Source of the DNA: Microbacterium sp. | GTDB lineage: Bacteria; Actinomycetota; Actinomycetes; Actinomycetales; Microbacteriaceae | Direction of reading: 5' to 3' | Assembly (NCBI GenBank): GCA_019510305.1 | Contig: JAEKKN010000028.1 | Location: 1-64,000 of the forward strand | Length of the DNA stretch: 64,000 nucleotides | Shown: positions 1 to 64,000 of the stretch, piece by piece | Position numbering within the stretch: the first letter of the stretch is position 1 | Layout of the letters: each line of letters opens with the position of its first letter | Translations under genes and position numbers: made by a program | Notes under the pieces: generated by a model | Seen by the model: the letters and a program-made list of their open reading frames with translations, nothing else | Database searches by the model: none | Told to the model about the DNA's origin: nothing

Positions 1-7
1 CCGTAGG

Positions 8-42
8 CTGGTGTTCGCGCGGTGTGAGCTGTGTCGATGAGG
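8..42 (+). repeat. 35-bp repeat, copy 1, before the DUF2510 gene
   Basis: These 35 bases match positions 820-854 at 27 of 35 positions. The shared core is GGTGTGAGCTG. Copy 1 runs into the ribosome binding site of the DUF2510 gene; copy 2 lies downstream of the same gene. A duplicated promoter or leader segment is the simplest reading. Confidence 0.5.
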
Positions 43-53
43 AGGGTGTGGTT

Positions 54-804
54 ATGCAGGCTGGGTGGTATGACGATGGTTCGGGTCGGCAGCGGTGGTG
101 GGATGGGGAGCGGTGGACGGATGACTTCGCTCCCGCTCAGGGCGGTGCCCCTGCGTCGGCGGGTGGCGCTGCGCATGCGGCGGCGGCTCCGGTGACGTCT
201 GCGCCTGCTGCGAGCGGTTCTGTGTCGCCGGTTCTGGGGTTCGTGGGTCTGGGCCTGGCGGTGCTGGGTACGGTGCTGGCGTGCGTTCCTGCGGTGTTCG
301 GCGTCGGGGTGGTCGTGCTGCTGGCCGGGTTCGTGGTGTCGTTGGTCGGGTTGTTCCGCAAGGGCGCGGTGAAGTGGCCGTCGGTCGTCGGGATGATCGT
401 CGCGGTCGTCGGCGGAGCCATCGGCACGGTCGTGCTCGTGGTGTCGCTGCTCGCGAACCTCGCCGGTCCGGTCGATCCGATCATCCCCACAGACACGCCA
501 TCCACGACCTCCACCGACCACCGAATCGCCTACGACGGGAACGAGCGAGGAGCGGCCCTCACCCGAGGAGATCGCGGACGGATTCGCCGCCGGAGTGCGC
601 GCCGGCGGCGTCACCGACTATGACGACATGCCGGACTTCTATCCCTGCGTCGGCCGGTTCCTCTACGACTCGGACCTTTCAGACGAGACACTTCAGGTCA
701 TCGCCGCTGGCGAGACGGTGACAGGATCCGAGCGTGAAGCGGTCATACAGGCTTCCTACGACGCGACGCTGACCTGTGATCCGAATGGCGAGGGCGTGAA
801 CTGA
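54..804 (+). pseudogene. DUF2510 membrane protein, frame broken
   Basis: The ATG at 54 sits 7 nt after GAGGAGGG (39-46). Residues 2-25 form a DUF2510 motif (AGWYDDGSG, then paired Trp in RWWDGERWTDD), a short N-terminal domain of actinobacterial membrane proteins. An Ala-rich linker and two hydrophobic segments follow (about residues 60-100 and 111-136). After about residue 155 the frame loses coding character and stops at 621-623. The +1 frame continues the protein from about position 515 to 804, with a sensible Ser/Thr/Pro linker and then a soluble domain (DMPDFYPCVGRFLYDS). One extra base near 505-520, in the C-rich run ccaccgaccaccg, would explain the break. It could be a real mutation or a sequencing error. 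The C-terminal part has no plausible start of its own. Function unknown; membrane location inferred. Confidence 0.6.
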
Positions 805-819
805 ATGACCCCCAGAAAG

Positions 820-854
820 CCGGCGTTCACGGGGTGTGAGCTGCGCCGATGTGC
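820..854 (+). repeat. 35-bp repeat, copy 2
   Basis: Second copy of the element at 8-42 (27 of 35 identical). It lies just after the DUF2510 gene and about 200 bp before the next start codon, so it is not positioned as an obvious leader here. The rest of 805-1050 holds no gene; its other visible feature is the 30-bp palindrome at 966-995. Confidence 0.5.
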
Positions 855-965
855 GTGGGGCTGACTTGAAGCGGTTCATTCGTCGGCCCGTGTGAGGGAC
901 GCAGCATGTGAGGAAACGGGCAACTGATGCTGCCCGACGGCGAGCGGTTGCTCGGTGTACGTGCG

Positions 966-995
966 GTCCACATGGGGAGTCCTCCCCATGTGGAC
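966..995. promoter_or_regulatory. perfect 30-bp palindrome upstream of the 130-aa gene
   Basis: GTCCACATGGGGAG (966-979) and CTCCCCATGTGGAC (982-995) are exact inverted copies separated by 2 nt. It ends 55 bp before the start at 1051, a position suited to a dimeric repressor operator. No T-tract follows, so a terminator is less likely. The protein that would bind it is not known. Confidence 0.55.
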
Positions 996-1050
996 TGGTT
1001 GCTGCGATGGGTAGGATCGCCGTGCGTAGGTTTGTCGGAGGGGGAGCGCG

Positions 1051-1443
1051 ATGATCATCATGCCGGTGCCGGATGGGTCGGTGGCGAAGCGGATGTTCCG
1101 GATGGATCGGGACATGGCCGAGCGTCAGGTGAAGCTGGTGGTGGACGCGTACAAGTCGTTGGCTGCGTCCAAGACCACGTTGCAAGCTGTCGCCGAGGGG
1201 CAGACCACGTCGGTCTGGACCGCGGACGGCAAGTCGGTGGAACTGGCCTCGATGTTGACGGCCCGCTATAACGCGACGTTGGCCTGGAGGCAGGCATTGG
1301 AGTCCCAGTTGGATCGCGCACGGGAGATCCTGCGCCTCGCGATCGACTCGACGACGCAGTTCGACGAGGAGACCCAGCAGCGTTACATCGCAATGCTCGA
1401 CAGCGCCGACAAAGTGACAACCGACGGCGCGACCGCGGTCTGA
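1051..1443 (+). CDS. 130-aa helical protein, possible WXG100-like
   Basis: Not recognised as a named family. The start ATG follows a strong GGAGGGGGAG site. The protein is predicted mostly helical, with no signal peptide and no membrane segment. Two amphipathic helices (about residues 18-50 and 75-110, the second containing LAWRQALESQLDRA) flank a turn. This size and helix-turn-helix form resemble small type VII (ESX/WXG100) secretion partners, but no clear WxG lies at the turn, so the link is an inference. It is followed after 11 nt by the 433-aa gene with its own GGGGGA site, so the two are probably cotranscribed. Small partner and large repetitive partner is a typical layout for secreted pairs. 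Confidence 0.6.
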   Translation: MIIMPVPDGSVAKRMFRMDRDMAERQVKLVVDAYKSLAASKTTLQAVAEGQTTSVWTADGKSVELASMLTARYNATLAWRQALESQLDRAREILRLAIDSTTQFDEETQQRYIAMLDSADKVTTDGATAV

Positions 1444-1454
1444 GGGGGAACGTC

Positions 1455-2756
1455 ATGGGACAGAACAAGGAACGCCTCGACCGGTTGCGTGCCAACCAAT
1501 CGAATCCCGGCATCATCGGTATCCGGCTTGCGCAGTCGACTCAGCGCACCGTGGCCGCGGTGTCGGCGAACGATGCCTCATCGAGCGCGCTGAAGGCGGC
1601 TCGTACCGAGGGTTTCGAGGGTGACTACGGCGATGAGGCGGCATCCGCGCTGACCGAGCTGCACAAGCAGATCGACAAGTTCGCGGCGCATCAGGCGGCG
1701 TTGAGCAAGGCGATCGAGGCCGCGAATCAGGCGCTGCAGGCGGCGGCAGACGGCACGGGCGATCTTCCCGACTCCGGGCTGTCGTCGCAGCAGCAGAACA
1801 CGATCGACATGGCCGCACAGACGAACAGCCCGGTGCAGGTGTCACCCGGTGTGACGATGACCTCGGCCGAGGCGAAGCAGTACTACCTCGATCAGGCGGC
1901 GGCAGCGCAGGAGGAGGCGGCCGCGAAGGTGACGGCCGCCCTCGACGCGACGCTGCAGGACATCATGGACACGATCCCAGTATCGGACTACGACGAGCCC
2001 GAGCCCACGCCCGACCCCTCGGGGGACGACGGCACGGGCGGCAACCCGGGGGTCGACGACCCCGGGGTGAACGGCGGCGGCTCCGGCGGCGGCGTCACAG
2101 GCGGCGGCTCAGGATCGGGTGGTACGGGCGGCACCGGTGGCGGTGGCGGTGGCGGTGGCACGATCGTCGGTCCGCCGCTCGTCCACTATCCGCCTCACGT
2201 CGACCCGCCCTATGTCGACCCGCCTTACGTGAAGGACCCCTGGTTCCCCGACACCGACAGCACCGACGACCCGCGCGTCGACGGCGGCACCGATGGCGTG
2301 GTTCCCGGCGGCGGCACTGGCGGTACGGTCGGCGTTCCCGGTGGCGGCACCGGTGGCGGAACCACAGGATCGGTCGGCGGCGGCCTGAGCGGCGTGCTCG
2401 GCGGAGCGTCTGGCGCCGCGGGGCTGGCCAACCGCCTCGGCGGCGCGGGCGGCCTGCTCGCCGGTGGCGGAGGCATGGTCGGCGGTGCTGGCGGAGTCGG
2501 ATCGGCATCGGGCGCCGGAGCTTCCGGTGTCGTCGCCCAGCCCGGGGCGGCGAACGGCGGTCGTGGCGGAGCCATGGCGGGCGGCGGTATGGCCGGAGGC
2601 GGAGCCGGCGGACGCGGCGACAAGCGCAACCGTCGTCGCGGGCAGGATCTGATGGCGATCGAGCTCGAACCCGATGACGAGACCGAGCCCGACATCGGCG
2701 CTGCGGGCGCGGCCGGGCGCTCGGCATCCGAGGGCCGCGAAGAACTCTCCTGGTAA
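1455..2756 (+). CDS. 433-aa protein, helical N-terminus and glycine-rich C-terminus
   Basis: Function not recognised. Residues 1-175 are Ala/Gln-rich and helical (for example YYLDQAAAAQEEAAAKVTAA). A Pro/Asp linker (about 178-200) and a long Gly-rich region (200-385) with runs of Gly and repeated Pro-His/Pro-Tyr steps follow. The tail has a basic patch (DKRNRRRGQD) and a strongly acidic segment. There is no N-terminal signal peptide or membrane helix. The plan, a helical domain plus glycine-rich low-complexity tail, recalls PPE-like or LXG-like type VII substrates, but no family signature is certain. It lies 11 nt after the 130-aa gene, so the products may act together. The glycine-rich DNA is low complexity and prone to slippage or assembly error. 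Confidence 0.6.
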   Translation: MGQNKERLDRLRANQSNPGIIGIRLAQSTQRTVAAVSANDASSSALKAARTEGFEGDYGDEAASALTELHKQIDKFAAHQAALSKAIEAANQALQAAADGTGDLPDSGLSSQQQNTIDMAAQTNSPVQVSPGVTMTSAEAKQYYLDQAAAAQEEAAAKVTAALDATLQDIMDTIPVSDYDEPEPTPDPSGDDGTGGNPGVDDPGVNGGGSGGGVTGGGSGSGGTGGTGGGGGGGGTIVGPPLVHYPPHVDPPYVDPPYVKDPWFPDTDSTDDPRVDGGTDGVVPGGGTGGTVGVPGGGTGGGTTGSVGGGLSGVLGGASGAAGLANRLGGAGGLLAGGGGMVGGAGGVGSASGAGASGVVAQPGAANGGRGGAMAGGGMAGGGAGGRGDKRNRRRGQDLMAIELEPDDETEPDIGAAGAAGRSASEGREELSW

Positions 2757-2784
2757 CCGCTCGCGATCGGGTCTTCGAGGAACA

Positions 2785-2825
2785 CGGGCACGGACCTGAC
2801 GCCCCTCCAGGAAGGTCCGCACCCG
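2785..2825. terminator. bidirectional hairpin between convergent genes
   Basis: CGGG-CA-CGGACCT (2785-2797) pairs with AGGTCCG-CA-CCCG (2813-2825), leaving a 2x2 internal loop and a 15-nt hairpin loop. It lies between the 433-aa gene (+) and the 349-aa gene (-), so it can serve both. There is no T-tract. Confidence 0.55.
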
Positions 2826-2830
2826 TGAGT

Positions 2831-3880
2831 CTATGAGCCGCCGAAACCGCTGAGGATCTCGCCGCCGAACAGCGAGAGCGCGGTGACGCCGGCCGAGAGC
2901 AGCAGCACTCCTGCTGTCGCGGCGATAGCCATGATCGAGACGCCGCTGCCGCCGAGGCGCTGTCCGCGCAGGCCCACTGCGACGCCCGCACGCGCAGCGA
3001 GAGCGCCTGCGCTGTCGTCGCGGTACAGCTCGGTCCGCACCGAGAAGCGGCGGTGGAACTCCTCGGCGAGCACGACCGCTGCCGCCATCGTCGCCGGCCG
3101 GTCGAAGCGCGTTCCTCCGGGGAGATATACGTACAGGCGGTCGGAGACGAGCTCGATCTCGGCACCCGATCCGAGATCGAGCACGCGCGCCATGAGGTCG
3201 GGCGTGAAGATGTACAGCGCATCCTGCTGGTAGCCCTCTGGCACGATCAGCCGGAACACGGTCGCGAACTCGCCTTCGAGTTCCATGCGGGCCGCGCCGC
3301 GTCCGAGGCCGAGCGTCGGGATGATGCTGCGACGACGATTCGCCAGCACGATGTGCGGCACGGACGAGGGCAGCGGCAGCTCGATGAACGCGAACGGACG
3401 CTGGATCGTGGCGCCCTCCTGTCCGCGCGCGACCGAGCGATGAACGCCCAGCTCGAACGGCATCCGCTCGTCGTCGCAGGCGACGACTGCGCGCTCCTGC
3501 CCACGGGCCACGCGGGCGAACGGCGCACCGGGCCGCCGTGTGTTCTCGAGAAGGTCGGCGTAGGCCCAGCCGTTCCGCCAGGCGAACGCGGCCACCTTCA
3601 CCCGGCGCGCGAGACCCACCGCGTACCAGATGAAGCTCACGGCGGCGAGCACCGTGTAACCGACCACGAACACCCCGAGGATCGGCGCCACGGCCAGGAT
3701 GTCGCTGCGCCCGAGGAACCACAGACCCGCCAGCATGGCGGCGGCGAACAGCAGGACGGCGATGAGGATGACGAGGAAGCGCCGGTGCGGCGGAGTCCGG
3801 CAGATCCGCTCGTACGCGAGGATGTCGCCGAAGCCCGCTGCATGCCGCAGCGGCTCGAGATCTACCTTCACAGGCTCCAT
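2831..3880 (-). CDS. 349-aa membrane protein of unknown function
   Basis: Not recognised. Two adjacent hydrophobic helices lie near the N-terminus (about residues 35-55 and 62-88) and one near the C-terminus (about 318-340). Between them is a soluble region of about 220 residues, rich in beta-strand-like stretches (for example YQQDALYIFTPDLMARVLD). The chosen ATG overlaps the last 13 bp of the upstream DUF1266 gene, which suggests translational coupling. An in-frame extension upstream is open but antisense-like in composition and was not used. The two proteins may form one membrane-associated unit; this rests on context only. Confidence 0.7.
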   Translation of the reverse strand: MEPVKVDLEPLRHAAGFGDILAYERICRTPPHRRFLVILIAVLLFAAAMLAGLWFLGRSDILAVAPILGVFVVGYTVLAAVSFIWYAVGLARRVKVAAFAWRNGWAYADLLENTRRPGAPFARVARGQERAVVACDDERMPFELGVHRSVARGQEGATIQRPFAFIELPLPSSVPHIVLANRRRSIIPTLGLGRGAARMELEGEFATVFRLIVPEGYQQDALYIFTPDLMARVLDLGSGAEIELVSDRLYVYLPGGTRFDRPATMAAAVVLAEEFHRRFSVRTELYRDDSAGALAARAGVAVGLRGQRLGGSGVSIMAIAATAGVLLLSAGVTALSLFGGEILSGFGGS

Positions 3881-4740
3881 GACAGCGTCGCCCACGGGCC
3901 GTTGCGCTTCGCGGTGGCCGCGGCCTGGAAGTCGACGCATCCGTCGCCGAACTTCTCGAACGACTTCTCGTCGACGTTGCCGTCGCTCCAGTGCATCACG
4001 CGGCCCGCGACGTAGCTGAGGCCGAAGTCCGCCCACGACGAGAAGGCGGGGCGGCCCTCGACGTTGATGCGGTGGATGATCTGGCGGGCCTCGGCCACGT
4101 CGCCGTGGCCGAGCGCGACGCCCCAGGTCGTCATGCCGACGGCCTGTCCGAGCGCGTATCCGTCGAGAGTCTTCACGAAGAGGTCGGGCGTCACGATGTC
4201 CTTGCCGACCCGCTTGCGGATCAGGCCCTCGGTGTACTCGATCGAGGTGACGAACGTGCGGGCGTCGCGCTTGTCGCCGCCCTCGGCGACGATCGCGTTC
4301 AGCCATTCCTTGGCTTTGGGAACGCGGCCGAGCTGCTCCGCGAGCTGCGCGCGGACGGCGAGGTAGAGCGACCACATCTCGCGGCGGCGGCGCACGGTGA
4401 GCAGGCGCTCGATGTTGTCGAGCCAGTCCTGGCGCGTGTGAACGCCCCACTGGTCGATGAGAACCTTCTTCTGACGGTCGCCGAGGAGCGACGCAGTCGG
4501 GTCGTTCCAGTGTCCCGACGGCAGGTTCACGATCTGGAGGAAGCCGAGAGCGATCTCGTTCGCCTCGGTGTCGGCGGTCGAGTGCTTCTCGTCGGCCTTC
4601 ACCTTCGCCGCGGGCATGATCCAGACGACGAGGAAGAACACCACCACGACGCCCACGATGACCCACACCCACCACTGCGAGAGGAGCCACTCGATGATGG
4701 AGAAGACGTTGTTGAAGTCGACGCGAGCGGCGGGGCGCAT
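3868..4740 (-). CDS. DUF1266 domain membrane protein
   Basis: A single membrane helix near the N-terminus (about residues 22-43, WWVWVIVGVVVVFF) anchors a soluble domain of about 240 residues. The domain has the DUF1266 pattern: a Trp-containing segment (QWGVHTRQDWLDNIERLL), then RRRREMW, and later paired Trp/Gly segments (MTTWGVALGHGDVAEAR and SSWADFGLSYVAGR). The biochemical role of DUF1266 is not established. The ATG follows a GGAG site. It overlaps the 349-aa gene downstream by 13 bp and is divergent from a TetR regulator 125 bp away, which may control it. Confidence 0.75.
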   Translation of the reverse strand: MRPAARVDFNNVFSIIEWLLSQWWVWVIVGVVVVFFLVVWIMPAAKVKADEKHSTADTEANEIALGFLQIVNLPSGHWNDPTASLLGDRQKKVLIDQWGVHTRQDWLDNIERLLTVRRRREMWSLYLAVRAQLAEQLGRVPKAKEWLNAIVAEGGDKRDARTFVTSIEYTEGLIRKRVGKDIVTPDLFVKTLDGYALGQAVGMTTWGVALGHGDVAEARQIIHRINVEGRPAFSSWADFGLSYVAGRVMHWSDGNVDEKSFEKFGDGCVDFQAAATAKRNGPWATLSWSL

Positions 4741-4782
4741 GAGGGCTCCTGGAACTGGGGGACCCGGCGGATCCTCTTAGCT

Positions 4783-4796
4783 TGAATGGATGTTCA
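4783..4796. promoter_or_regulatory. possible TetR operator
   Basis: TGAATGGATGTTCA has inverted 4-bp ends (TGAA/TTCA) spaced 6 nt, in the 125-bp gap between the DUF1266 operon and the TetR gene. Only the outer bases are symmetric, so this is weak. Its position suits control of both directions. Confidence 0.3.
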
Positions 4797-4865
4797 GTGA
4801 GTAATCTATACGGACGAAGCCCGTTCCGAGAAGACCGTCGTCCGCATCGCAGAGGAGGATGCCGC

Positions 4866-5534
4866 ATGGCACGCTCCGATGAGCAGAACCGTCACGCGCG
4901 GGAGAAGGCACGCGAGAACATCCTTCAGGCGGCGATCGTCCTGTTCAGCGAGCGCGGTGTGGCCGGCGCCAGCATCGCAGAGATCACGAGCCGGGCCGGC
5001 GTCGCTCAGGGCCTGGTGAACTACCACTTCGGCGGCAAGGATCAGCTCGTCTCCGCCGTGATCGACCGCTGGTTCGAGACGGTGCTCTCGTTCGCGCGCG
5101 TCGACGGCGCACCCGACGAGGCTCTCGCCGCAGTGATCGACGGCGCGCTCATGGCCACCGCCTTCGCCGTGCCGCTGCAGCGCGCCGTGCTCGCCATGCA
5201 GCAGCAACCCGCGACGCATCGCCTGTTCGCCGAGTCCGAGCAGAGGCACGCCGCGGGCGTGACCGCCGCGGAGGACGCGGTCCGCGACCTGTTCCGCGCG
5301 CGGGGCGCTGCCGACCCGGCGCTCGAGGAGGTCATGCTCCGCAGCGTCCTCGAGGGCGTGTTCGTGAAGTTCGCCGTGTTCGGCGAGACCTATCCGATCG
5401 AAGACGCCCGGCTCTGGGTGCATCGACTGTACGGACTGCCTGAGCCGCAGCATCCGCTGCCGCTGCCCCTGCCGGCGCGCGAGGGCGAGCCGCGCCCACG
5501 GGCGTCGGGCACCGTCGTGTGTGCCCAGCCCTAG
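4866..5534 (+). CDS. TetR/AcrR-family transcriptional regulator
   Basis: 222 aa. Residues about 15-62 form the TetR DNA-binding domain (ILQAAIVLFSERGVAGASI, then the recognition region GVAQGLVNYHFGGKDQLV). The C-terminal ligand domain has no specific signature. The start at 4866 is set by GAGGAGG 6-7 nt upstream; an in-frame ATG at 4782 lacks such a site. The tail after residue 190 is Pro/Arg rich and probably disordered. It is divergent from the DUF1266/349-aa operon, its most likely target besides itself. Ligand unknown. Confidence 0.85.
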   Translation: MARSDEQNRHAREKARENILQAAIVLFSERGVAGASIAEITSRAGVAQGLVNYHFGGKDQLVSAVIDRWFETVLSFARVDGAPDEALAAVIDGALMATAFAVPLQRAVLAMQQQPATHRLFAESEQRHAAGVTAAEDAVRDLFRARGAADPALEEVMLRSVLEGVFVKFAVFGETYPIEDARLWVHRLYGLPEPQHPLPLPLPAREGEPRPRASGTVVCAQP

Positions 5535-5559
5535 TCCCTCTCTTCTCCTTGCGGCTTCG

Positions 5560-5610
5560 TGTGGCACCCGGGGGCGGTTCGCGCGAGTGAAAGCGGCGCG
5601 GGGTGCCACA
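5560..5610. repeat. intergenic inverted repeat
   Basis: TGTGGCACCC (5560-5569) and GGGTGCCACA (5601-5610) are exact inverted copies 31 nt apart. Flanking pyrimidine and purine tracts (TCTCTTCTCC and GGGAGAGAAG) extend the symmetry loosely. It lies just after the TetR gene and may act as its terminator or be a mobile palindromic repeat. Confidence 0.45.
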
Positions 5611-5659
5611 TGAAGGGAGAGAAGGGGAAGGGGAAGAAGGCCAGGGGGCCGCAGACGCC

Positions 5660-5697
5660 GAGATCCCGGATGCTGCGGCTGCGGCATCCGGGATCTC
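5660..5697 (-). terminator. hairpin terminator of the permease gene
   Basis: GAGATCCCGGATGC (5660-5673) and GCATCCGGGATCTC (5684-5697) form a perfect 14-bp stem with a 10-nt loop. It starts 10 bp beyond the stop codon of the permease (minus strand) and could also stop readthrough from the TetR gene. No T-tract follows. Confidence 0.65.
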
Positions 5698-5706
5698 CGT
5701 CGTGAC

Positions 5707-7047
5707 TCAGGCGGGGTCGCCGCCCAGCGGTCCGACCGCGGGGATGGGGCCGCCGTCGTCTGCACCGGTCTTGCGCCAGCGCGCGATCGCGTTGCCCAGG
5801 TGGTAGATCAACAGCGCGGCGACCGTTCCCACCACGATCGCTCCGAGCTGGAAGTCGCCCCAGCCCATCGCGAAGCCGGCGATCGCGATCACGAACGACA
5901 CCGCGACCGTGTACTGGTTCACCGGGCGCGAGAAGTCGACGCGGTTGTCGACCCAGATCTTGATGCCGATCACGCCGATGAGGCCGTAGAGCGCGGTCGT
6001 GACCCCGCCGAGGACGCCGGCGGGGATCGTGTTGAACACGAAGCCGACCTTGGGTGAGAAGGCGAGGAGGATCGCCACGATTCCGGCCACCCAGTAGGCC
6101 GCGGTCGAGTACACGCGGGTCGCCGCCATGACGCCGATGTTCTCGCCGTACGTCGTGGTGCCCGAACCGCCGAAGGCGCCGGCGATCGTCGTCGCGACGC
6201 CGTCGGCGACGAGCGCGCGACCGGTGCTCTTGTTGATCGCCGGGTCGTTGGTCATGGTGGCGACGCCGCGCACGTGCCCCACGTTCTCGGCGATCAGCAC
6301 GAGTACGACGGGCAGGAACATCGGCACGAGCTTCCACGCCGCAGGGTCGGTCACGGCCGCGAGGTGGAACTGCGGCAGGCCGATCCACGCGACGTCTTCG
6401 ATGCCGTCGAACGCCAGCTGTCCCGTGAGCGCCGCCACGATGTAGCCGACGATCACGCCGAGGAAGATCGAGATGCGGCCGAGGAAGCCGCGGAACAGCA
6501 CGCTGAACAGGATGACGGCGATCAGGGTGACCGTCGCGAGCTCGGGCTGCAGCTTGAAGTTGTTCCACGCGGCGGGTGCGAGGTTGAAGCCGATCAGCGC
6601 GACGATGGAGCCCGCGGCGACCGGCGGCATCAGGCGGTCGATCCAGCCCGTGCCGACCGCCTGCACGAGGAAGCCGATCGCGGCCAGCAGCACGCCCACC
6701 GCGGCGACGCCGACGAGAGCCTGCGTGATCTGCTCGGGAGTCTCCAGGGTGTTGCCGCCGTTGAGCGCCGTGATCGGCGCGAGGAAGGCGAACGACGAGC
6801 CCAGGTAGCTGGGCAGGCGGTTGCGTGTCAGCAGCAGGAACAGCAGCGTGCCGACGCCCGAGAAGAGCAGCGTCGTCGTCACGGGGAATCCGGTGATGAT
6901 CGGAACGAGGAACGTCGCACCGAACATGGCGACGACGTGCTGCGCGCCGATCGCGATGGTCGCCGGCCAGCTCAGACGTTCTTCGGGGCGCACGACGGCG
7001 CCGGGTTCGACGGTGCGGCCGTCTCCGTGGATCTTCCACAGGGGCAT
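5707..7047 (-). CDS. NCS2-family nucleobase permease (uracil/xanthine type)
   Basis: 446 aa polytopic membrane protein of the nucleobase:cation symporter-2 family (UraA/PyrP/UapA group), importing uracil or a related base with protons. Visible family features are the N-terminal QHVVAMFGATFLVP segment with the conserved Gln-His, the ALIAENVGHV-type motif near the centre (LVLIAENVGHVRGV, family Glu), and GGSGTTTYGENIGVMAATRV, which is the diagnostic NCS2 stretch. About 12-14 hydrophobic segments fit the usual length. The ATG at 7047 follows GAGGAG. The motif set favours uracil over xanthine, but substrate cannot be fixed. It lies near purC, though nothing shows a shared transcript; 7048-7165 contains no gene. 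Confidence 0.9.
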   Translation of the reverse strand: MPLWKIHGDGRTVEPGAVVRPEERLSWPATIAIGAQHVVAMFGATFLVPIITGFPVTTTLLFSGVGTLLFLLLTRNRLPSYLGSSFAFLAPITALNGGNTLETPEQITQALVGVAAVGVLLAAIGFLVQAVGTGWIDRLMPPVAAGSIVALIGFNLAPAAWNNFKLQPELATVTLIAVILFSVLFRGFLGRISIFLGVIVGYIVAALTGQLAFDGIEDVAWIGLPQFHLAAVTDPAAWKLVPMFLPVVLVLIAENVGHVRGVATMTNDPAINKSTGRALVADGVATTIAGAFGGSGTTTYGENIGVMAATRVYSTAAYWVAGIVAILLAFSPKVGFVFNTIPAGVLGGVTTALYGLIGVIGIKIWVDNRVDFSRPVNQYTVAVSFVIAIAGFAMGWGDFQLGAIVVGTVAALLIYHLGNAIARWRKTGADDGGPIPAVGPLGGDPA

Positions 7048-7165
7048 GCGGGCTCCTCAGGATCGGGGGTGGGGGAGTGCTTCCGCCACACTACCGATTC
7101 CTGAGTGTTGCCTGGGTGCTCTTCTGCCTCCGCCGTGCGTCACTCGGAGAGCGCAGGCCGTCGGC

Positions 7166-8029
7166 TCAGGCTCCGAGTCGCTCGATCAGCTCGCGGTAGC
7201 GGGCGGAGGTGCGCTCCACGATGTCCTTCGGCAGGGCGGGCGGTTCGCCCTGCTTGTCCCAGTTCGCCGCGAGCCAGTCGCGCACGATCTGCTTGTCGAA
7301 GCTCGCCATCCGCTGGCTCGGGGTGGTCCCGGTCTCCCAGGCTGCGGCATCCCAGTAGCGCGAGGAGTCGCTCGTGAGCACCTCGTCGGCCAGTCGCAGC
7401 ACGCCCTCGGCATCCGTCCCGAACTCGAACTTGGTGTCCGCGAGGATCAGCCCGTTCGCCTCGGCGACCTCGGCGGCGCGTGCGTAGAGGGCCAGAGAGG
7501 CGTCGCGCAATTCGGCGGCGCGCTCGGCGCCGACCAGCTCGGCGGTCTTCTCGAACGTGATGTTCTCGTCGTGCTCGCCCATCGGCGCCTTGTACGCAGG
7601 GGTGAACAGCGGTTCGGGAAGGCGATCGCCGTTGTTCAGGCCGGCGGGCAGCGGGATGCCGCAGACGGTTCCGCTCTCCTGGTACTCGATCCAGCCGGAG
7701 CCGGTGATGTAGCCGCGCACGACGCACTCGATCGGAAGCATCTCGAGGGACTGTGCGAGCATGGCGCGATCGGCTACGGATGCCGGCAGCTCACCTTCCG
7801 CGAGGTGGTTCGGCACGTCGGAGAGCTGAGCGAACCACCATCGGCTCAGTCGCGTCAGCAGGGCTCCTTTGTCGGGGATGCCGGGGGAGAGCACGACGTC
7901 GAACGCGCTCACCCGATCGGACGCCACCACGAGGATGCGCGTGTCCTCCGCGTCCTCGGAGGCGTACAGGTCGCGGACCTTGCCGGAGTAGACGTGCCGC
8001 CAGCCGGGGATGCTCAGTGCTTCGCTCAC
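7166..8029 (-). CDS. purC: phosphoribosylaminoimidazole-succinocarboxamide synthase PurC
   Basis: 287 aa. Catalyses ATP-dependent condensation of CAIR with aspartate to SAICAR in purine synthesis. Signatures: HVYSGKVRDLY near the N-terminus, SDRVSAFD, the PIECVVRGYITGSGW segment, and ILADTKFEFG. The GTG at 8029 is preferred because family members begin just before the SxPGW..YSGKVRDLY stretch. A GATAAT hexamer lies 6 nt upstream with no Shine-Dalgarno, which suggests a leaderless transcript. The start is only 7 bp from the stop of the upstream lipoprotein gene, and the hexamer overlaps that stop codon. Other pur genes are elsewhere in the window, not in one operon. Confidence 0.93.
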   Translation of the reverse strand: MSEALSIPGWRHVYSGKVRDLYASEDAEDTRILVVASDRVSAFDVVLSPGIPDKGALLTRLSRWWFAQLSDVPNHLAEGELPASVADRAMLAQSLEMLPIECVVRGYITGSGWIEYQESGTVCGIPLPAGLNNGDRLPEPLFTPAYKAPMGEHDENITFEKTAELVGAERAAELRDASLALYARAAEVAEANGLILADTKFEFGTDAEGVLRLADEVLTSDSSRYWDAAAWETGTTPSQRMASFDKQIVRDWLAANWDKQGEPPALPKDIVERTSARYRELIERLGA

Positions 8030-8035
8030 GGGATC

Positions 8036-8041
8036 ATTATC
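8036..8041 (-). promoter_or_regulatory. -10 element for leaderless purC
   Basis: GATAAT on the minus strand ends 6 nt before the GTG of purC and overlaps the TAA stop (8037-8039) of the upstream gene. The spacing puts the transcription start at or next to the start codon. Confidence 0.5.
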
Positions 8042-9428
8042 CCGCGGCCGCGTCCCACAGTCGTACCAGCATGTCGGCGAACTCCTGCTCCTCGGCGTCG
8101 CGCTTCCCGCTGACTCTGTCATCGAGGACGAGCGGGTCCGCCGCGGTGAACCACTCCACCGATCCGGCGGCGTTTATCCAGGTGTGCCAGCCGCGTTCGA
8201 TAAGCAGCGGCTTCATCGTGGTGGCGAAGGCGGAGATGGTGGCTTCATCGGAGTCGGCGAACTCGAACCGCGCCGTCGGTTCCTGGTCGTCTGCATCGGG
8301 TCGACTGATCTCGATCTTGTCGACGCCGGGCAGCGCGAGTGCGGCCCGGGCGATCGCGAGCGAATCCGCGAAGTCGGCGGGGCGATCGAAGACTCTGAAG
8401 TCCTGCGTCTCGGTGCGGATGCCGAACCCGCTCACGTCAGAGAACTCGGGGAGGTCGCCGACCGCTGCCAGCACGCTGTCGGCGTCTGCGGCCGTGGGGA
8501 CGGTGACGTTGACGTAGTTCTCCGAGGCGTGGATCTCGGCGGACACCTCGAGATCGGCGATGGCCTCTGCGACGGCGCGCGCCGCCTGCGTGGCTCCGTC
8601 GATCGTGGTCGCTCCGCCCTGGACGTCGACCACGAGATCGGCCGGGAGCGGGATTCCGGCGAGGAACGCCTCAACGGCCGGGACGTCGTCTTCGCCGGCT
8701 GTCCGCACGGAGAGTTCAGCAGGGGTGACCTCGGCGCCGATCAGCGCGAAGCGCTCGAGGAGCAGCTGGAAGAGAGTGAGCGCGGGCGTGATCCGTGTCG
8801 CCTCGCCGTCCCAGGACTCGTCGTCGATCTCGAAACCGGCGGGAGTGCTGATGGCGTGAGCATTGGAGCGGCCGTCGGTGATGCCCAGTCTCTGCACTGC
8901 TGCGGCGGCCGCACCGTAGCCGTCGGCCAGTGCGTCCGGGCTGTCGACAGCGACCAGAACCTTCTCGTCGCTGTAGATCAGGCCGACCTCGACGAGCTGG
9001 ACATGCGGCGTGGCGATGAGCTCGCGGGCGACCTCGATGTTCAGCACGCCGAAGTCGTCATCCTCGCCGACACCCACTGTCATGCCGCCGAACGTGACCG
9101 ACGCGTTCCACGAGACATTGGCGGAGTGCGTGCGCATGTACTCGGAGAAGGTCGCGGCCAGTCGGTCGACCTGCACGTCGGAGAGATCCGGGTCGGCGGT
9201 CACATGCGCGTCCACGCTTCCTGAGAAGGGCAGGTTGTTGTGTCCGCCCGCGTCGACCGAAGCGACCCCGTCGACGTCGGCGAAATCGCGTTCGAAGGCT
9301 TCCGCCGCGCTCGTGCCCGCGTCGACCGGTCCGCATCCGGTGAGCGCGAGCATGAGAGCGACCGCGACGGAGAGTGCGCCGGCGCGCATCGTGTGGCGGC
9401 GTCCATCGCTGTTCACGTCGTTCGTCAT
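8037..9428 (-). CDS. 463-aa secreted lipoprotein of unknown function
   Basis: A hydrophobic signal segment ends in the lipobox LTGC (about residue 31 from the ATG at 9428), so the mature protein is probably lipid-anchored outside the membrane. The start follows GGGGGGAC. The mature part is acidic and appears built from several alpha/beta units of about 100 residues that share a pattern of a short strand (for example GVASVDAG or GVDKIEIS) followed by a strand-helix segment. No catalytic motif is seen. The gene precedes purC by 7 bp on the same strand but shares no functional theme with it. It is divergent from the PadR gene at 9529. Confidence 0.75.
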   Translation of the reverse strand: MTNDVNSDGRRHTMRAGALSVAVALMLALTGCGPVDAGTSAAEAFERDFADVDGVASVDAGGHNNLPFSGSVDAHVTADPDLSDVQVDRLAATFSEYMRTHSANVSWNASVTFGGMTVGVGEDDDFGVLNIEVARELIATPHVQLVEVGLIYSDEKVLVAVDSPDALADGYGAAAAAVQRLGITDGRSNAHAISTPAGFEIDDESWDGEATRITPALTLFQLLLERFALIGAEVTPAELSVRTAGEDDVPAVEAFLAGIPLPADLVVDVQGGATTIDGATQAARAVAEAIADLEVSAEIHASENYVNVTVPTAADADSVLAAVGDLPEFSDVSGFGIRTETQDFRVFDRPADFADSLAIARAALALPGVDKIEISRPDADDQEPTARFEFADSDEATISAFATTMKPLLIERGWHTWINAAGSVEWFTAADPLVLDDRVSGKRDAEEQEFADMLVRLWDAAAG

Positions 9429-9495
9429 CGTCGTCCCCCCGGATCCGCCGTCGTGCATCCGACCATACCCGGCGATGCACCGCCGCCCGGTGATA

Positions 9496-9525
9496 TAGTC
9501 CATCTGGACTAAACGGAATGGACTA
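9496..9525. promoter_or_regulatory. probable PadR operator with three half-sites
   Basis: TAGTCC-ATCT-GGACTA (9496-9511) is a perfect dyad, and a third copy of the half-site, ATGGACTA, follows at 9518-9525. It ends 3 bp before the PadR start codon and lies in the 100-bp gap shared with the divergent lipoprotein gene. The position fits autorepression of the PadR/MFS operon. Confidence 0.65.
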
Positions 9526-9528
9526 CCG

Positions 9529-10152
9529 ATGAAGGACGCCGTCGATCAGCTCACCCCGATGGGGGTGATGGTGCTCGCGTTGCTGCGCGAGGGCGACATG
9601 CACCCCTATGAGATGGTGCGGCTCATGCGCGCACGACGCGACGACCGGCTGCTGACGATCACGAACGGGACGCTCTATCACACTGTCGCGCGACTCCAGC
9701 GGGCCGGGCTGCTCGACGAGGTCGGCGTCGACCGCGAGGGCAACCGTCCCGAGCGCACCACCTACACGCTGACCGACGCAGGGTTCGATGCCCTCGTCGG
9801 CTGGCTGCGGCGCGAACTGTCCCGCATCGACCATCCGTCCGACTTCCGCATCGCGCTCGCAGAGGCGCACAACCTCGAACGCGACGACGTGATCGAAAGC
9901 CTTCGCCTCCGTCGCAACGCCCTCGTCGACGCGCACGCGTCCCATCGCGACGGACTCGAGGGAGCGCGCACGAAGAAGGCGCCGGAACAGGTCCTCGTCG
10001 AGTTCGAGCGCCAGGAGGTGCTGCTCGAGGCCGAGCTGCGCTGGCTCGACTCGCTCCTCACCCGCCTCGAAGCCGCCGCGTTCCCCTGGGGTCCACGCGC
10101 GTTCGAGAACACCGACCGCTATCTCGCTCAGCGAAAGGCCGCCCAGCAATGA
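9529..10152 (+). CDS. PadR-family transcriptional regulator
   Basis: 207 aa. N-terminal winged helix with the PadR pattern (MVLALLREGDMHPYEMVRLM, then NGTLYHTVARLQRAGLL and the wing RTTYTLTDAG), followed by a C-terminal helical region of the Vir_act_alpha_C type for dimerisation. It overlaps the exporter gene by 4 bp (ATGA), a standard regulator/pump operon. A dyad with an extra half-site sits at its start, so it most likely represses itself and the pump until an inducing compound binds. Inducer unknown. Confidence 0.88.
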   Translation: MKDAVDQLTPMGVMVLALLREGDMHPYEMVRLMRARRDDRLLTITNGTLYHTVARLQRAGLLDEVGVDREGNRPERTTYTLTDAGFDALVGWLRRELSRIDHPSDFRIALAEAHNLERDDVIESLRLRRNALVDAHASHRDGLEGARTKKAPEQVLVEFERQEVLLEAELRWLDSLLTRLEAAAFPWGPRAFENTDRYLAQRKAAQQ

Positions 10153-11690
10153 CCGAATCCTCTTCCGCCGCGGAGCCGACGCGCGCCCCTTCGGGGCCGT
10201 CGACCGGCACATACTCCGTCGGGCACAAGCCTCGCAGCCCCTGGCCCGCCCTCTGGGCGCTGGTCATCGGCTTCTTCATGATCCTCGTCGACACCACGAT
10301 CGTCTCGGTCGCGAATCCGGCCATCAAGGCCGCCCTCGACCCGTCGACGAACAACCTCGACAACGTCGTGTGGGTCACGAGCGCCTACCTGCTCGCGTAT
10401 GCCGTACCGCTGCTCATCACCGGACGTCTCGGCGACCGGTTCGGCCCGAAGAACATCTACCTGATCGGGCTTGCGGTCTTCACTCTCGCCTCGCTGTGGT
10501 GCGGTCTGTCGACGACGCTCGAAGGTCTGATCGTCGCTCGTGCGGTGCAGGGTCTCGGCGCAGCCTTCATGACTCCGCAGACGATGGCCGTCATCACCCG
10601 CACGTTCCCCGCCGAGCGGCGCGGGGCCGCGATGGGGCTGTGGGGCGCGACCGCCGGCATGGCGACTCTCGTCGGTCCCCTCGTCGGCGGGCTGCTCGTC
10701 GACGGACTCGGCTGGGAGTGGATCTTCTTCGTCAACCTTCCGGTCGGCGTCATCGGATTCGTCCTGGCGTGGATCTACGTGCCGAAGCTCGCGACACACC
10801 CGCATCGTTTCGACGTGCTCGGCGTCGTGCTCAGCGCTGTCGCCCTGTTCCTTCTCGTCTTCGGACTGCAGGAGGGCGAGAAGTTCGATTGGGGCGTCAT
10901 CTGGGGCCCGATCTCGGTGTGGGGCCTCATCATCGCGGGTCTCGTCGTGCTCGCGCTGTTCATCGTGCAGCAGGCGCGCACGCGCAGTGAGGCCCTCGTG
11001 CCGCTCGGCCTGTTCCGCGACCGCAACTTCTCGGGCGCCAACGTCGCGATCGCCGCCGTCGGCTTCACCGTGACGAGCATGTCGCTGCCGCTGATGTTCT
11101 TCCTGCAGATCGCGCGCGGTCTCACCCCGACCGAAGCCGCCTTGCTCATGATCCCGATGGCGGTGCTCTCCGGCGCGCTCGCTCCGTTCGCGGGCAAGCT
11201 GCTCGACCGCATCGATCCGCGGATCATCCTGGTCCCCGGCCTGCTCAGCGTGGCGGGAGCGCTGGTCTGGTACTCGGCTCTGATCAACATGGACACGCCG
11301 ATCTGGATGTTCCTGCTGCCGTCGGCCCTGATGGGCGTAGGGAACGCCGGCATGTGGGGTCCGCTCGCCACCACCGCGACCCGCAAGCTGCCGCCGCGTC
11401 AGGCCGGCGCCGGCGCGGGCATCTACAACACCACCCGCACGATCGGCTCGGTCATCGGCTCGGCGTCGATCGCCGCGTTCATGCAGGCGCGTCTCGAGGC
11501 GAACCTGCCCGGCCTGTCGGACGCCCCTGCCGGCATCGGCACGGGCGGCGCGCTGCCCCCGCAGGTCGCCGACGGGTTCTCCGCGGGCATGGCGCAGGCG
11601 ATCGTGCTGCCGGCGTGCGTCATGGCAGTCGCACTCGTGGCCTCGCTGTTCCTCGGTCGGTACGATCCGGCCGACGCGCCGAAGGGCTGA
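10149..11690 (+). CDS. DHA2-family MFS multidrug exporter (EmrB/QacA type)
   Basis: 513 aa with about 14 hydrophobic helices, the DHA2 number. The first helix contains LVDTTIVSVANPAI, the family motif D1, followed by TSAYLLAYAVPLLITGRLGDRFGPK, which is MFS motif A. Motif C-like glycine spacing occurs near ATAGMATLVGPLVGGLLVD. The N-terminal 35 residues are Ser/Pro-rich and cytoplasmic. Translationally coupled to the PadR gene by ATGA. Predicted proton-driven export of hydrophobic or cationic drugs; the actual substrate is unknown. Confidence 0.9.
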   Translation: MTESSSAAEPTRAPSGPSTGTYSVGHKPRSPWPALWALVIGFFMILVDTTIVSVANPAIKAALDPSTNNLDNVVWVTSAYLLAYAVPLLITGRLGDRFGPKNIYLIGLAVFTLASLWCGLSTTLEGLIVARAVQGLGAAFMTPQTMAVITRTFPAERRGAAMGLWGATAGMATLVGPLVGGLLVDGLGWEWIFFVNLPVGVIGFVLAWIYVPKLATHPHRFDVLGVVLSAVALFLLVFGLQEGEKFDWGVIWGPISVWGLIIAGLVVLALFIVQQARTRSEALVPLGLFRDRNFSGANVAIAAVGFTVTSMSLPLMFFLQIARGLTPTEAALLMIPMAVLSGALAPFAGKLLDRIDPRIILVPGLLSVAGALVWYSALINMDTPIWMFLLPSALMGVGNAGMWGPLATTATRKLPPRQAGAGAGIYNTTRTIGSVIGSASIAAFMQARLEANLPGLSDAPAGIGTGGALPPQVADGFSAGMAQAIVLPACVMAVALVASLFLGRYDPADAPKG

Positions 11691-11713
11691 ACCCGCCGGC
11701 CGGGGCCGCCCGG

Positions 11714-11784
11714 GCACTCGGCACCGAGTGCACGGGATGCTGTCGACCGCACGGCTCGTCGCCGCAATTCGCCCGTGCACTCGG
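11714..11784. repeat. palindromic gtgcactcg-type intergenic repeat
   Basis: GCACTCGG-CA-CCGAGTGC (11714-11731) is a perfect hairpin. A related segment, CCCGTGCACTCGG, lies at 11772-11784. The same words recur in the hairpin at 14737-14769. It occupies most of the 157-bp gap after the exporter and may terminate it. Confidence 0.45.
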
Positions 11785-11847
11785 CGACAGGCCGTGCGCT
11801 CGGCGGTCGTTTTGGCAGCACATGCGGTCGTGTGATGTGCTCGGGTG

Positions 11848-12378
11848 ATGACGATCGCGCTCATCCGTCCCACCGCCGACCTCTATGACAGCTGGGCCGC
11901 TGCTGTGGCCGAGTTCGGTGGCGGGCACATCGACGGTTCTGGTCTGCAGGCGCCGGTCATCCCCGGTCGGGTCACCCTCGACGAGCTCATCGAGAACGCG
12001 GCCCGGCTCGCCGACACGTCCGTGGCGCCGCCCGAAGACCGCGTGCACAATGACCTGTACTGGATCGTGGACGGCCGAGAGGTCGTGGGCTTCCTGTCGT
12101 TCCGGCACACGCTCAACAACTGGCTGCGCGAGGCAGGCGGCCACATCGGCTACGCCGTGCGCGCGTCGCGTCGTCGCCGCGGGTACGCGTCGGCGGCCCT
12201 CGCGCTCGCGCTCGACCGTGCACGCGAGATCGGACTCGACCGCGTGTTCATCACCTGCGACGACGACAACATCGCTTCGGCGCGCACGATCGAGCGAGCG
12301 GGTGGTGTGCTGCAGGACGTCAGCGACCAGTCGGAGCGCGGCCACGCCCTGCTGCGCCGGTACTGGGTCACGCTGTAA
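11848..12378 (+). CDS. GNAT-family N-acetyltransferase
   Basis: 176 aa. The acetyl-CoA binding region (motif A) is visible as GGHIGYAVRASRRRRGYASAAL, with the R/Q-x-x-G-x-G/A type loop in RRRRGYA, followed by ALDRAREIGLDRVFITCDDDN and IERAGG (motif B), as in the RimJ/RimL-type branch. Substrate unknown: small molecule or protein N-terminus. The start could also be the adjacent GTG at 11845. It stands alone between the exporter and the amino-acid ABC operon. Confidence 0.85.
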   Translation: MTIALIRPTADLYDSWAAAVAEFGGGHIDGSGLQAPVIPGRVTLDELIENAARLADTSVAPPEDRVHNDLYWIVDGREVVGFLSFRHTLNNWLREAGGHIGYAVRASRRRRGYASAALALALDRAREIGLDRVFITCDDDNIASARTIERAGGVLQDVSDQSERGHALLRRYWVTL

Positions 12379-12411
12379 CGGCATCCGTCGCCCGGCATCT
12401 TCGCGTTCCGA

Positions 12412-12440
12412 CGTCCGCTCGTCCTGCGGGTGAGCGGACG
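12412..12440 (+). terminator. hairpin after the acetyltransferase gene
   Basis: CGTCCGCTC (12412-12420) pairs with GAGCGGACG (12432-12440), loop 11 nt. It lies 33 bp after the stop. The remaining bases to 12507 would hold the promoter of the ABC operon, but no clear box is seen. Confidence 0.5.
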
Positions 12441-12507
12441 AGCGGCGGATAAGGTGGGTGATCGACGGTCAAACGGTCGTCTGATCCGACCCCGAGGAGC
12501 ATCCGTC

Positions 12508-13977
12508 GTGATCCGAAACCCCTCTTCCGCGATCGCGCATCTGCGCAGACTGGGCCGTATCGCCGGCGCCGCGACCATCACCGCCTTCCTCGCTGCAGGC
12601 GCGATTCTCGGCGTCTCGTCGACCGCGACCGCCGCCGATGAGAAGTACATCATCGGCACCGACACGACCTTCGCCCCGTTCGAGTTCACGAACTCCGACG
12701 GCGAGCTGGTCGGCATCGACATGGACCTGCTCCACGCGATCGCCGAAGACCAGGGCTTCGAGGTCGAGATCCGCCAGCTCGGATTCGACGCGGCCGTGCA
12801 GGCGTTGCAGTCCAACCAGGTCGACGCCGTCATGGCGGGGATGTCGATCACCGACGAGCGCAAGAAGACCTTCGACTTCAGCGATCCGTACTTCACCAGC
12901 GGCATCCAGCTCGGCGTGCTCGATGCGAGCGACATCCAGTCGCTGGACGACCTCGACGGCAAGACCGTCGCGGTCAAGACGGGTACGCAGGGACAGACCT
13001 TCGCCGAGGAGAACCAGGAGAAGTACGGCTTCAAGGTCACCCCCTATCAGGACACGACCGACATGGTGGATGCCGTCAAAGCCGGCCAGGCCGTCGGCTA
13101 CTTCGAGGACTTCCCGGTGCTGGCGTACGGCATTCAGCAGGGTTCGGGCTTCCGCCTCGTGGGCGACCCCGAGCTCGGCGGAGAGTACGGCTTCGCAGTC
13201 AACAAGGGCCAGAACCCCGAGCTCGTCGAGATGTTCAACGAGGGCCTCGCGAACCTGAAGGCCTCGGGCGACTACGACAAGATCGTCGACACCTACCTGA
13301 GCGGCGAGGCATCCGATCAGCCCACCGACATCATCTCGGTCGCGGTGAAGTACTGGCCGGCTCTCATGAACGGCCTGTGGCTGACGATCCTCGCGACGCT
13401 CGTCGCCCTCGTCGCCGCATTCGTGCTCGGCATCGTGTTCGGGTTCGGCCGGATCTCGGGCTTCTTCCTGTTCCGCTGGCTCGCCACCGCCTACGTCTAC
13501 GTGTTCCGCGGCACGCCGATCCTGGTGCAGGCGTTCTTCGTGTTCTTCGCCATCCCGCAGCTGTTCCCCGGGCTCACGTTCAACCCCTTCGTCGCCGGCG
13601 CGATCACGCTGTCGCTCAACACCGGCGCCTACATGACCGAGATCATTCGCGGCGGCATCCAGGCAGTCGACCCCGGTCAGAACGAGGCGTCGCGCTCGCT
13701 CGGTCTCGGCCACTGGAAGACCATGCAGAAGGTCGTTCTCCCGCAGGCGTTCCGCATCATGATCCCGTCGTTCGTGAACCAGGGCATCATCACCCTGAAG
13801 GACACCTCGCTGATCAGCGTGATCGGACTGGCCGAGCTGACCTTCCAGTCGCGGCAGATCATCGCCTCGACCTACCTGTCGGCCCAGGTGCTGACGATCG
13901 TCGCCGTGATCTACTTCGTCGTGATCACGCTGCTGACGCTGCTCGCCAACCGTCTGGAGAGGAAGTTCAACGCATGA
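12508..13977 (+). CDS. polar amino-acid ABC importer, fused binding protein and permease
   Basis: 489 aa. A signal peptide (about residues 1-43, ending TATAADEKY) leads into a family-3 solute-binding domain ([44 protein letters not shown]; about 45-270). A HisM/GlnP-type permease domain follows (about 280-489) with the N-terminal inner-membrane motif and the coupling loop [23 protein letters not shown]. Such fusions keep the binding domain tethered to the transporter, as in GlnPQ systems of Gram-positive bacteria. The GTG at 12508 has GAGGAGC 7 nt upstream. The substrate is probably glutamine, glutamate or another polar amino acid. It overlaps the ATPase gene by 4 bp. Confidence 0.9.
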
Positions 13978-14702
13978 GCAAGATCGTCGTGAAGGACCTG
14001 CACAAGGCCTTCGGAGACAACGAGGTGCTCAAGGGCATCGATCTCGAGGTGGGCGACGGCGAGGTCGTGGCCGTGATCGGGCCCTCCGGTTCGGGAAAGT
14101 CCACGCTGCTGCGCTGCCTCAACAAGCTCGAGGAGCCCACGGCGGGTCACGTGATCGTCGACGGCGTGGACCTCACAGACAAGAGCGTCAAGCTCGACGA
14201 GGTGCGTCAGCGCATCGGCATGGTGTTCCAGCACTTCAACCTGTTCCCGCACATGACCGTGCTGGAGAACATCACGCTCGCCCCGATCGAGCTCGGACGG
14301 ATGTCGAAAGCCGAGGCTCGCGAGCGCGCGATCTCGCTGCTCGACCGCGTCGGCCTGGCGGAGAAGGCGGATGCGAGGCCCGCATCCCTCTCCGGTGGCC
14401 AGAAGCAGCGTGTGGCGATCGCCCGCGCACTCGCCATGGACCCCGAGATCATGCTCTTCGACGAGGCGACCAGCGCACTCGACCCCGAGATGGTCGGCGA
14501 GGTGCTGCAGGTGATCCGCGATCTCGCGTCCGGCGGCATGACCATGGTGCTCGTGACCCACGAGATGGGCTTCGCCCGCGAGGTCTCCGGCCGCACCGTG
14601 TTCATGGACGGCGGCGTGGTCGTCGAGGAGGCGCCGCCTGCCGAGCTGTTCGGAGCTCCGAAGAACGAGCGCCTGAAGGACTTCCTCTCCAAGGTGCTCT
14701 GA
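13974..14702 (+). CDS. amino-acid ABC transporter ATP-binding protein
   Basis: 242 aa, the usual length for GlnQ/HisP-type ATPases. Walker [11 protein letters not shown]-loop region [14 protein letters not shown], signature LSGGQKQR, Walker [15 protein letters not shown] and switch His in LVTHEMGFA are all intact. It starts within the stop of the fused receptor-permease gene (ATGA) with GGAGAGGAAG upstream, so the two proteins form one importer (two copies of each). Confidence 0.93.
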
Positions 14703-14736
14703 GCGCGGCATCCGCTTCTCTGCGCATCCCGCGTCG

Positions 14737-14769
14737 ACTTCCCGTGCACTCGCCGAGCGCACGGGAAGT
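14737..14769. terminator. hairpin between convergent ABC and purD genes
   Basis: ACTTCCCGTGC (14737-14747) pairs with GCACGGGAAGT (14759-14769), loop 11 nt. Its words (CCGTGCACTCG, GCACGG) match the repeat at 11714-11784. It can terminate both the ABC operon (+) and purD (-). The rest of 14703-14834 has further GTGCACTCG-type words and no gene. Confidence 0.5.
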
Positions 14770-14834
14770 TCGCGTCGAGGGGCCGTGCACTCGACGACTT
14801 CGCGTGATCTCGACGCGCGCCGCGATGCGGGCCG

Positions 14835-16112
14835 CTACTCCGCGACGCGGGCGGCGATGTCGGTGCGGTAGTGGGATCCGTCGAGGGAGATCTTCGCGAT
14901 CGCCTCGTACGCGCGGTCGCGGGCGGTGCGGAAGTCGAATGCCACGGCCACGACGTTCAAGACGCGGCCTCCCGTCGCGATGAGCGAGCCGCCGGGAGCG
15001 TCGGGTGAGGCCGTCGCCGCGTGCACGAGACGCACGCCCTCGACGGCGGCGGCGTCGGTGAGGCCCTCGATCGGCCGACCGGTCTGCGGAGCCTCGGGGT
15101 ATCCCTCGCTCGCGAGCACCACGGTGATCGCGACCTCGTCGCTGAAGGCGGGCTCCGGCTGGTCCTCGAGGGTGCCGGATGCCGCGGCGAACAACAGCTC
15201 CGACAGCGGGGTCACCAGGCGCGGCAGCACGATCTGCGTCTCGGGGTCGCCGAAGCGGGCGTTGAACTCGATCACCCGCACACCGGCGGGGGTGAGGATG
15301 AGGCCCGCGTAGAGCAGGCCGATGAACGGCGTGCCCTCGGCATCCAGCCGGCGGATGACGGGGAGCGCGACGTCGCGCGTGATCTCCTCGACGAAGGCCT
15401 TCTCGCTGCCGAACTGCTCGTCGAGCCAGGGCAGCGGAGAGTATGCGCCCATCCCGCCCGTGTTGGGGCCCTCGTCGCCGTTCAGTGCGCGCTTGAAGTC
15501 CTGCGCAGGGCTCAGGGCGCGCACGGTGTCGCCGTCGCTGAGGAAGAACAGCGAGACCTCGGGGCCGGAGAGGAACTCCTCGATCAGCACGGGGCCGGCA
15601 GGCAGATAGTGCTCTGCGTGGGCGAGGGCCTCGGCGCGGTCGGAGGTGACGATCACGCCCTTGCCCGCGGCCAGGCCGTCGGCCTTGACCACGTAGGGAG
15701 CGCCGAGCTCATCGAAGGCCTTCTCGACGTCGGCGATGCGGGCCGCGCGGACCGCGCGTCCGGTCGGCACGCCCGCGGCATCCATGATCCGCTTCGCGAA
15801 CGACTTCGACCCTTCGAGCTGCGCCGCCGCTCTGCCCGGACCGAAGACCGGGATGCCGTGCGCGCGGAGCACGTCGGCGACCCCGGCGACCAGCGGCGCC
15901 TCGGGACCTACGACCACGAGATCGATCGCGTGCTCATTGGCGAAGGCGGTCACCGCCGCGCCGTCGAGCGGGTCGACCGAGACGGGCGTGGCATCCTGCG
16001 CGATGCCGGCGTTGCCGGGAGCGACGAAGATCTCGTGCGCCGTCTGCTCGGCCCGGAGGGCGAGGATGATGGCGTGCTCGCGGGCACCGGAACCGAGGAC
16101 CAGGATCTTCAC
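14835..16112 (-). CDS. purD: phosphoribosylamine-glycine ligase PurD
   Basis: 425 aa. Joins 5-phosphoribosylamine and glycine with ATP to give GAR, the second step of purine synthesis. ATP-grasp enzyme: N-terminal KILVLGSGAREHAI, VVVGPEAPL, FGPGRAAAQLEGSK, then KADGLAAGKGV and the metal/ATP stretch VIEFNARFGDPETQ. Full family length. The GTG start at 16112 has TAGTCT 6 nt upstream and no Shine-Dalgarno, so it is probably leaderless. It is monocistronic here. Confidence 0.95.
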   Translation of the reverse strand: MKILVLGSGAREHAIILALRAEQTAHEIFVAPGNAGIAQDATPVSVDPLDGAAVTAFANEHAIDLVVVGPEAPLVAGVADVLRAHGIPVFGPGRAAAQLEGSKSFAKRIMDAAGVPTGRAVRAARIADVEKAFDELGAPYVVKADGLAAGKGVIVTSDRAEALAHAEHYLPAGPVLIEEFLSGPEVSLFFLSDGDTVRALSPAQDFKRALNGDEGPNTGGMGAYSPLPWLDEQFGSEKAFVEEITRDVALPVIRRLDAEGTPFIGLLYAGLILTPAGVRVIEFNARFGDPETQIVLPRLVTPLSELLFAAASGTLEDQPEPAFSDEVAITVVLASEGYPEAPQTGRPIEGLTDAAAVEGVRLVHAATASPDAPGGSLIATGGRVLNVVAVAFDFRTARDRAYEAIAKISLDGSHYRTDIAARVAE

Positions 16113-16118
16113 TCGTCC

Positions 16119-16124
16119 AGACTA
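16119..16124 (-). promoter_or_regulatory. -10 element for leaderless purD
   Basis: TAGTCT on the minus strand is followed by 6 nt and the GTG of purD, which puts the transcript start at the start codon. Confidence 0.5.
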
Positions 16125-16174
16125 CCGAGGTCACCGGGCGAGGTTTCGGCTGCCTCGCTTCGCGGCCCCCTGCC

Positions 16175-16250
16175 CGAAACAGGTCAACCGCACGAATGGA
16201 GGAAGGATGCGGAGGATTTCTCCTCTTTTGGCGCGGTTGACCTATTTTCG
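16175..16250. repeat. intergenic inverted repeat with inner hairpin
   Basis: AGGTCAACCGC (16181-16191) and GCGGTTGACCT (16233-16243) are exact inverted copies; flanks CGAAAC and ATTTTCG extend the symmetry. Between them GAGGA-TTTC-TCCTC then TTTT forms a small terminator-like hairpin. It fills the gap between the Nudix gene and the purD promoter, and may end Nudix transcription. Confidence 0.5.
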
Positions 16251-16263
16251 TGTCGGAGAGTAG

Positions 16264-16941
16264 TCAGACCGTGACGGGGCGCTCGACAGACCGGTCCCAC
16301 GACCGCGTCCAGCCGGCCGCGTCGAAGATGCCGTCGAGCACCATCGCCGTGAAGCCCCACACGATCGTGCCGTCGACATCGAACGCGGGGCCCTTCCACG
16401 TGCGTCCCATGCGACTGATGGTCGAGGTGAAGCGGATGCTCGGATCGAGCAGCTGCGCGACGGGAACACGGAACACCTCGACGGTCTCGGCGTGATCGAC
16501 CGCGACGACGCGCGAGGGCGACCGCCACCAGCCGAGCACGGGCGTCACCCGGTGGTTGCTGGCGGCCAGGGGCAACTCGGACAGGGTCGCGAGCACCTCG
16601 ACTCCGGCCGGGTCGAGCCCGGTCTCCTCCTGGGCCTCGCGCAGCGCGGTGGCGACGGCATCCGAGTCCTGCTCCTCCCGTCGTCCGCCGGGGAACGACA
16701 CCTGGCCAGGATGCGAGGAGAGCGTGGCCGCCCTGCGCTGCAGGAGCACGTCGAGATCGCCCGCGACGGTGAGCTCGTCGGTGCGCGCGGGGATGCTGTC
16801 GAGCTTGCCGAACAGCACGAGGACCGACGCCTCGTGCGCGCTGCCGACGACCGGCGGGAAGGGCGCGGCCCACCCGGAACTGCGCCGGGATGCGGCGATC
16901 AGCTCGGCGCGGGCGCCGTGCAGGGTCTCTTTCGAAGTCAT
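16264..16941 (-). CDS. Nudix hydrolase, CoA-pyrophosphatase type
   Basis: 225 aa. The Nudix box reads G-x5-REAQEETGL-x-P within FPGGRREEQDSD..ATALREAQEE, and the preceding HPGQVSFPGGR is the extra motif of the NudL/CoAse branch, which cleaves coenzyme A to phosphopantetheine and 3',5'-ADP. Activity is inferred from these motifs. The ATG at 16941 has TAGGCT 7 nt upstream and no Shine-Dalgarno. It is divergent from the SCP-2-like gene with 55 bp between them. Confidence 0.85.
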   Translation of the reverse strand: MTSKETLHGARAELIAASRRSSGWAAPFPPVVGSAHEASVLVLFGKLDSIPARTDELTVAGDLDVLLQRRAATLSSHPGQVSFPGGRREEQDSDAVATALREAQEETGLDPAGVEVLATLSELPLAASNHRVTPVLGWWRSPSRVVAVDHAETVEVFRVPVAQLLDPSIRFTSTISRMGRTWKGPAFDVDGTIVWGFTAMVLDGIFDAAGWTRSWDRSVERPVTV

Positions 16942-16948
16942 CGGCTCG

Positions 16949-16954
16949 AGCCTA
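16949..16954 (-). promoter_or_regulatory. -10 element for leaderless Nudix gene
   Basis: TAGGCT on the minus strand, 7 nt before the ATG at 16941. Confidence 0.4.
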
Positions 16955-16984
16955 TGCCCGCTGCGGCCGGATCGGGCGGGTGCG

Positions 16985-16990
16985 TACGCT
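16985..16990 (+). promoter_or_regulatory. -10 element for leaderless SCP-2-like gene
   Basis: TACGCT, 6 nt before the ATG at 16997, with no Shine-Dalgarno between them. Confidence 0.45.
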
Positions 16991-16996
16991 GGGATC

Positions 16997-17413
16997 ATGC
17001 CTCCGAAGAAGATCGACATCATCGACGGGCGCACGGCTCTCGACGCGGTGCGCGCCGCGGATGCTGCGGGCGAGAAACCGCAGCGCACGTCACTGGCCAC
17101 CGCCGTGCGGTACCTGCTGCAGCTGCTCGATGAGAAGGCGCCGGGAGGCACCGTCGAGGTGCGCGTGCCGCCGTTCGGAGCGGTGCAGGTCATCCAGGGG
17201 CCGCGCCACACCCGCGGCACCCCGCCGAACGTGGTCGAGATGGACGCGGCGACCTGGATCGCGGTCGCGACCGGGGTCGAGGATTGGGCGGATGCCGCGG
17301 CATCCCCTGACGCCTGCGCCTCAGTGCGCGCGGACGCACCGCTTCAGCGCCGGGCGACCACGAGCGGCACCCCCGTGCCTGGGTGCGGGAACACATCGAC
17401 CGCCTGCCCGTAG
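16997..17413 (+). CDS. SCP-2 sterol-carrier-family protein
   Basis: 138 aa. Matches the actinobacterial sterol carrier family by VRYLLQLLDEKAPGGTVEVRVPPFGAVQ, then GPRHTRGTPPNVVEMDAATW, the most conserved stretch. The C-terminus usually ends near an xASGxRADL segment; here ASVRADAPL is recognisable and the frame then runs on for about 25 residues of poor quality. That tail overlaps the 3' end of hmuV on the other strand by 70 bp. Ligand and role unknown. Probably leaderless (TACGCT 6 nt upstream). Confidence 0.8.
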   Translation: MPPKKIDIIDGRTALDAVRAADAAGEKPQRTSLATAVRYLLQLLDEKAPGGTVEVRVPPFGAVQVIQGPRHTRGTPPNVVEMDAATWIAVATGVEDWADAAASPDACASVRADAPLQRRATTSGTPVPGCGNTSTACP

Positions 17414-18129
17414 ACCTCTTCGATCCTTGCGGCGGTGAGCACTTCGACCGGTGCTCCGGTCGCGGCGACTCGGCCATCGGCGAGGAGCGTCACCCGGTCG
17501 GCGTGAGCGAGCGCGGCATTCAGATCGTGCAGCACGATCGCCACCGCGGTGCCGGCGTCGGCCTGTGTGCGGATGAGGCGCATGACGTCTTCGTGATGCT
17601 TGAGATCGAGGGCGGCGCTCGGTTCGTCGAGCAGCAGGATGCCGGTGCGCTGTGCGAGCACGCGGGCGAGCGCCACCCGCGCCCGCTCCCCGCCGGACAG
17701 CGACGTCACCGCGCGATCGGCCAGCGGCAGCACCTCTGTCGCTGTCATCGCGGAGAACACGATCTCGTCGTCGTCGTCATCATCGCCCGCGGCGGTGTGC
17801 GCCCACGGTGCGCGTCCCATGCGCACGACCTGCGCGGCCGTGAACGGGAAGGTCACGGTGTTCTCCTGCAGCAGTACGGCTCTCCGTCCCGCGAGCTCCC
17901 GGGGGCGGATGCCGCCGATGGGAGCGCCGTCGAGTTCCACGACTCCCTCGGCGGGGGAGACATCGCCCGCCAGCACCCCGAACAGCGTCGACTTGCCGGC
18001 GCCGTTCGGGCCGACGAGCGCGTGGACTTCGCCCGCGCGGGCCTCGATCGACACCCCGGCGAGGATCTCGCGGCCTTCGCCGACGCGCACGGTCACGCCT
18101 CGACCCGACAGGCGCACGCTCACGCCCAT
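17344..18129 (-). CDS. hmuV: heme ABC transporter ATP-binding protein HmuV
   Basis: 261 aa. ABC ATPase of the heme/siderophore type: Walker A GPNGAGKST, signature LSGGERAR, Walker B ILLLDEPSAALD and switch His in VLHDLNAAL. The N-terminal AGVSIEARAGEVHALVGPNG stretch is typical of HmuV. A run of six Asp (GDDDDDDE) lies between the Q-loop region and the signature, an acidic insertion not usual in the family. The ATG overlaps the hmuU stop by 10 bp. It energises heme import with HmuT and HmuU. Its 3' end overlaps the convergent SCP-2-like gene. Confidence 0.9.
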   Translation of the reverse strand: MGVSVRLSGRGVTVRVGEGREILAGVSIEARAGEVHALVGPNGAGKSTLFGVLAGDVSPAEGVVELDGAPIGGIRPRELAGRRAVLLQENTVTFPFTAAQVVRMGRAPWAHTAAGDDDDDDEIVFSAMTATEVLPLADRAVTSLSGGERARVALARVLAQRTGILLLDEPSAALDLKHHEDVMRLIRTQADAGTAVAIVLHDLNAALAHADRVTLLADGRVAATGAPVEVLTAARIEEVYGQAVDVFPHPGTGVPLVVARR

Positions 18130-19193
18130 CCCCCCGAGCGCCGCCGCGTCCTGACGAGGAGCCAGAGGAAGAAAGGGCCCCCGACCAGGGCTGTGATCAT
18201 GCCGATGGGCAGGTCGGCCAGCGGCACCGCGGTGCGGGCGAACAGGTCGGCGAGCGAGATCAGCAGAGCCCCGCCGAGCGCCGACGCGACAACGAGCGGA
18301 AGGTGGGCCGGGCCGATGATCATGCGCATGAGATGGGGGACGACGAGACCGGCGAAGCCGATGATGCCGGCGAACGACACGGCGGCGCACACGAGCACCG
18401 CGACGGTCACGATCACGACGATCCGGAGCGCCTCCACGTCGAGTCCGAGATGTCGGGCCGTGCGCTCGCCCAGAGCGAAGAGGTCGAGTCTCCGCGCGAC
18501 GAGGAGCGCGACGAGCACACCGACCGCGACGAGCGGTGCGACCAGGGCGGCATGCGACCACAGCGCTCCGTTCAGCGAACCCAGTTGCCAGAACACGATC
18601 TGCTCGCGGGTCGAGGTGGTGCCGAGGAACGTGAGGAACGCCATGCCCGCTCCGGCTATCGCGTTGATCGCGATGCCGGTCAGCAGCAGCGTGACGACTT
18701 CGGTCCGGCCGCCCGAGCGGCTGATGAAGTACACCGCGAGCACCGCCGCGAGGCCGCCGAGGAACGCGAACACCGGCGTGGTCCACATGCCGAACGCGGC
18801 GAGCCCGAGCGTGATGCTGGCTGCGGCGCCGAGGGCTGCGCCGGACGAGACACCGACGACGCCGGCATCCGCCAAGGGGTTGCCGAATATCGCCTGCATG
18901 AGAACGCCGGACACGGCGAGAGCCGCCCCGACGAGCAGGCCGAGCACGATCCGCGGCAGACGGATGCTGTAGATCACGCCGTAGTCCGCGGCGACATCCG
19001 GCGCCCAGGCGGTGTCGATCCCGATGCCGCGCAGGAGCACGCCGACGAGGCCTGTGGGTGAGAGCTGGTACTGGCCGTTCGTGATCGAGGCCGCGCAGGT
19101 GATCGCGAGCGCGACCACGAGTCCGACCACGACCAGCGCGAACCGCAGCCCGCGGTGCGTCGCGGGGGTCGAGGTGACGACCTCGCCGGTCAC
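18120..19193 (-). CDS. hmuU: heme ABC transporter permease HmuU
   Basis: 357 aa FecCD/BtuC-type permease with about 10 helices. Family segments: RLPRIVLGLLVGAALAVSG, then MQAIFGNPLADAGVVGVSSGA (coupling region), GERTARHLGLDVE and GFAGLVVPHLMR. It would form the membrane dimer through which heme passes. The GTG at 19193 overlaps the hmuT stop (GTGA), so translation is coupled. Confidence 0.93.
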   Translation of the reverse strand: MTGEVVTSTPATHRGLRFALVVVGLVVALAITCAASITNGQYQLSPTGLVGVLLRGIGIDTAWAPDVAADYGVIYSIRLPRIVLGLLVGAALAVSGVLMQAIFGNPLADAGVVGVSSGAALGAAASITLGLAAFGMWTTPVFAFLGGLAAVLAVYFISRSGGRTEVVTLLLTGIAINAIAGAGMAFLTFLGTTSTREQIVFWQLGSLNGALWSHAALVAPLVAVGVLVALLVARRLDLFALGERTARHLGLDVEALRIVVIVTVAVLVCAAVSFAGIIGFAGLVVPHLMRMIIGPAHLPLVVASALGGALLISLADLFARTAVPLADLPIGMITALVGGPFFLWLLVRTRRRSGGWA

Positions 19194-20293
19194 TTCGACG
19201 GCTCAGGGGCGTAGAGAGCGCGGGCGAGTGCGAGCACGATGTCGGCCGAGCGCGGGCCGAAGCTAAGCACGGCCGTGTCCGCCATGTCGATCACCCGGCG
19301 GTTCGCGCCGGCCGGCGTCTCGGCCACGGCGGGTATCCGATCGATGAGGCCGTCGATACCGCCGACCGACTCCAGGCCGTCGGTCATCATGACGAGCACG
19401 TCCGGCTGCGCTGCGACGAGGGCTTCGGCGGTCATCGGCTTCATGCCCTCCCATCCGATCTCGCCGGCGACGTCGACCCCTCCGACGGCGTCGATCAGGG
19501 AGTCCGCCCCGGAGTCCTCGCCGAAGATGTAGTAGACGTTCGCGCTGCCGCGCACATAGAGGAACAGCATGCGCGCCCGGTCGCCCTCGTCGGAGGGGAC
19601 GACCTCGGCGATCTCGGCGAGGGCCTGGTCGAGTCGAGCGTCGAGTCGCTCGATCAGTGCGCGTCCGCGGCTCGGGATGCCGAGAGCTGCTGCGATCTCC
19701 GCGACGAGCCGGTCGGTCGTGTCGAGTCGACGATCGCTGGAGATCACGACCACGGCGATTCCCGCGTCGCGCAGCTGCTGGCGGACCTCTTTCGGCCCGA
19801 TGGTCGTGTCGGTGAGGACCACGGTCGGAGTCAGCTCGATGATCGCCTCGGCGTTCAGGGTGTGGCCGGTCTTGGTGACGACGGGAAGGTCTTCCGTGCC
19901 TGCGAAGTCGGTGGACGAATCGCGTCCGACGACCTGGTCGCCGAGGCCCAGAGCGAACACCGTCGATGCGATGGTGCCCGAGATGTCGATCGGCAGGATG
20001 CGGTCGACATCGGTGACCTCGACCTCGCGCCCCTCGTCGTCGGTCACGGTCACGGGCAGCGTCGGCGCGGTGCTGTCACCGACCGGCTCGATCGCACTGC
20101 TCGGCAGGCAGGCCGTCGACTGCCCGGTGACCGCGCGCACGTCGCTCACCAGATCGAGGGAGCGGAGAGGGGCGGATGCTGCCGCGCAGGCCTCGGGGAC
20201 GTTCTGCGGCGCGGCCACCGGACCGGCGGTGCTGCAAGAGGTGAGGCCCGCCGCCAGAGCGACGGCGACGAAGACGACGAGAAGGCGACGCAT
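19190..20293 (-). CDS. hmuT: heme-binding lipoprotein HmuT
   Basis: 367 aa. Signal peptide with lipobox LTSC (Cys at about residue 20), then a PeriBP/BtuF-type fold split by a long helix: DRILPIDISGTIASTVFALGLGDQVVGRD in the first lobe and EALVAAQPDVLVMMTDGLES in the second. Actinobacterial HmuT proteins bind heme with His and Tyr; candidate residues here include H in KTGHTLNAEA and Y in LYVRGSANVYYIFGE. There is no Shine-Dalgarno; TAGCCT lies 6 nt before the ATG inside an iron box that runs into the start codon, so the message is probably leaderless and iron-repressed. First gene of hmuTUV. Confidence 0.9.
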   Translation of the reverse strand: MRRLLVVFVAVALAAGLTSCSTAGPVAAPQNVPEACAAASAPLRSLDLVSDVRAVTGQSTACLPSSAIEPVGDSTAPTLPVTVTDDEGREVEVTDVDRILPIDISGTIASTVFALGLGDQVVGRDSSTDFAGTEDLPVVTKTGHTLNAEAIIELTPTVVLTDTTIGPKEVRQQLRDAGIAVVVISSDRRLDTTDRLVAEIAAALGIPSRGRALIERLDARLDQALAEIAEVVPSDEGDRARMLFLYVRGSANVYYIFGEDSGADSLIDAVGGVDVAGEIGWEGMKPMTAEALVAAQPDVLVMMTDGLESVGGIDGLIDRIPAVAETPAGANRRVIDMADTAVLSFGPRSADIVLALARALYAPEPSK

Positions 20294-20311
20294 TAGGCAA
20301 GGCTAACCTAA
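20293..20311. promoter_or_regulatory. DtxR/IdeR iron box over the hmuT start
   Basis: TTAGGCAAGGCTAACCTAA fits the 19-bp DtxR/IdeR consensus (TTAGGTTAGSCTAACCTAA) at 17 of 19 positions. It overlaps the hmuT ATG by one base and covers the apparent -10 hexamer (20300-20305, minus strand). Bound repressor would block the promoter directly when iron is sufficient. Confidence 0.85.
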
Positions 20312-20359
20312 AAGTTGACGGAATCCGATGCGCCGGTCTACTGTCGGAAACGGTAGGAC

Positions 20360-20378
20360 TTAGCTAAGCCTAACCAAA
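20360..20378. promoter_or_regulatory. second DtxR/IdeR iron box, htaA side
   Basis: TTAGCTAAGCCTAACCAAA, read on the opposite strand, agrees with the DtxR/IdeR consensus at 16 of 19 positions. It lies 78 bp before the htaA start, so the divergent htaA gene is probably under the same iron control. Confidence 0.75.
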
Positions 20379-20455
20379 CACTCCCCTTCGTCCGACTGTA
20401 CAGCGGCACCGACGGCATGCGCTCACGTGCGCCCCGCGGGGTCCGGAGAGAATCC

Positions 20456-23400
20456 GTGAACGACACAGCCACAGCATCCTCGGCGAGCACGCGCACCCGT
20501 GCGATCCTCGCCACCCTGATAACGCTCTTCCTCCTCGTGACCGGGCTCTCGGTCGCCGTTCCCGCGCACGCGGCTGACGGCTCGGTATCCTCCTCTGTGA
20601 CGTCGGCGGACGCATCGGGGCTCACAGTTCAAGTGCAGGCATCCGGGCTTCCGGCCGACGCGACCGGCGCTTACGCGGCGCTGATCGTCAAGGGCACAGA
20701 AGCCGGGCTCTCCGGCGGCGGTGGATACGCGGCGTTCGCGATCCCGTTCCCGACGGTGTCGGGCGGAGCGAGCTCGTTCACTCTGACCGCGCCGGCCGAC
20801 AATCTCGACCGCGCACAGGTGTACGAGGTCTTGATCTGGAAGCAGCACTCGAACCCCGACGCCACGACGATCTACGGGCGAGGCGACGTCGCGATCAGCG
20901 GCGGGCAGTGGGACTCCGTGTTCGGCACGGCGCCGGGAACCGATCCAGGGACCGACCCTGGAACTGATCCCGGGACTGATCCCGGGACCGACCCTGGCAC
21001 CGACCCTGGCACGACGCCTCCCGCATCCGCATCGCTCTCGGTCTTCCTCTCCGACGGTGTCACGCCTGCGGCAGGGGCCGTGCTCACGGCCGGCGACCGG
21101 ATCGTCGTGAAGGGCGCCGGTTACGACCCGACTGCGAACGTCGGCGGGCGCGGCGTTCCGATCCCGTCGACCCTGCCTCAGGGCACCTACGTCGTCTTCG
21201 GCAACTTCGCGGAGAACTGGCAGCCGTCCGCCGGTGCCGCATCCTCCACCCGCTCGGTCGGAACGCAGGTCTGGGCGCTCGCCGAAGGCGTGCTGGATCA
21301 GGTGCCGACGCAGTACCAGTCGGCGATCCGCGCGCAGTGGGTCGACATCGCCGCCGACGGCACGTTCCAGGCGACGCTGACCCTGAAGGACGCACCCGCG
21401 AAGCCGGGCTCATACGGCGTCTACACCTACGGCGCGGGCGGTGTCGTGAACGCCGACCAGGAGCGCAGCGTCGCAGTGAGCTACTCGACAGCACCGACGA
21501 TCTCGGTCGCATCGGCCGTGTCTGCGGGCTCGGCCGGCATCACGGCGACCGTGACGGCCAAGAACTTCGGCGCGACCACCGGGGTCTACGCGGCGGTCAT
21601 CGAGACCGGAACCGAGGCCCAGGTCACCGCGGGCGGTGGATTCGCCGCGATGCAATACGTCCGCGGCATCACCGACGGCGCGTTCACGGTCGCCCTCGAC
21701 GCGCCCGCCGCAGCACTGGACCGCACGAAGACCTACGAGGTCATCGTGTGGAAGCAGCACACCATGCCGGGCGCCGACACGATCCTCGCCCGGGCCGCCG
21801 TCGCGATCAGCGAGGCGGACTGGGACCTTGTCGCACCTCGACCTGACGCGCCCTCCGTCGCAGCCACCGTGAAGTCCGCGACGGCGAAGGACGGTCTCAC
21901 GATCTCCGCCGCCGGAGCGCGGCTCGGAACGATCACGGGCGCTTATGTCGCCCTGATCGAGGCGGGCACCGAGGCCGAGGTCACCGCGGGCGGTGGATTC
22001 GCCGCCATGCAGTACGTCCGCGGCATCACCGGCGGCGCGTTCACGGTCGACCTGACCGCGGCGGCCGAGACGCTCGACCGCACGAAGGCCTACGAGGTCA
22101 TCGTGTGGAAGCAGCACACCATGCCGGGCGCCGACACGATCCTCGCCCGGGCGGCCGTGACCATCACGCCGCAGCAGTGGGACATCCTGAAGCCCGGACC
22201 GGAGGTCCCCGTCGATCCGGGCACGCCGACGTCCCCCGTCGCCACGGTCCCCGGCGGTTCTCTGCGCTGGGCGGTGTCGACCTCGTTCGTCGACTACATC
22301 ACCGGCCCGATCGCGCAGGGCGCCATCGACGTGTCAGGCGGCGCGACACGATCGAACGGCCAGTTCCAGTTCGGTCAGGCCGCGGGCAGCACGTTCGATG
22401 CCGCAACCGGCCTCGGCACGGTGTCCTACGTCGGCGCTGTGCGCTTCACCGGACACCACGGGGTGCTGGACGTCACGATCTCGAGCCCGCAGATCCGCAT
22501 CGGCACTGCCGACACCGCCACGCTGTTCGTGACGAACGGCGGCAGCCAGGTCGCCTTCGCGACTCTCGACCTGTCGCGGGCCGCGAAGATCACGGCGAAC
22601 GGAGCGGTCACGTACTCACAGGCGCCCGCAACGCTCACGAGTGCCGGGCGCGATCAGGTGCTGCAGGGCTACTCCACCGCGCTGAGTCCGGTGAGCTTCA
22701 CCGTCGGCGCCGCGGCAGCCGCGCCTGCAGGCTCCACGGGCACGGTGGCGGCGGCATCCGTCGTCAAGAAGAAGCCGATCCCGGCATCCGCTCCCTCCTC
22801 GTCGGGCATCGAGATCGACGAGACGGCACTCGCCGCTCTCCAGGCCGGCGGTACAGCGACGATCACGGCGTCCGGATTCCAGCCCAACGAGAAGGACATC
22901 GCAGTCGTCGTGTACTCCACGCCCGTTCTGCTCGGCACGGTGACCGCGGATGCCGCAGGCGCCGCCAGCTGGACAGGCTCTCTGCCGGCGACCCTCGAGA
23001 ACGGCGGGCACACGCTGACGCTGCAGGGCTCGGTCGATCGCGGACTCGCGTTCACACTCACCCGCGGGCAGACCGCGATCGGAGCGTGCTCGATCGAAGG
23101 CGCCACTCTGAGCTGGGGCTTCAAGGAGTCGTTCCGCACCTACATCGAGGGCATCGCGCACGGCGGTTGGACGCTGACCGACGTCGCGTACGAGTACCCC
23201 GATTTCGTCTGGAGCGGCGGCAGCGGCTCGCTCGACGATGAGACTCGTGCGGGTCTGGTGACCTACGGCGGCGCCATCGCGTTCACGGGTCACGACGGGG
23301 CTCTCGACACGACCGTGTCGAACTTCCGCATCGAGCTGGCGGGCGAGACGGGCTACATCGTGGTCGACGTCAGCGGCACGACGCAGGCGGGCGAGAGCAT

Positions 23401-23779
23401 CGATCAGAAGGACGTCCGCTTCGCAGAGTTCGCGCTGCCCGAGGCGGCCGACGGTGCGATCACGGTCGACGCGGCTGCGGCCACGCTGACCGATGCCGGA
23501 GCGGCAGCCTTTGGAACCTACGCCGCGGGCGAGCAGCTCGACCCGGTGAGCGCGGTGATCCCGGTCGGGGCAGAGTGCGGTGTGGCCGTCGCTGCCTCGG
23601 ACGAAGAGGAGACGGACGCTGCGACGGCACTCAGCGCGGTCACCGAGATCGCGTCTCACGAGGGTGCACCGGTGTGGCCGTGGATCGGCGGCGGGGTCGT
23701 GCTCGTGCTGCTCCTCGTCGGCGGCGGCGTGCTGATCGCACGTCGGAGGGTCGAGGTCGCCGAGGTCGCGGAGGGCTGA
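20456..23779 (+). CDS. htaA: HtaA-family heme-binding surface protein
   Basis: 1107 aa, exported by a signal peptide ending PAHAADG and held by a C-terminal membrane helix (about 1075-1095) with a basic tail; no LPxTG. Two HtaA domains lie at about 600-765 and 883-1040. Each keeps the heme-ligand Tyr (SFVDYI and SFRTYI) and the His (FTGHHG and FTGHDG) known from C. glutamicum HtaA. Before them are three repeats of about 95 residues (about 60-157, 360-460, 480-580) with TYEVIVWKQH-type cores, a PGTD tandem linker (about 161-185) and another domain (190-340). It should capture heme at the surface and pass it to HmuTUV. The GTG at 20456 is chosen because GGAGAG lies 5 nt upstream; an ATG at 20417 lacks a site. 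Confidence 0.88.
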   Translation: MNDTATASSASTRTRAILATLITLFLLVTGLSVAVPAHAADGSVSSSVTSADASGLTVQVQASGLPADATGAYAALIVKGTEAGLSGGGGYAAFAIPFPTVSGGASSFTLTAPADNLDRAQVYEVLIWKQHSNPDATTIYGRGDVAISGGQWDSVFGTAPGTDPGTDPGTDPGTDPGTDPGTDPGTTPPASASLSVFLSDGVTPAAGAVLTAGDRIVVKGAGYDPTANVGGRGVPIPSTLPQGTYVVFGNFAENWQPSAGAASSTRSVGTQVWALAEGVLDQVPTQYQSAIRAQWVDIAADGTFQATLTLKDAPAKPGSYGVYTYGAGGVVNADQERSVAVSYSTAPTISVASAVSAGSAGITATVTAKNFGATTGVYAAVIETGTEAQVTAGGGFAAMQYVRGITDGAFTVALDAPAAALDRTKTYEVIVWKQHTMPGADTILARAAVAISEADWDLVAPRPDAPSVAATVKSATAKDGLTISAAGARLGTITGAYVALIEAGTEAEVTAGGGFAAMQYVRGITGGAFTVDLTAAAETLDRTKAYEVIVWKQHTMPGADTILARAAVTITPQQWDILKPGPEVPVDPGTPTSPVATVPGGSLRWAVSTSFVDYITGPIAQGAIDVSGGATRSNGQFQFGQAAGSTFDAATGLGTVSYVGAVRFTGHHGVLDVTISSPQIRIGTADTATLFVTNGGSQVAFATLDLSRAAKITANGAVTYSQAPATLTSAGRDQVLQGYSTALSPVSFTVGAAAAAPAGSTGTVAAASVVKKKPIPASAPSSSGIEIDETALAALQAGGTATITASGFQPNEKDIAVVVYSTPVLLGTVTADAAGAASWTGSLPATLENGGHTLTLQGSVDRGLAFTLTRGQTAIGACSIEGATLSWGFKESFRTYIEGIAHGGWTLTDVAYEYPDFVWSGGSGSLDDETRAGLVTYGGAIAFTGHDGALDTTVSNFRIELAGETGYIVVDVSGTTQAGESIDQKDVRFAEFALPEAADGAITVDAAAATLTDAGAAAFGTYAAGEQLDPVSAVIPVGAECGVAVAASDEEETDAATALSAVTEIASHEGAPVWPWIGGGVVLVLLLVGGGVLIARRRVEVAEVAEG
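20936..21012 (+). repeat. 12-bp tandem repeat encoding PGTD linker
   Basis: About six imperfect 12-bp units (ccgggactgatc and variants) encode a Pro-Gly-Thr-Asp linker between domains of HtaA. Copy number is likely to vary between strains by slippage. Confidence 0.75.
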
Positions 23780-23805
23780 GCTCGACCGCCTCACCCGGAG
23801 GGGCG

Positions 23806-23840
23806 CTGCAGGGCCGGATCGGGGGGCTTCGGCCCTGCAG
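23806..23840 (+). terminator. hairpin after htaA
   Basis: CTGCAGGGCCG (23806-23816) pairs with CGGCCCTGCAG (23830-23840), loop 13 nt. It starts 26 bp after the htaA stop. Confidence 0.6.
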
Positions 23841-23903
23841 GTGTGCGCCCGCGGCGACCTGCAGGGCGGTGCGCCCCACAGGCAACGGTGGGAGAATGAA
23901 CGC

Positions 23904-24218
23904 ATGGCCCCCTCAGACTCCGCTCAGATCGCCTCCGCGACAGTGCGCAAGGTTCCGCGTTACGGCGTCTTCATGGGCATCGGCGTCGTGGTCGGCGTGA
24001 TCGTCGCAGGCGTCCTCACGTTCGCTGGCAGCTTCGAGCCCTCAGAGGCGCTGAACGTCGTCTACCCCGCAGGCCAGGTCTTCGGATTCCTCCTGCTGTG
24101 GACGGCGCCGATCGGCCTCGCCCTCGGCGGTGTCGCCGGACTCATCGCCGAGCGCATCGCGCGGCGCAAGGACCACGTCGTGCGGGTTCAGCGCGAGACG
24201 ATCATCGAGAGCGACTGA
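23904..24218 (+). CDS. 104-aa membrane protein, unknown
   Basis: Two hydrophobic helices (about residues 19-40 and 54-80) followed by a basic C-terminal tail (AERIARRKDHVVRVQ). This is a pattern of small conserved actinobacterial membrane proteins, but I cannot name a function. The ATG at 23904 follows GGGAG. It converges with the 201-aa gene with only 6 bp between stops. Confidence 0.65.
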   Translation: MAPSDSAQIASATVRKVPRYGVFMGIGVVVGVIVAGVLTFAGSFEPSEALNVVYPAGQVFGFLLLWTAPIGLALGGVAGLIAERIARRKDHVVRVQRETIIESD

Positions 24219-24224
24219 CCGCTC

Positions 24225-24830
24225 TCACGCCAGCTCGCCGATGATGGGGCGGATCGCCCCGTCGAACGCGACGATGTCGCGACGCAGCCCGTCGGTCACT
24301 GCGACGGTGAGCGCTCCGATCCACCAGATCCCCCGCTGCGAGAACGGCAGCACCTGCACGTTCAGCTCGAAGGAATGCGCGCGGCGGCCGACTTCGCGTT
24401 CGAACTCGGCGATCGCACTGGCGTACGCGCGGTAGGAGTCGCCGCCGGTGTGGCTCTTGACCGAGGACACGTAGCGATCGTGAGCGGCCCGTGCGTACTG
24501 CAGAGAGGATGCCGCATGCGGCGCGATCGCGGCGGTGAGCTCCGCTGCGCCCGACGCCGGCAGCGCGACGAGGGTGTCGAAGCCGTCGATGAGTTCGAGC
24601 GGCACACCGGATGGGTGGGCGCGCGGTTCCACCGTCATGTCCCAGTAGTCGAGCCACTGGCGCTCGATCTCCGGGGTCGCTTCGATCGCGTCATGCGCTC
24701 TGACCGGCAGATCGCGCAGGCTCGGAAGATCTGCGGGCACGCGGATGCCGAGCGCCTGCCGCAGCGCGAGCGCGACGAGCACCGGAACGCCCGCGTCTTC
24801 GCGGATCAGCCACTGCGGCTTCTCAGACAT
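24225..24830 (-). CDS. 201-aa conserved hypothetical protein
   Basis: Not recognised. Soluble, helical, no signal peptide. Conserved-looking Trp/Arg positions occur in the middle (ERQWLDYWDMTVEPRAHP). A long helix follows (DSYRAYASAIAEFEREVGRR), then a beta-rich end (ELNVQVLPFSQRGIWWIGALTVAVT). The ATG at 24830 has TACGAT 6 nt upstream and no Shine-Dalgarno, so it looks leaderless. The open frame extends further upstream only through repeat DNA (24912-25053), which was not taken as coding. Confidence 0.7.
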   Translation of the reverse strand: MSEKPQWLIREDAGVPVLVALALRQALGIRVPADLPSLRDLPVRAHDAIEATPEIERQWLDYWDMTVEPRAHPSGVPLELIDGFDTLVALPASGAAELTAAIAPHAASSLQYARAAHDRYVSSVKSHTGGDSYRAYASAIAEFEREVGRRAHSFELNVQVLPFSQRGIWWIGALTVAVTDGLRRDIVAFDGAIRPIIGELA

Positions 24831-24836
24831 GTGCCC

Positions 24837-24842
24837 ATCGTA
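24837..24842 (-). promoter_or_regulatory. -10 element for leaderless 201-aa gene
   Basis: TACGAT on the minus strand, 6 nt before the ATG at 24830. Confidence 0.45.
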
Positions 24843-24911
24843 TTTCGCGCGGCGGTCGCCGCGCCCCTCCGCGGAGAATCCCGCCGCGTTCTTCCCGTCG
24901 TATCCGCCTCG

Positions 24912-25053
24912 TTCCGGTCGCACTTCGTGCCGTCTCGTCGCCCGTCCCGGTGATTCCGGTCGCGATTCGTGCCGCCTCATTCGGATGGAAGCGGCACGAA
25001 CTGCGACCGGAACCGAGAGGCGGATGCTGCCAGCGGCGCGAACTGCGACCGGA
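24912..25053. repeat. four-copy ggtcgc-ttcgtgcc palindromic repeat cluster
   Basis: Two direct copies (TTCCGGTCGCACTTCGTGCC at 24912; TTCCGGTCGCGATTCGTGCC at 24954) are followed by two inverted copies (GCGGCACGAACTGCGACCGG at 24991; GCGGCGCGAACTGCGACCGG at 25033). The inner pair forms a 22-bp near-perfect stem. A related element is at 57574-57631. It fills most of the 406-bp gap 24831-25236 between the 201-aa gene and purM; the rest holds only the purM promoter. Confidence 0.7.
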
Positions 25054-25224
25054 GTGATCTGGTTCCCGCAGAGCGGATCCGACGGCCTGGCGATGATCGT
25101 CCGAGGCCGCGGATCGGGCGGGCGGCGGGATCAGCGACTCACCGGCGTGCCGGACCATCCGCTCGGCGGGGTGCCCCGGCATCCGCTCTCCGCCTTCTCG
25201 GAGATCGGGCAGGCGGCGGGACGG

Positions 25225-25230
25225 TAAGAT
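25225..25230 (+). promoter_or_regulatory. -10 element for leaderless purM
   Basis: TAAGAT lies 6 nt before the GTG at 25237. Confidence 0.5.
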
Positions 25231-25236
25231 CGAGGG

Positions 25237-26370
25237 GTGGCTGCCTCCCCCACCAATCCCTATTCCGAAGCCGGCGTCGACACCGCTGCAGGTGATCTCG
25301 CCGTCGAGCTGATGAAGTCTTCCGTGCGCGCGACGCACGGCCCTGAAGTGCTCGGCGGTGTCGGCGGATTCGCCGGCCTCTTCGATGCCAGCGCGCTGCT
25401 CGGCTACCGCCGTCCGCTGCTCGCGAGCAGCACCGACGGCGTCGGCACGAAGGTCGCGATCGCCCAGGCGATCGACAAGCACGACACGATCGGCCAGGAC
25501 CTTGTCGGCATGGTCGTCGACGACATCGTCGTGGTGGGCGCCAAGCCGCTGTTCATGACCGACTACATCGCGTGCGGCAAGGTCGTCCCGCAGCGCATCG
25601 CCGACATCGTGCGCGGCATCGCCGAGGCGTGCTCGGCCACGGGCACGGCGCTCGTCGGCGGCGAGACGGCAGAGCACCCCGGCCTCCTCGGTCCGCGCGA
25701 CTACGACGTGGCGGGAGCTGCGACAGGTGTCGTCGAGGCCGACGCGATCCTCGGCGCCGAGCGCGTGCAGGACGGCGACGTCGTGCTCGCCGTGCAGTCG
25801 AGCGGTCTGCACTCGAACGGCTACTCGCTCGTGCGCCACATCATCACGAACGCGGGCATCGCATACGCCGACCAGGCCGCCGACTTCGGCACGACCTGGG
25901 GCGAGGCGCTGCTCGAGCCGACGCGGCTCTACACGCTTCCTCTGCTGCGCCTGATCGACGCGCTCGGCTCTTCGACAGGCGGCTCAGGGGCCTCAGCCGT
26001 GCACGCGCTCAGCCACGTGACCGGCGGCGGCATCGCGGCGAACCTCGCACGTGTGCTTCCGCAGGGGAGCTGGGCCGAAGTCGACCGCAGCGCCTGGTCA
26101 CCCAGCCCGGTCTTCCGTGTGCTCAGCGACATCGCCGGCTCCACCCTCGAGTCTGCGGAGGGCACCTGGAACCTCGGCATCGGCTTCCTCGCGGTGATCG
26201 CGCAGGACAAGAAGGATGCCGCGATCGCGGCGCTCGCCGCAGAGGGCATGCCCGCGTGGCAGGTCGCGACGGTGGGCTTCGGCGCACGTCCGGCCGGAGA
26301 GTTCGAACAGGGCGCCAAGGGCGTCGACGGCGGAGCGGTGCGCCTCGTCGGCGCGTACGCCTCTCACTGA
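25237..26370 (+). CDS. purM: phosphoribosylformylglycinamidine cyclo-ligase PurM
   Basis: 377 aa. Converts FGAM to AIR with ATP. Signatures: STDGVGTKVAIA, GQDLVGMVVDDIVVVGAKPLFMTDY, LVGGETAEHPG, SSGLHSNGYSLVR and HVTGGGIAANLARVLP. Between about residues 244 and 254 the sequence GSSTGGSGASAV replaces the short turn normally found before the HALSHVTGGG motif; the DNA there resembles a dispersed repeat. The motifs on both sides are intact, so the enzyme is expected to work. GTG start with TAAGAT 6 nt upstream. purF follows 24 bp downstream and probably shares the transcript. Confidence 0.95.
   Translation: MAASPTNPYSEAGVDTAAGDLAVELMKSSVRATHGPEVLGGVGGFAGLFDASALLGYRRPLLASSTDGVGTKVAIAQAIDKHDTIGQDLVGMVVDDIVVVGAKPLFMTDYIACGKVVPQRIADIVRGIAEACSATGTALVGGETAEHPGLLGPRDYDVAGAATGVVEADAILGAERVQDGDVVLAVQSSGLHSNGYSLVRHIITNAGIAYADQAADFGTTWGEALLEPTRLYTLPLLRLIDALGSSTGGSGASAVHALSHVTGGGIAANLARVLPQGSWAEVDRSAWSPSPVFRVLSDIAGSTLESAEGTWNLGIGFLAVIAQDKKDAAIAALAAEGMPAWQVATVGFGARPAGEFEQGAKGVDGGAVRLVGAYASH
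25969..25991 (+). repeat. cgacaggctcaggg-type repeat inside purM
   Basis: CTTCGACAGGCGGCTCAGGG plus gcc resembles a CTTCGACAGGCTCAGGG(A)CC palindromic repeat, with a 3-bp insertion. It encodes SSTGGSGA, an extra loop in PurM. Related sequences are at 27870-27891 and 59431-59449. Confidence 0.5.
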
Positions 26371-26394
26371 AGAAACGGATGAAGTAGACACTCC

Positions 26395-27861
26395 ATGTGC
26401 GGCATCGTCGGAATGGTCGGAACGGCCCCGGTCAACCAGGACATCTACGACGCTCTGCTCCTGCTGCAGCACCGCGGGCAGGACGCGACGGGCATCGCCA
26501 CCGCCGAGTCGAACGGCGTCATGCACAACGCGAAGGCGCAGGGCATGGTCCGCGAGGCCTTCCGCACCCGCGACATGCGCGCGCTTCTCGGCAATGTCGG
26601 CCTCGGACACGTGCGCTACGCGACCAAGGGCACCGCCTCGAACGAAGAGGAGATGCAGCCGTTCTACGTGAACGCGCCGTACGGCATCATCCTCATCCAC
26701 AACGGCAACCTCACCAACACGCGAGAGCTCACCGCCGACATGGCCAAGCGCGACCGCCGCCACCTGAACTCCTCGAGCGACACCGAGCTGCTGCTGAACG
26801 TGCTCGCGGGCGAGCTGCAGAACACCACCTCGACCGTCGATCTCGACCCCGAGCGCGTGTTCGAGGCCGTCGCCCGCACGCATCAGCGCATCGAGGGCGC
26901 ATACGCCGTCATCGCGGTGATCGCCGGATACGGTCTGCTCGCGTTCCGCGATCCCTTCGGCATCCGTCCGCTCATCCTCGGCCGTCGACCCTCGGCAGCC
27001 GTCGGGGGAAAGAGCGAGTGGGTCGTCGCGAGCGAATCGCTGGTGCTCGAGAACGGCGACTACGAGGTCGTCCGCGAGGTCGAACCCGGCGAGGCCGTGT
27101 TCATCACGAACGACGGCGAGCTGCACTCGCAGCAGTGCTCCGAGAACACGACTCTCGCGCCGTGCGCGTTCGAATACGTCTACCTCGCACGCCCGGACTC
27201 GGTCATGAACGGCATCTCGGTCTACGAGTCGCGCCTGCGCATGGGCGACCGCCTCGCCGACACGATCGCCAAGCACGTGCCGATGGACGAGATCGACGTC
27301 GTGATGCCGATCCCCGACTCCTCGCGCCCCGCCGCGATGGAGGTCGCCCGCAAGCTCGGCATCGAATACCGCGAGGGCTTCTACAAGAACCGCTACGTGG
27401 GCCGCACCTTCATCATGCCGGGCCAGGCGGTGCGCAAGAAGAGCGTGCGTCAGAAGCTGAACGCGATGTCCACCGAGTTCAAGGGCAAGCACGTGCTGCT
27501 CATCGACGACTCGATCGTCCGCGGCACCACCTCGAAGCAGATCATCCAGATGGCTCGGGATGCCGGTGCGAAGTCCGTCACGTTCGCCTCTGCCGCGCCG
27601 CCGGTGCGGCATCCGCACGTCTACGGCATCAACATGCCTTCTCGGCACGAGCTCATCGCCCACGGCCGCACGATCCCCGAGATCGCCGCGGAGCTCGGCG
27701 TCGACCACCTCGTCTACCAGGAGGTCGACGACCTCAAGGCCGCGATCACCGAGGGGTCGGGCGTGACCGAACTCGACATGAGCTGCTTCGACGGCCGCTA
27801 TGTCACCGGCACGGTGAGCGACGAGTACCTGAGCTGGGTCGAGGAGTCGCAGACCTCTTGA
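26395..27861 (+). CDS. purF: amidophosphoribosyltransferase PurF
   Basis: 488 aa. First committed step of purine synthesis: glutamine plus PRPP gives phosphoribosylamine. The N-terminal MCGIVGMVG supplies the Cys nucleophile after Met removal, so the start is certain. The glutaminase domain continues with LLLQHRGQDATGIA and GLGHVRYATKG; the PRTase domain has the PRPP loop VLLIDDSIVRGTTSKQI. The stop overlaps the ATG of the MFS transporter (TGATG), so that gene is translationally coupled. Confidence 0.96.
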   Translation: MCGIVGMVGTAPVNQDIYDALLLLQHRGQDATGIATAESNGVMHNAKAQGMVREAFRTRDMRALLGNVGLGHVRYATKGTASNEEEMQPFYVNAPYGIILIHNGNLTNTRELTADMAKRDRRHLNSSSDTELLLNVLAGELQNTTSTVDLDPERVFEAVARTHQRIEGAYAVIAVIAGYGLLAFRDPFGIRPLILGRRPSAAVGGKSEWVVASESLVLENGDYEVVREVEPGEAVFITNDGELHSQQCSENTTLAPCAFEYVYLARPDSVMNGISVYESRLRMGDRLADTIAKHVPMDEIDVVMPIPDSSRPAAMEVARKLGIEYREGFYKNRYVGRTFIMPGQAVRKKSVRQKLNAMSTEFKGKHVLLIDDSIVRGTTSKQIIQMARDAGAKSVTFASAAPPVRHPHVYGINMPSRHELIAHGRTIPEIAAELGVDHLVYQEVDDLKAAITEGSGVTELDMSCFDGRYVTGTVSDEYLSWVEESQTS

Positions 27862-29180
27862 TGTCCGGGTCCCTGAGCCTGCCGAAGGGCCGGCCTCTCT
27901 GGGAGGGCCGGGCTCTTGCGTTGCTCGGCATCGTCCTCGTCGCGTTCTCGCTGCGCTCGGCGGTCGCGTCGCTGTCGCCGGTGATCGACCACGTCGCCGA
28001 GGAGTTCCCGATCTCCTCGGTCGTGGCCGGGCTCATCGGTGCAGCGCCGCCCGTCTGCTTCGCCGTGTTCGGGCTGCTCACGCCGCTGTTCGAACGGCGG
28101 TTCGGTCTCGAACGCGTCGCCGTCGCGGCGATCGGCCTCATCGCCGCGGGTCTCGTGCTGCGCAGCCTTTCCGTGGACTCGACGTCGCTGCTGGCGGCGA
28201 CCACGGTGGTGTTCGCCGGTGTCGGCTCGGGCAACATCCTGATGCCGCCGCTCGTCAAGAAGTACTTCCCCGATCGCCTCGGCCTCATGATGACCGTGTA
28301 CTCGACGACCATGGCCGTGTCGACCTTCGTGCCGCCGCTCGTGGCCGTGCCGATCGCGGATTCCGCGGGGTGGCGTGTCTCGCTCGGGCTGTGGGGAGTC
28401 TTCGCCGCTCTCGCGCTGATCCCGTGGGTGACGATGCTGCTGACCGACCGCACTGGTGCGAGCGGGGCGGCGGGCGCGCTGGTCAAGCCGCCTTTCGTCG
28501 AGAATCCCGACGACCGCGACGCGGCCGAGGTGGCGACCGGTCCGATCGTCACGAGTCCCGCGAACCCCAAGGTGTTCGGTCGGCTGTGGCGGCTGCCGAT
28601 GGCCTGGTCGATCGCCCTGGTGTTCGGAGCCTCGTCGACGCTCGCCTACGTATCGTTCGCATGGCTACCCGCGATCCTGATCGACGTCGGAGGAGTGTCA
28701 GCCGCCGACGCGGGGCTGCTGCTCTCCCTGTTCGGTCTGATGGGCATGCCCTGCTCGCTCCTCGTGCCGATCCTGATCGTGCGTTTCCACGCGACCCGTC
28801 CCGTCTTCTTCTTCGGGATCGCCTGCGGACTGATCGGTCTCGCCGGGCTGCTGTTCGTGCCGACGGTGGGTCTTCCGCTCTGGGTCGCGATGTTCGGCCT
28901 CGCGCCGATGCTGTTCCCGCTGAGCCTGGTGCTGCTCAGCATCCGCTCTCGCACGCCCGAGAGCGCCGTCGCGCTCAGCGGGTTCGCGCAGAGCATCGGC
29001 TACGCAGTGGCTGCGCTGTTCCCGCTTCTCATCGGTGTGCTGCACGAGGCGACCGGCAGCTGGCAGGTACCGCTGCTGCTGCTCGTCGGCGTCCTGATCG
29101 CGGTGATCCCGGCAGGATGGATCGCCGGACGACGTCGCACCATCGAAGAGGACTGGGAGCGCCGGTACGGCCGTTGGTGA
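27861..29180 (+). CDS. CynX/NimT-family MFS transporter
   Basis: 439 aa, about 12 helices. The family pattern LVAFSLRSAVASLSPVIDHV in helix 1, followed by GLIGAAPPVCFAVFGLLTPLFERRFG (MFS motif A region), places it with CynX/NimT exporters (cyanate, 2-nitroimidazole-like compounds). The start overlaps the purF stop. Its first 18 residues (SGSLSLPKGRPLWEGRA) are encoded by a repeat-like segment, so a later start is possible, but no alternative with a clear ribosome site is seen. No direct link to purines is known. Confidence 0.87.
   Translation: MSGSLSLPKGRPLWEGRALALLGIVLVAFSLRSAVASLSPVIDHVAEEFPISSVVAGLIGAAPPVCFAVFGLLTPLFERRFGLERVAVAAIGLIAAGLVLRSLSVDSTSLLAATTVVFAGVGSGNILMPPLVKKYFPDRLGLMMTVYSTTMAVSTFVPPLVAVPIADSAGWRVSLGLWGVFAALALIPWVTMLLTDRTGASGAAGALVKPPFVENPDDRDAAEVATGPIVTSPANPKVFGRLWRLPMAWSIALVFGASSTLAYVSFAWLPAILIDVGGVSAADAGLLLSLFGLMGMPCSLLVPILIVRFHATRPVFFFGIACGLIGLAGLLFVPTVGLPLWVAMFGLAPMLFPLSLVLLSIRSRTPESAVALSGFAQSIGYAVAALFPLLIGVLHEATGSWQVPLLLLVGVLIAVIPAGWIAGRRRTIEEDWERRYGRW
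27870..27891 (+). repeat. cctgagcctgtcgaagg-type repeat at an MFS start
   Basis: TCCCTGAGCCTGCCGAAGGG plus cc is one arm of the repeat also seen in purM and the helicase gene, here in the opposite orientation. It encodes the N-terminal residues of the MFS protein. Confidence 0.55.
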
Positions 29181-29216
29181 CCGGGCCGGGTCGCACGACG
29201 CAGCCCAGGAACGCGC

Positions 29217-30251
29217 TCAGCTGACGGCGGGCGGCGGAGCGGTGGATGCCCGCACGATGAGCTGAGGGTCGGTCGAGGGCATCTCGCCGATCGCCTCGTG
29301 GCCCTCGATCTGAGCGATCAGACGCAGGGCCGCTGCGCGACCCATGTCTTCGAAGGGCTGCCTGACCGTGGTGAGCGCAGGCGACGCGTAGGCCGCGAGA
29401 GCGATGTCGTCGACGCTCACGACCGAGACGTCCTCGGGCACGTTGCGGCCGGCTTCGTGGAGGGCGCGGATGAGGCCGAAGGCCATCTCGTCGCTGGACA
29501 CGAAGACCGCGGTGACCTCGGGGATGGCGGCGATCGTGCGGCCGGCGCGATAACCGGACTCGGGGGTCCAGTCGGCGGGAATCACCGGCGGGGGCACGAT
29601 GCCCCGGTCGCGCAGAGTCTGCTCCCACGCCTCGCTGCGCTGCTGCGTCTCCGTCCAGTAGTCGTCACCGGAGACGTGCCACACGGTCTTGTGTCCCAGA
29701 TCAAGGAGGTGCTCGACGGCCAGGCGCGCGATCGCATGTTGATCGACCGCGAGAGGGGCGTTGCCGTCGAGGGAGGTGCGCTCGCTGCGGGTGGCGGGGG
29801 TGCGCTCCATGCGCGCGCGCATCGCCGGCGTCTCGAGCTCGACGGGGATGCCGAGGATGATCCCCTCGGCGCCCTGACGCTCCAGCCGGTCGAAGGCGTC
29901 GAGGAACGCCTCAGCAGAGGCGTGGTCGGCGACTGCCGCGGTGGAGACCGTGTAGCCGTTGGCGGCGGCGGCCTGCTGGATGCCGACCCCGAGGGCCGCA
30001 GAGGAGTAGCGGTCGGTGGAGACCACGATCACGCCGAGCACACGGGTGCGTCCAGAGGCGAGAGAAGCCGCCGCCGCATGCACCCGGTAGCCGAGTTCGT
30101 CGACGGCGGCGAGCACCCGCCGGGCGGTGTCGGGGCGCACGCTGTCCTGTCCCGACATGACACGCGAGACGGTCTGCGTCGACACACCGGCCAGTTTGGC
30201 GACATCGACTTGGCTCGGGGAGCGATCGACCTGATGACGGCGAGGTGACAT
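29217..30251 (-). CDS. LacI-family repressor of the glycan locus
   Basis: 344 aa. N-terminal LacI helix-turn-helix (VDVAKLAGVSTQTVSRVMSG, hinge region LGYRVHAAAASLASGR), then a periplasmic-binding-like sugar domain (LGVIVV, FVSSDEMAFGLIRALHEAGRNVPEDVSVVSVDDIALAAYASP, LTTVRQPFEDMGR). It is divergent from the GH35 gene. Operators sharing TGTTTGCG lie before the GH35, GH101 and binding-protein genes and nowhere else that I found, so it most likely represses all three until a galactose- or GalNAc-containing sugar binds. TACCAT lies 6 nt before the ATG with no Shine-Dalgarno. Confidence 0.9.
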   Translation of the reverse strand: MSPRRHQVDRSPSQVDVAKLAGVSTQTVSRVMSGQDSVRPDTARRVLAAVDELGYRVHAAAASLASGRTRVLGVIVVSTDRYSSAALGVGIQQAAAANGYTVSTAAVADHASAEAFLDAFDRLERQGAEGIILGIPVELETPAMRARMERTPATRSERTSLDGNAPLAVDQHAIARLAVEHLLDLGHKTVWHVSGDDYWTETQQRSEAWEQTLRDRGIVPPPVIPADWTPESGYRAGRTIAAIPEVTAVFVSSDEMAFGLIRALHEAGRNVPEDVSVVSVDDIALAAYASPALTTVRQPFEDMGRAAALRLIAQIEGHEAIGEMPSTDPQLIVRASTAPPPAVS

Positions 30252-30257
30252 GGGTCA

Positions 30258-30263
30258 ATGGTA
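30258..30263 (-). promoter_or_regulatory. -10 element for leaderless lacI-type gene
   Basis: TACCAT on the minus strand, 6 nt before the ATG at 30251. Confidence 0.45.
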
Positions 30264-30313
30264 GCGATCAAATGGCGGAATCACAGTCACCCGGCGACGC
30301 GATCATGCGATAA

Positions 30314-30327
30314 TGTGAACGCAAACA
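30314..30327. promoter_or_regulatory. LacI-type operator before the GH35 gene
   Basis: TGTGAACGCAAACA; its reverse complement TGTTTGCGTTCACA occurs exactly at 42304-42317. It overlaps a likely -10 (TAATGT, 30311-30316) of the GH35 gene, so binding would block transcription. Confidence 0.75.
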
Positions 30328-30344
30328 CTCATGCTTGGAGCTTT

Positions 30345-32159
30345 ATGTCCGACCTTCTCGCCGCCGCTGTCGACGGCCTGACTGCGACCAGTGCCGTTCC
30401 GGCATCCGCGAACCGCCCCCCTCTCCCCGCCCTGTCCTGGCGCGACGGCGAGATCTTGCGCGATGGCGCTCCGCACCGCATCCTGGCCGGATCCGTGCAC
30501 TACTTCCGGGTGCACCCCGACCAGTGGGAGGACCGTCTGCGCCGCCTCGCCGCGACGGGCGCGAACACGGTCGACACCTATGTCGCCTGGAATTTCCACG
30601 AGCGTGTCGAAGGCGATGTGCGCTTCGACGGATGGCGCGACATCGAGCGCTTCGTACGCCTGGCCGGTGACCTCGGACTCGACGTGTTCGTGCGTCCGAG
30701 CCCGTACATCTGCGCCGAGTGGTCGAACGGCGGCATTCCGCACTGGCTCTCCGGCCGGGTGGAATCATTGCGAACGAGCGACCCGGCCTTTCTCGCGGCG
30801 GTCGATGCCTGGTACGACGAGCTCATTCCGCGACTCGTCCCGCTGCAGGCCGCGTACGGCGGGCCGATCGTGGCGGTGCAGGTCGAGAACGAATACGGAT
30901 CCTTCGGCAGCGATGCCGGCTATCTCGCGTACCTGCGCGACGGCCTGCGGTCGCGTGGCGTGATCGAGATGCTCACGACGGCCGACGGCATCACCGCCGA
31001 CATGATCGAGCACGGCTCGGTGGCCGGCGCCATGACGACCTTCACCTTCGGCACCGGAGTCGCCGCAGCCGTCGAGCTGCGGCGCGACCGCGAGGCGCTG
31101 ATGTGCAGCGAGCTGTGGGGAGGGTGGTTCGACCATTGGGGCGAGCGGCATCATGTCCGCTCCGCGTCCAGCATGGGCGGCACGGTCGGAGAGCTGCTGG
31201 ACGCCGGCGGGTCGGTGAGCGTGTACATGGCGCACGGCGGCACGAACTTCGGCCTGTGGAACGGCGCCAATCACGACCGCGTGCTCCAGCCCACCGTCAC
31301 CAGCTACGACTCCGACGCCCCGATCGGAGAGGACGGCACGCTGAACGACAAGTTCTACGCCTTGCGCGCCCTGTTCGCTCCGTTCCACGCAGGGGAGCTG
31401 CCCGCGATACCCGCGGCTCCGCGCCGTCAGGCGGCCGCATCGGCTCCGCTGTCTCCTGTGCGCCCGCTCCTCGAGCTCGTGCGCTCGCTGCCCGCGACAG
31501 GCGTCGCAACGCCGCGGCCGCAGACGTTCGAACAGCTGGGTGCGGAAGACGGCCTCGTCGCGTATGAGGCGCAGGTGTCGTTCGGGCGTGATGCCGAGCT
31601 GACGATCGACGGGCTGCACGACCGGGCGACGGTGCTCCTCGACGACGAACGACTGGGCACGCTCGAACGTGACGGCGTCACCTCGCTCGCCCTTCCGGCT
31701 ACGGGCGGCAGCGGTGTGCTCACGATCGTGGTGGAGAGCCTGGGGCGCATCAACTACGGTCCGTACACGGGTGAGGGCAAGGGCATCATGCGGGGCGTCA
31801 TGATCGGACGTCGCCTCGTGAACGGCTGGACACATCGCGTCGTGCCGCAGGACGTTCCGGATGCCGCCCCCGGTAGGCCTGCATCCGACGGCGTCGCTGT
31901 CGCGTCTCTTGACGTCGCGGAGCCGCTCGACGCCTGGCTCGCCTTCCCGGGCGGATCGAAGGGCATGGCCTGGCTGAACGGCTTCCTGCTGGGGCGCTAC
32001 TGGAAGGTGGGCCCCCAGGAGACCTTGTACGCCCCGGCGCCGTTGTGGCGTCAGGGGGCGAACGAGATCGTCGTGCTCGACACCGACGGTCTGGGCATGT
32101 CCGTCGAGATCCGCGAGCATCCGTCGTTCGGCGAGACCGAGGAGTTCATCGGATCCTGA
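30345..32159 (+). CDS. GH35 beta-galactosidase, cytoplasmic
   Basis: 604 aa. Starts the fold with LAGSVHYFRVHPDQWEDRL and TYVAWNFHE; the acid/base is the second Glu in VQVENEYGS (about E183) and the nucleophile is in CSELWGGWFDHWG (about E256). C-terminal beta-sandwich domains follow (WLAFPGGSKGMAWLNGFLLGRYW). No signal peptide, so it acts inside the cell. GH35 enzymes of the BgaC type cleave beta-1,3-linked galactose, which would suit Gal-beta-1,3-GalNAc released by the neighbouring GH101; linkage specificity is inferred from context. The ATG at 30345 follows GGAG. Controlled by the operator at 30314. Confidence 0.92.
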   Translation: MSDLLAAAVDGLTATSAVPASANRPPLPALSWRDGEILRDGAPHRILAGSVHYFRVHPDQWEDRLRRLAATGANTVDTYVAWNFHERVEGDVRFDGWRDIERFVRLAGDLGLDVFVRPSPYICAEWSNGGIPHWLSGRVESLRTSDPAFLAAVDAWYDELIPRLVPLQAAYGGPIVAVQVENEYGSFGSDAGYLAYLRDGLRSRGVIEMLTTADGITADMIEHGSVAGAMTTFTFGTGVAAAVELRRDREALMCSELWGGWFDHWGERHHVRSASSMGGTVGELLDAGGSVSVYMAHGGTNFGLWNGANHDRVLQPTVTSYDSDAPIGEDGTLNDKFYALRALFAPFHAGELPAIPAAPRRQAAASAPLSPVRPLLELVRSLPATGVATPRPQTFEQLGAEDGLVAYEAQVSFGRDAELTIDGLHDRATVLLDDERLGTLERDGVTSLALPATGGSGVLTIVVESLGRINYGPYTGEGKGIMRGVMIGRRLVNGWTHRVVPQDVPDAAPGRPASDGVAVASLDVAEPLDAWLAFPGGSKGMAWLNGFLLGRYWKVGPQETLYAPAPLWRQGANEIVVLDTDGLGMSVEIREHPSFGETEEFIGS

Positions 32160-32174
32160 CCCGGCTGCGCCCCC

Positions 32175-32209
32175 ACAGGCCGCCCTGCCTCGAGAGCAGG
32201 GCGGCCTGT
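32175..32209 (+). terminator. strong hairpin after the GH35 gene
   Basis: ACAGGCCGCCCTGC (32175-32188) and GCAGGGCGGCCTGT (32196-32209) form a perfect 14-bp stem with a 7-nt loop, 16 bp after the stop. It separates GH35 from GH101 transcription. Confidence 0.75.
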
Positions 32210-32240
32210 CGTGTTCCTGCTCGAGGATTCAGGATCCAGA

Positions 32241-32254
32241 ATGTTTGCGCTAGC
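32241..32254. promoter_or_regulatory. LacI-type operator 1 before the GH101 gene
   Basis: ATGTTTGCGCTAGC carries the TGTTTGCG half-site; the other half is degenerate. Lies about 134 bp before the GH101 start. Confidence 0.6.
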
Positions 32255-32269
32255 TAGGAAATTGCCCTT

Positions 32270-32281
32270 GATATTCACGGG
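32270..32281 (+). promoter_or_regulatory. shared box GATATTCACGGG
   Basis: GATATTCACGGG is found again at 42470-42481 upstream of the binding-protein gene. It lies between the two LacI-type operators. Its role is unknown; part of a promoter or a second regulator site is possible. Confidence 0.35.
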
Positions 32282-32297
32282 GAATGTCCCATATGTT

Positions 32298-32311
32298 GAT
32301 TGCGCAAACAT
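32298..32311. promoter_or_regulatory. LacI-type operator 2 before the GH101 gene
   Basis: GATTGCGCAAACAT contains the inverted half-site CGCAAACA. With operator 1 it could allow looping over 57 bp or tighter repression. Confidence 0.65.
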
Positions 32312-32387
32312 CGTGCGAACGATGACTTCAGCCAGGGCGCATCGGAGCGACTCCCTCTCCGAGCACCTGCCCGTCCGAGAGGCAATC

Positions 32388-35300
32388 GTGTCGAATCCAT
32401 CCCGACCTCCCCGCGCGACACGCATCGTCAGCACGCTGCTGACGTCCGTGCTCGTGCTCGGCGGCGTCGCCCTGCAAGTCGTGCCCGCGCAGGCGGCCGC
32501 GTTGATCCCCGTGCCCAAGACCGACTACCGACTGGCGGCGGTGTCGAGCGAGTCCGATGCCTACCCGGCACCACCGGCCCTCGACGGCACCGCGCTCGGC
32601 GCCTTCGACGGCGACTATGCGACCCAGTGGGTCTCGCGCTACACCGTGCCGGCACCTGCGCCGCACTGGCTCTCGATCGACCTGCAGCGTCCGATCTCGA
32701 TCAAGGCGCTCGACTACTCGGGCAAGAAGGGTCAGCGCATCGACGCCAAGAACGTCGAGGTCTACGTGACCGATGATGCGGCGGTGGCGACGGCCTCGCC
32801 GAAGGACGGCGGGTGGGGAGCGGCCGTGGGGACGGCTGCCCTGCACGCTCCGGCCGCCAACGACGAGAAGCAGCGCATCGAGCTCGCCACGGCGAAGACC
32901 GGGCGATACGTCGCTCTCGTCGTGCTCGACGCCCAGGACCCCGCGGGCAAGGGCGGCGGCGCCGGCGAGATCGAGATCTTCTCGGACCAGGCGCTTCCCC
33001 CGATCACCACCGACCCGGGCAACCCGCCGGCCGGCGACACCGTGCAGATCGCCGCCGGCGGCACCACGGCGACAGTCTCGAAGACCTTCCCGCAGATCGT
33101 GGGCTACGACATCGACGGCACGACCATCGGGGGTCAGCGTGCATCGAGCGGCAAGTGGGCCGTGAACGGCACCTCTTACGCGTCCCAGACCACGTCGGCG
33201 CCCTCGGCCTCCGGCATCGACTACGTCTCACGACTGACGGGGATCGACGTCACAGTGCGCAGCAGCATCCGCGTCGCGGGCGACGGAACCGTCGCCTTCG
33301 AGGTGACCGCCGTCGAGGGATCGGCGCCCGTCAACACCCTCGGGCTGCCCGACAACGCCTTCCTCTCGACGAGTTCGGCAGACCCGGGATCGACGCTCGA
33401 CCGCACCGTGATCAGCCCTGACAGCACGAAGAACGCCGACGAGCACATCGCGCTGAACGGCACGACCCCGACCGGGCAGAAGGGCGCATCGTTCGCGTTC
33501 CTCGGCAACGGCGAGGTCATCGGCGGCGTGATCACGAACGCCACCACGCAGGCCTCAGGCGCAACACCATCGTGGAACACCAGGCTGCTCACGCGAGTCA
33601 CCGAGGTCGACGGCCGCACGGCAGAGATCGCGTCGAACAGCTGGCTCATCCACCCGACGACCGCGGTCGACAGCCGAGTCACCACGTACGAGCTGCCGAA
33701 GGTCACCGTGCTGTTCGCCGGCGACCGCAATGGCGACGATGTCGTGGACTGGCAGGATGCCGGCATCCGCTACCGCGAGATCGACGCACCTCGTCTCGGC
33801 GCGGACCGAGTCCCGGAGCGCGTCGTCAGCCGCATCCCGTTCAACTTCGCCTCCAGTGCGACGAACTACTTCGACCTGACCCTCGACAACACCAAGCGCA
33901 TCGCCAACCAGACCGACGGCCTGGGCCAGTGGGTGCTCAACAAAGGCTTCGGCAGCGAGGGCCACGACTCGGCCAACACCGACTACGGCGACAACTTCAA
34001 CGAGCGGGCGGGTGGGGTCGCCGGCCTCAACCACCTCGTCGACGAAGGCGGCAAGCTCAACGCCGACATGAGCGTGCACGTCAACGCCACCGAGATGTAC
34101 CCGCAGGCGAACGCCTTCGACTCGGCGATCATCGACGGCGCCGCCCCCTACAAACCGGGGTGGAACTGGCTCGATCAGTCGTACTACATCAACCAGCAGG
34201 CCGACCTCGGTTCCGGCCGGGTGATCGACCGTTTCCAGGAGCTGCGCGACGAGGTCCCTGGCCTCAGCGGCGTGTACATCGACGTGTACTTCTCCAACGG
34301 CTGGGTCGCCGAAGAGCTCGCAGACGAGCTGCACGGAATGGGCCTCGAGGTCGCGACCGAGTGGGGTGACAAGTTCGTCGACAACACGGTCTGGTCGCAC
34401 TGGCCGAACGATCTCAGCTACGGCGGGGTGACGAACAAGGGCATCAACTCGACGATGGTGCGCTTCATCCAGAACGGCCAGGCCGACATCTGGAACAACG
34501 ACCCGCTCCTCGGCCAGCAGCGACTGATCGACGCCGAGGGCTGGCAGGGCAACAAGAACTGGGACGGCTTCATCGACAACATCTGGTCTCAGAGCCTGCC
34601 GACGAAGTTCATCCAGCACTTCGATCTGCTCAGCTACAAGGCCGGGCAGAGCGCGACGCTCACCGACGACGTGAAGATCTCCATGGACGGCAGCACGCGC
34701 GTCATCACGATGGGCGGCGACACAGTGCTCCGGGGCGATTCGTACCTGCTGCCGTGGCAGAGCCTCGACTCGCACGCGGATGCGGGATCCCCGGTGGATG
34801 CCGACAAGATGTACTTCTACTCCGCCTCTGGCGGCGAGAAGACCTTCGGCCTCACCGACGCCTTCAGCGGCAACACCGGGTTCGACGTCTTCCGGCTGGG
34901 TGACCAGGGCCGGCAGAAGACCGGTACCGTGAACGCGGCCGACGGAAAGCTCACGATCACAGGAGAGAAGGGCGCCGCCTATGTCGTCGTTCCTCAAGGC
35001 GGGGCGCAGCGCGCCGCGGCCGAGTATCACGACGCCGGACTCGACGACCCCGGCTTCAACTCCGGTTCGCTCGACGTGTGGCATCCGATCGGAGACGTGA
35101 CGCTCGCGCGCACGGACGAGGGCACGGCCAAGAACGCCTCGCGAGGCGACAACATCGTCGTGCTCGGATCGCCCGCGTCGTCGATCAGCCAGACGGTCAC
35201 CGGTCTCACGCCGGGGCAGCGCTACTCGTTCTCGGCACAGGTGCAGATCGACCCCACGACCACACGCGACGTCATGGTCGCCGTGGACGGCGGAGCCGGA

Positions 35301-37589
35301 GCCGTGCAGCGCACGTGGAGCCTCTCGCCGACGACCAACTACATGAGAGCGGACTCGAAGTCCGGACAGCACTACCAGCGCGGCGCCGTCTCGTTCCTCG
35401 CTCCGGCATCCGGCCAGGTGACCGTCTCGGTCGCGGCTGCCGCCGGCGACGCGAAGGTCCGCGTCGACAACGCCCGAGTCATGGTCGACACCACCGCTCC
35501 TGCGGCGGCGGGCGCCGTGTACTCGAACGACTTCGAGGGCGATCAGGCCGGCTGGGGTCCGTTCGTGAAGGGTGACGCCGGCGGCATCGAGGACCCCCGC
35601 ACGAGCATCTCGCGTCGTCACGAGCCGTACACGAGCAGCGAGTGGCGCAACACGGCTTCACCGTTCGCTCCTGGCGGCGCGCTGGCCGGTCTTGCGGTCG
35701 ATTCGACGTTGAACGGCGAGCACTCGCTGCTGTCGCACTCCGAGAACAACGGTCTCGTCTATCGCACCGACCCGACGCTCGTGCCCCTGCAAGCCGGGCA
35801 CACCTACCGCATCGGCTTCGACTACCAGGCCGGAGCGAGCGGGTCCTACCGATGGCTCACGGGCACGGACGCCGTCACGGGAGGCGAGGTCGCCTCGACC
35901 ACGCTCAGCCGTACGCCGATCGAGCAGGCGCTGGAGACCGCGGCGTTCAGCCAGGACGTGATCGTCGGATGCGGCGACTACACCTGGGTCGGACTCGAGC
36001 GCACCGGCGGGGCCGACGTCGACTTCGTCCTCGACGACTTCACGGTCGCCGATCTCGGGCCGACTTCCGGCGGAACGCCGTGCGCGACGGTGTCGGGTGG
36101 AACCGCGGTGCTGAACCCCGGAGCCCAGGCGACGTTCACGACGACCTTCACGAACAGCGAGGAGCTCACCGCCGAGAACATCGGCGTGCAGCTCGAGCTG
36201 CCCGAAGGATATGCGGTCGAGGTCGCGGACGGCTCGTCGAACCTGTTCGACTCGGTCGCGCCGGGCGAGAGCGTCGACACGACCTGGCTGGTCACGGCCC
36301 CGGCTGCCGCCGCGGGCGGGGCCGTCGGAATCGGAGTCTCGGCGACCTATCTCGTAGGGTGCGACGTGCGCACGGTGTCGACCGTGCAGCAGACCTCGGT
36401 CGCGGCGCGCGCCCGCATTCCGAATGCGCAGATCACGGCGTCCGCCAGCTCTGAGGAGACAGAGGGGGAGGACGGCCAGGCCGCCAACATGCTCGACGGC
36501 GAGGCCGGCACCTTCTGGCACAGCCGTTGGAGCGAGGACGCCACCTCGTATCCGCACGTCGTGACCTTCGATCTCGGCAGCGCGGAGCAGGTCGACGGCA
36601 TCTCGTACCTGCGCCGCGGAGCCAACCAGAACGGCCCGATCAAGGGCTATCAGGTGGCGGTGTCAACCGACGGGCAGACGTACGCCGACGTGGTCTCCGG
36701 CGAGTGGAACAACGTCGCAGGCTGGCAGGACGTGGACTTCGCCTCGGTCTCGGCGCGGTACGTCAGGGTCACCGCGACCTCGTCGATCTCGGGCACGCAG
36801 TTCGCGGCGATCGCGGAGATGGCGATCTACGGCACGCCCGCGCCGAAGGACGGTCATGCCCCGAAGGCGCGTCCGGCCGACGACCTGGGCGAGTGCACCC
36901 CCGCGACCGACCCGGCGCTCGCTCTCGACGCCGATTCGGTGCGGGCGGGAGAGACGGTCGGGGCCGCCCTGACCGGCTTCGCCCCGTCCTCGACCGTGTC
37001 GTTCTGGCTCGACGGCGTGAAGATCGCGGATGCCGCGGTCGACGCCGACGGAGCGCTCAGCACGCCGCTGCTCATCCCGGCGGATGCCGAGATCGGCACG
37101 CACCGCGTCATCGTGAAGGACGGCTCAGGAGCCGAGCTCGCGAGCGCGGAGCTGAAGGTCAAGAAGGCCAAGCCGGCCAAGGACCCGAGGATCACCCCGT
37201 CGGTCGGGACGGTGCGCTCCGGCGGCACGCTGACCGTGCAGCTGGGCGGATTCGAGCCCGGTCAGCTCGTGCAGCTGTGGCTGCACTCCGAGCCAGTCAA
37301 GGTCGGCGAGGCGACGGTGTCCGATGACGGCGAGGCGGTGCTGTCGATCACGGTTCCCGCCTCGACCCCGGCGGGCGCCCACACGCTCGTCGCGACGGAT
37401 GCCGAGGGCGTCGAACTCGCATCGGCCGGGCTGGCGGTCACGGCCGCGCCCGGTGCGGGCACGGGCTCCGGAGCGGATCTCGCCACGACGGGAGCCGATG
37501 GTTCGCTGTGGTCGGCCGTGGCGGCGTCCGCTCTGGGTCTGCTGGCCCTCGGTGCGGTGCTGTGGACGAGGCGGCGTCGGATGAGCTGA
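32388..37589 (+). CDS. GH101 endo-alpha-N-acetylgalactosaminidase, secreted
   Basis: 1733 aa. Signal peptide (about 1-37, ending VPAQAAA), an N-terminal discoidin-like domain (about 50-140), then the GH101 catalytic region. The family pair is visible: nucleophile Asp in GVYIDVYFSNGW (about D632) and acid/base Glu in VATEWGDK (about E658); DVVDWQDAGIRYRDI-like DWQDAGIRYREI precedes them. A NEW3-like domain, a C-terminal F5/8 discoidin domain (about 1344-1490) and Ig-like repeats follow. The end is a sorting signal: LATTG (1698-1702), a hydrophobic helix and RRRR, fitting a class E sortase substrate. It should release core-1 Gal-beta-1,3-GalNAc from Ser/Thr O-glycans at the cell surface. The GTG at 32388 has GAGAGG 5 nt upstream, which decides the start. 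Confidence 0.9.
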   Translation: MSNPSRPPRATRIVSTLLTSVLVLGGVALQVVPAQAAALIPVPKTDYRLAAVSSESDAYPAPPALDGTALGAFDGDYATQWVSRYTVPAPAPHWLSIDLQRPISIKALDYSGKKGQRIDAKNVEVYVTDDAAVATASPKDGGWGAAVGTAALHAPAANDEKQRIELATAKTGRYVALVVLDAQDPAGKGGGAGEIEIFSDQALPPITTDPGNPPAGDTVQIAAGGTTATVSKTFPQIVGYDIDGTTIGGQRASSGKWAVNGTSYASQTTSAPSASGIDYVSRLTGIDVTVRSSIRVAGDGTVAFEVTAVEGSAPVNTLGLPDNAFLSTSSADPGSTLDRTVISPDSTKNADEHIALNGTTPTGQKGASFAFLGNGEVIGGVITNATTQASGATPSWNTRLLTRVTEVDGRTAEIASNSWLIHPTTAVDSRVTTYELPKVTVLFAGDRNGDDVVDWQDAGIRYREIDAPRLGADRVPERVVSRIPFNFASSATNYFDLTLDNTKRIANQTDGLGQWVLNKGFGSEGHDSANTDYGDNFNERAGGVAGLNHLVDEGGKLNADMSVHVNATEMYPQANAFDSAIIDGAAPYKPGWNWLDQSYYINQQADLGSGRVIDRFQELRDEVPGLSGVYIDVYFSNGWVAEELADELHGMGLEVATEWGDKFVDNTVWSHWPNDLSYGGVTNKGINSTMVRFIQNGQADIWNNDPLLGQQRLIDAEGWQGNKNWDGFIDNIWSQSLPTKFIQHFDLLSYKAGQSATLTDDVKISMDGSTRVITMGGDTVLRGDSYLLPWQSLDSHADAGSPVDADKMYFYSASGGEKTFGLTDAFSGNTGFDVFRLGDQGRQKTGTVNAADGKLTITGEKGAAYVVVPQGGAQRAAAEYHDAGLDDPGFNSGSLDVWHPIGDVTLARTDEGTAKNASRGDNIVVLGSPASSISQTVTGLTPGQRYSFSAQVQIDPTTTRDVMVAVDGGAGAVQRTWSLSPTTNYMRADSKSGQHYQRGAVSFLAPASGQVTVSVAAAAGDAKVRVDNARVMVDTTAPAAAGAVYSNDFEGDQAGWGPFVKGDAGGIEDPRTSISRRHEPYTSSEWRNTASPFAPGGALAGLAVDSTLNGEHSLLSHSENNGLVYRTDPTLVPLQAGHTYRIGFDYQAGASGSYRWLTGTDAVTGGEVASTTLSRTPIEQALETAAFSQDVIVGCGDYTWVGLERTGGADVDFVLDDFTVADLGPTSGGTPCATVSGGTAVLNPGAQATFTTTFTNSEELTAENIGVQLELPEGYAVEVADGSSNLFDSVAPGESVDTTWLVTAPAAAAGGAVGIGVSATYLVGCDVRTVSTVQQTSVAARARIPNAQITASASSEETEGEDGQAANMLDGEAGTFWHSRWSEDATSYPHVVTFDLGSAEQVDGISYLRRGANQNGPIKGYQVAVSTDGQTYADVVSGEWNNVAGWQDVDFASVSARYVRVTATSSISGTQFAAIAEMAIYGTPAPKDGHAPKARPADDLGECTPATDPALALDADSVRAGETVGAALTGFAPSSTVSFWLDGVKIADAAVDADGALSTPLLIPADAEIGTHRVIVKDGSGAELASAELKVKKAKPAKDPRITPSVGTVRSGGTLTVQLGGFEPGQLVQLWLHSEPVKVGEATVSDDGEAVLSITVPASTPAGAHTLVATDAEGVELASAGLAVTAAPGAGTGSGADLATTGADGSLWSAVAASALGLLALGAVLWTRRRRMS

Positions 37590-37603
37590 CCCGCAGATCC
37601 GCA

Positions 37604-37647
37604 GCACGACGCGGCCCGGAGGATGATTCCTCCGGGCCGCGTCGTGC
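37604..37647. terminator. 20-bp perfect hairpin after the GH101 gene
   Basis: Perfect 20-bp arms at 37604-37623 and 37628-37647 with a TGAT loop. It starts 14 bp after the GH101 stop and lies before the convergent erm gene, so it can serve both. Confidence 0.8.
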
Positions 37648-37741
37648 AGGGTCCGGCGTCCACGCGATCGCGGATCGGAGACGTCGCCGAGGACGGCGCG
37701 CGGACGCGTTTCCGATCCGCCGCTCCGCGCCGGGGAGGCGA

Positions 37742-38509
37742 TCATCGTGCGCCGCGCACCGCCGCCCACAGCGAGGCCCAGTGCATTGCGGTCAGGTCGC
37801 GGGGCAGTGCGCGCGGCGGCGCCTCCGCCGCGGCGAGGGCGTGCCGAACGGTCGCGGCTCTCGTCGGCGCGATCCGCCTGACGATGCTCTCGACGCCGGC
37901 GCCGCGCCCGGTGAACACGTCACGGACGAACCTCTCGTACGCGCGTCTCTCGGCGTGCGGCACGAGGGGCGATCCGCGTCGGGTGATCGTGAGGATGCCG
38001 CCGTCGACGCCGGGCCGGGGCGCGAAACCCCAGCTGGGCACCCGCCCCCGCAGGGAGAACTCGAACCACGGTGCGCTCTGCGCCGTCATCATCGTCCCGC
38101 CTCCGACGCCGGCGCGCTTGCGGGCGACCTCCCACTGGGTGACGAGCACGGCGTGATCCCACCGGCGCTCCGAGAGCAGGCGCCGCAGGATCGGCGTCGT
38201 GAGGTGGAATGGCACGTTGCCGACGACGACGGGCGCGTCGAGCGGATGCCGCAGCGCATCGGCGTGCATGACGCGCACGTGCGGGAGGGCGCGTGCGAGG
38301 CGCCGCACCCGGTGCTCGTCGAGGTCGATCGCCGTGAGCGGCCGGCGGGTCGACGCGAGGTGGCGCGTGAGGGCGCCGTCACCAGCCCCGAGTTCGAGGA
38401 TGGGCCCGGTGGTCGCGTCGACGAGGGCGATGACGGCGTCGATGGTTGGTCGGTGGACGAGGAAGTTCTGGCCGAGTTCATGGCGGCCGCCGTGAAGGGA
38501 ACGAGGCAT
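37742..38509 (-). CDS. erm: Erm-family 23S rRNA (adenine-N6) methyltransferase
   Basis: 255 aa. Belongs to the RsmA/Erm fold: GRHELGQNFLVH (GQNFL at 13-17), SAM motif I ILELGAGDGALTRHL (38-51), acidic loop AIDLDEHR, and the catalytic N-x-P-F motif VGNVPFHLTTPIL (N98-F101). The N-terminal RHELGQNFL and the lack of RsmA C-terminal features favour Erm, which methylates A2058 of 23S rRNA and blocks macrolides, lincosamides and streptogramin B; function is predicted only. The ATG at 38509 has GGAG 7 nt upstream, but that site sits in a hairpin (38514-38540), and a 26-codon reading frame lies further upstream, as in inducible erm genes. It is placed inside the glycan locus without an obvious link. 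Confidence 0.85.
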   Translation of the reverse strand: MPRSLHGGRHELGQNFLVHRPTIDAVIALVDATTGPILELGAGDGALTRHLASTRRPLTAIDLDEHRVRRLARALPHVRVMHADALRHPLDAPVVVGNVPFHLTTPILRRLLSERRWDHAVLVTQWEVARKRAGVGGGTMMTAQSAPWFEFSLRGRVPSWGFAPRPGVDGGILTITRRGSPLVPHAERRAYERFVRDVFTGRGAGVESIVRRIAPTRAATVRHALAAAEAPPRALPRDLTAMHWASLWAAVRGAR

Positions 38510-38513
38510 GGGA

Positions 38514-38540
38514 GCGCTCCAAGGAAAGGTTCTGGAGCAC
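38514..38540 (-). promoter_or_regulatory. hairpin covering the erm ribosome binding site
   Basis: On the minus strand GTGCTCCA pairs with TGGAGCGC (one G-U pair), 8 bp with an 11-nt loop. The 3' arm contains the GGAG Shine-Dalgarno of erm. Such sequestration is the hallmark of translational attenuation in erm genes; the inducing event here is not known. Confidence 0.5.
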
Positions 38541-38616
38541 CGCGGAGAGGCCGGGTCGCGGGTATGCGGAAGCGCCCGTCCGAGGTGCGTGATGACGTCT
38601 CGGAGGGACGGCGCAC

Positions 38617-38697
38617 TCAATCGAGCGGATGCGAGCGCGCCGTCAGGCGCGGCGGTCGCGGAAAGTGAAGAAGCGCCCCGTCACGGGCGCAGAGCAT
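38617..38697 (-). CDS. possible erm leader peptide, 26 aa
   Basis: A 26-codon frame (begins MLCARDGALLHF, rich in Arg/Pro) ends 107 nt before the erm start. An AT-rich hexamer (CAATAT or TATGCT) lies at its start, so the start codon would be at or near a transcription start. Leader peptides are common before inducible erm genes, but I see no known stalling motif. Confidence 0.3.
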   Translation of the reverse strand: MLCARDGALLHFPRPPRLTARSHPLD

Positions 38698-38788
38698 ATT
38701 GTTCCCACAGCCCGACTCTAACAGGAGCCGGTTGCCGCGGCATCCGCCCTGTCGGGGAGGGGAACTCACGCCCGCGAGGAGACGCTGC

Positions 38789-38863
38789 TTCGGGAGGAGT
38801 TCTCACGCTCGGGAGGAGGATTCCGCGTGGCGGGTCCTCCCGAACGCGCTTTCTCCTCCCGAA
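38789..38863. repeat. cgggaggag direct and inverted copies upstream of erm
   Basis: TTCGGGAGGAG (38789-38799) has an exact inverted copy CTCCTCCCGAA (38853-38863); CGGGAGGAG (38810) and TCCTCCCGAA (38835) lie between them. This is in the 222-bp gap between the leader frame and the ABC permease. Function unknown. Confidence 0.4.
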
Positions 38864-38867
38864 CCGT

Positions 38868-38902
38868 CGTGGCGGGGATGAGGGGAGGGTCTCCCCGCCA
38901 CG
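38868..38902 (-). terminator. hairpin after the sugar ABC operon
   Basis: CGTGGCGGGGA (38868-38878) pairs with TCCCCGCCACG (38892-38902), loop 13 nt, 18 bp beyond the stop of the distal permease gene. Confidence 0.6.
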
Positions 38903-38919
38903 CGTGTGGGGAGAGTGTC

Positions 38920-39840
38920 TCAGCCCTTCACGGCGCCGGCCGCGAGGCCGGAGCGCCAATACCTCTGCAGGGTGAAGAACAGGATGATCAGCGGGATGAC
39001 GCCGAGCAGAGCGCCGAGCATGACAGCGCCCTTGTCGGGGGAGAAGTAACTCATCATGCCGTACAGGCCGAGGGTGACCGGCTTGAGATCCGCGCTGGAG
39101 ATCATCATGAGCGGCAGCAGGAAGTTGTTCCACGTCGCCACGAAGATGAACAGGAAGATCGTCACCATCGCCGGTCCCAGCAGACGCAGGACGATCGTGA
39201 AGAAGATCCGTGCCTCACCCGCGCCGTCGATTCGTGCGGCCTCCAGCAGCTCGGTCGGCACCGACGACTGCGCGTAGACCATGCCGAGGAAAACGCCGAA
39301 GGGCGAGACAGCCGAGGGGATGATGATCGCCCAGGCGGTGTTCGTGAGGCCGAGCGAGTGGAACTCGATGTACAGCGGAACTGTCAGCAGCGCGACCGGC
39401 AGCAGGAGCCCTGCCATGATCACGCCGACAGCGATCCTCTTCCCCGGGAACGCGAACTTCGCGATCGCGTAGCCGGCCATCACGGCGAACAGGGTGCCGA
39501 TGACCCCGGCGCTCACCGAGTAGAACAACGAGTTCCCCACCCAGCGCCAGAACAGCCCCTGCGTCCAGCCCATCAGGCTGTCGTAGTTCGCGCCGAGATT
39601 TCCGTCGGCGAACCAGAAGCCGAAGGTCGAGGTGAGATCGGTGTTGCTCTTGGTGGACGCCACGACGAGCCAGTACACGGGGACGAGGAAGTACAGCGTC
39701 GCGATGATGAGAGCGATGATTCCGAAGGTGCGCGCGACGGGACCGGGCGCGATCGACGGGGGCGGAGCATCCGCCGCCTGCGGCTTGCGGGATCGGCGAG
39801 CGGATGCCGGGGGGACGGTGACGAGTCGTGTGGTGGTCAT
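38920..39840 (-). CDS. CUT1 sugar ABC permease, MalG type
   Basis: 306 aa, six helices. The EAA coupling loop reads EAARIDGAGEARIFFTIVLRLLGPA. The N-terminus is a long Pro/Ala cytoplasmic extension. It overlaps the MalF-type gene by 4 bp (ATGA). Together with that permease and the lipoprotein it forms the importer assigned here to the glycan system. No ATPase gene is in the window, so a shared MsiK-type ATPase encoded elsewhere is presumed. Confidence 0.92.
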   Translation of the reverse strand: MTTTRLVTVPPASARRSRKPQAADAPPPSIAPGPVARTFGIIALIIATLYFLVPVYWLVVASTKSNTDLTSTFGFWFADGNLGANYDSLMGWTQGLFWRWVGNSLFYSVSAGVIGTLFAVMAGYAIAKFAFPGKRIAVGVIMAGLLLPVALLTVPLYIEFHSLGLTNTAWAIIIPSAVSPFGVFLGMVYAQSSVPTELLEAARIDGAGEARIFFTIVLRLLGPAMVTIFLFIFVATWNNFLLPLMMISSADLKPVTLGLYGMMSYFSPDKGAVMLGALLGVIPLIILFFTLQRYWRSGLAAGAVKG

Positions 39841-40808
39841 GCGTCACCCTTTCGGCGCTGCAGGAGTGCGTAGCCGATCGCGAGGACGCCCGCGATCAGG
39901 GCCATGAGGAGGGAGTAGGCGGAGGCGGGACCGCTGCCTGACGGCGAGATCTCGCCCATCATCGAGTTGTAGGTGAGCATCATCGGAGTGAAGTCCTTGC
40001 CCATCCACGAGTTCGCGGCCTCCATGATCACCGGCTCGTTGAACAGCTGGATCGTGCCGATGATCGACAGCAGCACGGCCAGCAGAGCGGCTCCGCGCAC
40101 GAGCGGGACCTTGATGCGCATCGCGACCTGGACGCCGGACGCGCCGTCGAGACGCGCCGCCTCGTACAGATCGCGCGGCACGGCCTGCAGCGCCGACAGG
40201 AAGATCAGCATGTTGTAGCCGGTGTAGGTCCAGGTCGTCATGTTCGCCATCGAGAACAGGATCGTCTGCGGCGACATCAGGTCGGTGCCCTCGGGGAGGA
40301 ACGGGAGGAACGGCGAGACCTGAGGCGTGTAGAGGTAGAGCCACATCATCGCGGCGATGACGCCCGGGACGGCGTAGGGGAGGAAGAACGAGAGGCGGAA
40401 CAGCGCGGGTCGACGGACGATGAACGAGTCCAGGAGCAGAGCGAGAGCGAGGGCGCCGATGATCATGAACGGGATCTGGATCGCCGCGAAGAGGACGACC
40501 CGGCCCATCCCGGCCCAGAAGGCGCCGTTCGTGGCCGCCATCACGAGGTTGTCGAAGCCGACGAAGGCGTCGACCAGTTCGCCGCCGCCGTAGAGGCCGT
40601 CGCCTGACGGCACCTGCGCGAAGAACGCCGAGCGCACGGACACGATGATCGGCACGAGGAACACGACGACGAAGAGCACCGCGAACGGCAGCATGAACAG
40701 CCAGCCGGTGAGTCCTTCGCGTCGGATGCCCGTGCCGCGGCGTCTCTTGGCGGGCTGGTGTGGGGCCGGGGTCTTCGGGGTGACCCGGCTGTCGGTCACG
40801 GTGACCAT
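39837..40808 (-). CDS. CUT1 sugar ABC permease, MalF type
   Basis: 323 aa. N-terminal basic region (AKRRRGTGIRREGLTGWLF), six to seven helices and the EAA loop EAARLDGASGVQVAMRIKVPLVRGA. The ATG at 40808 follows GAGAGG. It lies 88 bp after the binding-protein gene, with a large hairpin in between that would keep permease levels below those of the binding protein. Confidence 0.92.
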   Translation of the reverse strand: MVTVTDSRVTPKTPAPHQPAKRRRGTGIRREGLTGWLFMLPFAVLFVVVFLVPIIVSVRSAFFAQVPSGDGLYGGGELVDAFVGFDNLVMAATNGAFWAGMGRVVLFAAIQIPFMIIGALALALLLDSFIVRRPALFRLSFFLPYAVPGVIAAMMWLYLYTPQVSPFLPFLPEGTDLMSPQTILFSMANMTTWTYTGYNMLIFLSALQAVPRDLYEAARLDGASGVQVAMRIKVPLVRGAALLAVLLSIIGTIQLFNEPVIMEAANSWMGKDFTPMMLTYNSMMGEISPSGSGPASAYSLLMALIAGVLAIGYALLQRRKGDA

Positions 40809-40830
40809 GCGTGCGCCTCTCGTTTCATGA

Positions 40831-40869
40831 CGACGGCGGAGTGCACTTCGTGGTTGCACTCCGCCGTCG
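40831..40869 (-). terminator. intra-operon hairpin between receptor and permease genes
   Basis: CGACGGCGGAGTGCA (40831-40845) and TGCACTCCGCCGTCG (40855-40869) form a perfect 15-bp stem with a 9-nt loop. In CUT1 operons such hairpins stabilise the receptor mRNA or partly terminate; either is inferred here. Confidence 0.6.
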
Positions 40870-40896
40870 ATCATCAGATGATGCCTTGCCCGACGG

Positions 40897-42204
40897 TCAT
40901 TCCGCGACGGGAAGGCCGAGATCCTTCAGAGAGGAGACGGCCGTCTCCTGTGCGGTGGTGAAGATGTCGGCGACCTTCGCGGTGCCGGCGACAGCGGCTG
41001 CCGCGGTCTCGTTCATCGTGGACAGCGTCGAGAACCCGGGAGCGTAGGGGAAGTCGGGGTTCAGGTTCTCGGTCGCGGTGGCGAGCTCGGCGAGGACGTC
41101 CTGTCCGCCGAACTGGCGCAGCATCTTGTCAGGGGTCTTCACGCTGCCCTTGGCGGCGACCACGAGGCCCTGCGACGCGAGGTCGTCGACCTGGGTGTTG
41201 AGCCACGCGTTGAACTCCATGGCCTCGGCGGGGTGCTCGCAGCCCTTCATGACGGATACGCCGGAACCACCGTCCGGGCCGCTGAGGGCGCCCGCGCCGA
41301 AGTCCGGAAGCTGCGCGACCCGCCACTGGCCTTCGGCAGGGGTGCCGTCGAGCGAGTCGAGGAGGAAGCCGGCTTCCCACGCCGCGCCGACGTGTCCGAT
41401 GAGGCTGCCGTCGTTGAGCGCGGCCGTGAAGCCCTCGCCCCAGCGTTCGGTCGCTAGGGTCTGCTTGCTGTCGAGCAGGCCCTGCCAGAACGCGGCGACC
41501 CGCTGGGAGCCCGCGCCCTCGGCGTCGACCTTCCACTCGTCGCCGGCGGTCGAGAACCAGGTGTCGCCGGCGGCCGCCGACTGGCCGGCGAGCCAGTTCG
41601 TCGCCTCGTCCGGCGTGAAGGCGGTGACGTATTTGCCCGCGGCGGATGCGACGGCGGAGTCGCCGGTCAGGTCGTCCAGGGTCTTCGGGGCCTCCAAGCC
41701 GAGGGCCGTGAACGCGGTCTCGTTGTAGAAGTACACGAGGGGGCCGGTGTCCTGCGGGAGCCCGACGATCGCGTCGCCGACCTTCATGCCGCTGAAAGCG
41801 CCGGCCGAGAAGTCGTCTTCGTACTTCTTCGCCTCATCCGCGACATCCTGCAGCAGACCCTTGACGTAGAGCTGCGGGACTTCGGCATATCCGGTCTGCG
41901 CAAGGCACGGGCCGTTGCCCGCCTTGATGTCGGTCTCGAGCTTGAGGATCATGTCGCTCGACTTGCCGTCGAACTTCGTCGCCGTGACCTGGATGTCGGG
42001 GTGCTCGTCGTTCCACCGCGCGACGACGTCGTCGATCTTGGTCATGCCGTCGCCATCGGGAAGGCGGTGCACATACTCGATCGTGACCGGCTCGCCGGAA
42101 GTGTCTTCGCCGCTGTCGCCGGACGAGCAGGCGGCGAGGCCGAAGGCCGACACGGCGCCGACCGCGACGATGGCGGCGGTGCGGGTGAAGCGGGTGGTTG
42201 CCAT
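40897..42204 (-). CDS. sugar-binding lipoprotein of the CUT1 importer
   Basis: 435 aa. Lipobox LAAC after a short signal peptide (FTRTAAIVAVGAVSAFGLAAC), then family-1 solute-binding protein features (VVARWNDEHPDIQVTATKFDG, GLPQDTGPLVYFYNETAF). It would capture the released disaccharide outside the membrane. The ATG at 42204 follows AGAGGAG. Regulated by the operator at 42304, identical to the one before GH35. Ligand is inferred from the shared regulation, not from its own sequence. Confidence 0.9.
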   Translation of the reverse strand: MATTRFTRTAAIVAVGAVSAFGLAACSSGDSGEDTSGEPVTIEYVHRLPDGDGMTKIDDVVARWNDEHPDIQVTATKFDGKSSDMILKLETDIKAGNGPCLAQTGYAEVPQLYVKGLLQDVADEAKKYEDDFSAGAFSGMKVGDAIVGLPQDTGPLVYFYNETAFTALGLEAPKTLDDLTGDSAVASAAGKYVTAFTPDEATNWLAGQSAAAGDTWFSTAGDEWKVDAEGAGSQRVAAFWQGLLDSKQTLATERWGEGFTAALNDGSLIGHVGAAWEAGFLLDSLDGTPAEGQWRVAQLPDFGAGALSGPDGGSGVSVMKGCEHPAEAMEFNAWLNTQVDDLASQGLVVAAKGSVKTPDKMLRQFGGQDVLAELATATENLNPDFPYAPGFSTLSTMNETAAAAVAGTAKVADIFTTAQETAVSSLKDLGLPVAE

Positions 42205-42303
42205 GCTGTTCTCCTCTTTGAGGTCATGTTCCTGCAGATCCCCCCAGGGCGGGGGCCCGACACCGCGTGCGGCGTCGATCGCTCTGCACATCAAATCAGA
42301 AAA

Positions 42304-42317
42304 TGTTTGCGTTCACA
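42304..42317. promoter_or_regulatory. LacI-type operator before the binding-protein gene
   Basis: TGTTTGCGTTCACA, the exact reverse complement of the GH35 operator and in the same orientation relative to its gene, 100 bp before the start codon. The gap 42205-42587 holds no gene; it also contains GATATTCACGGG at 42470-42481. Confidence 0.75.
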
Positions 42318-42469
42318 AGCTCGGAAATGCAATCGAAACAAGAGAATTCGAGGCAGCCGAGGGGAGCGCTGACATTCGCTTATCGGATGCCGGCGCGGGC
42401 GATCGCGGAGGGTTCTTCCTGTCGCGGTGGTTCGCCCGTGCCCGTGCTCTCCCGCCGTCCGGGCCCCTC

Positions 42470-42481
42470 GATATTCACGGG
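42470..42481 (+). promoter_or_regulatory. shared box GATATTCACGGG, second copy
   Basis: Identical 12-mer to 32270-32281 before the GH101 gene. Its orientation relative to the regulated gene differs from the first copy. Role unknown. Confidence 0.3.
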
Positions 42482-42587
42482 ACTCCCTGTCGACACCGGT
42501 GCGGAGGGGCGTCAAGAAGGGATGACAAGAAGGGGAAGGCGGAGTCGACGCGGACGGTGGAGCGAAAGACCTCCGGGTACGACGAAA

Positions 42588-42608
42588 CCCCCGCGCAACG
42601 CGCGGGGG
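42588..42608 (-). terminator. rho-independent terminator of the DUF3073 gene
   Basis: CCCCCGCGC (42588-42596) and GCGCGGGGG (42600-42608) form a 9-bp GC stem with a 3-nt loop; on the minus strand it is followed by TTT. It starts 24 bp beyond the DUF3073 stop. Confidence 0.8.
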
Positions 42609-42631
42609 GAGACGACGAGCAGAAGAGGCGG

Positions 42632-42823
42632 TCAGGCCTTCTCTAGTTCGTCCTCGTCTTCGTCGGCGTACTCATCGGCCCACTTGTCGACGTACTCGGG
42701 TTCCGAGTCGTCGCTCGGGTGCCCGAGCTCTCGTTCCAGCGCCGAATAGTTCACAGACGGACTGAACGACTTGAGTTCGCGGGCGATTTTGGTGTGCTTC
42801 GCCTTTTGACGGCCACGGCCCAT
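42632..42823 (-). CDS. DUF3073 small protein
   Basis: 63 aa. Begins MGRGRQKAKHTKIARELK, the family hallmark, then YSALEREL and a very acidic tail (YADEDEDELEKA). The family is restricted to actinobacteria; role unknown, but a basic head and acidic tail suggest nucleic-acid or ribosome contact. A GGGGG-rich Shine-Dalgarno precedes the ATG. Confidence 0.9.
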   Translation of the reverse strand: MGRGRQKAKHTKIARELKSFSPSVNYSALERELGHPSDDSEPEYVDKWADEYADEDEDELEKA

Positions 42824-42971
42824 GCGCGAGACCCCCTCACGAGTCAGCAGCCGGGCGGTGGGGCCCGGCGCGTTTCAGGACACCGGCTCGAGGCCGGTAA
42901 GAGTAGCATTCAGAATAGCACGCGGGTAAGGCCCTCTCGCTGTGGCCCGCCTGGTGAAGGGAGCGATTCTC

Positions 42972-43514
42972 ATGACCGACAACACTTCTGCGCCGAGCGA
43001 GGAAGCCGCACAGAACGCGGCTCTGCAGAAAGCGGTGATCGTCGGGCTGCAGCCCAACCAGTCGCAGCACGTGCTGGACGAAGCCATGAAGTACGCGCGC
43101 CTCCTCGGCGCGCCCCTGGTCGTCGTGCACGTCGACGTCACGCGCTTCGTCACCTACGAGGATCCGGACGGCTACGTGCACTCCGCTCCGATCGACATCA
43201 ACTTCGAAGCCGGAGCTGCGGAGTTCGAAGCCGTGCAGGCCACCGCATCCGCTGTGCTCGACAGCACCGGACTCACCTGGACCGCTCGCCAGCTCGTCGG
43301 CGACCCCGCCATCGCGATCAAGCAGCTCGCAAACAAGCTCGACGCGCAGCTGATCGTCGTCGGCACGCGCAAGCGCGGCATCGGCGAGTCGATCCGCGAG
43401 TTCTTCACCGGATCGGTCGCCGCGCGCCTGGCACACCGTCAGCATCGTTCGGTGCTCGTGGTGCCCCTGGAAGAGCCTGTTCCGGACACCCAGAAGGACA
43501 TCTGGGTCGAGTAG
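42972..43514 (+). CDS. universal stress protein (UspA family)
   Basis: 180 aa single-domain Usp. Motifs: AVIVGLQPNQSQHVLDEAMKYARLL, VVVHVDV, and the nucleotide-binding VVGTRKRGIGESIREFFTGSVAARLAHR (G-x2-G-x9-G-S type), then VLVVPLE. Probably binds ATP and takes part in stress survival. The ATG at 42972 with GGGAGCG upstream is preferred to an in-frame GTG further up. It converges with a PadR gene across a repeat element. Confidence 0.9.
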   Translation: MTDNTSAPSEEAAQNAALQKAVIVGLQPNQSQHVLDEAMKYARLLGAPLVVVHVDVTRFVTYEDPDGYVHSAPIDINFEAGAAEFEAVQATASAVLDSTGLTWTARQLVGDPAIAIKQLANKLDAQLIVVGTRKRGIGESIREFFTGSVAARLAHRQHRSVLVVPLEEPVPDTQKDIWVE

Positions 43515-43518
43515 CTCT

Positions 43519-43616
43519 CCGGTCGTTGGGCGAGGAGCTCAGCGACGAGAAGAAACGCGGAATCGGTCCTACGACTGATTCCGCGTTTCGTCTCGCTTCG
43601 CTCGCTCAACGACCGG
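43519..43616. repeat. ggtcgttgagcg-type palindromic repeat, nested
   Basis: CCGGTCGTTGGGCGAG (43519-43534) and CTCGCTCAACGACCGG (43601-43616) are inverted with one mismatch; inside, AAACGCGGAATC (43553-43564) and GATTCCGCGTTT (43577-43588) are exact inverted copies. The right arm, 43583-43616, is shared with the element at 48697-48776. It fills the gap between convergent genes and may terminate both. Confidence 0.7.
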
Positions 43617-43634
43617 CGTGGAGAGGTCGCTCCC

Positions 43635-44270
43635 TCAACGAGCGGGTGCCTGCAGCGCGGCCAGCGCGGCGGTGACGCCCTTGGACGCCGCCTCCAGGCC
43701 GTCTTCGAGCTCGGAGACGATGGATGCCGGCAGCACGCCGCCGCGCGCGACATACGTGCGCAGATCGGTGCGCACCCTGGCGCGAAACGCGTTGATGACG
43801 GCATCCGCCCGATGGATCTCTTCGCGGCTGACGATCCGCTCGTCGTCTGCGGGAGTGCGCGGGCGGGTCTTCGACGACGCACGATCGTCGCGCGCCGCGC
43901 TGGCGAGATCGGCGCGGAGGCTCTTCATCGCCTCCTGCACGCTCTGGCGGACTTCGTTCGCGATCAGCCGTACCGAATCGGTGAGCCCGGCCTCGATGCC
44001 CGCGAGTTCGCCCTCGCGCGCCGTGACCTCGGCCCGTCCGGCGTCGGTGATCGTGTAGATCGTGGTGCGGCCGTCGGCGGTCTTCGTGACGAGGCCCTCC
44101 TCTTCGAGCTTCGCCAGTCGCGGGTAGATCGTGCCGGCGCTGGGCGTGTATGTGCCGCCCGTCCGGTCGGTGAGGGCCTGGATGATGCCGTAGCCGTGCT
44201 GCGGGGACTCCGCGATCAGCGCGAGCAGGTACAGGCGCAGGTCGCCGTGGGAGAAGACTGCCGGGCTCAT
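43635..44270 (-). CDS. PadR-family regulator
   Basis: 211 aa. PadR winged helix (LALIAESPQHGYGIIQALTDR, GTIYPRLAKLEEEGLVTK, TTIYTITDAGRAEV) followed by a long C-terminal helical part. The start at 44270 overlaps the stop of the DUF4097 gene by 4 bp, so both are cotranscribed. A 9-bp inverted repeat in the operon promoter (45132-45167) is the likely self-operator. The inducing condition is unknown; cell-envelope stress is common for PadR/DUF4097 pairs but is only an analogy. Confidence 0.88.
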   Translation of the reverse strand: MSPAVFSHGDLRLYLLALIAESPQHGYGIIQALTDRTGGTYTPSAGTIYPRLAKLEEEGLVTKTADGRTTIYTITDAGRAEVTAREGELAGIEAGLTDSVRLIANEVRQSVQEAMKSLRADLASAARDDRASSKTRPRTPADDERIVSREEIHRADAVINAFRARVRTDLRTYVARGGVLPASIVSELEDGLEAASKGVTAALAALQAPAR

Positions 44271-45106
44271 GCTTCCCACTCCGGGTCGTTCACGATCGAC
44301 TCGGTCGCGCGGCGCAGCACGGTCACCCCGCCGGAGACGGAGTTCGCGCGCAGGTCGACGAAGCGTCCGGCGAGTTCACCGGTCGAGCCGGTGAAGTTGC
44401 TGGGGCCGCTCGATCCTCGCTCGACTCCGTCGACGAGGACGCGTCCGCTCATCGAGCGGATCACGTAGTTGGCCGCGAGGGACTCGTCGAGCCGCACGGT
44501 CGTGCCACCGGAGACCGAGTTCACGTTGATGGCGTTCACGTCTCCTGCTGCATCGATCATGGTCGTCCCCGACACGATGTCGACGGTCGCCTTGCGGATC
44601 GTTCCCGTGGCGGCGACATCGCCCGAGACGCTGTTGGCGTTGATCGACCCGGTCAGGCCGCGCACCTGCACGTCGCCCGAGACGGTGTTGATCGAGAGGT
44701 CGCCGATCAGCGTGTCGACGATGATGTCGCCCGAGACGGTGCTCAGTCGGGCATCGTTGCGGATGCCGGAGACGAGCGCACCGGCGCTGACCACGCCCAG
44801 GTTCAGGGCGATCGAGCGGGGGACGGCGACGCTGACCTCGGCCTTGGGACCGCCGGCGCCGAAGTTGCGGAACACCTCGAGGAAGTTGTCCCACCCCAGC
44901 TGCGGGTGATCGATCTCGACCTGGCCGTCGATCGACTCGATGCGAAGGTCCTTGGTGGTGACGCCGTGCACCTCGATGCGGATGCCGGGCTCGTCATGGG
45001 CGATCACGTCGACCTGCCCGCCGACGAGCCCGATCTTCAGACGGGTCACGTTCTCGATGTCGATCACGCGTTCCTCGCCCGGGGCGATGAGCCACTTCTC
45101 GGTCAT
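44267..45106 (-). CDS. DUF4097 beta-strand repeat protein
   Basis: 279 aa. A right-handed beta-solenoid-like repeat domain with repeated VSGDxxV and SVSGG units (STVSGDIIVDTL, NTVSGDVQV, NSVSGDVAATG, NSVSGGTTVRL). No signal peptide or membrane helix, so cytoplasmic. In other bacteria DUF4097 proteins pair with transcription regulators or anti-sigma-like factors. The ATG at 45106 follows AAGGAG. First gene of the operon with PadR. Confidence 0.87.
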   Translation of the reverse strand: MTEKWLIAPGEERVIDIENVTRLKIGLVGGQVDVIAHDEPGIRIEVHGVTTKDLRIESIDGQVEIDHPQLGWDNFLEVFRNFGAGGPKAEVSVAVPRSIALNLGVVSAGALVSGIRNDARLSTVSGDIIVDTLIGDLSINTVSGDVQVRGLTGSINANSVSGDVAATGTIRKATVDIVSGTTMIDAAGDVNAINVNSVSGGTTVRLDESLAANYVIRSMSGRVLVDGVERGSSGPSNFTGSTGELAGRFVDLRANSVSGGVTVLRRATESIVNDPEWEA

Positions 45107-45131
45107 GTTGCTTCTCCTTGTTCGGAATCGC

Positions 45132-45167
45132 GCTATATCGCGTTTGAACAGCGTAACACGATATAGC
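45132..45167. promoter_or_regulatory. PadR-type operator
   Basis: GCTATATCG (45132-45140) and CGATATAGC (45159-45167) are exact inverted copies spaced 18 nt, 26 bp before the DUF4097 start. The AT-rich dyad is like known PadR sites. The rest of 45168-45321 holds CTGCAGACGT direct repeats and no gene. Confidence 0.65.
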
Positions 45168-45321
45168 TCGATTTCGTCAAGACGCATCGCGATTTCTCGG
45201 AACGTCTGCAGGATCGGCGCACGAATGCAGGACACGAACGGGTGGGATGCGCCTGCAGACGTGCCCGGCCCTGCAGACGTCCCGAGTGCGAAGTGGATGC
45301 GCGGGAGGCCGGCGAGGCGGG

Positions 45322-47799
45322 TCAGGCCAGCGGCGGGGTGTGCCAGATGCGGTCGATGTAGTCGCGGATCGATCGGTCCGAGGAGAAGAATCCGGTGCGG
45401 GCGACGTTGAGGATCGCTGAGCGGGTCCATGCGTCCTGATCGGCGTATGCGGCATCCACCCGCTCCTGGGCCGCGATGTACGAGGCGTAGTCGGCGAGCA
45501 CCATGAACCGATCTTCGTAGAGAAGATTCGACACGACCGGCTCGAAGACCGAGCGATCGCCGCGCGAGAACGCCCCTGAGGCGATCAGATCGATCGCGGC
45601 CCGGAGCCCGGCATCGGCCTGGTAGAAGTCGCTGGGCCGATATCCGCGTGCGCTGAGCGCCTCGACCTCGGGCTCGCTCATGCCGAAGAGGAAGAAGTGG
45701 TCGTCGCCGACGAGTTCGCGGATCTCGACGTTGGCGCCGTCATCGGTGCCGATCGTCAGGGCGCCGTTGAGGGCGAACTTCATGTTGCCGGTGCCCGAGG
45801 CCTCTTTTCCGGCGAGCGAGATCTGTTCGGAGAGGTCGGCGGCGGGGATGACCCGTTCGGCGAGGGTCACGTTGTAGTTCGGCGGGAAGATGACCTTCAG
45901 GCGCCCATCGAGCCGGGGGTCGCTGTTCACGACCGAACCCACCGCGTTGATCAGATGGATGATCCGCTTGGCCATCGTGTATCCCGGTGCGGCCTTCGCC
46001 CCGAAGATCACGGTGCGCGGCTGGACGTCGGATGCCGCGACCCGCCCAGACACCACGCCCTCGTAGGTCGAGACCACATGCAGCACCTTCAGAAGCTGCC
46101 GCTTGTACTCGTGCAGGCGCTTCACCATCACGTCGAGCATGTGACCGTCGCTCACCTCGAATCCGTCTCGTTCACGGAGCACGTCGTTCAGCCGACGCTT
46201 GTTCGCGGCTTTGACCTCGGCGAAGGAGGCGCGGAACCCGGCGTCGTCGGCGAACGGCTCCAGCTCGCGCAGGCGCTCGAGATCGGTGAGCCAGCCCTCG
46301 CCGATCGCCTCGGTGATGAGCCCCGACAGCCCGGGATTCGCCAGGCGCAGGAACCGACGGGGCGTGACACCGTTGGTCACGTTGGTGAACTTGCCGGGGA
46401 AGAAGTCGTCGAAGTCGCTGAGCACCTTGTCGCGCAGCAGTTGCGAGTGCAGTTCGGCGACGCCGTTGACCTTCGCCCCCGCGACCGTCGCGAGGTACGC
46501 CATCCGGACCGAACGGACCGGATGCTCCGCGATGATCGACATGTTGCGGATGCGCATCTCGTCGTCGCCGTAGCGGGCGCGCACGGCATCCAGGAACTCC
46601 TCGTTGATCCGGTAGATGATCTCGAGGTGTCGTGGCAGCAGACGGCCGAGCAGCTCGACGGGCCAGACCTCGAGGGCCTCGGGCAGCAGCGTGTGGCACG
46701 TGTAGGCGAAGCACTGCCGCGTGATCGCCCACGCGGCATCCCAGTCCATCTTCTTCTCGTCGACGAGAACGCGCATGAACTCGGGAACCGCGATCACCGG
46801 GTGCGTGTCGTTGAGCTGGAAGATCACACGCTCGGGGAGCTTCGCGAGGTCGTAGTCGCCGGGGAGCATGCTGTCGAGGAAGTCGTGGATGGATGCCGCG
46901 ACGAAGAAGTACTGCTGCTGCAGGCGCAGCTCCTTGCCCTGCGGCGTCGAGTCCTCCGGGTAGAGCACCTTGGAGATCGTCTCGGCGTACGTCTGGGCGC
47001 GCACCGCCTCTTCGTAGTCGCCCGAATTGAAGATCCGCAGATCGAACGCCTTGGTCGCCACCGCGCTCCACAGCCGGAGAGTGTTCACTCGGCCGTTCTG
47101 AAAGCCGGGGATCATGTAGTTGTACGGCACCGCCTGCACGTTCCACCCCGGCACCCAGCGCGAGCGCGTGACGCCCTCGTCGTCGTAGGTCTCGGTGTGA
47201 CCGCCGAAGGCGATCGTCTGCGCGTCCTCCGGGCGGGCGAACTCCCACGGCGAGCCGAGCGACAGCCAGGAATCCGGCTGCTCGACCTGCTGGCCGTCGA
47301 CGAACGTCTGCCGGAAGATCCCGTACTCGTAGCGGATGCCGTAGCCGATGCTCGGCACGCCGAGCGTCGCGAGCGAGTCGACGAAGCAGGCCGCGAGCCG
47401 GCCGAGGCCGCCGTTGCCGAGCCCCGGTTCCACCTCGTGCTGGCGCAGATCGTCGAGCGAGACGCCGCACGATGCGAGCGCCTCCTGCGCGATGTCGGCG
47501 AGCCCCCCGGCGAGAAGGTTGTTGTCGAGCTGGCGGCCCAGAAGATACTCGGCCGAGAGATAGCAGACGCCCTTCGCCTGCGACTCCTTCTGGCGGCGCA
47601 GATCCTCGAGCCATCGCGCCATCAGGTAGTCGCGGACCGTGTGCGCGAGCGCGAAGTACCGATCGTTCTCGCTCGACGCCGACAGTGCGACACCACGGTC
47701 GAAATTGAGGTTGTGCAGGAAGTCGGCGACGAACGCGTCGGCCGACGTCTCCGGAGCGGTCACAGGGGCGAGGGCGAGGGGATGCGTGGCGCGGGTCAC
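45322..47799 (-). CDS. glgP: glycogen/maltodextrin phosphorylase
   Basis: 825 aa, usual GT35 length. Releases glucose-1-phosphate from alpha-1,4-glucans. Hallmarks: CYLSAEYLLGRQLDNNL, GLGNGGLGRLAACF, RLHEYKRQLL, and the PLP-lysine stretch EASGTGNMKFALNGALTIGTDDGANVEI. All catalytic blocks look intact. The GTG at 47799 has TACCGT 6 nt upstream and no Shine-Dalgarno (leaderless). It is monocistronic; divergent from the TipA-type regulator. Confidence 0.95.
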   Translation of the reverse strand: MTRATHPLALAPVTAPETSADAFVADFLHNLNFDRGVALSASSENDRYFALAHTVRDYLMARWLEDLRRQKESQAKGVCYLSAEYLLGRQLDNNLLAGGLADIAQEALASCGVSLDDLRQHEVEPGLGNGGLGRLAACFVDSLATLGVPSIGYGIRYEYGIFRQTFVDGQQVEQPDSWLSLGSPWEFARPEDAQTIAFGGHTETYDDEGVTRSRWVPGWNVQAVPYNYMIPGFQNGRVNTLRLWSAVATKAFDLRIFNSGDYEEAVRAQTYAETISKVLYPEDSTPQGKELRLQQQYFFVAASIHDFLDSMLPGDYDLAKLPERVIFQLNDTHPVIAVPEFMRVLVDEKKMDWDAAWAITRQCFAYTCHTLLPEALEVWPVELLGRLLPRHLEIIYRINEEFLDAVRARYGDDEMRIRNMSIIAEHPVRSVRMAYLATVAGAKVNGVAELHSQLLRDKVLSDFDDFFPGKFTNVTNGVTPRRFLRLANPGLSGLITEAIGEGWLTDLERLRELEPFADDAGFRASFAEVKAANKRRLNDVLRERDGFEVSDGHMLDVMVKRLHEYKRQLLKVLHVVSTYEGVVSGRVAASDVQPRTVIFGAKAAPGYTMAKRIIHLINAVGSVVNSDPRLDGRLKVIFPPNYNVTLAERVIPAADLSEQISLAGKEASGTGNMKFALNGALTIGTDDGANVEIRELVGDDHFFLFGMSEPEVEALSARGYRPSDFYQADAGLRAAIDLIASGAFSRGDRSVFEPVVSNLLYEDRFMVLADYASYIAAQERVDAAYADQDAWTRSAILNVARTGFFSSDRSIRDYIDRIWHTPPLA

Positions 47800-47805
47800 G
47801 TGTCG

Positions 47806-47811
47806 ACGGTA
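47806..47811 (-). promoter_or_regulatory. -10 element for leaderless glgP
   Basis: TACCGT on the minus strand, 6 nt before the GTG at 47799. Confidence 0.45.
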
Positions 47812-47856
47812 TCGAGCATGGGCGTCGCGCGTGTTACGAACCGGCGAATGTTCCCG

Positions 47857-47888
47857 GTTGACATTGACGTAGCGTCAACTTCTACCGT
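47857..47888 (+). promoter_or_regulatory. MerR-type promoter with dyad in long spacer
   Basis: TTGACA (47858-47863) and TACCGT (47883-47888) are separated by 19 bp, the overlong spacer typical of MerR-activated promoters. Two overlapping dyads lie in or against the spacer: TTGACG-TAG-CGTCAA (47864-47878) and GTTGAC...GTCAAC (47857-47879). Suggests autoregulation by the downstream gene. Confidence 0.65.
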
Positions 47889-47916
47889 GGAGATATCACT
47901 ACGGAAGGAGGGCGGC

Positions 47917-48696
47917 ATGGGAACCAGGGACTGGTCGATCCAGGAGATCGCACGGCTCGCCGGCACCACCAGCAGAACGCTGCGTCACTACGACGACATC
48001 GGTCTGCTGCCGCCGTCGCGCATCGCCTACAACGGCTATCGGCACTACGACGAGCAGGCGCTCGTGCGACTGCAGCGAATCCTGCTGCTGCGCGAGCTCG
48101 GACTCGGGCTGCCGCAGATCGCGGAGGTGCTCCACAGAGAGCGCGCCGAAGCAACGGCACTCAAGACCCACCTCGCGCTCCTCCGCGAGGAGCAGGCCCG
48201 GCTGGCGCGGCAGATCGCGTCGGTCGAATCCACCATCGGAGCATTGGAAGGAGGTGAAGAACTCATGGCAGAGAACATGTTCGACGGCTTCGACCACACC
48301 CAGTACAAGGAGGAGGTCGAGGAGCGCTGGGGCAAGAAGGCCTACGCCGACAGCAACCGCTGGTGGCAGGGGATGACGGATGCCGAGCGCGCCGACTGGC
48401 AGCGCCGCGTGTCCGACCTCGGACGCGACTGGATCGCCGCCGCCGAGAGCGGCGTCGATCCGGCATCCGACGAGGCCCAGGCCATCGCGCGTCGCCACGT
48501 CGAGTGGCTCACGGGCATCCCGGGCACGCCCGCGGCTGTGCCCGGCGGAGACGTCAAGGGCTACGTGATCGGGCTCGGCGAGATGTACGTGGCAGATCCG
48601 CGCTTCGGTGCGAACTACGCGACGTCCGCCGGCAGCACGAACGGTGCGGAGTTCGTCCGCGACGCGCTCCGCGTGTACGCGGAGGCGAACCTGTAG
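47917..48696 (+). CDS. MerR/TipA-family regulator with TipAS domain
   Basis: 259 aa. N-terminal MerR domain (WSIQEIARLAGTTSRTLRHYDDIGLL), a dimerising coiled coil (about 80-115), then a TipAS-type domain (about 130-255) with EVEERWGKKAYADSNRWW and GMTDAERADW. In Streptomyces TipA this domain binds thiopeptide antibiotics and activates drug-response genes; here the ligand is unknown. GGAAGGAGGG gives the start. An internal ATG at 48268, following GGAAGGAGG, could yield the TipAS domain alone, as occurs in Streptomyces. Confidence 0.9.
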   Translation: MGTRDWSIQEIARLAGTTSRTLRHYDDIGLLPPSRIAYNGYRHYDEQALVRLQRILLLRELGLGLPQIAEVLHRERAEATALKTHLALLREEQARLARQIASVESTIGALEGGEELMAENMFDGFDHTQYKEEVEERWGKKAYADSNRWWQGMTDAERADWQRRVSDLGRDWIAAAESGVDPASDEAQAIARRHVEWLTGIPGTPAAVPGGDVKGYVIGLGEMYVADPRFGANYATSAGSTNGAEFVRDALRVYAEANL

Positions 48697-48776
48697 GCGT
48701 TTCGTCTCGTCGCTTCGCTCCTCGCTCAACGACCGGATGTCTCCGGTCGTTGAGCGGGCGGAGCGAGACGAAACGC
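48697..48776. repeat. ggtcgttgagcg-type palindromic repeat
   Basis: Left arm 48697-48736 (starts GCGTTTCGTCTCG, ends CTCAACGACCGG) and right arm 48743-48776 (CCGGTCGTTGAGCG to GACGAAACGC) are inverted copies around ATGTCT, with a few bases extra in the left arm. The same sequence ends the element at 43519-43616. Begins 1 bp after the regulator's stop. Confidence 0.75.
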
Positions 48777-48786
48777 GTGGCTGGAG

Positions 48787-48792
48787 TAGGGT
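48787..48792 (+). promoter_or_regulatory. -10 element for leaderless 121-aa gene
   Basis: TAGGGT, 7 nt before the ATG at 48800. Confidence 0.4.
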
Positions 48793-48799
48793 CGGGGCC

Positions 48800-49165
48800 A
48801 TGGTCGGCCGACGGGATCGTACGGAAGCGACGGCGATCGTCGTCGCAGCCACGGCCGCTTATGCCGCGAACTGTGCGCTCGGCACTGCCGTGGCCGCACG
48901 GCTCGTCGACACGAGCCGGTTCCGCTGGGTGCATCACCTGCTGTACGTCGTGACCTGCGCGACCACTGCCGTCGCCCTCGTCTGCGCCTGGCGATCGCGC
49001 ACAGGCCGCCGCGCGGCGATCGCCCTCGCACCGGCCGCCGTGCCGCTCGCCGTGATCCCGTATGCGGGGACGCGAGGCCGACGGCATCCGCTCATCGCGC
49101 TCGCCGCGGCGCCCTTCTATCTCGCGAGCGTCGCCTCATCACTGCTGCCCCTCGACCGGAAGTGA
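48800..49165 (+). CDS. 121-aa membrane protein, unknown
   Basis: Three or four hydrophobic segments (about 12-33, 47-64, 72-85, 97-115) separated by short Arg-rich loops; no family recognised. No Shine-Dalgarno, TAGGGT 7 nt upstream. It is followed after 4 bp by the nitroreductase gene, so the two are probably one transcript. Confidence 0.65.
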
Positions 49166-49169
49166 CCGC

Positions 49170-49970
49170 ATGGAACTGCTCGACGCCATCCGCCGCCGCA
49201 AGACCACGAACGGACCGTTCCTGCCCGACCCCGTGTCCGAGGAGCATCAGCGCCTTCTGCTCGAGGCGGCCGGCCGCGCCCCGTCGCAGCTGAACAGCCA
49301 GCCGTGGCGGTTCGTCGTGATCGAGAACCGCGACACGATCGAGGCGATCGCGCGCATCTCCGGAGAGAGCATGACGGAGGCGATGTCGAACGGCACCTTC
49401 TTCGAACGCTACAAGCCGTACTTCCGGTTCAGTCAGGCCGAGATGGACGAAAAGCGCAGCGGGATGCTGTTCGACAAGCTGCCTGCGGCCCTGCGGCCGT
49501 TCACCGGACAGGTCTTCACGAAACGCGGCCAGAAGCTCATGAACGCCTTCGGCGTACCGAAGACGTTGGGCGAGGAGAACCGTCGGCTCGTCGCCGGTTC
49601 TCCTCTGCTGTTGGGCGTCATGCTCGATCGCAGCGAGTACCGACCAGGGCAGCTCTCGTCGTTCTACTCCGTGTTCAGCATGGGGGCCGCCATGGAGAAC
49701 ATCTGGCTCACCACGGTCGAGCTGGGTATGGGCATCCAGTTCATCTCCTTCCCGATGGAGGTTCCTGGTCGCTGGGACGAGATCGTGCGGATGCTGCGGG
49801 TGCCCGACGACCTCGAGCTCATGGCCGTCTACCGGCTGGGTTACGTGCCGCCCGAGCAGCGTCGGCCCGCGATCGACTGGAAGAGCAGCGAGCGCCGGCT
49901 CGTGTCGCAGTACGTGTTCCGCGAGACCTGCGAGACGCCGCAGGACGGATGGGATGCCGCGCGCCCCTGA
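49170..49970 (+). CDS. nitroreductase-family protein
   Basis: 266 aa FMN-dependent fold. Starts with [15 protein letters not shown] and has the FMN contact region [21 protein letters not shown] plus [27 protein letters not shown], which is the second half of the nitroreductase domain. Probably NAD(P)H-dependent reduction of nitro or quinone compounds; substrate unknown. Between these two blocks lies an insert of about 80 residues ([14 protein letters not shown]...) not seen in short family members. Converges with the FAD/Rieske gene. Confidence 0.87.
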
Positions 49971-49976
49971 ATCTCG

Positions 49977-51503
49977 TCAGTCAGCCCGTGTCCGCGGCAC
50001 GCGGCCGAGATCGTGCACGGCGGGTCCCTCGAGGCGTCGCCCGTCAGGAGCGAAGCGCGACGCATGCAACGGGCAGTCCCAGGTGCACTCGGCGTCGTTC
50101 CAGTCGAGTACACCGCCCAGGTGCGTGCACACGGCATCCACTGCCCGGGTGACCCCGTCGACCGTCGATATGCCCACGGGGCGAGCGGCCCTGTTCGCCA
50201 CCACGCCCTGGCCCTCCGCGGGTTGCGGAACGGGTACGGCTCGGCGCTCCGCGTCGGCCCAGCCGGATGCGGCCGCAGCGGCGACGCGCGCGCCCTCGGC
50301 CGCGCCTCTCGCCAGGTCGGCAGGCACCGTGAGCCGTGTGCCGATCGCGGTCATCCACGAAGCGCGCTCGCGCCGCGGCGTGCCGAGGATCTCGGCGGTG
50401 AGCCGCTGCGCTGCGGCCGGCGCGTTCGTGAGGCCCCACTTCGCATAGCCCGTGGCGAAGCGGATCCGTCCGAGGCCCCGAGGCATCGCCCCCACGAAGG
50501 GGATGAGGTTGTGCGACTCGTAGTCCTGCGCGGACCAGCGATGCGTCTCCTCGGCATCCGGGAAATGCCGGCGGGTCCACGCCACGAGATCATCGATGGC
50601 CGCTGTCTCGCCGTCGGAGCGTCCGACCGGGTGTCCGCCTCCTCCGACGACCAGCTGAGCCGCGTCCGCAGGACCGTCGGTCTCCGCCACGGCACGGATC
50701 GATCGGGTCGAGCCGTCGACCGAGATGAACGTGCCCTCGGGGACGGGGGAAGAGGTGCGGAACGAGACGCAGTAGGAGCGCAGACCGCGGACCTTCATGA
50801 AGTGCAGCCCGCGGTCGAGAAACGGCGTGCCGGTCGCGAGCACGATGTCGTGAGCGAACAGCGGACCGGCGGTCGTCTCGACGCGCGGCTCGGGGAGGGC
50901 ATGCGCGCCTGTCGCGCGCACATGCTCGTGCAGAGTGCCGCCCGAGGCGAGCAGCCTGCGGGCCAGCGCCTGGGTGACCCGCACCGGGTCGATCGTCGCC
51001 TGATCGTCGAGAGCGACCGCGCCGAGAGCGGGGAAGGGGACGTCGAGGTCTGCGGGCTGGACCATCCGCGCAGCGAGACCCGCTTCGCGCGCCGCGGCGT
51101 GCTGGCGACGCAGGACGTCGAGGCCTGCGCGTTCCTGGGCGTAGCTGTGATCGGTGCGACGCGTGCACGGGATGCCGGCGGTCTCTGCGAACTCGAGGAG
51201 CCACTGCATGCCGTCGCGGTTCGCGTCGACGTACGCACGCACGAGTGACGCGGGATGATGCCGGCGGATCTCGGCGAGGCGGCTGCCCTGCAGCAGCGAG
51301 AGCTTGCCGGTGTTGGCGCCGGTCGCGAGTTCGGCCACGACCCCCGCGTCGATCACCGCCACGTCGAGTCCGGCATCCGACAGCATGACGGCGGTCGAGA
51401 GGCCGGTGAGTCCTGCGCCGACGATCACGACGTCGTGGCGCGCGCCCGGCTCGAACGGAGAGCCGAGGGGGACGGTCGGGCCGAGTTTCCAGAGCGGGGT
51501 CAT
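49977..51503 (-). CDS. FAD-dependent oxidoreductase with C-terminal Rieske domain
   Basis: 508 aa. N-terminal DadA/glycine-oxidase-type FAD fold: dinucleotide motif DVVIVGAGLTGLSTAVML (about 25-43), then an ATGANTGK-type loop and IVLATGTPFLDRG. Residues about 430-508 form a Rieske [2Fe-2S] domain with C459-x-H461 and C477-x2-H480 (CTHLGG and CPLHASRF), all four ligands present. Such two-domain proteins pass electrons between FAD and an iron-sulfur centre; the substrate is not known. The ATG at 51503 is chosen; a TTG 12 nt upstream is possible. Divergent from crcB. Confidence 0.88.
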   Translation of the reverse strand: MTPLWKLGPTVPLGSPFEPGARHDVVIVGAGLTGLSTAVMLSDAGLDVAVIDAGVVAELATGANTGKLSLLQGSRLAEIRRHHPASLVRAYVDANRDGMQWLLEFAETAGIPCTRRTDHSYAQERAGLDVLRRQHAAAREAGLAARMVQPADLDVPFPALGAVALDDQATIDPVRVTQALARRLLASGGTLHEHVRATGAHALPEPRVETTAGPLFAHDIVLATGTPFLDRGLHFMKVRGLRSYCVSFRTSSPVPEGTFISVDGSTRSIRAVAETDGPADAAQLVVGGGGHPVGRSDGETAAIDDLVAWTRRHFPDAEETHRWSAQDYESHNLIPFVGAMPRGLGRIRFATGYAKWGLTNAPAAAQRLTAEILGTPRRERASWMTAIGTRLTVPADLARGAAEGARVAAAAASGWADAERRAVPVPQPAEGQGVVANRAARPVGISTVDGVTRAVDAVCTHLGGVLDWNDAECTWDCPLHASRFAPDGRRLEGPAVHDLGRVPRTRAD

Positions 51504-51544
51504 GCGAACAGTCAACCCGTCGAGCGCGCCGCTCGCACCGCCTT

Positions 51545-51575
51545 GACAGCACGACCGGGTGCTGTCAGCACCCGG
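51545..51575. promoter_or_regulatory. overlapping inverted repeats between FAD gene and crcB
   Basis: GACAGCAC/GTGCTGTC (51545-51552, 51559-51566) and CCGGGTGC/GCACCCGG (51555-51562, 51568-51575) share bases, so only one can form at a time as RNA. As DNA they could be operators for the divergent genes. The conserved crcB (fluoride) riboswitch core is not seen here. Confidence 0.4.
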
Positions 51576-51595
51576 CGGCGAGTGTCGGCGACGAC

Positions 51596-51601
51596 TACAG
51601 T
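51596..51601 (+). promoter_or_regulatory. -10 element for leaderless crcB
   Basis: TACAGT, 6 nt before the GTG at 51608. Confidence 0.45.
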
Positions 51602-51607
51602 GACAGG

Positions 51608-52009
51608 GTGAATCTCCGCCGCGTGCTCCTCGTCGTCGCCGGGGGCACGGCGGGGACCGCCGCCAGGATCGCGCTCGGGATGCTGCTCGCCGACGCCGGT
51701 GTCCTGCCCGTGCTGATCGCGAACGTCGTCGGCGCCTTTCTGATCGGCCTCCTCATGGCACGGCCCTTCGAGCGGCTCGCGGATCCCGCACGTGCCGACC
51801 TGCGGCTCCTGCTCGGAACGGGAGCGCTCGGAGGGTTCACGACGTACAGCGCATTCGTGACCGGAACCGTGGGGCTGTGGGCGGATGCTCCGCTCCTCGC
51901 CGTCGTGTACGCGGGAGGTTCTCTGGTGCTCGGGCTCGGAGGCGCAGCGCTCGGTCTGCACCTCGGCCGTCCGCGTGCGGAGTGGCCGCCGAGGGGAGTC
52001 GTCTCGTGA
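51608..52009 (+). CDS. crcB: fluoride channel subunit CrcB/FluC (1)
   Basis: 133 aa, four helices. FluC signatures: GGTAGTAARIALG near the N-terminus, the Asn in IANVVGAFLIGLL and the GALGGFTTYSAFV motif whose Phe/Thr line the fluoride pore. The GTG at 51608 appears leaderless. It overlaps the second subunit gene by 4 bp (GTGA); Gram-positive bacteria often encode two subunits that form a heterodimeric fluoride exporter. Confidence 0.92.
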   Translation: MNLRRVLLVVAGGTAGTAARIALGMLLADAGVLPVLIANVVGAFLIGLLMARPFERLADPARADLRLLLGTGALGGFTTYSAFVTGTVGLWADAPLLAVVYAGGSLVLGLGGAALGLHLGRPRAEWPPRGVVS

Positions 52010-52365
52010 GTCCGCTGCTGTTCGTGGGCGCAGCGCTCGCCGGGGGAGTCGGCGCGGCGCTGCGCTACCTCGTCGATCTCGGGGTCGCGCGGTTCGCAGG
52101 TCGACGCTTCCCCTGGGGCGTCTTCGTCGTCAACCTCAGCGGATCGTTCGCGCTGGGCGTCGTGACCACTGCCCTCCCGGACCAGGCGTTCCTGCTCGGC
52201 GCGGGTCTGCTCGGCGGATACACGACCTTCAGCACCGCGATGCTCGACACCGTGGCTCTGTGGCGCGACGGCGAACGCCCGGCATCCGCCTTCAACGCGA
52301 TCGGCACCCTGCTGCTGGGGGTGCTGGCCGCCGGTCTCGGACTCGCGCTCGGCTCCGCTCTCTGA
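52006..52365 (+). CDS. crcB: fluoride channel subunit CrcB/FluC (2)
   Basis: 119 aa, four helices. Signatures: GGVGAALRYLVD, Asn in VVNLSGSFALG and GLLGGYTTFSTAM with the conserved Thr-Phe-Ser. It starts with GTG inside the stop of the first subunit gene and would pair with it as the antiparallel dual-topology partner that makes the Fluc channel. Confidence 0.92.
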   Translation: MSPLLFVGAALAGGVGAALRYLVDLGVARFAGRRFPWGVFVVNLSGSFALGVVTTALPDQAFLLGAGLLGGYTTFSTAMLDTVALWRDGERPASAFNAIGTLLLGVLAAGLGLALGSAL

Positions 52366-52417
52366 GCGCGGCCAGGCTGAGTAGCGGGCTTCAGTCCGCA
52401 GTGCGCCACCGTGATGT

Positions 52418-52463
52418 CGACGCGCCACCGCCGAGATGACGTCGCTCGGGTGGTGGCGCGTCG
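52418..52463. terminator. hairpin between crcB and GH26-like gene
   Basis: CGACGCGCCACC (52418-52429) pairs with GGTGGCGCGTCG (52452-52463), continued inside by CCGAG/CTCGG. Serves the convergent crcB (+) and glycosidase (-) genes. Confidence 0.65.
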
Positions 52464-52497
52464 CGCACGTGGTGGCCGGCGCCCTCCGGCGCCGCGC

Positions 52498-53586
52498 TCA
52501 CGGTCCGGCGTTCAGCACCTCGCGCCCGACGGCGGTGTCGGTGAGACGCCAGTCGGTCTCCTTCACGGTGTGGAAGAAGTCGACGAACGACGCGCCGGCG
52601 TCCTGCGCGCGTTCGATCAGCATCCGCGACCATCCCTCCTGGGTGATCCAGTCATCCGCTGTCGCCTCGTAGGGAGGGTTCTCGGGCCACTGGAACACCC
52701 AGCTCCCCCAGGAGCCGTAGCCCGGTCCGCCGGGCTGGAAGTCGGCGAGACGGTCGGGAGCGGATGCCGTCTCGGCGATGCCCCACGGCTTGGAGCCCGC
52801 TAGCGCCTTGAGCCGCGGCACCGGGCCGTTCGGGTCGGTGAAGCCGAACACGTCGTCGGGGCTCTGCCAGCCGGCCTGGCTCATCGGGGTGTATCCCCAG
52901 TTGAAGCCGTCGAGAGCGAGCGCGTCGACATAGGCCGATCCGGGGTAGTACGCCTCGAACGGATGCGGGCCCGCTCCGTAGTTCAGTGGGTTCCAGAGCA
53001 TGACGACGTCGGGGGCGACAGCTTGCTTCAGTTCGTAGACGTGCCGCCACATCGCGATGTAGTCGGCGGGGGTGCTGTCTCCCGGCGCGGTTCCGCTCGA
53101 CCAGGGACGCGTGGTGTCGTCCATCTCGGGTGCGAAGCGCACGATGATCTCGGCGTCGGCCGTGCGCTGTTGGGCCGACGTGAGCCACGACGTCAGATAC
53201 GTGTCGTAATCGCCCGCCGCGATCAGCGCCGGTGCGAACTCGGGCTGCTGATCGGCGGGGAGATTCCAGTCCCACGGCTCCCACGCGATCAGCAGAGCTG
53301 AGCCGCGTGCCTCGGCGGCGTCGGCCTCGTCATCGGGGAAGGCCGGCGATTGCACGAAGTCGACGTAGGTCGAGATCATCGCATCCGATCGCCCGAAGGC
53401 CGCTTCTTCTGCGGCCATGGTGGTCAGGTCGTGCGATGCCCAGCCGAGGATCATCGTGTGATCGCCGTCGAGGATGCTGACGCGTGTGGTGACGGATGCC
53501 GGAGCCGCGGTCGACGTCGTGAACACCGCGGCGGCGACGATTCCTGCGGCGATAAGGGCGCGCACAGTAGGGGGTCTTGCGACCAT
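52498..53586 (-). CDS. secreted GH26-like glycoside hydrolase
   Basis: 362 aa. Signal peptide (about 1-31, ending AAPASV). TIM-barrel GH26 features: LLIAWEPWDWN, the acid/base segment IVRFAPEMDDTTRPW (E154), MLWNPLNYG and LALDGFNWGYTP, then the nucleophile segment KPWGIAETAS (E272). The acid/base Glu is normally preceded by His in GH26; here it is Pro, so activity or specificity may differ from beta-mannanases. Probably acts on beta-mannan or a related beta-glucan outside the cell. The ATG at 53586 follows GGAGG. Not linked in sequence to the LacI regulon. Confidence 0.82.
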   Translation of the reverse strand: MVARPPTVRALIAAGIVAAAVFTTSTAAPASVTTRVSILDGDHTMILGWASHDLTTMAAEEAAFGRSDAMISTYVDFVQSPAFPDDEADAAEARGSALLIAWEPWDWNLPADQQPEFAPALIAAGDYDTYLTSWLTSAQQRTADAEIIVRFAPEMDDTTRPWSSGTAPGDSTPADYIAMWRHVYELKQAVAPDVVMLWNPLNYGAGPHPFEAYYPGSAYVDALALDGFNWGYTPMSQAGWQSPDDVFGFTDPNGPVPRLKALAGSKPWGIAETASAPDRLADFQPGGPGYGSWGSWVFQWPENPPYEATADDWITQEGWSRMLIERAQDAGASFVDFFHTVKETDWRLTDTAVGREVLNAGP

Positions 53587-53726
53587 GGGGGCCTCCGGAA
53601 GGCCGCAGCGGTAGGGGAGTCGGCAGCGGCAGCATCCCATTGTCCGTGCCACGAGCGCCCGGCGGTAGAGACCATCGGCCAGACTTCGCCGGATGCGGCG
53701 AACGTTCAGCCTGCCTCGGCATAAAA

Positions 53727-53755
53727 TGTACAAACGTACATGTACTGCTTGTACA
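53727..53755. promoter_or_regulatory. TetR operator, 29-bp near-palindrome
   Basis: TGTACAA (53727-53733) and TTGTACA (53749-53755) bracket a central GTACATGTAC (53736-53745). It ends 10 bp before the TetR start. Strong candidate for the site through which TetR represses itself and the exporter. Confidence 0.75.
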
Positions 53756-53765
53756 GGGGGTGGGG

Positions 53766-54332
53766 ATGAGCGAAGCACTGCGGCGCAGGCGCGACCCCGA
53801 GGCGCGCCGGCGCGAGATCGTGACCGCGGCAGCCGAGCTCATCGTCGAGATCGGCGTCGACGCGATCACGCACCGCAAAGTCGCATCCAGGGCAGGGGTG
53901 CCGCTCGGCGCCACGACCCAGTACTTCGCCACACTCGACGATCTCCGCGAAGCCGCAGTCGGCGAGCTCGCCGCCGAGGTCGACAACCGCATCGAGGCCA
54001 CGCGACAGGCCGTCCTCGCCGACGGCGTCACACCTGCAGGCCTGGCTCGGCTGATCCACGAGAGCCTGTCGGACGTTCACGCCGTGCAGGCCGATCGCGC
54101 CGTGGTCACCGCGGCCGTCCATGATCCGCGCGTGCGCGAACTCGCACGGCACTGGTCCGACGAGGTCGTCGGATTCATCGCACCCGTTCACGGTCTGGAC
54201 CGAGCCAGGGCAGCTGCCGTCTTCATCGACGGCGTACTCTGGCACGCTCAGATCCACGACGAACCGCTCGACGAGGGCATCATCCGCGACGCCCTCGTCG
54301 GAATCCTGACACCAGCCGCAGCATCCGCCTAA
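53766..54332 (+). CDS. TetR/AcrR-family regulator of the RND exporter
   Basis: 188 aa. HTH at about 15-60 (IVTAAAELIVEIGVDAITHRKVASRAGVPLGATTQYFATLDDLREAA). The rest is a helical ligand domain with no specific signature. The ATG at 53766 follows AGGGGG. The exporter gene begins 14 bp after its stop, and a clear dyad precedes it, so it is an autoregulated pump operon. Confidence 0.9.
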   Translation: MSEALRRRRDPEARRREIVTAAAELIVEIGVDAITHRKVASRAGVPLGATTQYFATLDDLREAAVGELAAEVDNRIEATRQAVLADGVTPAGLARLIHESLSDVHAVQADRAVVTAAVHDPRVRELARHWSDEVVGFIAPVHGLDRARAAAVFIDGVLWHAQIHDEPLDEGIIRDALVGILTPAAASA

Positions 54333-54346
54333 CCGAGAGAACCGCC

Positions 54347-57300
54347 TTGTCGAAACTCGCCGTCCTGAGCCTGAAGAACCGCGCGCTCATCGCGCTGATC
54401 ACGATCGTCGCCGCGGTGTTCGGCGGCCTCGCGCTGACGAACCTCAAGCAGGAGCTCATCCCGTCGCTCGAGCTGCCCAACCTCATGGTCATGACGACCT
54501 ACCCCGGGGCGTCGCCGGAGGTCGTCGAGAACGACGTCTCCACGCCGATCGAGTCGGCCATCCAGGGCGTTCCGGGGCTCGAAGGAACGACGGCGACCAG
54601 CACGACGAACGCCTCGATCGTGCAGGCGACGTTCACCTACGGCACGAACCTCGCCACCGCCGAGCAGAAGATCCAGCAGGCGATCAACCGCATCTCCTCC
54701 ACTCTGCCGGATGATGTGACCCCGCAGGTCCTGTCGGTGTCGATCGACGATTTCCCGGTGATCCAGGTCGCGGTCTCCGGCTTCGCCGATGCCGACAACG
54801 CCCAGGCCGAGCTCCAGAGCGTCGCGATCCCGAAGCTCGAAGACGTCAAGGGCGTCAACGCCGCGCAGATCGTCGGCGGTGTCGGTCAGCGCATCACGAT
54901 CACTCCGGACGTCGCCAAGCTCGCAGCCGCAGGCGAGAGCACCCAGGCCATCAGCTCGGCCCTGCAGCAGAACGGCACGCTGTTCCCTGGCGGTGACATC
55001 ACCGAGAACGGTCAGACCCTGACTGTGCAGACCGGCGCGAAGATCACCTCTGTCGACGAGATCGCCGCGCTCCCGCTCGTGGGGACGGACGCGACGATCG
55101 GCGACGTCGCGACCGTGGTGCAGGAGACCGATCCTGTGACGTCGATCTCCCGCGTGGACGGCAAGGACGCTCTGTCGATCTCGATCACCAAACTTCCTGC
55201 CGCGAACACCGTCGAGGTGTCGCACGGGGTGATCGCCGCTCTCGACGACATCGAGGAGGCGTTCCCCGACGCGAAGTTCACGATCGTGTTCGACCAGGCG
55301 CCCTTCATCGTCCAGTCGATCGACACGCTCGCGACCGAGGGCCTTCTCGGGCTCGTGTTCGCGGTGATCGTCATCCTCGTGTTCCTGCTCTCGATCCGCT
55401 CCACGCTCGTGACGGCCATCTCGATCCCCACCAGCGTGCTGATCACCTTCATCGGGCTGCAGGCGTTCGGATACTCGCTCAACATCCTCACCCTCGGCGC
55501 CCTGACCATCGCGATCGGACGCGTGGTCGACGACTCGATCGTCGTGATCGAGAACATCAAGCGCCACTACGTCGGCGACGCCGACAAGGGCGACGCCATC
55601 CGTCTCGCCGTGCGCGAGGTCGCGGCGGCCGTCACGGCATCCACCATCACGACCGTCGCGGTCTTCCTGCCGATCGTGTTCGTCGGCGACATGGTCGGCG
55701 AGCTGTTCCGACCCTTCGCGATGACCGTGACGATCGCGATGGTCGCCTCTCTGCTCGTCGCGCTCACGATCGTCCCCGTGCTGGCCTACTGGTTCCTGCG
55801 CCCCGGCAAGCCTCTGCTCGACGACCACGGCGTGCAGATCGACCCGGAGCACCCGGACGCTCCGCCGACGCGGCTGCAGCGCGCGTACCGGCCGATCCTC
55901 GGCTGGACGCTCAAGCACTCCGGCATCACGGTGATCCTCGCGGTCGTCGTGCTCGGCGCGACGCTCGCCGCAGCCCCGCTGATGAAGGTGAACTTCCTCA
56001 GCGACTCCGGCCAGAACACGATGACGGTCACGCAGGATCTCGGTCCGACCGCGAGCCTCGAATCCAAGTCGGATGCCGCGATGAAGGTCGAGAAGGCTCT
56101 CCTCGGCATCGACGGCATCACCCACGTGCAGGCCTCGATCGGCTCCAGCGGATCGGCGCTGCGCGACGCGTTCTCCGGCGGTGCCGGAGTGACGTTCTCG
56201 GTGCTCACCGACAGCGACGCCGATCAGGAGAAGCTGCGCGCCGACGTGCAGGAGGCCATCGACGGGCTGAAGGACGTCGGAGACGTCGCCGTAGGAGCAT
56301 CCGCCGGCCTCGGGTCCAGCGACATCGAGGTCTCCGTCACTGCGTCGAACTCCGAGGACCTCGAGAAGGCGACCTCTGCGGTCGTCGACGAGATCAAGGG
56401 GCGCGACGGTGTCGGCCAGGTGACCGACAACCTCGCCGCCGCGCTGCCGTACCTCGCCGTGGTCGTCGACCGTCAGGCAGCGGCCGAGCGCGGGCTCTCC
56501 GAGGTCGCCGTGGGCTCGATCGTGTCGAACACCATGCGTCCGCAGCAGGCCGGGTCCGTCGAGATCGACGACACCGCGCTGACTGTGTACATCGCAGCCC
56601 CCGAGCCGCCCACGACGGCGCAGGCCCTGAAGGAGCTCGCGATCCCGACGCTGGCCGGCATCGTTCAGCTGCAGGACATCGCGACCGTCGAGGAGCGCAA
56701 CGGCCCCACCTCGATCACGACCGAGAAGGGCAAGCGCACGGCTACCGTGACGGTGCCCCCGGCATCCGACAACCTCGCCGTAGCGACCGCCTCCGTCTCC
56801 GCCGCGCTCGCCGCGGTGGACCTGCCGGACGGCGCCTCGGCAGAGGTCGGCGGTGTCGCGACGCAGCAGGCCGACTCGTTCTCGCAGCTCGGACTCGCGA
56901 TGCTCGCGGCCATCCTCATCGTGTACGTGGTGATGGTGGCGACGTTCAAGTCGCTGCGCCAGCCGCTGCTGCTGCTCGTCTCGGTGCCGTTCGCGGCGAC
57001 CGGAGCGATCCTGCTGCAGATCGTCACCGGCGTGCCGCTCGGCGTCGCCTCGCTGATCGGCGTGCTGATGCTCATCGGCATCGTGGTGACGAACGCGATC
57101 GTGCTCGTCGACCTCGTGAACCAGTACCGCGAGAAGGGGCTGCCCACGGCGGAGGCGGTGCTCGCGGGCGGGGAGAAGCGTCTGCGTCCGATCCTCATGA
57201 CGGCGCTCGCGACGATCTTCGCGCTGACCCCGATGGCGCTCGGCATCACCGGCCACGGCGGGTTCATCTCGCAGCCGCTCGCGATCGTCGTGATCGGCGG

Positions 57301-57553
57301 ACTCGTGTCGTCGACCGTGCTGACGCTCATCGTGCTGCCGACGCTGTACAACCTCGTCGAGGGCGCCAGGGAGCGCCGGAAGGCCCGCAAGGCCGGGGCG
57401 GGTTCGGATGCCGGTTCGGATGCGGCGGATGACTCGGATGCAGCCGAGGCGTCCTCCGGTGTCGAGGGGCCGTCGTCGGCATCCGCTTCCGGACTCCCGC
57501 ACGCTCCGCAGCTCACCCGGCGGCAGCTGCGCGAGCACCCGACGGCCGAGTAG
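54347..57553 (+). CDS. RND-superfamily exporter (HAE1/SwrC-like)
   Basis: 1068 aa. Full AcrB-type plan: helix 1 (about 10-30), a porter-like loop (30-330), helices 2-6, helix 7 and a second loop (about 540-860), then helices 8-12. The proton-relay pair Asp-Asp is present in IGRVVDDSIVVIENIK; TLPDDVTPQ and PDDFP-like SIDDFPVIQVAVSG match HAE1. No membrane-fusion or outer-membrane partner is nearby, as expected for a Gram-positive; Bacillus SwrC is the closest type by plan. TTG start at 54347, with weak GAGA upstream. Probably exports hydrophobic or amphipathic compounds. Confidence 0.9.
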   Translation: MSKLAVLSLKNRALIALITIVAAVFGGLALTNLKQELIPSLELPNLMVMTTYPGASPEVVENDVSTPIESAIQGVPGLEGTTATSTTNASIVQATFTYGTNLATAEQKIQQAINRISSTLPDDVTPQVLSVSIDDFPVIQVAVSGFADADNAQAELQSVAIPKLEDVKGVNAAQIVGGVGQRITITPDVAKLAAAGESTQAISSALQQNGTLFPGGDITENGQTLTVQTGAKITSVDEIAALPLVGTDATIGDVATVVQETDPVTSISRVDGKDALSISITKLPAANTVEVSHGVIAALDDIEEAFPDAKFTIVFDQAPFIVQSIDTLATEGLLGLVFAVIVILVFLLSIRSTLVTAISIPTSVLITFIGLQAFGYSLNILTLGALTIAIGRVVDDSIVVIENIKRHYVGDADKGDAIRLAVREVAAAVTASTITTVAVFLPIVFVGDMVGELFRPFAMTVTIAMVASLLVALTIVPVLAYWFLRPGKPLLDDHGVQIDPEHPDAPPTRLQRAYRPILGWTLKHSGITVILAVVVLGATLAAAPLMKVNFLSDSGQNTMTVTQDLGPTASLESKSDAAMKVEKALLGIDGITHVQASIGSSGSALRDAFSGGAGVTFSVLTDSDADQEKLRADVQEAIDGLKDVGDVAVGASAGLGSSDIEVSVTASNSEDLEKATSAVVDEIKGRDGVGQVTDNLAAALPYLAVVVDRQAAAERGLSEVAVGSIVSNTMRPQQAGSVEIDDTALTVYIAAPEPPTTAQALKELAIPTLAGIVQLQDIATVEERNGPTSITTEKGKRTATVTVPPASDNLAVATASVSAALAAVDLPDGASAEVGGVATQQADSFSQLGLAMLAAILIVYVVMVATFKSLRQPLLLLVSVPFAATGAILLQIVTGVPLGVASLIGVLMLIGIVVTNAIVLVDLVNQYREKGLPTAEAVLAGGEKRLRPILMTALATIFALTPMALGITGHGGFISQPLAIVVIGGLVSSTVLTLIVLPTLYNLVEGARERRKARKAGAGSDAGSDAADDSDAAEASSGVEGPSSASASGLPHAPQLTRRQLREHPTAE

Positions 57554-57573
57554 TCGGCGTTCCGGCATCCTCG

Positions 57574-57697
57574 TTCGGGTCGCGATCTGTGCCGCTCATC
57601 TCGTGAGTTGACGACACCGATCGCGACCTGAGTCGGAGAGCGGGCGAGGTGTGCATTGCGGTCGCCTTCCGCAGCCCGAGGCGACCGTAACGCGCAC
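57574..57697. repeat. two hairpins, including ggtcgcgat repeat
   Basis: First: a GGTCGCGATCTGTGCCG-type copy (57574-57597) with its inverse CGACACCGATCGCGACC (57612-57631), related to the cluster at 24912-25053. Second: GTGTGCATTGCGGTCGCCT (57649-57667) with AGGCGACCGTAACGCGCAC (57679-57697), 16 of 19 pairs. They fill the gap between convergent exporter and epimerase genes and may terminate both. Confidence 0.6.
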
Positions 57698-57713
57698 CCG
57701 GGCAGCCGTCGGT

Positions 57714-58610
57714 TCAGCCGAGCTCGACGCCCCAGCGGAGGCTCCAGGTCTCGCCGGGAGCGAGGCGGCGGATGCCGAGACCGCTGTTCAGCGCATCGGC
57801 GGGTGCCGTCATCGGCTCGATCGCGACAGCGAGCTCACGGCCGGGGTAGTTGGTCGCGGTGTACACCTGGACGTAATCGAAGCTCTCGTCCTGCCAGAGC
57901 GTGACCCGTCGGCCGTCCGGGGCCGTGAGCGAGTGCCGCACCAGGCCGTCGTCGTCGCGGTCCAGGTCGGTGAAGCCGGTGTCGAGGGTGACGTCGCCCA
58001 CGCGCACGCCGTCGCGCAGCGCCGGGTCCGCCGCGCGGGTTCCGGTGGGCAGCATCCGCTCGTCCGTCTCGATCGCCGTCCGGGCCGGAACCCGGAGCAC
58101 CAGCTCGTGCGGGTCGACGTCGCCGATCGTGACGAAGGGGTGCGTGCCCAGCGCGACCGGAGCCGCCTCCGCGGAACGGTTCGTGAGCGTGTGCCTGACC
58201 TCGACGCCCGACGCCGTGAGCGTGTAGGTGACGGACGTGTCGATCAGATACGGATAGCCGGTCTGCGGGACGACCGCCGCGCGCAGGGTGGCGGCGGCAT
58301 CCGTCTGCTCGATCTCGTAGGCGGCGAAGCGGAGGAGTCCGTGGCTGGCGTTGCCGAACTTCGGCTCGCTGATGGCCAGCTGGCGCTGCGAGCCCTCATC
58401 GTTCCAGAGGCCGTCGCGAACCCGGTTCGGCCAGGGGACGAGCACCACGCCAGAGCACGAGGGCGTCGGCGCCTCGAGCGGGTAGGGCGCGATCAGGTCG
58501 ACGTCTCCGATGCGCAGCGAGCGGAGCGACGCGCCCACCTGCGCGATCTGAGCGGTGACCTCGCCGCGTCGGAGATGAACCTGGGTGCCGGTGGGGGTTT
58601 CGGTGCTCAC
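57714..58610 (-). CDS. aldose 1-epimerase (galactose mutarotase) family
   Basis: 298 aa. Beta-sandwich mutarotase features: LVPWPNRVRDGLW, then SHGLLRFAAYEI (His), a typical THPFVTIGD (second His) and the late Glu in AVAIEPMTAPADALN. Interconverts alpha and beta anomers of a hexose. The GTG at 58610 has TACGAT 6 nt upstream and no Shine-Dalgarno (leaderless). It could serve galactose from the glycan locus, but it lacks that locus's operator. Confidence 0.88.
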   Translation of the reverse strand: MSTETPTGTQVHLRRGEVTAQIAQVGASLRSLRIGDVDLIAPYPLEAPTPSCSGVVLVPWPNRVRDGLWNDEGSQRQLAISEPKFGNASHGLLRFAAYEIEQTDAAATLRAAVVPQTGYPYLIDTSVTYTLTASGVEVRHTLTNRSAEAAPVALGTHPFVTIGDVDPHELVLRVPARTAIETDERMLPTGTRAADPALRDGVRVGDVTLDTGFTDLDRDDDGLVRHSLTAPDGRRVTLWQDESFDYVQVYTATNYPGRELAVAIEPMTAPADALNSGLGIRRLAPGETWSLRWGVELG

Positions 58611-58616
58611 CCCGCA

Positions 58617-58622
58617 ATCGTA
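58617..58622 (-). promoter_or_regulatory. -10 element for leaderless epimerase gene
   Basis: TACGAT on the minus strand, 6 nt before the GTG at 58610. Confidence 0.45.
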
Positions 58623-58783
58623 CGGCGCTGGCCGTGTTCGCAACTGCTCGCGATCCGCGAGCGGATGCAGAATTCGCGATCGATCCGGCGGCTGCGAGGA
58701 GACGTGCTCCCGGGTCGTGCACGCCGCCGCCCGGCTCTCTCCCAGCCGAAGGCTGTAGACTCGTGCGGTCGGCTTCGGACACC

Positions 58784-58806
58784 CGCGCATGTCGCGGACG
58801 TTTTTG
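58784..58806 (+). terminator. possible attenuator in the helicase leader
   Basis: CCGCG-CATGT-CGCGG (58784-58798) is followed by ACG and TTTTT. Short, but the T-run is unusual in this GC-rich sequence. It lies 166 bp before the helicase start, in a leader with no gene (58611-58971 otherwise holds the epimerase promoter and the fold at 58826-58879). Confidence 0.35.
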
Positions 58807-58825
58807 TGCAAGAAGTGTGAGTCCA

Positions 58826-58879
58826 GGGGCCGATGGTGAGCGTCGATCGACGTAAATCAACCATCACATGAATGGCCCC
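58826..58879 (+). promoter_or_regulatory. nested fold in the helicase 5' leader
   Basis: GGGGCC (58826-58831) pairs with GGCCCC (58874-58879), GATGGT (58832-58837) with ACCATC (58860-58865), and CGTCGATCGACG (58841-58852) is self-complementary. It may be an RNA element of the helicase leader; cold-regulated helicase genes often have such leaders. Confidence 0.4.
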
Positions 58880-58971
58880 GGCCGCAGACAGTCCGGACCC
58901 GCGCTCAGTCGCAGGGTGCTCGCGCGTGCGCGCAGCGCTGTTCTCGTGCGAGAACTCAGAAGGACACACCC

Positions 58972-61200
<2,229 letters not shown>

Positions 61201-61286
61201 GCTGTGCTCACGAAGGCCCCGTCACCGCATCCGCGGGGCGGGGCCTTCGTCGTGGAATCCGCAGGCGTGCCGGAGCGCACGTTATG

Positions 61287-61349
61287 GAGGAGATCTCTCG
61301 CTTCGAAGGAAGGATCCGCTGGAATGATCCTTCGCAGCGAGAGATCTCC
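61287..61349. repeat. 25-bp imperfect inverted repeat after the helicase gene
   Basis: AGGAGATCTCTCGCT (from 61289) pairs with AGCGAGAGATCTCCT (to 61350), continued by CGAAGGA..GGATC and GATCCTTCG. Perhaps a terminator for the helicase gene or a palindromic repeat. Directly beside the heptamer array at 61371. Confidence 0.55.
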
Positions 61350-61370
61350 TTCGAAGCGAGAGCTGCGCAG

Positions 61371-61405
61371 ACGGCAGACGGCAGACGGCAGACGGCAGAC
61401 GGCAG
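61371..61405 (+). repeat. heptamer tandem repeat, five copies of ACGGCAG
   Basis: Five perfect tandem copies of ACGGCAG (61371-61405), with a partial copy before. It lies in the 232-bp gap 61201-61432 between the helicase and YaeQ-like genes, about 30 bp past the YaeQ-like stop. A likely variable-number site. Confidence 0.85.
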
Positions 61406-61432
61406 GCGGATGCCGTGGGGCTGCGGCGGGGC

Positions 61433-61939
61433 TCAGCCGAGTTCGTGCTCGTGCACCGCGGTGCTCAGCGTCACGCCGTTGAGCGAGAGGTACAGCGTCT
61501 GCTCGGTGATGGTGATCGTCAGCGTGTTGCGGCGCTCGAGCGCCGGCACGGCCGAGTCGATGAATCCGGGGTCGAAGCTGTAGACCCTGATCTCCGAGGC
61601 CCGGTGGATGCGCTTGTCGACCCACAGCGCCATGACCTTCGCGGGGTCGCGGTGCGTGTAGACGACGGTGCGCTCGGCGATCCGGCTGCCGTAGTGCAGG
61701 CGTTCGGCATCGGGGGCGCCGACCTCGATCCACGCGGTGATGAGACCGGTGAGGTCTCGCACGAGCACGGCCGGCTCTTCGGTGGACGAGACGCTCCCAC
61801 CGAAGGCGATGCCCTCGGTGTACTCGAGGCCGTAGGCGAGCACGCGCGTGAGCATATAGGCGTCGGTCTCGGCGTACACCCCGCGATCGGTGTCGGCGAG
61901 CTGCACGTCGAACGTGTACATAGTCGATCCGATAGCCAT
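61433..61939 (-). CDS. YaeQ-family protein
   Basis: 168 aa. YaeQ pattern: FDVQLADTDRGVY, ETDAYMLTRVLAYGLEYTEG, WIEVGAPDAERLHYGSR and VYTHRDPAKV. YaeQ has a nuclease-like (PD-(D/E)xK type) fold in known structures but no settled function. The ATG at 61939 is the best start; TAGGCT lies 8 nt upstream. It probably shares no operon with the convergent helicase. Confidence 0.85.
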   Translation of the reverse strand: MAIGSTMYTFDVQLADTDRGVYAETDAYMLTRVLAYGLEYTEGIAFGGSVSSTEEPAVLVRDLTGLITAWIEVGAPDAERLHYGSRIAERTVVYTHRDPAKVMALWVDKRIHRASEIRVYSFDPGFIDSAVPALERRNTLTITITEQTLYLSLNGVTLSTAVHEHELG

Positions 61940-61966
61940 AGGGCCCAAGCCTACGGCGCGCGGAGG

Positions 61967-62143
61967 CTACTTCTTCGCGGACTCCTGATCCCACAGGCGC
62001 GTGCCGACGTGCACGAGGCCCGCGCAGAACGCGGCCGCGCCCAAGGCCACGAACACCGTTCCGATCGTGGCCGGCATCGACGCGCCGAACAACACGGCGC
62101 CGATTCCTCCGAGCAGCAGAACGATGATGAATCCCCCGTACAT
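61967..62143 (-). CDS. 58-aa two-helix membrane protein
   Basis: Two hydrophobic helices (about 4-20 and 25-45) and a polar C-terminus (HVGTRLWDQESAKK). Family not recognised. The ATG at 62143 has TAGGAT 7 nt upstream and no Shine-Dalgarno. It lies 27 bp before the YaeQ-like gene on the same strand. Confidence 0.6.
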   Translation of the reverse strand: MYGGFIIVLLLGGIGAVLFGASMPATIGTVFVALGAAAFCAGLVHVGTRLWDQESAKK

Positions 62144-62149
62144 GCGCCT

Positions 62150-62156
62150 GATCCTA
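62150..62156 (-). promoter_or_regulatory. -10 element for the 58-aa gene
   Basis: TAGGAT on the minus strand, 7 nt before the ATG at 62143. Confidence 0.35.
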
Positions 62157-62172
62157 GCGATACGGCGCGCGT

Positions 62173-63231
62173 TCAGAAGAGCATCGGCTGTGCCGGCGCG
62201 GATGCTGCGACGCGAACCGGGCGCACCGGCATCCGTCCGAACCCCCTGCCGCTCGCCGGCTCGACCTCGATCTCGTCGTACCCGTCGAGCCGGTGCATGC
62301 GGATCAGCGGTCGCACGCGTTTCGACAGCCACTGCCGGTAGGGCTTGGGCGCCTCGGCCGACATCCCCGGATACAGCCCGCGATACGACGACAGCAGATC
62401 AGGGCGGAACTCGCCGAGCCACTGCATGAACCACGGCTTCACACCGGGCCGCAGATGCAGGGCGCCGTAGATCACGCGCACCGCTCCCGCCGCCTTGATG
62501 CGGGCCAGCGCCGTGTCGATCGCGTCGACCGAGTCGGTCATGTGGGGCATGATCGGCATCAGGAAGACGGTCACCCGGAACCCGGCATCCGTGAGGGCCC
62601 GCACCGTGTCGAGCCGCGCCTGCGTCGTCGGCGTGCCCGGTTCGATCGCCTTCTGCAGCTCGTCGTCGTACATCGCGATCGACATCTGGATGTCGACATG
62701 CACGCGCTGCGCCGCCTTCACCAGTTGCGGGATGTCGCGCCGGATCAGCGTGCCCTTGGTGAGGATCGACATGGGCGTGCCGGATGCCGCGAGCGCCTCG
62801 ATGATGCTCGGCATGAGCTTGTAGCGGCCTTCGGCGCGCTGGTACGGATCGGTGTTCGTGCCGAGGGCGACGAGCTCGTGCTGCCAGCTGCCGCGCCGTA
62901 GTTCTTTCTCGAGGATCTCGGCGACGTTGACCTTGACGACGATCTGGGAGTCGAAGTCGGCTCCGCCGTCGAGGTCGAGGTACTCGTGCGTTCCGCGGGC
63001 GAAGCAGTACACGCAGGCATGACTGCATCCGCGATAAGGGTTGATCGTCCATGAGAACGGCATCTGCGAGGCGCCGGGAACCTTGTTCAGCGCCGACTTC
63101 GAGAGCACCTCGTGGAAGGTCATCCCGGCGAACTCGGGAGTCGTGACGGTGCGGAGGATGCCAGCACGGTTCTCGAGGCCGGGCAGGGCGGCGCTATCCG
63201 TGTCTCCGAGCTTCTGACCCTGCCAACGCAT
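62173..63231 (-). CDS. radical-SAM protein, Rv2578c/spore-photoproduct-lyase-like
   Basis: 352 aa. Radical-SAM cluster motif C-x3-C-x2-C in NPYRGCSHACVYCFARGTHEY, then VKVNVAEILEKEL, LGTNTDPYQRAEG and LTKGTLIRRDIPQL, the arrangement of the Rv2578c family common in actinobacteria. It would use a 4Fe-4S cluster and SAM for a radical reaction; substrate unknown, with DNA repair proposed from resemblance to photoproduct lyase. The start lies next to AT-rich DNA with direct CGAACA repeats (63240-63256), perhaps its promoter. Confidence 0.88.
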   Translation of the reverse strand: MRWQGQKLGDTDSAALPGLENRAGILRTVTTPEFAGMTFHEVLSKSALNKVPGASQMPFSWTINPYRGCSHACVYCFARGTHEYLDLDGGADFDSQIVVKVNVAEILEKELRRGSWQHELVALGTNTDPYQRAEGRYKLMPSIIEALAASGTPMSILTKGTLIRRDIPQLVKAAQRVHVDIQMSIAMYDDELQKAIEPGTPTTQARLDTVRALTDAGFRVTVFLMPIMPHMTDSVDAIDTALARIKAAGAVRVIYGALHLRPGVKPWFMQWLGEFRPDLLSSYRGLYPGMSAEAPKPYRQWLSKRVRPLIRMHRLDGYDEIEVEPASGRGFGRMPVRPVRVAASAPAQPMLF

Positions 63232-63289
63232 GCTTTATTCGAACAAAGAAGCGAACAGATGTCAAGCCGACATCGAAACTATCTTCCCA

Positions 63290-63829
63290 TCAGGAGGTGG
63301 TGGGCGGCTTGACGTCGAGGGCTGCGGGAAGACCGTTGAGTCGCAGCGCCGTGCCCGTGCGCAGATGCGGCAGGTCGGCGCTGCCGTCGCCCGTCCGCAC
63401 GAGGAATGCCGCCTGCTCGGTCCACGTCAGTGTCGTGCCTCCCTCGGGCGCGTCCTCGAGCGTCACGGTCACCAGGGAGACCCATCGGGTCACGTCGTCG
63501 ACGATCGCCTCGTACACGAACACGATCCGTCGGTCCGGAACGATGTCGAGATAGCGCGATCGATTCCGCACCGTCTCGACCGGCACGCCGGGCAGAGAGA
63601 AGGTGCTCCGTGCATCCTCCCCGCCGCCGACCCGGAAGTCGTGATCGTAGGTGGCGCCGTTGCCCGGCATCCTGACCCATCGCCTGCGGCGTCGATCGTC
63701 GGCGAACCCAGCGAACACCTCGGCGCGGTCCAGGTCGAACGTGCGCGTGATGGTGAAGGTGTCGTGAGCGATTCCCGGGCCGGGCGTGGCTGGCACCTCG
63801 AGTGCGGGCGAGGGGTGCGTCTCTGTCAT
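63290..63829 (-). CDS. SRPBCC/AHSA1-domain protein
   Basis: 179 aa. Bet v 1/START-like fold by pattern: ITRTFDLDRAEVFAGFAD at the start, RRRRWVRMPG, a central FVYEAIV and TTLTWTEQAAFL near the end, as in AHSA1-type proteins. Ligand unknown. The ATG at 63829 is chosen over an upstream in-frame TTG. It ends 58 bp from the radical-SAM start. Confidence 0.8.
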   Translation of the reverse strand: MTETHPSPALEVPATPGPGIAHDTFTITRTFDLDRAEVFAGFADDRRRRRWVRMPGNGATYDHDFRVGGGEDARSTFSLPGVPVETVRNRSRYLDIVPDRRIVFVYEAIVDDVTRWVSLVTVTLEDAPEGGTTLTWTEQAAFLVRTGDGSADLPHLRTGTALRLNGLPAALDVKPPTTS

Positions 63830-63920
63830 GTCGGCGTGCCGTCTCTGGTCGTCGTGCGGAAACCCTGCTTGTGAATGCAACACGCGGCGCCCGCGGGTGC
63901 TTCCCGCACGACGCGGCGAG

Positions 63921-64000
63921 TCAGTGCGAGAACGTCGCGTCGAGCGCGGCTGCGAGATCGTGCAGCAGGTCGTCGGCGTCCTCGAGGCCGACCGAGAGGC
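63921..64000 (-). CDS. Cys/Met-metabolism PLP enzyme, C-terminus only
   Basis: Partial; the gene continues past the window edge. The visible end reads LSVGLEDADDLLHDLAAALD plus ATFSH, the standard C-terminus of cystathionine gamma-synthase/lyase and O-acetylhomoserine sulfhydrylase-type enzymes. The reaction cannot be told from this fragment. Confidence 0.75.
   Translation of the reverse strand, partial: LSVGLEDADDLLHDLAAALDATFSH

What the first reader, a model, noticed from the sequence alone, without database searches (positions are those of the whole stretch)
29217..42317. Candidate core-1 O-glycan (Gal-beta-1,3-GalNAc) utilisation regulon in an environmental-type actinobacterium
Secreted, sortase-signal GH101; CUT1 receptor and two permeases; cytoplasmic GH35; LacI repressor. 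GH101 enzymes release Gal-beta-1,3-GalNAc, and some GH35 enzymes cleave beta-1,3-galactosides, so the pieces make a full capture-import-cleavage route. It differs from the Bifidobacterium route, which uses a GH112 phosphorylase; none is seen here. Missing in the window: ATPase, GalNAc kinase/deacetylase, and sortase. The enzymes are recognised from motifs; the pathway is inference from neighbourhood and shared operators.
Basis: partly seen in the sequence, partly recalled or inferred. Interest (0 to 1): 0.75.

Follow-up and report, generated by a model that had tools for sequence, protein, structure and literature searches.

The report
Mucin-sugar uptake regulon in Microbacterium
A Microbacterium genome carries, between shared repressor-type DNA sites, genes for a predicted surface enzyme that would strip the Gal-GalNAc disaccharide from animal O-glycoproteins, a relative of the Bifidobacterium receptor for that disaccharide, and a predicted internal galactosidase that would likely cut it in place of the phosphorylase found beside the Bifidobacterium importer.

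Summary
LacI, GH35, GH101, two CUT1 permeases and a lipoprotein receptor lie at 29217-42317. [quoted passage not shown] next family 97). The GH35's best solved match is 4mad (recalled as Bacillus circulans beta-1,3-galactosidase BgaC). The operator TGTGAACGCAAACA occurs exactly twice in the 3.98 Mb genome, both here. In 22 related loci 57 of 58 operator cores fall in the promoters of these genes, with a paired site of constant 55-56 bp spacing before GH101. GH112 phosphorylase was not found in the genome, with positive controls. Of 62 actinobacterial loci with this receptor, 20 have GH35, 19 have GH112, none both. A class E sortase is elsewhere in the genome. Not shown: activity, binding, repression and the fate of GalNAc (AgaS not found; a NagA homologue below cut-off; no operator at either). 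I call it a third wiring of core-1 O-glycan use: endo-GalNAcase, GL-BP-type ABC import, GH35 hydrolysis; a new variant built of known parts.

The parts
29217..30251 (-). LacI-family regulator, likely the repressor of the set
   Evidence: LacI HTH and Peripla_BP_3 domains; divergent from GH35 with an operator between them
30314..30327 (+). Operator TGTGAACGCAAACA between lacI and GH35
   Evidence: exact, one of two copies in the genome; an equivalent site in 12 of 12 related loci with this region in view
30345..32159 (+). GH35 beta-galactosidase, BgaC-like, predicted cytoplasmic
   Evidence: Pfam; best solved match 4mad, 477 bits; ENEYG and SELWGGW kept
32242..32254 (-). Distal operator half-site before GH101
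   Evidence: centre 55 bp from the next site
32298..32310 (+). Proximal operator half-site before GH101
   Evidence: paired sites 55-56 bp apart in 11 of 12 related loci with this promoter in view
32388..37589 (+). GH101 endo-alpha-N-acetylgalactosaminidase, predicted secreted and sortase-anchored
   Evidence: Pfam; 2zxq E 1.4e-115, 3ecq E 5.7e-113
37479..37586 (+). C-terminal sorting signal of GH101: LATTG, hydrophobic stretch, RRRR
   Evidence: LAxTG in 11 of 13 Microbacteriaceae relatives listed there, LSETG in L035, none in the short frame of L028
38920..39840 (-). CUT1 permease (MalG type)
   Evidence: BPD_transp_1
39837..40874 (-). CUT1 permease (MalF type); true start may lie further in
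   Evidence: BPD_transp_1
40897..42204 (-). Lipoprotein receptor of the GL-BP family
   Evidence: 2z8d 437 bits; lipobox-like LAAC; Arg47 invariant in 61 of 61
42304..42317 (-). Operator TGTGAACGCAAACA before the receptor gene
   Evidence: exact; an equivalent site in 21 of 22 related loci

Best explanation
This is a local LacI-type regulon predicted to feed a Microbacterium cell on core-1 O-glycans: a GH101 enzyme likely held on the cell wall would release Gal-beta-1,3-GalNAc, a receptor of the Bifidobacterium GL-BP family with two permeases would import it, and a BgaC-like GH35 would likely hydrolyse it inside to galactose and GalNAc. Gene content, families, operator sites and the failure to find GH112 are shown by sequence; secretion, anchoring, substrate, cleavage and repression are inferred. 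In the expected working the repressor sits on one site between lacI and GH35, one site before the receptor gene and two sites 55 bp apart before GH101 (possibly bound together), and leaves when the disaccharide or a product is present. An ATPase encoded elsewhere would drive import (not searched). The galactose would enter the Leloir route (not tested). The fate of GalNAc is open.
For: Receptor: GL-BP 2z8d at 437 bits, next family 97; Arg47, aligned with the Arg49 that a review ties to GL-BP's second-position sugar, invariant in 61 of 61. GH101: whole catalytic part aligns with EngBF and SpGH101. GH35: best solved match 4mad, 477 bits, human GLB1 382; Trp in SELWGGW where GLB1 has Tyr, in 17 of 17 relatives with the segment in view, of 20. 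Regulon: exact operator twice in the genome, both here; 57 of 58 cores in the promoters of these genes in 22 loci; 37 of 43 sites in 14 relatives' genomes inside the cluster. GH112 not found here nor in 7 relatives, found in 3 of 3 controls; GH35 and GH112 never together in 62 loci. GH101 and receptor co-occur in 198 genomes of the genus (13 both, 9 and 10 alone, 166 neither). Class E sortase in the genome.
Against: Six related loci have receptor, permeases, GH35 and lacI without GH101, so the module can work without it. 9 of 22 GH101 genomes lack this receptor and 10 of 23 receptor genomes lack GH101. G423 has GH101, GH35 and lacI without the transporter. No GalNAc gene with the operator was found; AgaS not found; NagA homologue below cut-off. 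L040 and L050 have the receptor and permeases without GH35 or lacI in view, and L040 without the operator. The Trp of GH35 is shared with Bacteroides enzymes 3d3a and 6eon, so it does not fix the substrate.
Confidence: 0.72

Rival explanations
1. The import-and-cleavage module serves GNB and LNB ends from any source, released by other organisms or other enzymes, and GH101 is a later add-on that supplies only one of several substrates.
For: Six loci without GH101 keep the same receptor, permeases, GH35, lacI and operators; 10 of 23 receptor genomes lack GH101; GL-BP takes LNB as well as GNB (PMC12345172). In the receptor tree the GH101 rows are nested among GH35-only rows (90/85, not a starred fork).
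Against: In the window's group GH101 stands inside the cluster and carries two of the operators.
Confidence: 0.17
2. The cluster serves plant arabinogalactan: the receptor and GH35 handle beta-1,3-galactobiose, and GH101 is a chance neighbour.
For: GH35 shares the Trp with the Bacteroides enzymes 3d3a and 6eon; I recall that 6eon comes from an arabinogalactan pathway. A soil or plant habitat would fit (unknown here).
Against: The receptor's full-strength match is GL-BP alone; GH101 carries the operators.
Confidence: 0.07
3. The genes are neighbours without a common function or control.
For: Genomes exist with only GH101 (9 of 22) or only the receptor (10 of 23). An Erm-like gene stands inside the cluster here. 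The motif is not above chance inside the window alone.
Against: 57 of 58 operator cores lie in these promoters over 22 loci; in 11 of 14 relatives' genomes the searched operator pattern occurs only in the cluster.
Confidence: 0.03

Closest known systems
Bifidobacterium GNB/LNB pathway (GH101 EngBF, GL-BP ABC importer, GH112 phosphorylase, NahK, GalT, GalE)
   Same: GH101 plus a receptor and two permeases of the same families
   Different: No GH112 found; a GH35 and a LacI gene stand in its place; NahK and GalT, present in 4 of 4 Bifidobacterium loci with GH112, are not in this cluster
Lactobacillus casei gnb operon (PTS, GH35 GnbG, GnbE, GnbF; PMC6109692, passages)
   Same: A GH35 with beta-1,3 preference cuts GNB/LNB inside the cell
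   Different: There import is by a PTS and the likely substrate is phosphorylated; deaminase and deacetylase lie in the operon. Here an ABC importer, and neither gene in the cluster
Streptococcus aga regulon (bgaC, gadVWEF PTS, agaS under AgaR; PMC4694137, passages)
   Same: BgaC-type GH35 beside a sugar importer and a repressor
   Different: PTS instead of ABC; AgaR instead of LacI; agaS in the regulon
Arthrobacter echini locus L042
   Same: GH101 directly beside the GL-BP-type importer
   Different: Has GH112, and no GH35 or operator core in view

Membership tests
GH101 endo-alpha-N-acetylgalactosaminidase | Catalytic domain of the family over its full length | tested here: met
   PF12905 360 bits, positions 1-272 of 272; genome search E 2.1e-109
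GH101 endo-alpha-N-acetylgalactosaminidase | Catalytic Asp and Glu (residue roles recalled, not from a call) | tested here: met
   YIDVY and TEWG align with YVDVW and IEWG of 3ecq
[quoted passage not shown]
   needs an assay
GL-BP (GNB/LNB receptor) | Closest solved structure is GL-BP by a wide margin | tested here: met
   2z8d 437 bits, 7vfr 455, next family 97
GL-BP (GNB/LNB receptor) | Arg49 of the sugar site | tested here: met
   aligned Arg47, 61 of 61 rows; number matched by offset only, no coordinates seen
GL-BP (GNB/LNB receptor) | Tight binding of GNB and LNB | not testable with these tools
   needs ITC or SPR
GH35 BgaC-type beta-1,3-galactosidase | GH35 domain with catalytic Glu pair | tested here: met
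   PF01301 335 bits; ENEYG and SELW aligned with 4mad; E233 of BgaC as nucleophile from PMC9027921
GH35 BgaC-type beta-1,3-galactosidase | Beta-1,3 preference | tested here: inconclusive
   Trp shared with 4mad and not with GLB1, but also with 3d3a and 6eon
Bifidobacterium GNB/LNB pathway | GH112 phosphorylase | tested here: not met
   no match in the genome; positive in 3 of 3 control genomes
Lactobacillus/Streptococcus PTS route | PTS importer and AgaS-type deaminase with the GH35 | tested here: not met
   ABC genes in the cluster; AgaS not found in the genome
LacI-controlled regulon | Shared operator at each promoter of the set | tested here: met
LacI-controlled regulon | Repressor binds the operator and releases it with an inducer | not testable with these tools
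   needs gel shift or footprint
Sortase-anchored surface enzyme | Sorting signal plus a sortase in the genome | tested here: met
   LATTG tail; one sortase, class E, 226 bits against a cut-off of 160. That class E takes LAxTG signals is recalled

The most novel reading that the evidence does not exclude
A third, undescribed wiring of core-1 O-glycan use, outside the classic gut specialists: endo-GalNAcase on the cell wall, GL-BP-type ABC import and hydrolytic GH35 in place of the phosphorylase. GH101 was captured into an older GNB/LNB-scavenging regulon of Microbacteriaceae behind a promoter with two phased operators, and GL-BP-type importers were paired with GH35 or with GH112 in different actinobacterial lineages as exclusive alternatives.
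Probability: 0.6. Interest if true: 0.6.

Novelty: new variant of a known kind. Interest (0 to 1): 0.5.

Why it matters
In the papers I saw, core-1 O-glycan use is described for gut and host-associated bacteria that use a phosphorylase or a PTS. Here the same task appears to be done in Microbacterium with an ABC importer and a plain hydrolase, which gives up the energy saved by phosphorolysis and leaves free GalNAc as the open problem. It gives a concrete set to test: a receptor with a predicted ligand, a GH35 with a predicted natural substrate, and an operator that marks the set across genomes. It also shows GH35 and GH112 as alternative partners of one importer family, an evolutionary swap that can be traced.

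Tried and rejected
(1) One widespread regulon with GalNAc genes: not supported. The exact operator has no further copy in this genome; the two extra hits of the looser pattern (C21, C78) and the one-mismatch hits were not examined for their genes. In 3 of 14 relatives extra sites exist: near a GH35/GH36/ABC operon (L139), at an alpha-galactosidase-like gene (L141), and beside genes that I did not annotate (L140, L142). (2) The Erm-like methyltransferase as part of the system: rejected; of 62 related loci only L021 gave a hit. (3) The NagA homologue at C60 as a dedicated GalNAc gene: not supported; it stands beside a GH20 gene, has no CGCAAACA core in the 14 kb around it, and NagA-like hits are in all 20 genomes tested, with or without the cluster. 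(4) The motif test inside the window alone was not significant. (5) AgaS hits in 11 of 20 genomes are weak (up to 32 bits, none over the cut-off of 529; none in this genome). (6) The GH112 scan of the genus found 0 of 198 but rang in no control, so it was repeated with known carriers. (7) Structure prediction and fold search were not run. (9) The same-species genome G572 showed no GH101 and no receptor at the thresholds used; the site itself was not looked at. (10) Papers: the listings showed no paper on this combination by title or abstract start; of the two that joined Microbacterium with the enzyme (one and the same, PMC9120202) I saw passages, which count Microbacterium among genera and describe no pathway there.
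Full report
WHAT IS THERE. The window is the first 64 kb of contig C7 of a 3.98 Mb genome (86 contigs, 99.97% complete). The genus is Microbacterium by inference: the receptor gene of Microbacterium sp. CBA3102 (L028) has the coordinates that one search gives for G592, listed there as same genus. The interval 29217-42317 holds lacI (-), GH35 (+), GH101 (+), an Erm-like methyltransferase (-), two CUT1 permeases (-) and a lipoprotein receptor (-). I prefer starts at 30345 for GH35, 32388 for GH101 and 42204 for the receptor, because the mechanical ORFs would swallow operators or miss the signal peptides. GH101 begins with a signal-peptide-like stretch and ends with LATTG, a hydrophobic stretch and RRRR; GH35 has no comparable N-terminal stretch. 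GH101 is rare in the phylum sample: 5 of 396 genomes over the cut-off, this one included.

THE RECEPTOR POINTS TO THE CARGO. Among all solved structures the receptor matches three sequences at full strength: 2z8d, named GNB/LNB transporter substrate-binding protein (437 bits), and 7vfr and 7vfq (455 and 452 bits; named only as solute-binding protein, recalled as Bifidobacterium); then it falls to 97 bits for 6q5g and 6h0h. GL-BP of B. longum takes LNB and binds GNB 8.5-fold better (PMC12345172, passages and section 6). A review links Arg49 of GL-BP to GlcNAc in the second position (PMC8106489, passages); the aligned Arg47 here is invariant in 61 of 61 rows (60 of the 62 fetched loci plus the window; the two short rows L081 and L082 were dropped). 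The residue number fits by offset only; I had no coordinates.

THE TWO ENZYMES. GH101 aligns over its catalytic part with EngBF (2zxq, E 1.4e-115) and pneumococcal SpGH101 (3ecq, E 5.7e-113), and the Asp and Glu that I recall as the catalytic pair, and GWNWLDQ, are kept. GH35 matches 4mad best (477 bits), ahead of human GLB1 (382) and 4e8c (365); that 4mad is Bacillus circulans BgaC and 4e8c pneumococcal BgaC is recalled. BgaC makes, and hydrolyses, Gal-beta-1,3-GalNAc linked to a spacer (PMC7329766, passages); its nucleophile is Glu233 (PMC9027921, passages). The motif SELWGGW carries Trp where GLB1 has Tyr, as in 17 of 17 related GH35s with that segment in view (20 GH35 loci, 3 cut short). 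The chains 3d3a and 6eon share the Trp, so GH35 alone does not fix the aglycon.

THE REGULON. TGTGAACGCAAACA occurs exactly twice in the genome: between lacI and GH35, and before the receptor gene. GNNNNCGCAAACA, derived from the cluster, occurs 6 times, 4 of them here, the reversed control 0 times. In 22 loci of Microbacteriaceae (L021-L041 and L050; L041 is labelled only Actinomycetales) the core CGCAAACA occurs 58 times, 57 of them inside promoter windows of the four genes, which make up 2.8% of the DNA (the loci are related, so the binomial P printed there overstates the case). By promoter: before the receptor gene in 21 of 22 loci (not in L040); between GH35 and lacI in 12 of 12 loci with that region in view; before GH101 in 12 of 12 in view, with two sites in 11 (one in L031). 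The two GH101 sites are 55 bp apart centre to centre here and 55 or 56 bp apart in those 11. In 14 relatives' genomes a related pattern gave 43 distinct sites, 37 in the cluster; the 6 others are in G398 (2), G408 (3) and G409 (1). The window has one more core at about 43,328 inside an open frame.

HYDROLASE WHERE OTHERS HAVE THE PHOSPHORYLASE. From the receptor I fetched 62 loci in named genomes (found through two peptide patterns, so not exhaustive). GH35 (over 45% identity) is in 20, GH112 (over 35%) in 19, both in none; two more loci (L054, L070) have a distant GH35 (29-30%) and no GH112. The others have neither in view, some at contig ends. GH112 loci: 10 Actinomycetaceae, 4 Propionibacteriaceae, 4 Bifidobacterium (all 4 with NahK and GalT) and Arthrobacter echini; GH35 loci: 17 Microbacteriaceae, 2 Nocardiopsis and 1 Propionibacteriaceae. 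GH112 was not found in this genome or in 7 relatives tested and rings in 3 of 3 controls; a genus scan found 0 of 198 but had no positive control. In the receptor tree the rows with GH101 in Microbacteriaceae form a group (support 90/85, below the starred level; L024, inside it, is cut off before GH101 could be seen) next to rows with GH35 only, which suggests that GH101 joined an older module.

WHAT SPEAKS AGAINST, AND GAPS. Six loci have receptor, permeases, GH35 and lacI without GH101 (L032, L036-L039, L041). L040 and L050 have no GH35 or lacI in view. Of 198 genomes of the genus, 22 have GH101 and 23 this receptor (E up to 1e-100); 13 have both, 9 only GH101, 10 only the receptor, 166 neither (Fisher P 5e-9, kinship not corrected). 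GH101 in the genus is of more than one kind: the copy in G477 is 39% and that in G449 62% identical to this one, outside such a cluster. G423 has GH101, GH35 and lacI without the ABC genes nearby. A same-species genome (G572) showed neither GH101 nor receptor. AgaS was not found in this genome; a NagA homologue at C60 scores 203 bits, below the cut-off of 225.65, and stands beside a GH20 gene without an operator core nearby. ATPase, galactokinase and amino-sugar kinase were not searched. A class E sortase is at C61.

COMPARISON WITH WHAT IS KNOWN. Bifidobacterium: GH101, GL-BP importer, GH112. Lactobacillus casei: PTS, GH35 GnbG, GnbE, GnbF (PMC6109692, passages). Streptococcus: bgaC with a PTS and agaS under AgaR (PMC4694137, passages). 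The present set takes the release and import parts of the Bifidobacterium route and the cleavage type of the other two. In the open-licence library I found no description of it (listings); most subscription papers are not held, so this is weak evidence of novelty.

VERDICT. I rate it a new variant of a known kind, interest 0.5.

Noticed in passing
window 37742-38620 (-): Erm-like 23S rRNA methyltransferase (237 bits against a cut-off of 212 for the broad Erm model) between GH101 and the permeases; of 62 related loci only L021 (98% identical) gave a hit.
   Followed up: partly
G572 (whole genome): A genome listed as the same species shows neither GH101 nor this receptor, so the cluster may vary between strains.
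   Followed up: no
L152 (G423:C3:141000-157000): The same site holds GH101, GH35 and lacI without the receptor and permease genes.
   Followed up: partly
L139 (G408:C1:753000-772500): A second ABC, GH35 and GH36 gene group with three operator-like sites, possibly under a related repressor.
   Followed up: partly
L141 5973-10559 (G398): An alpha-galactosidase-like protein (Melibiase_2) with F5/8 C domains, beside what look by eye like lacI and ABC genes, with one operator-like site at the start of its frame.
   Followed up: no
L042 1021-12000: Arthrobacter echini: GH112, receptor, two permeases and GH101 in one direction, a phosphorylase version of the same set.
   Followed up: partly
L028 15596-18920 (-): The GH101 frame of Microbacterium sp. 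CBA3102 reads shorter than in relatives and lacks the sorting tail.
   Followed up: no
P0002: A receptor 94% identical to this one is filed under Streptomyces sp. AC495_CC817; perhaps a mislabelled or mixed record.
   Followed up: no
L151 6053-8731 (G000:C60): A NagA homologue next to a GH20 gene in the window's own genome; a possible entry for amino sugars, not under this operator.
   Followed up: partly
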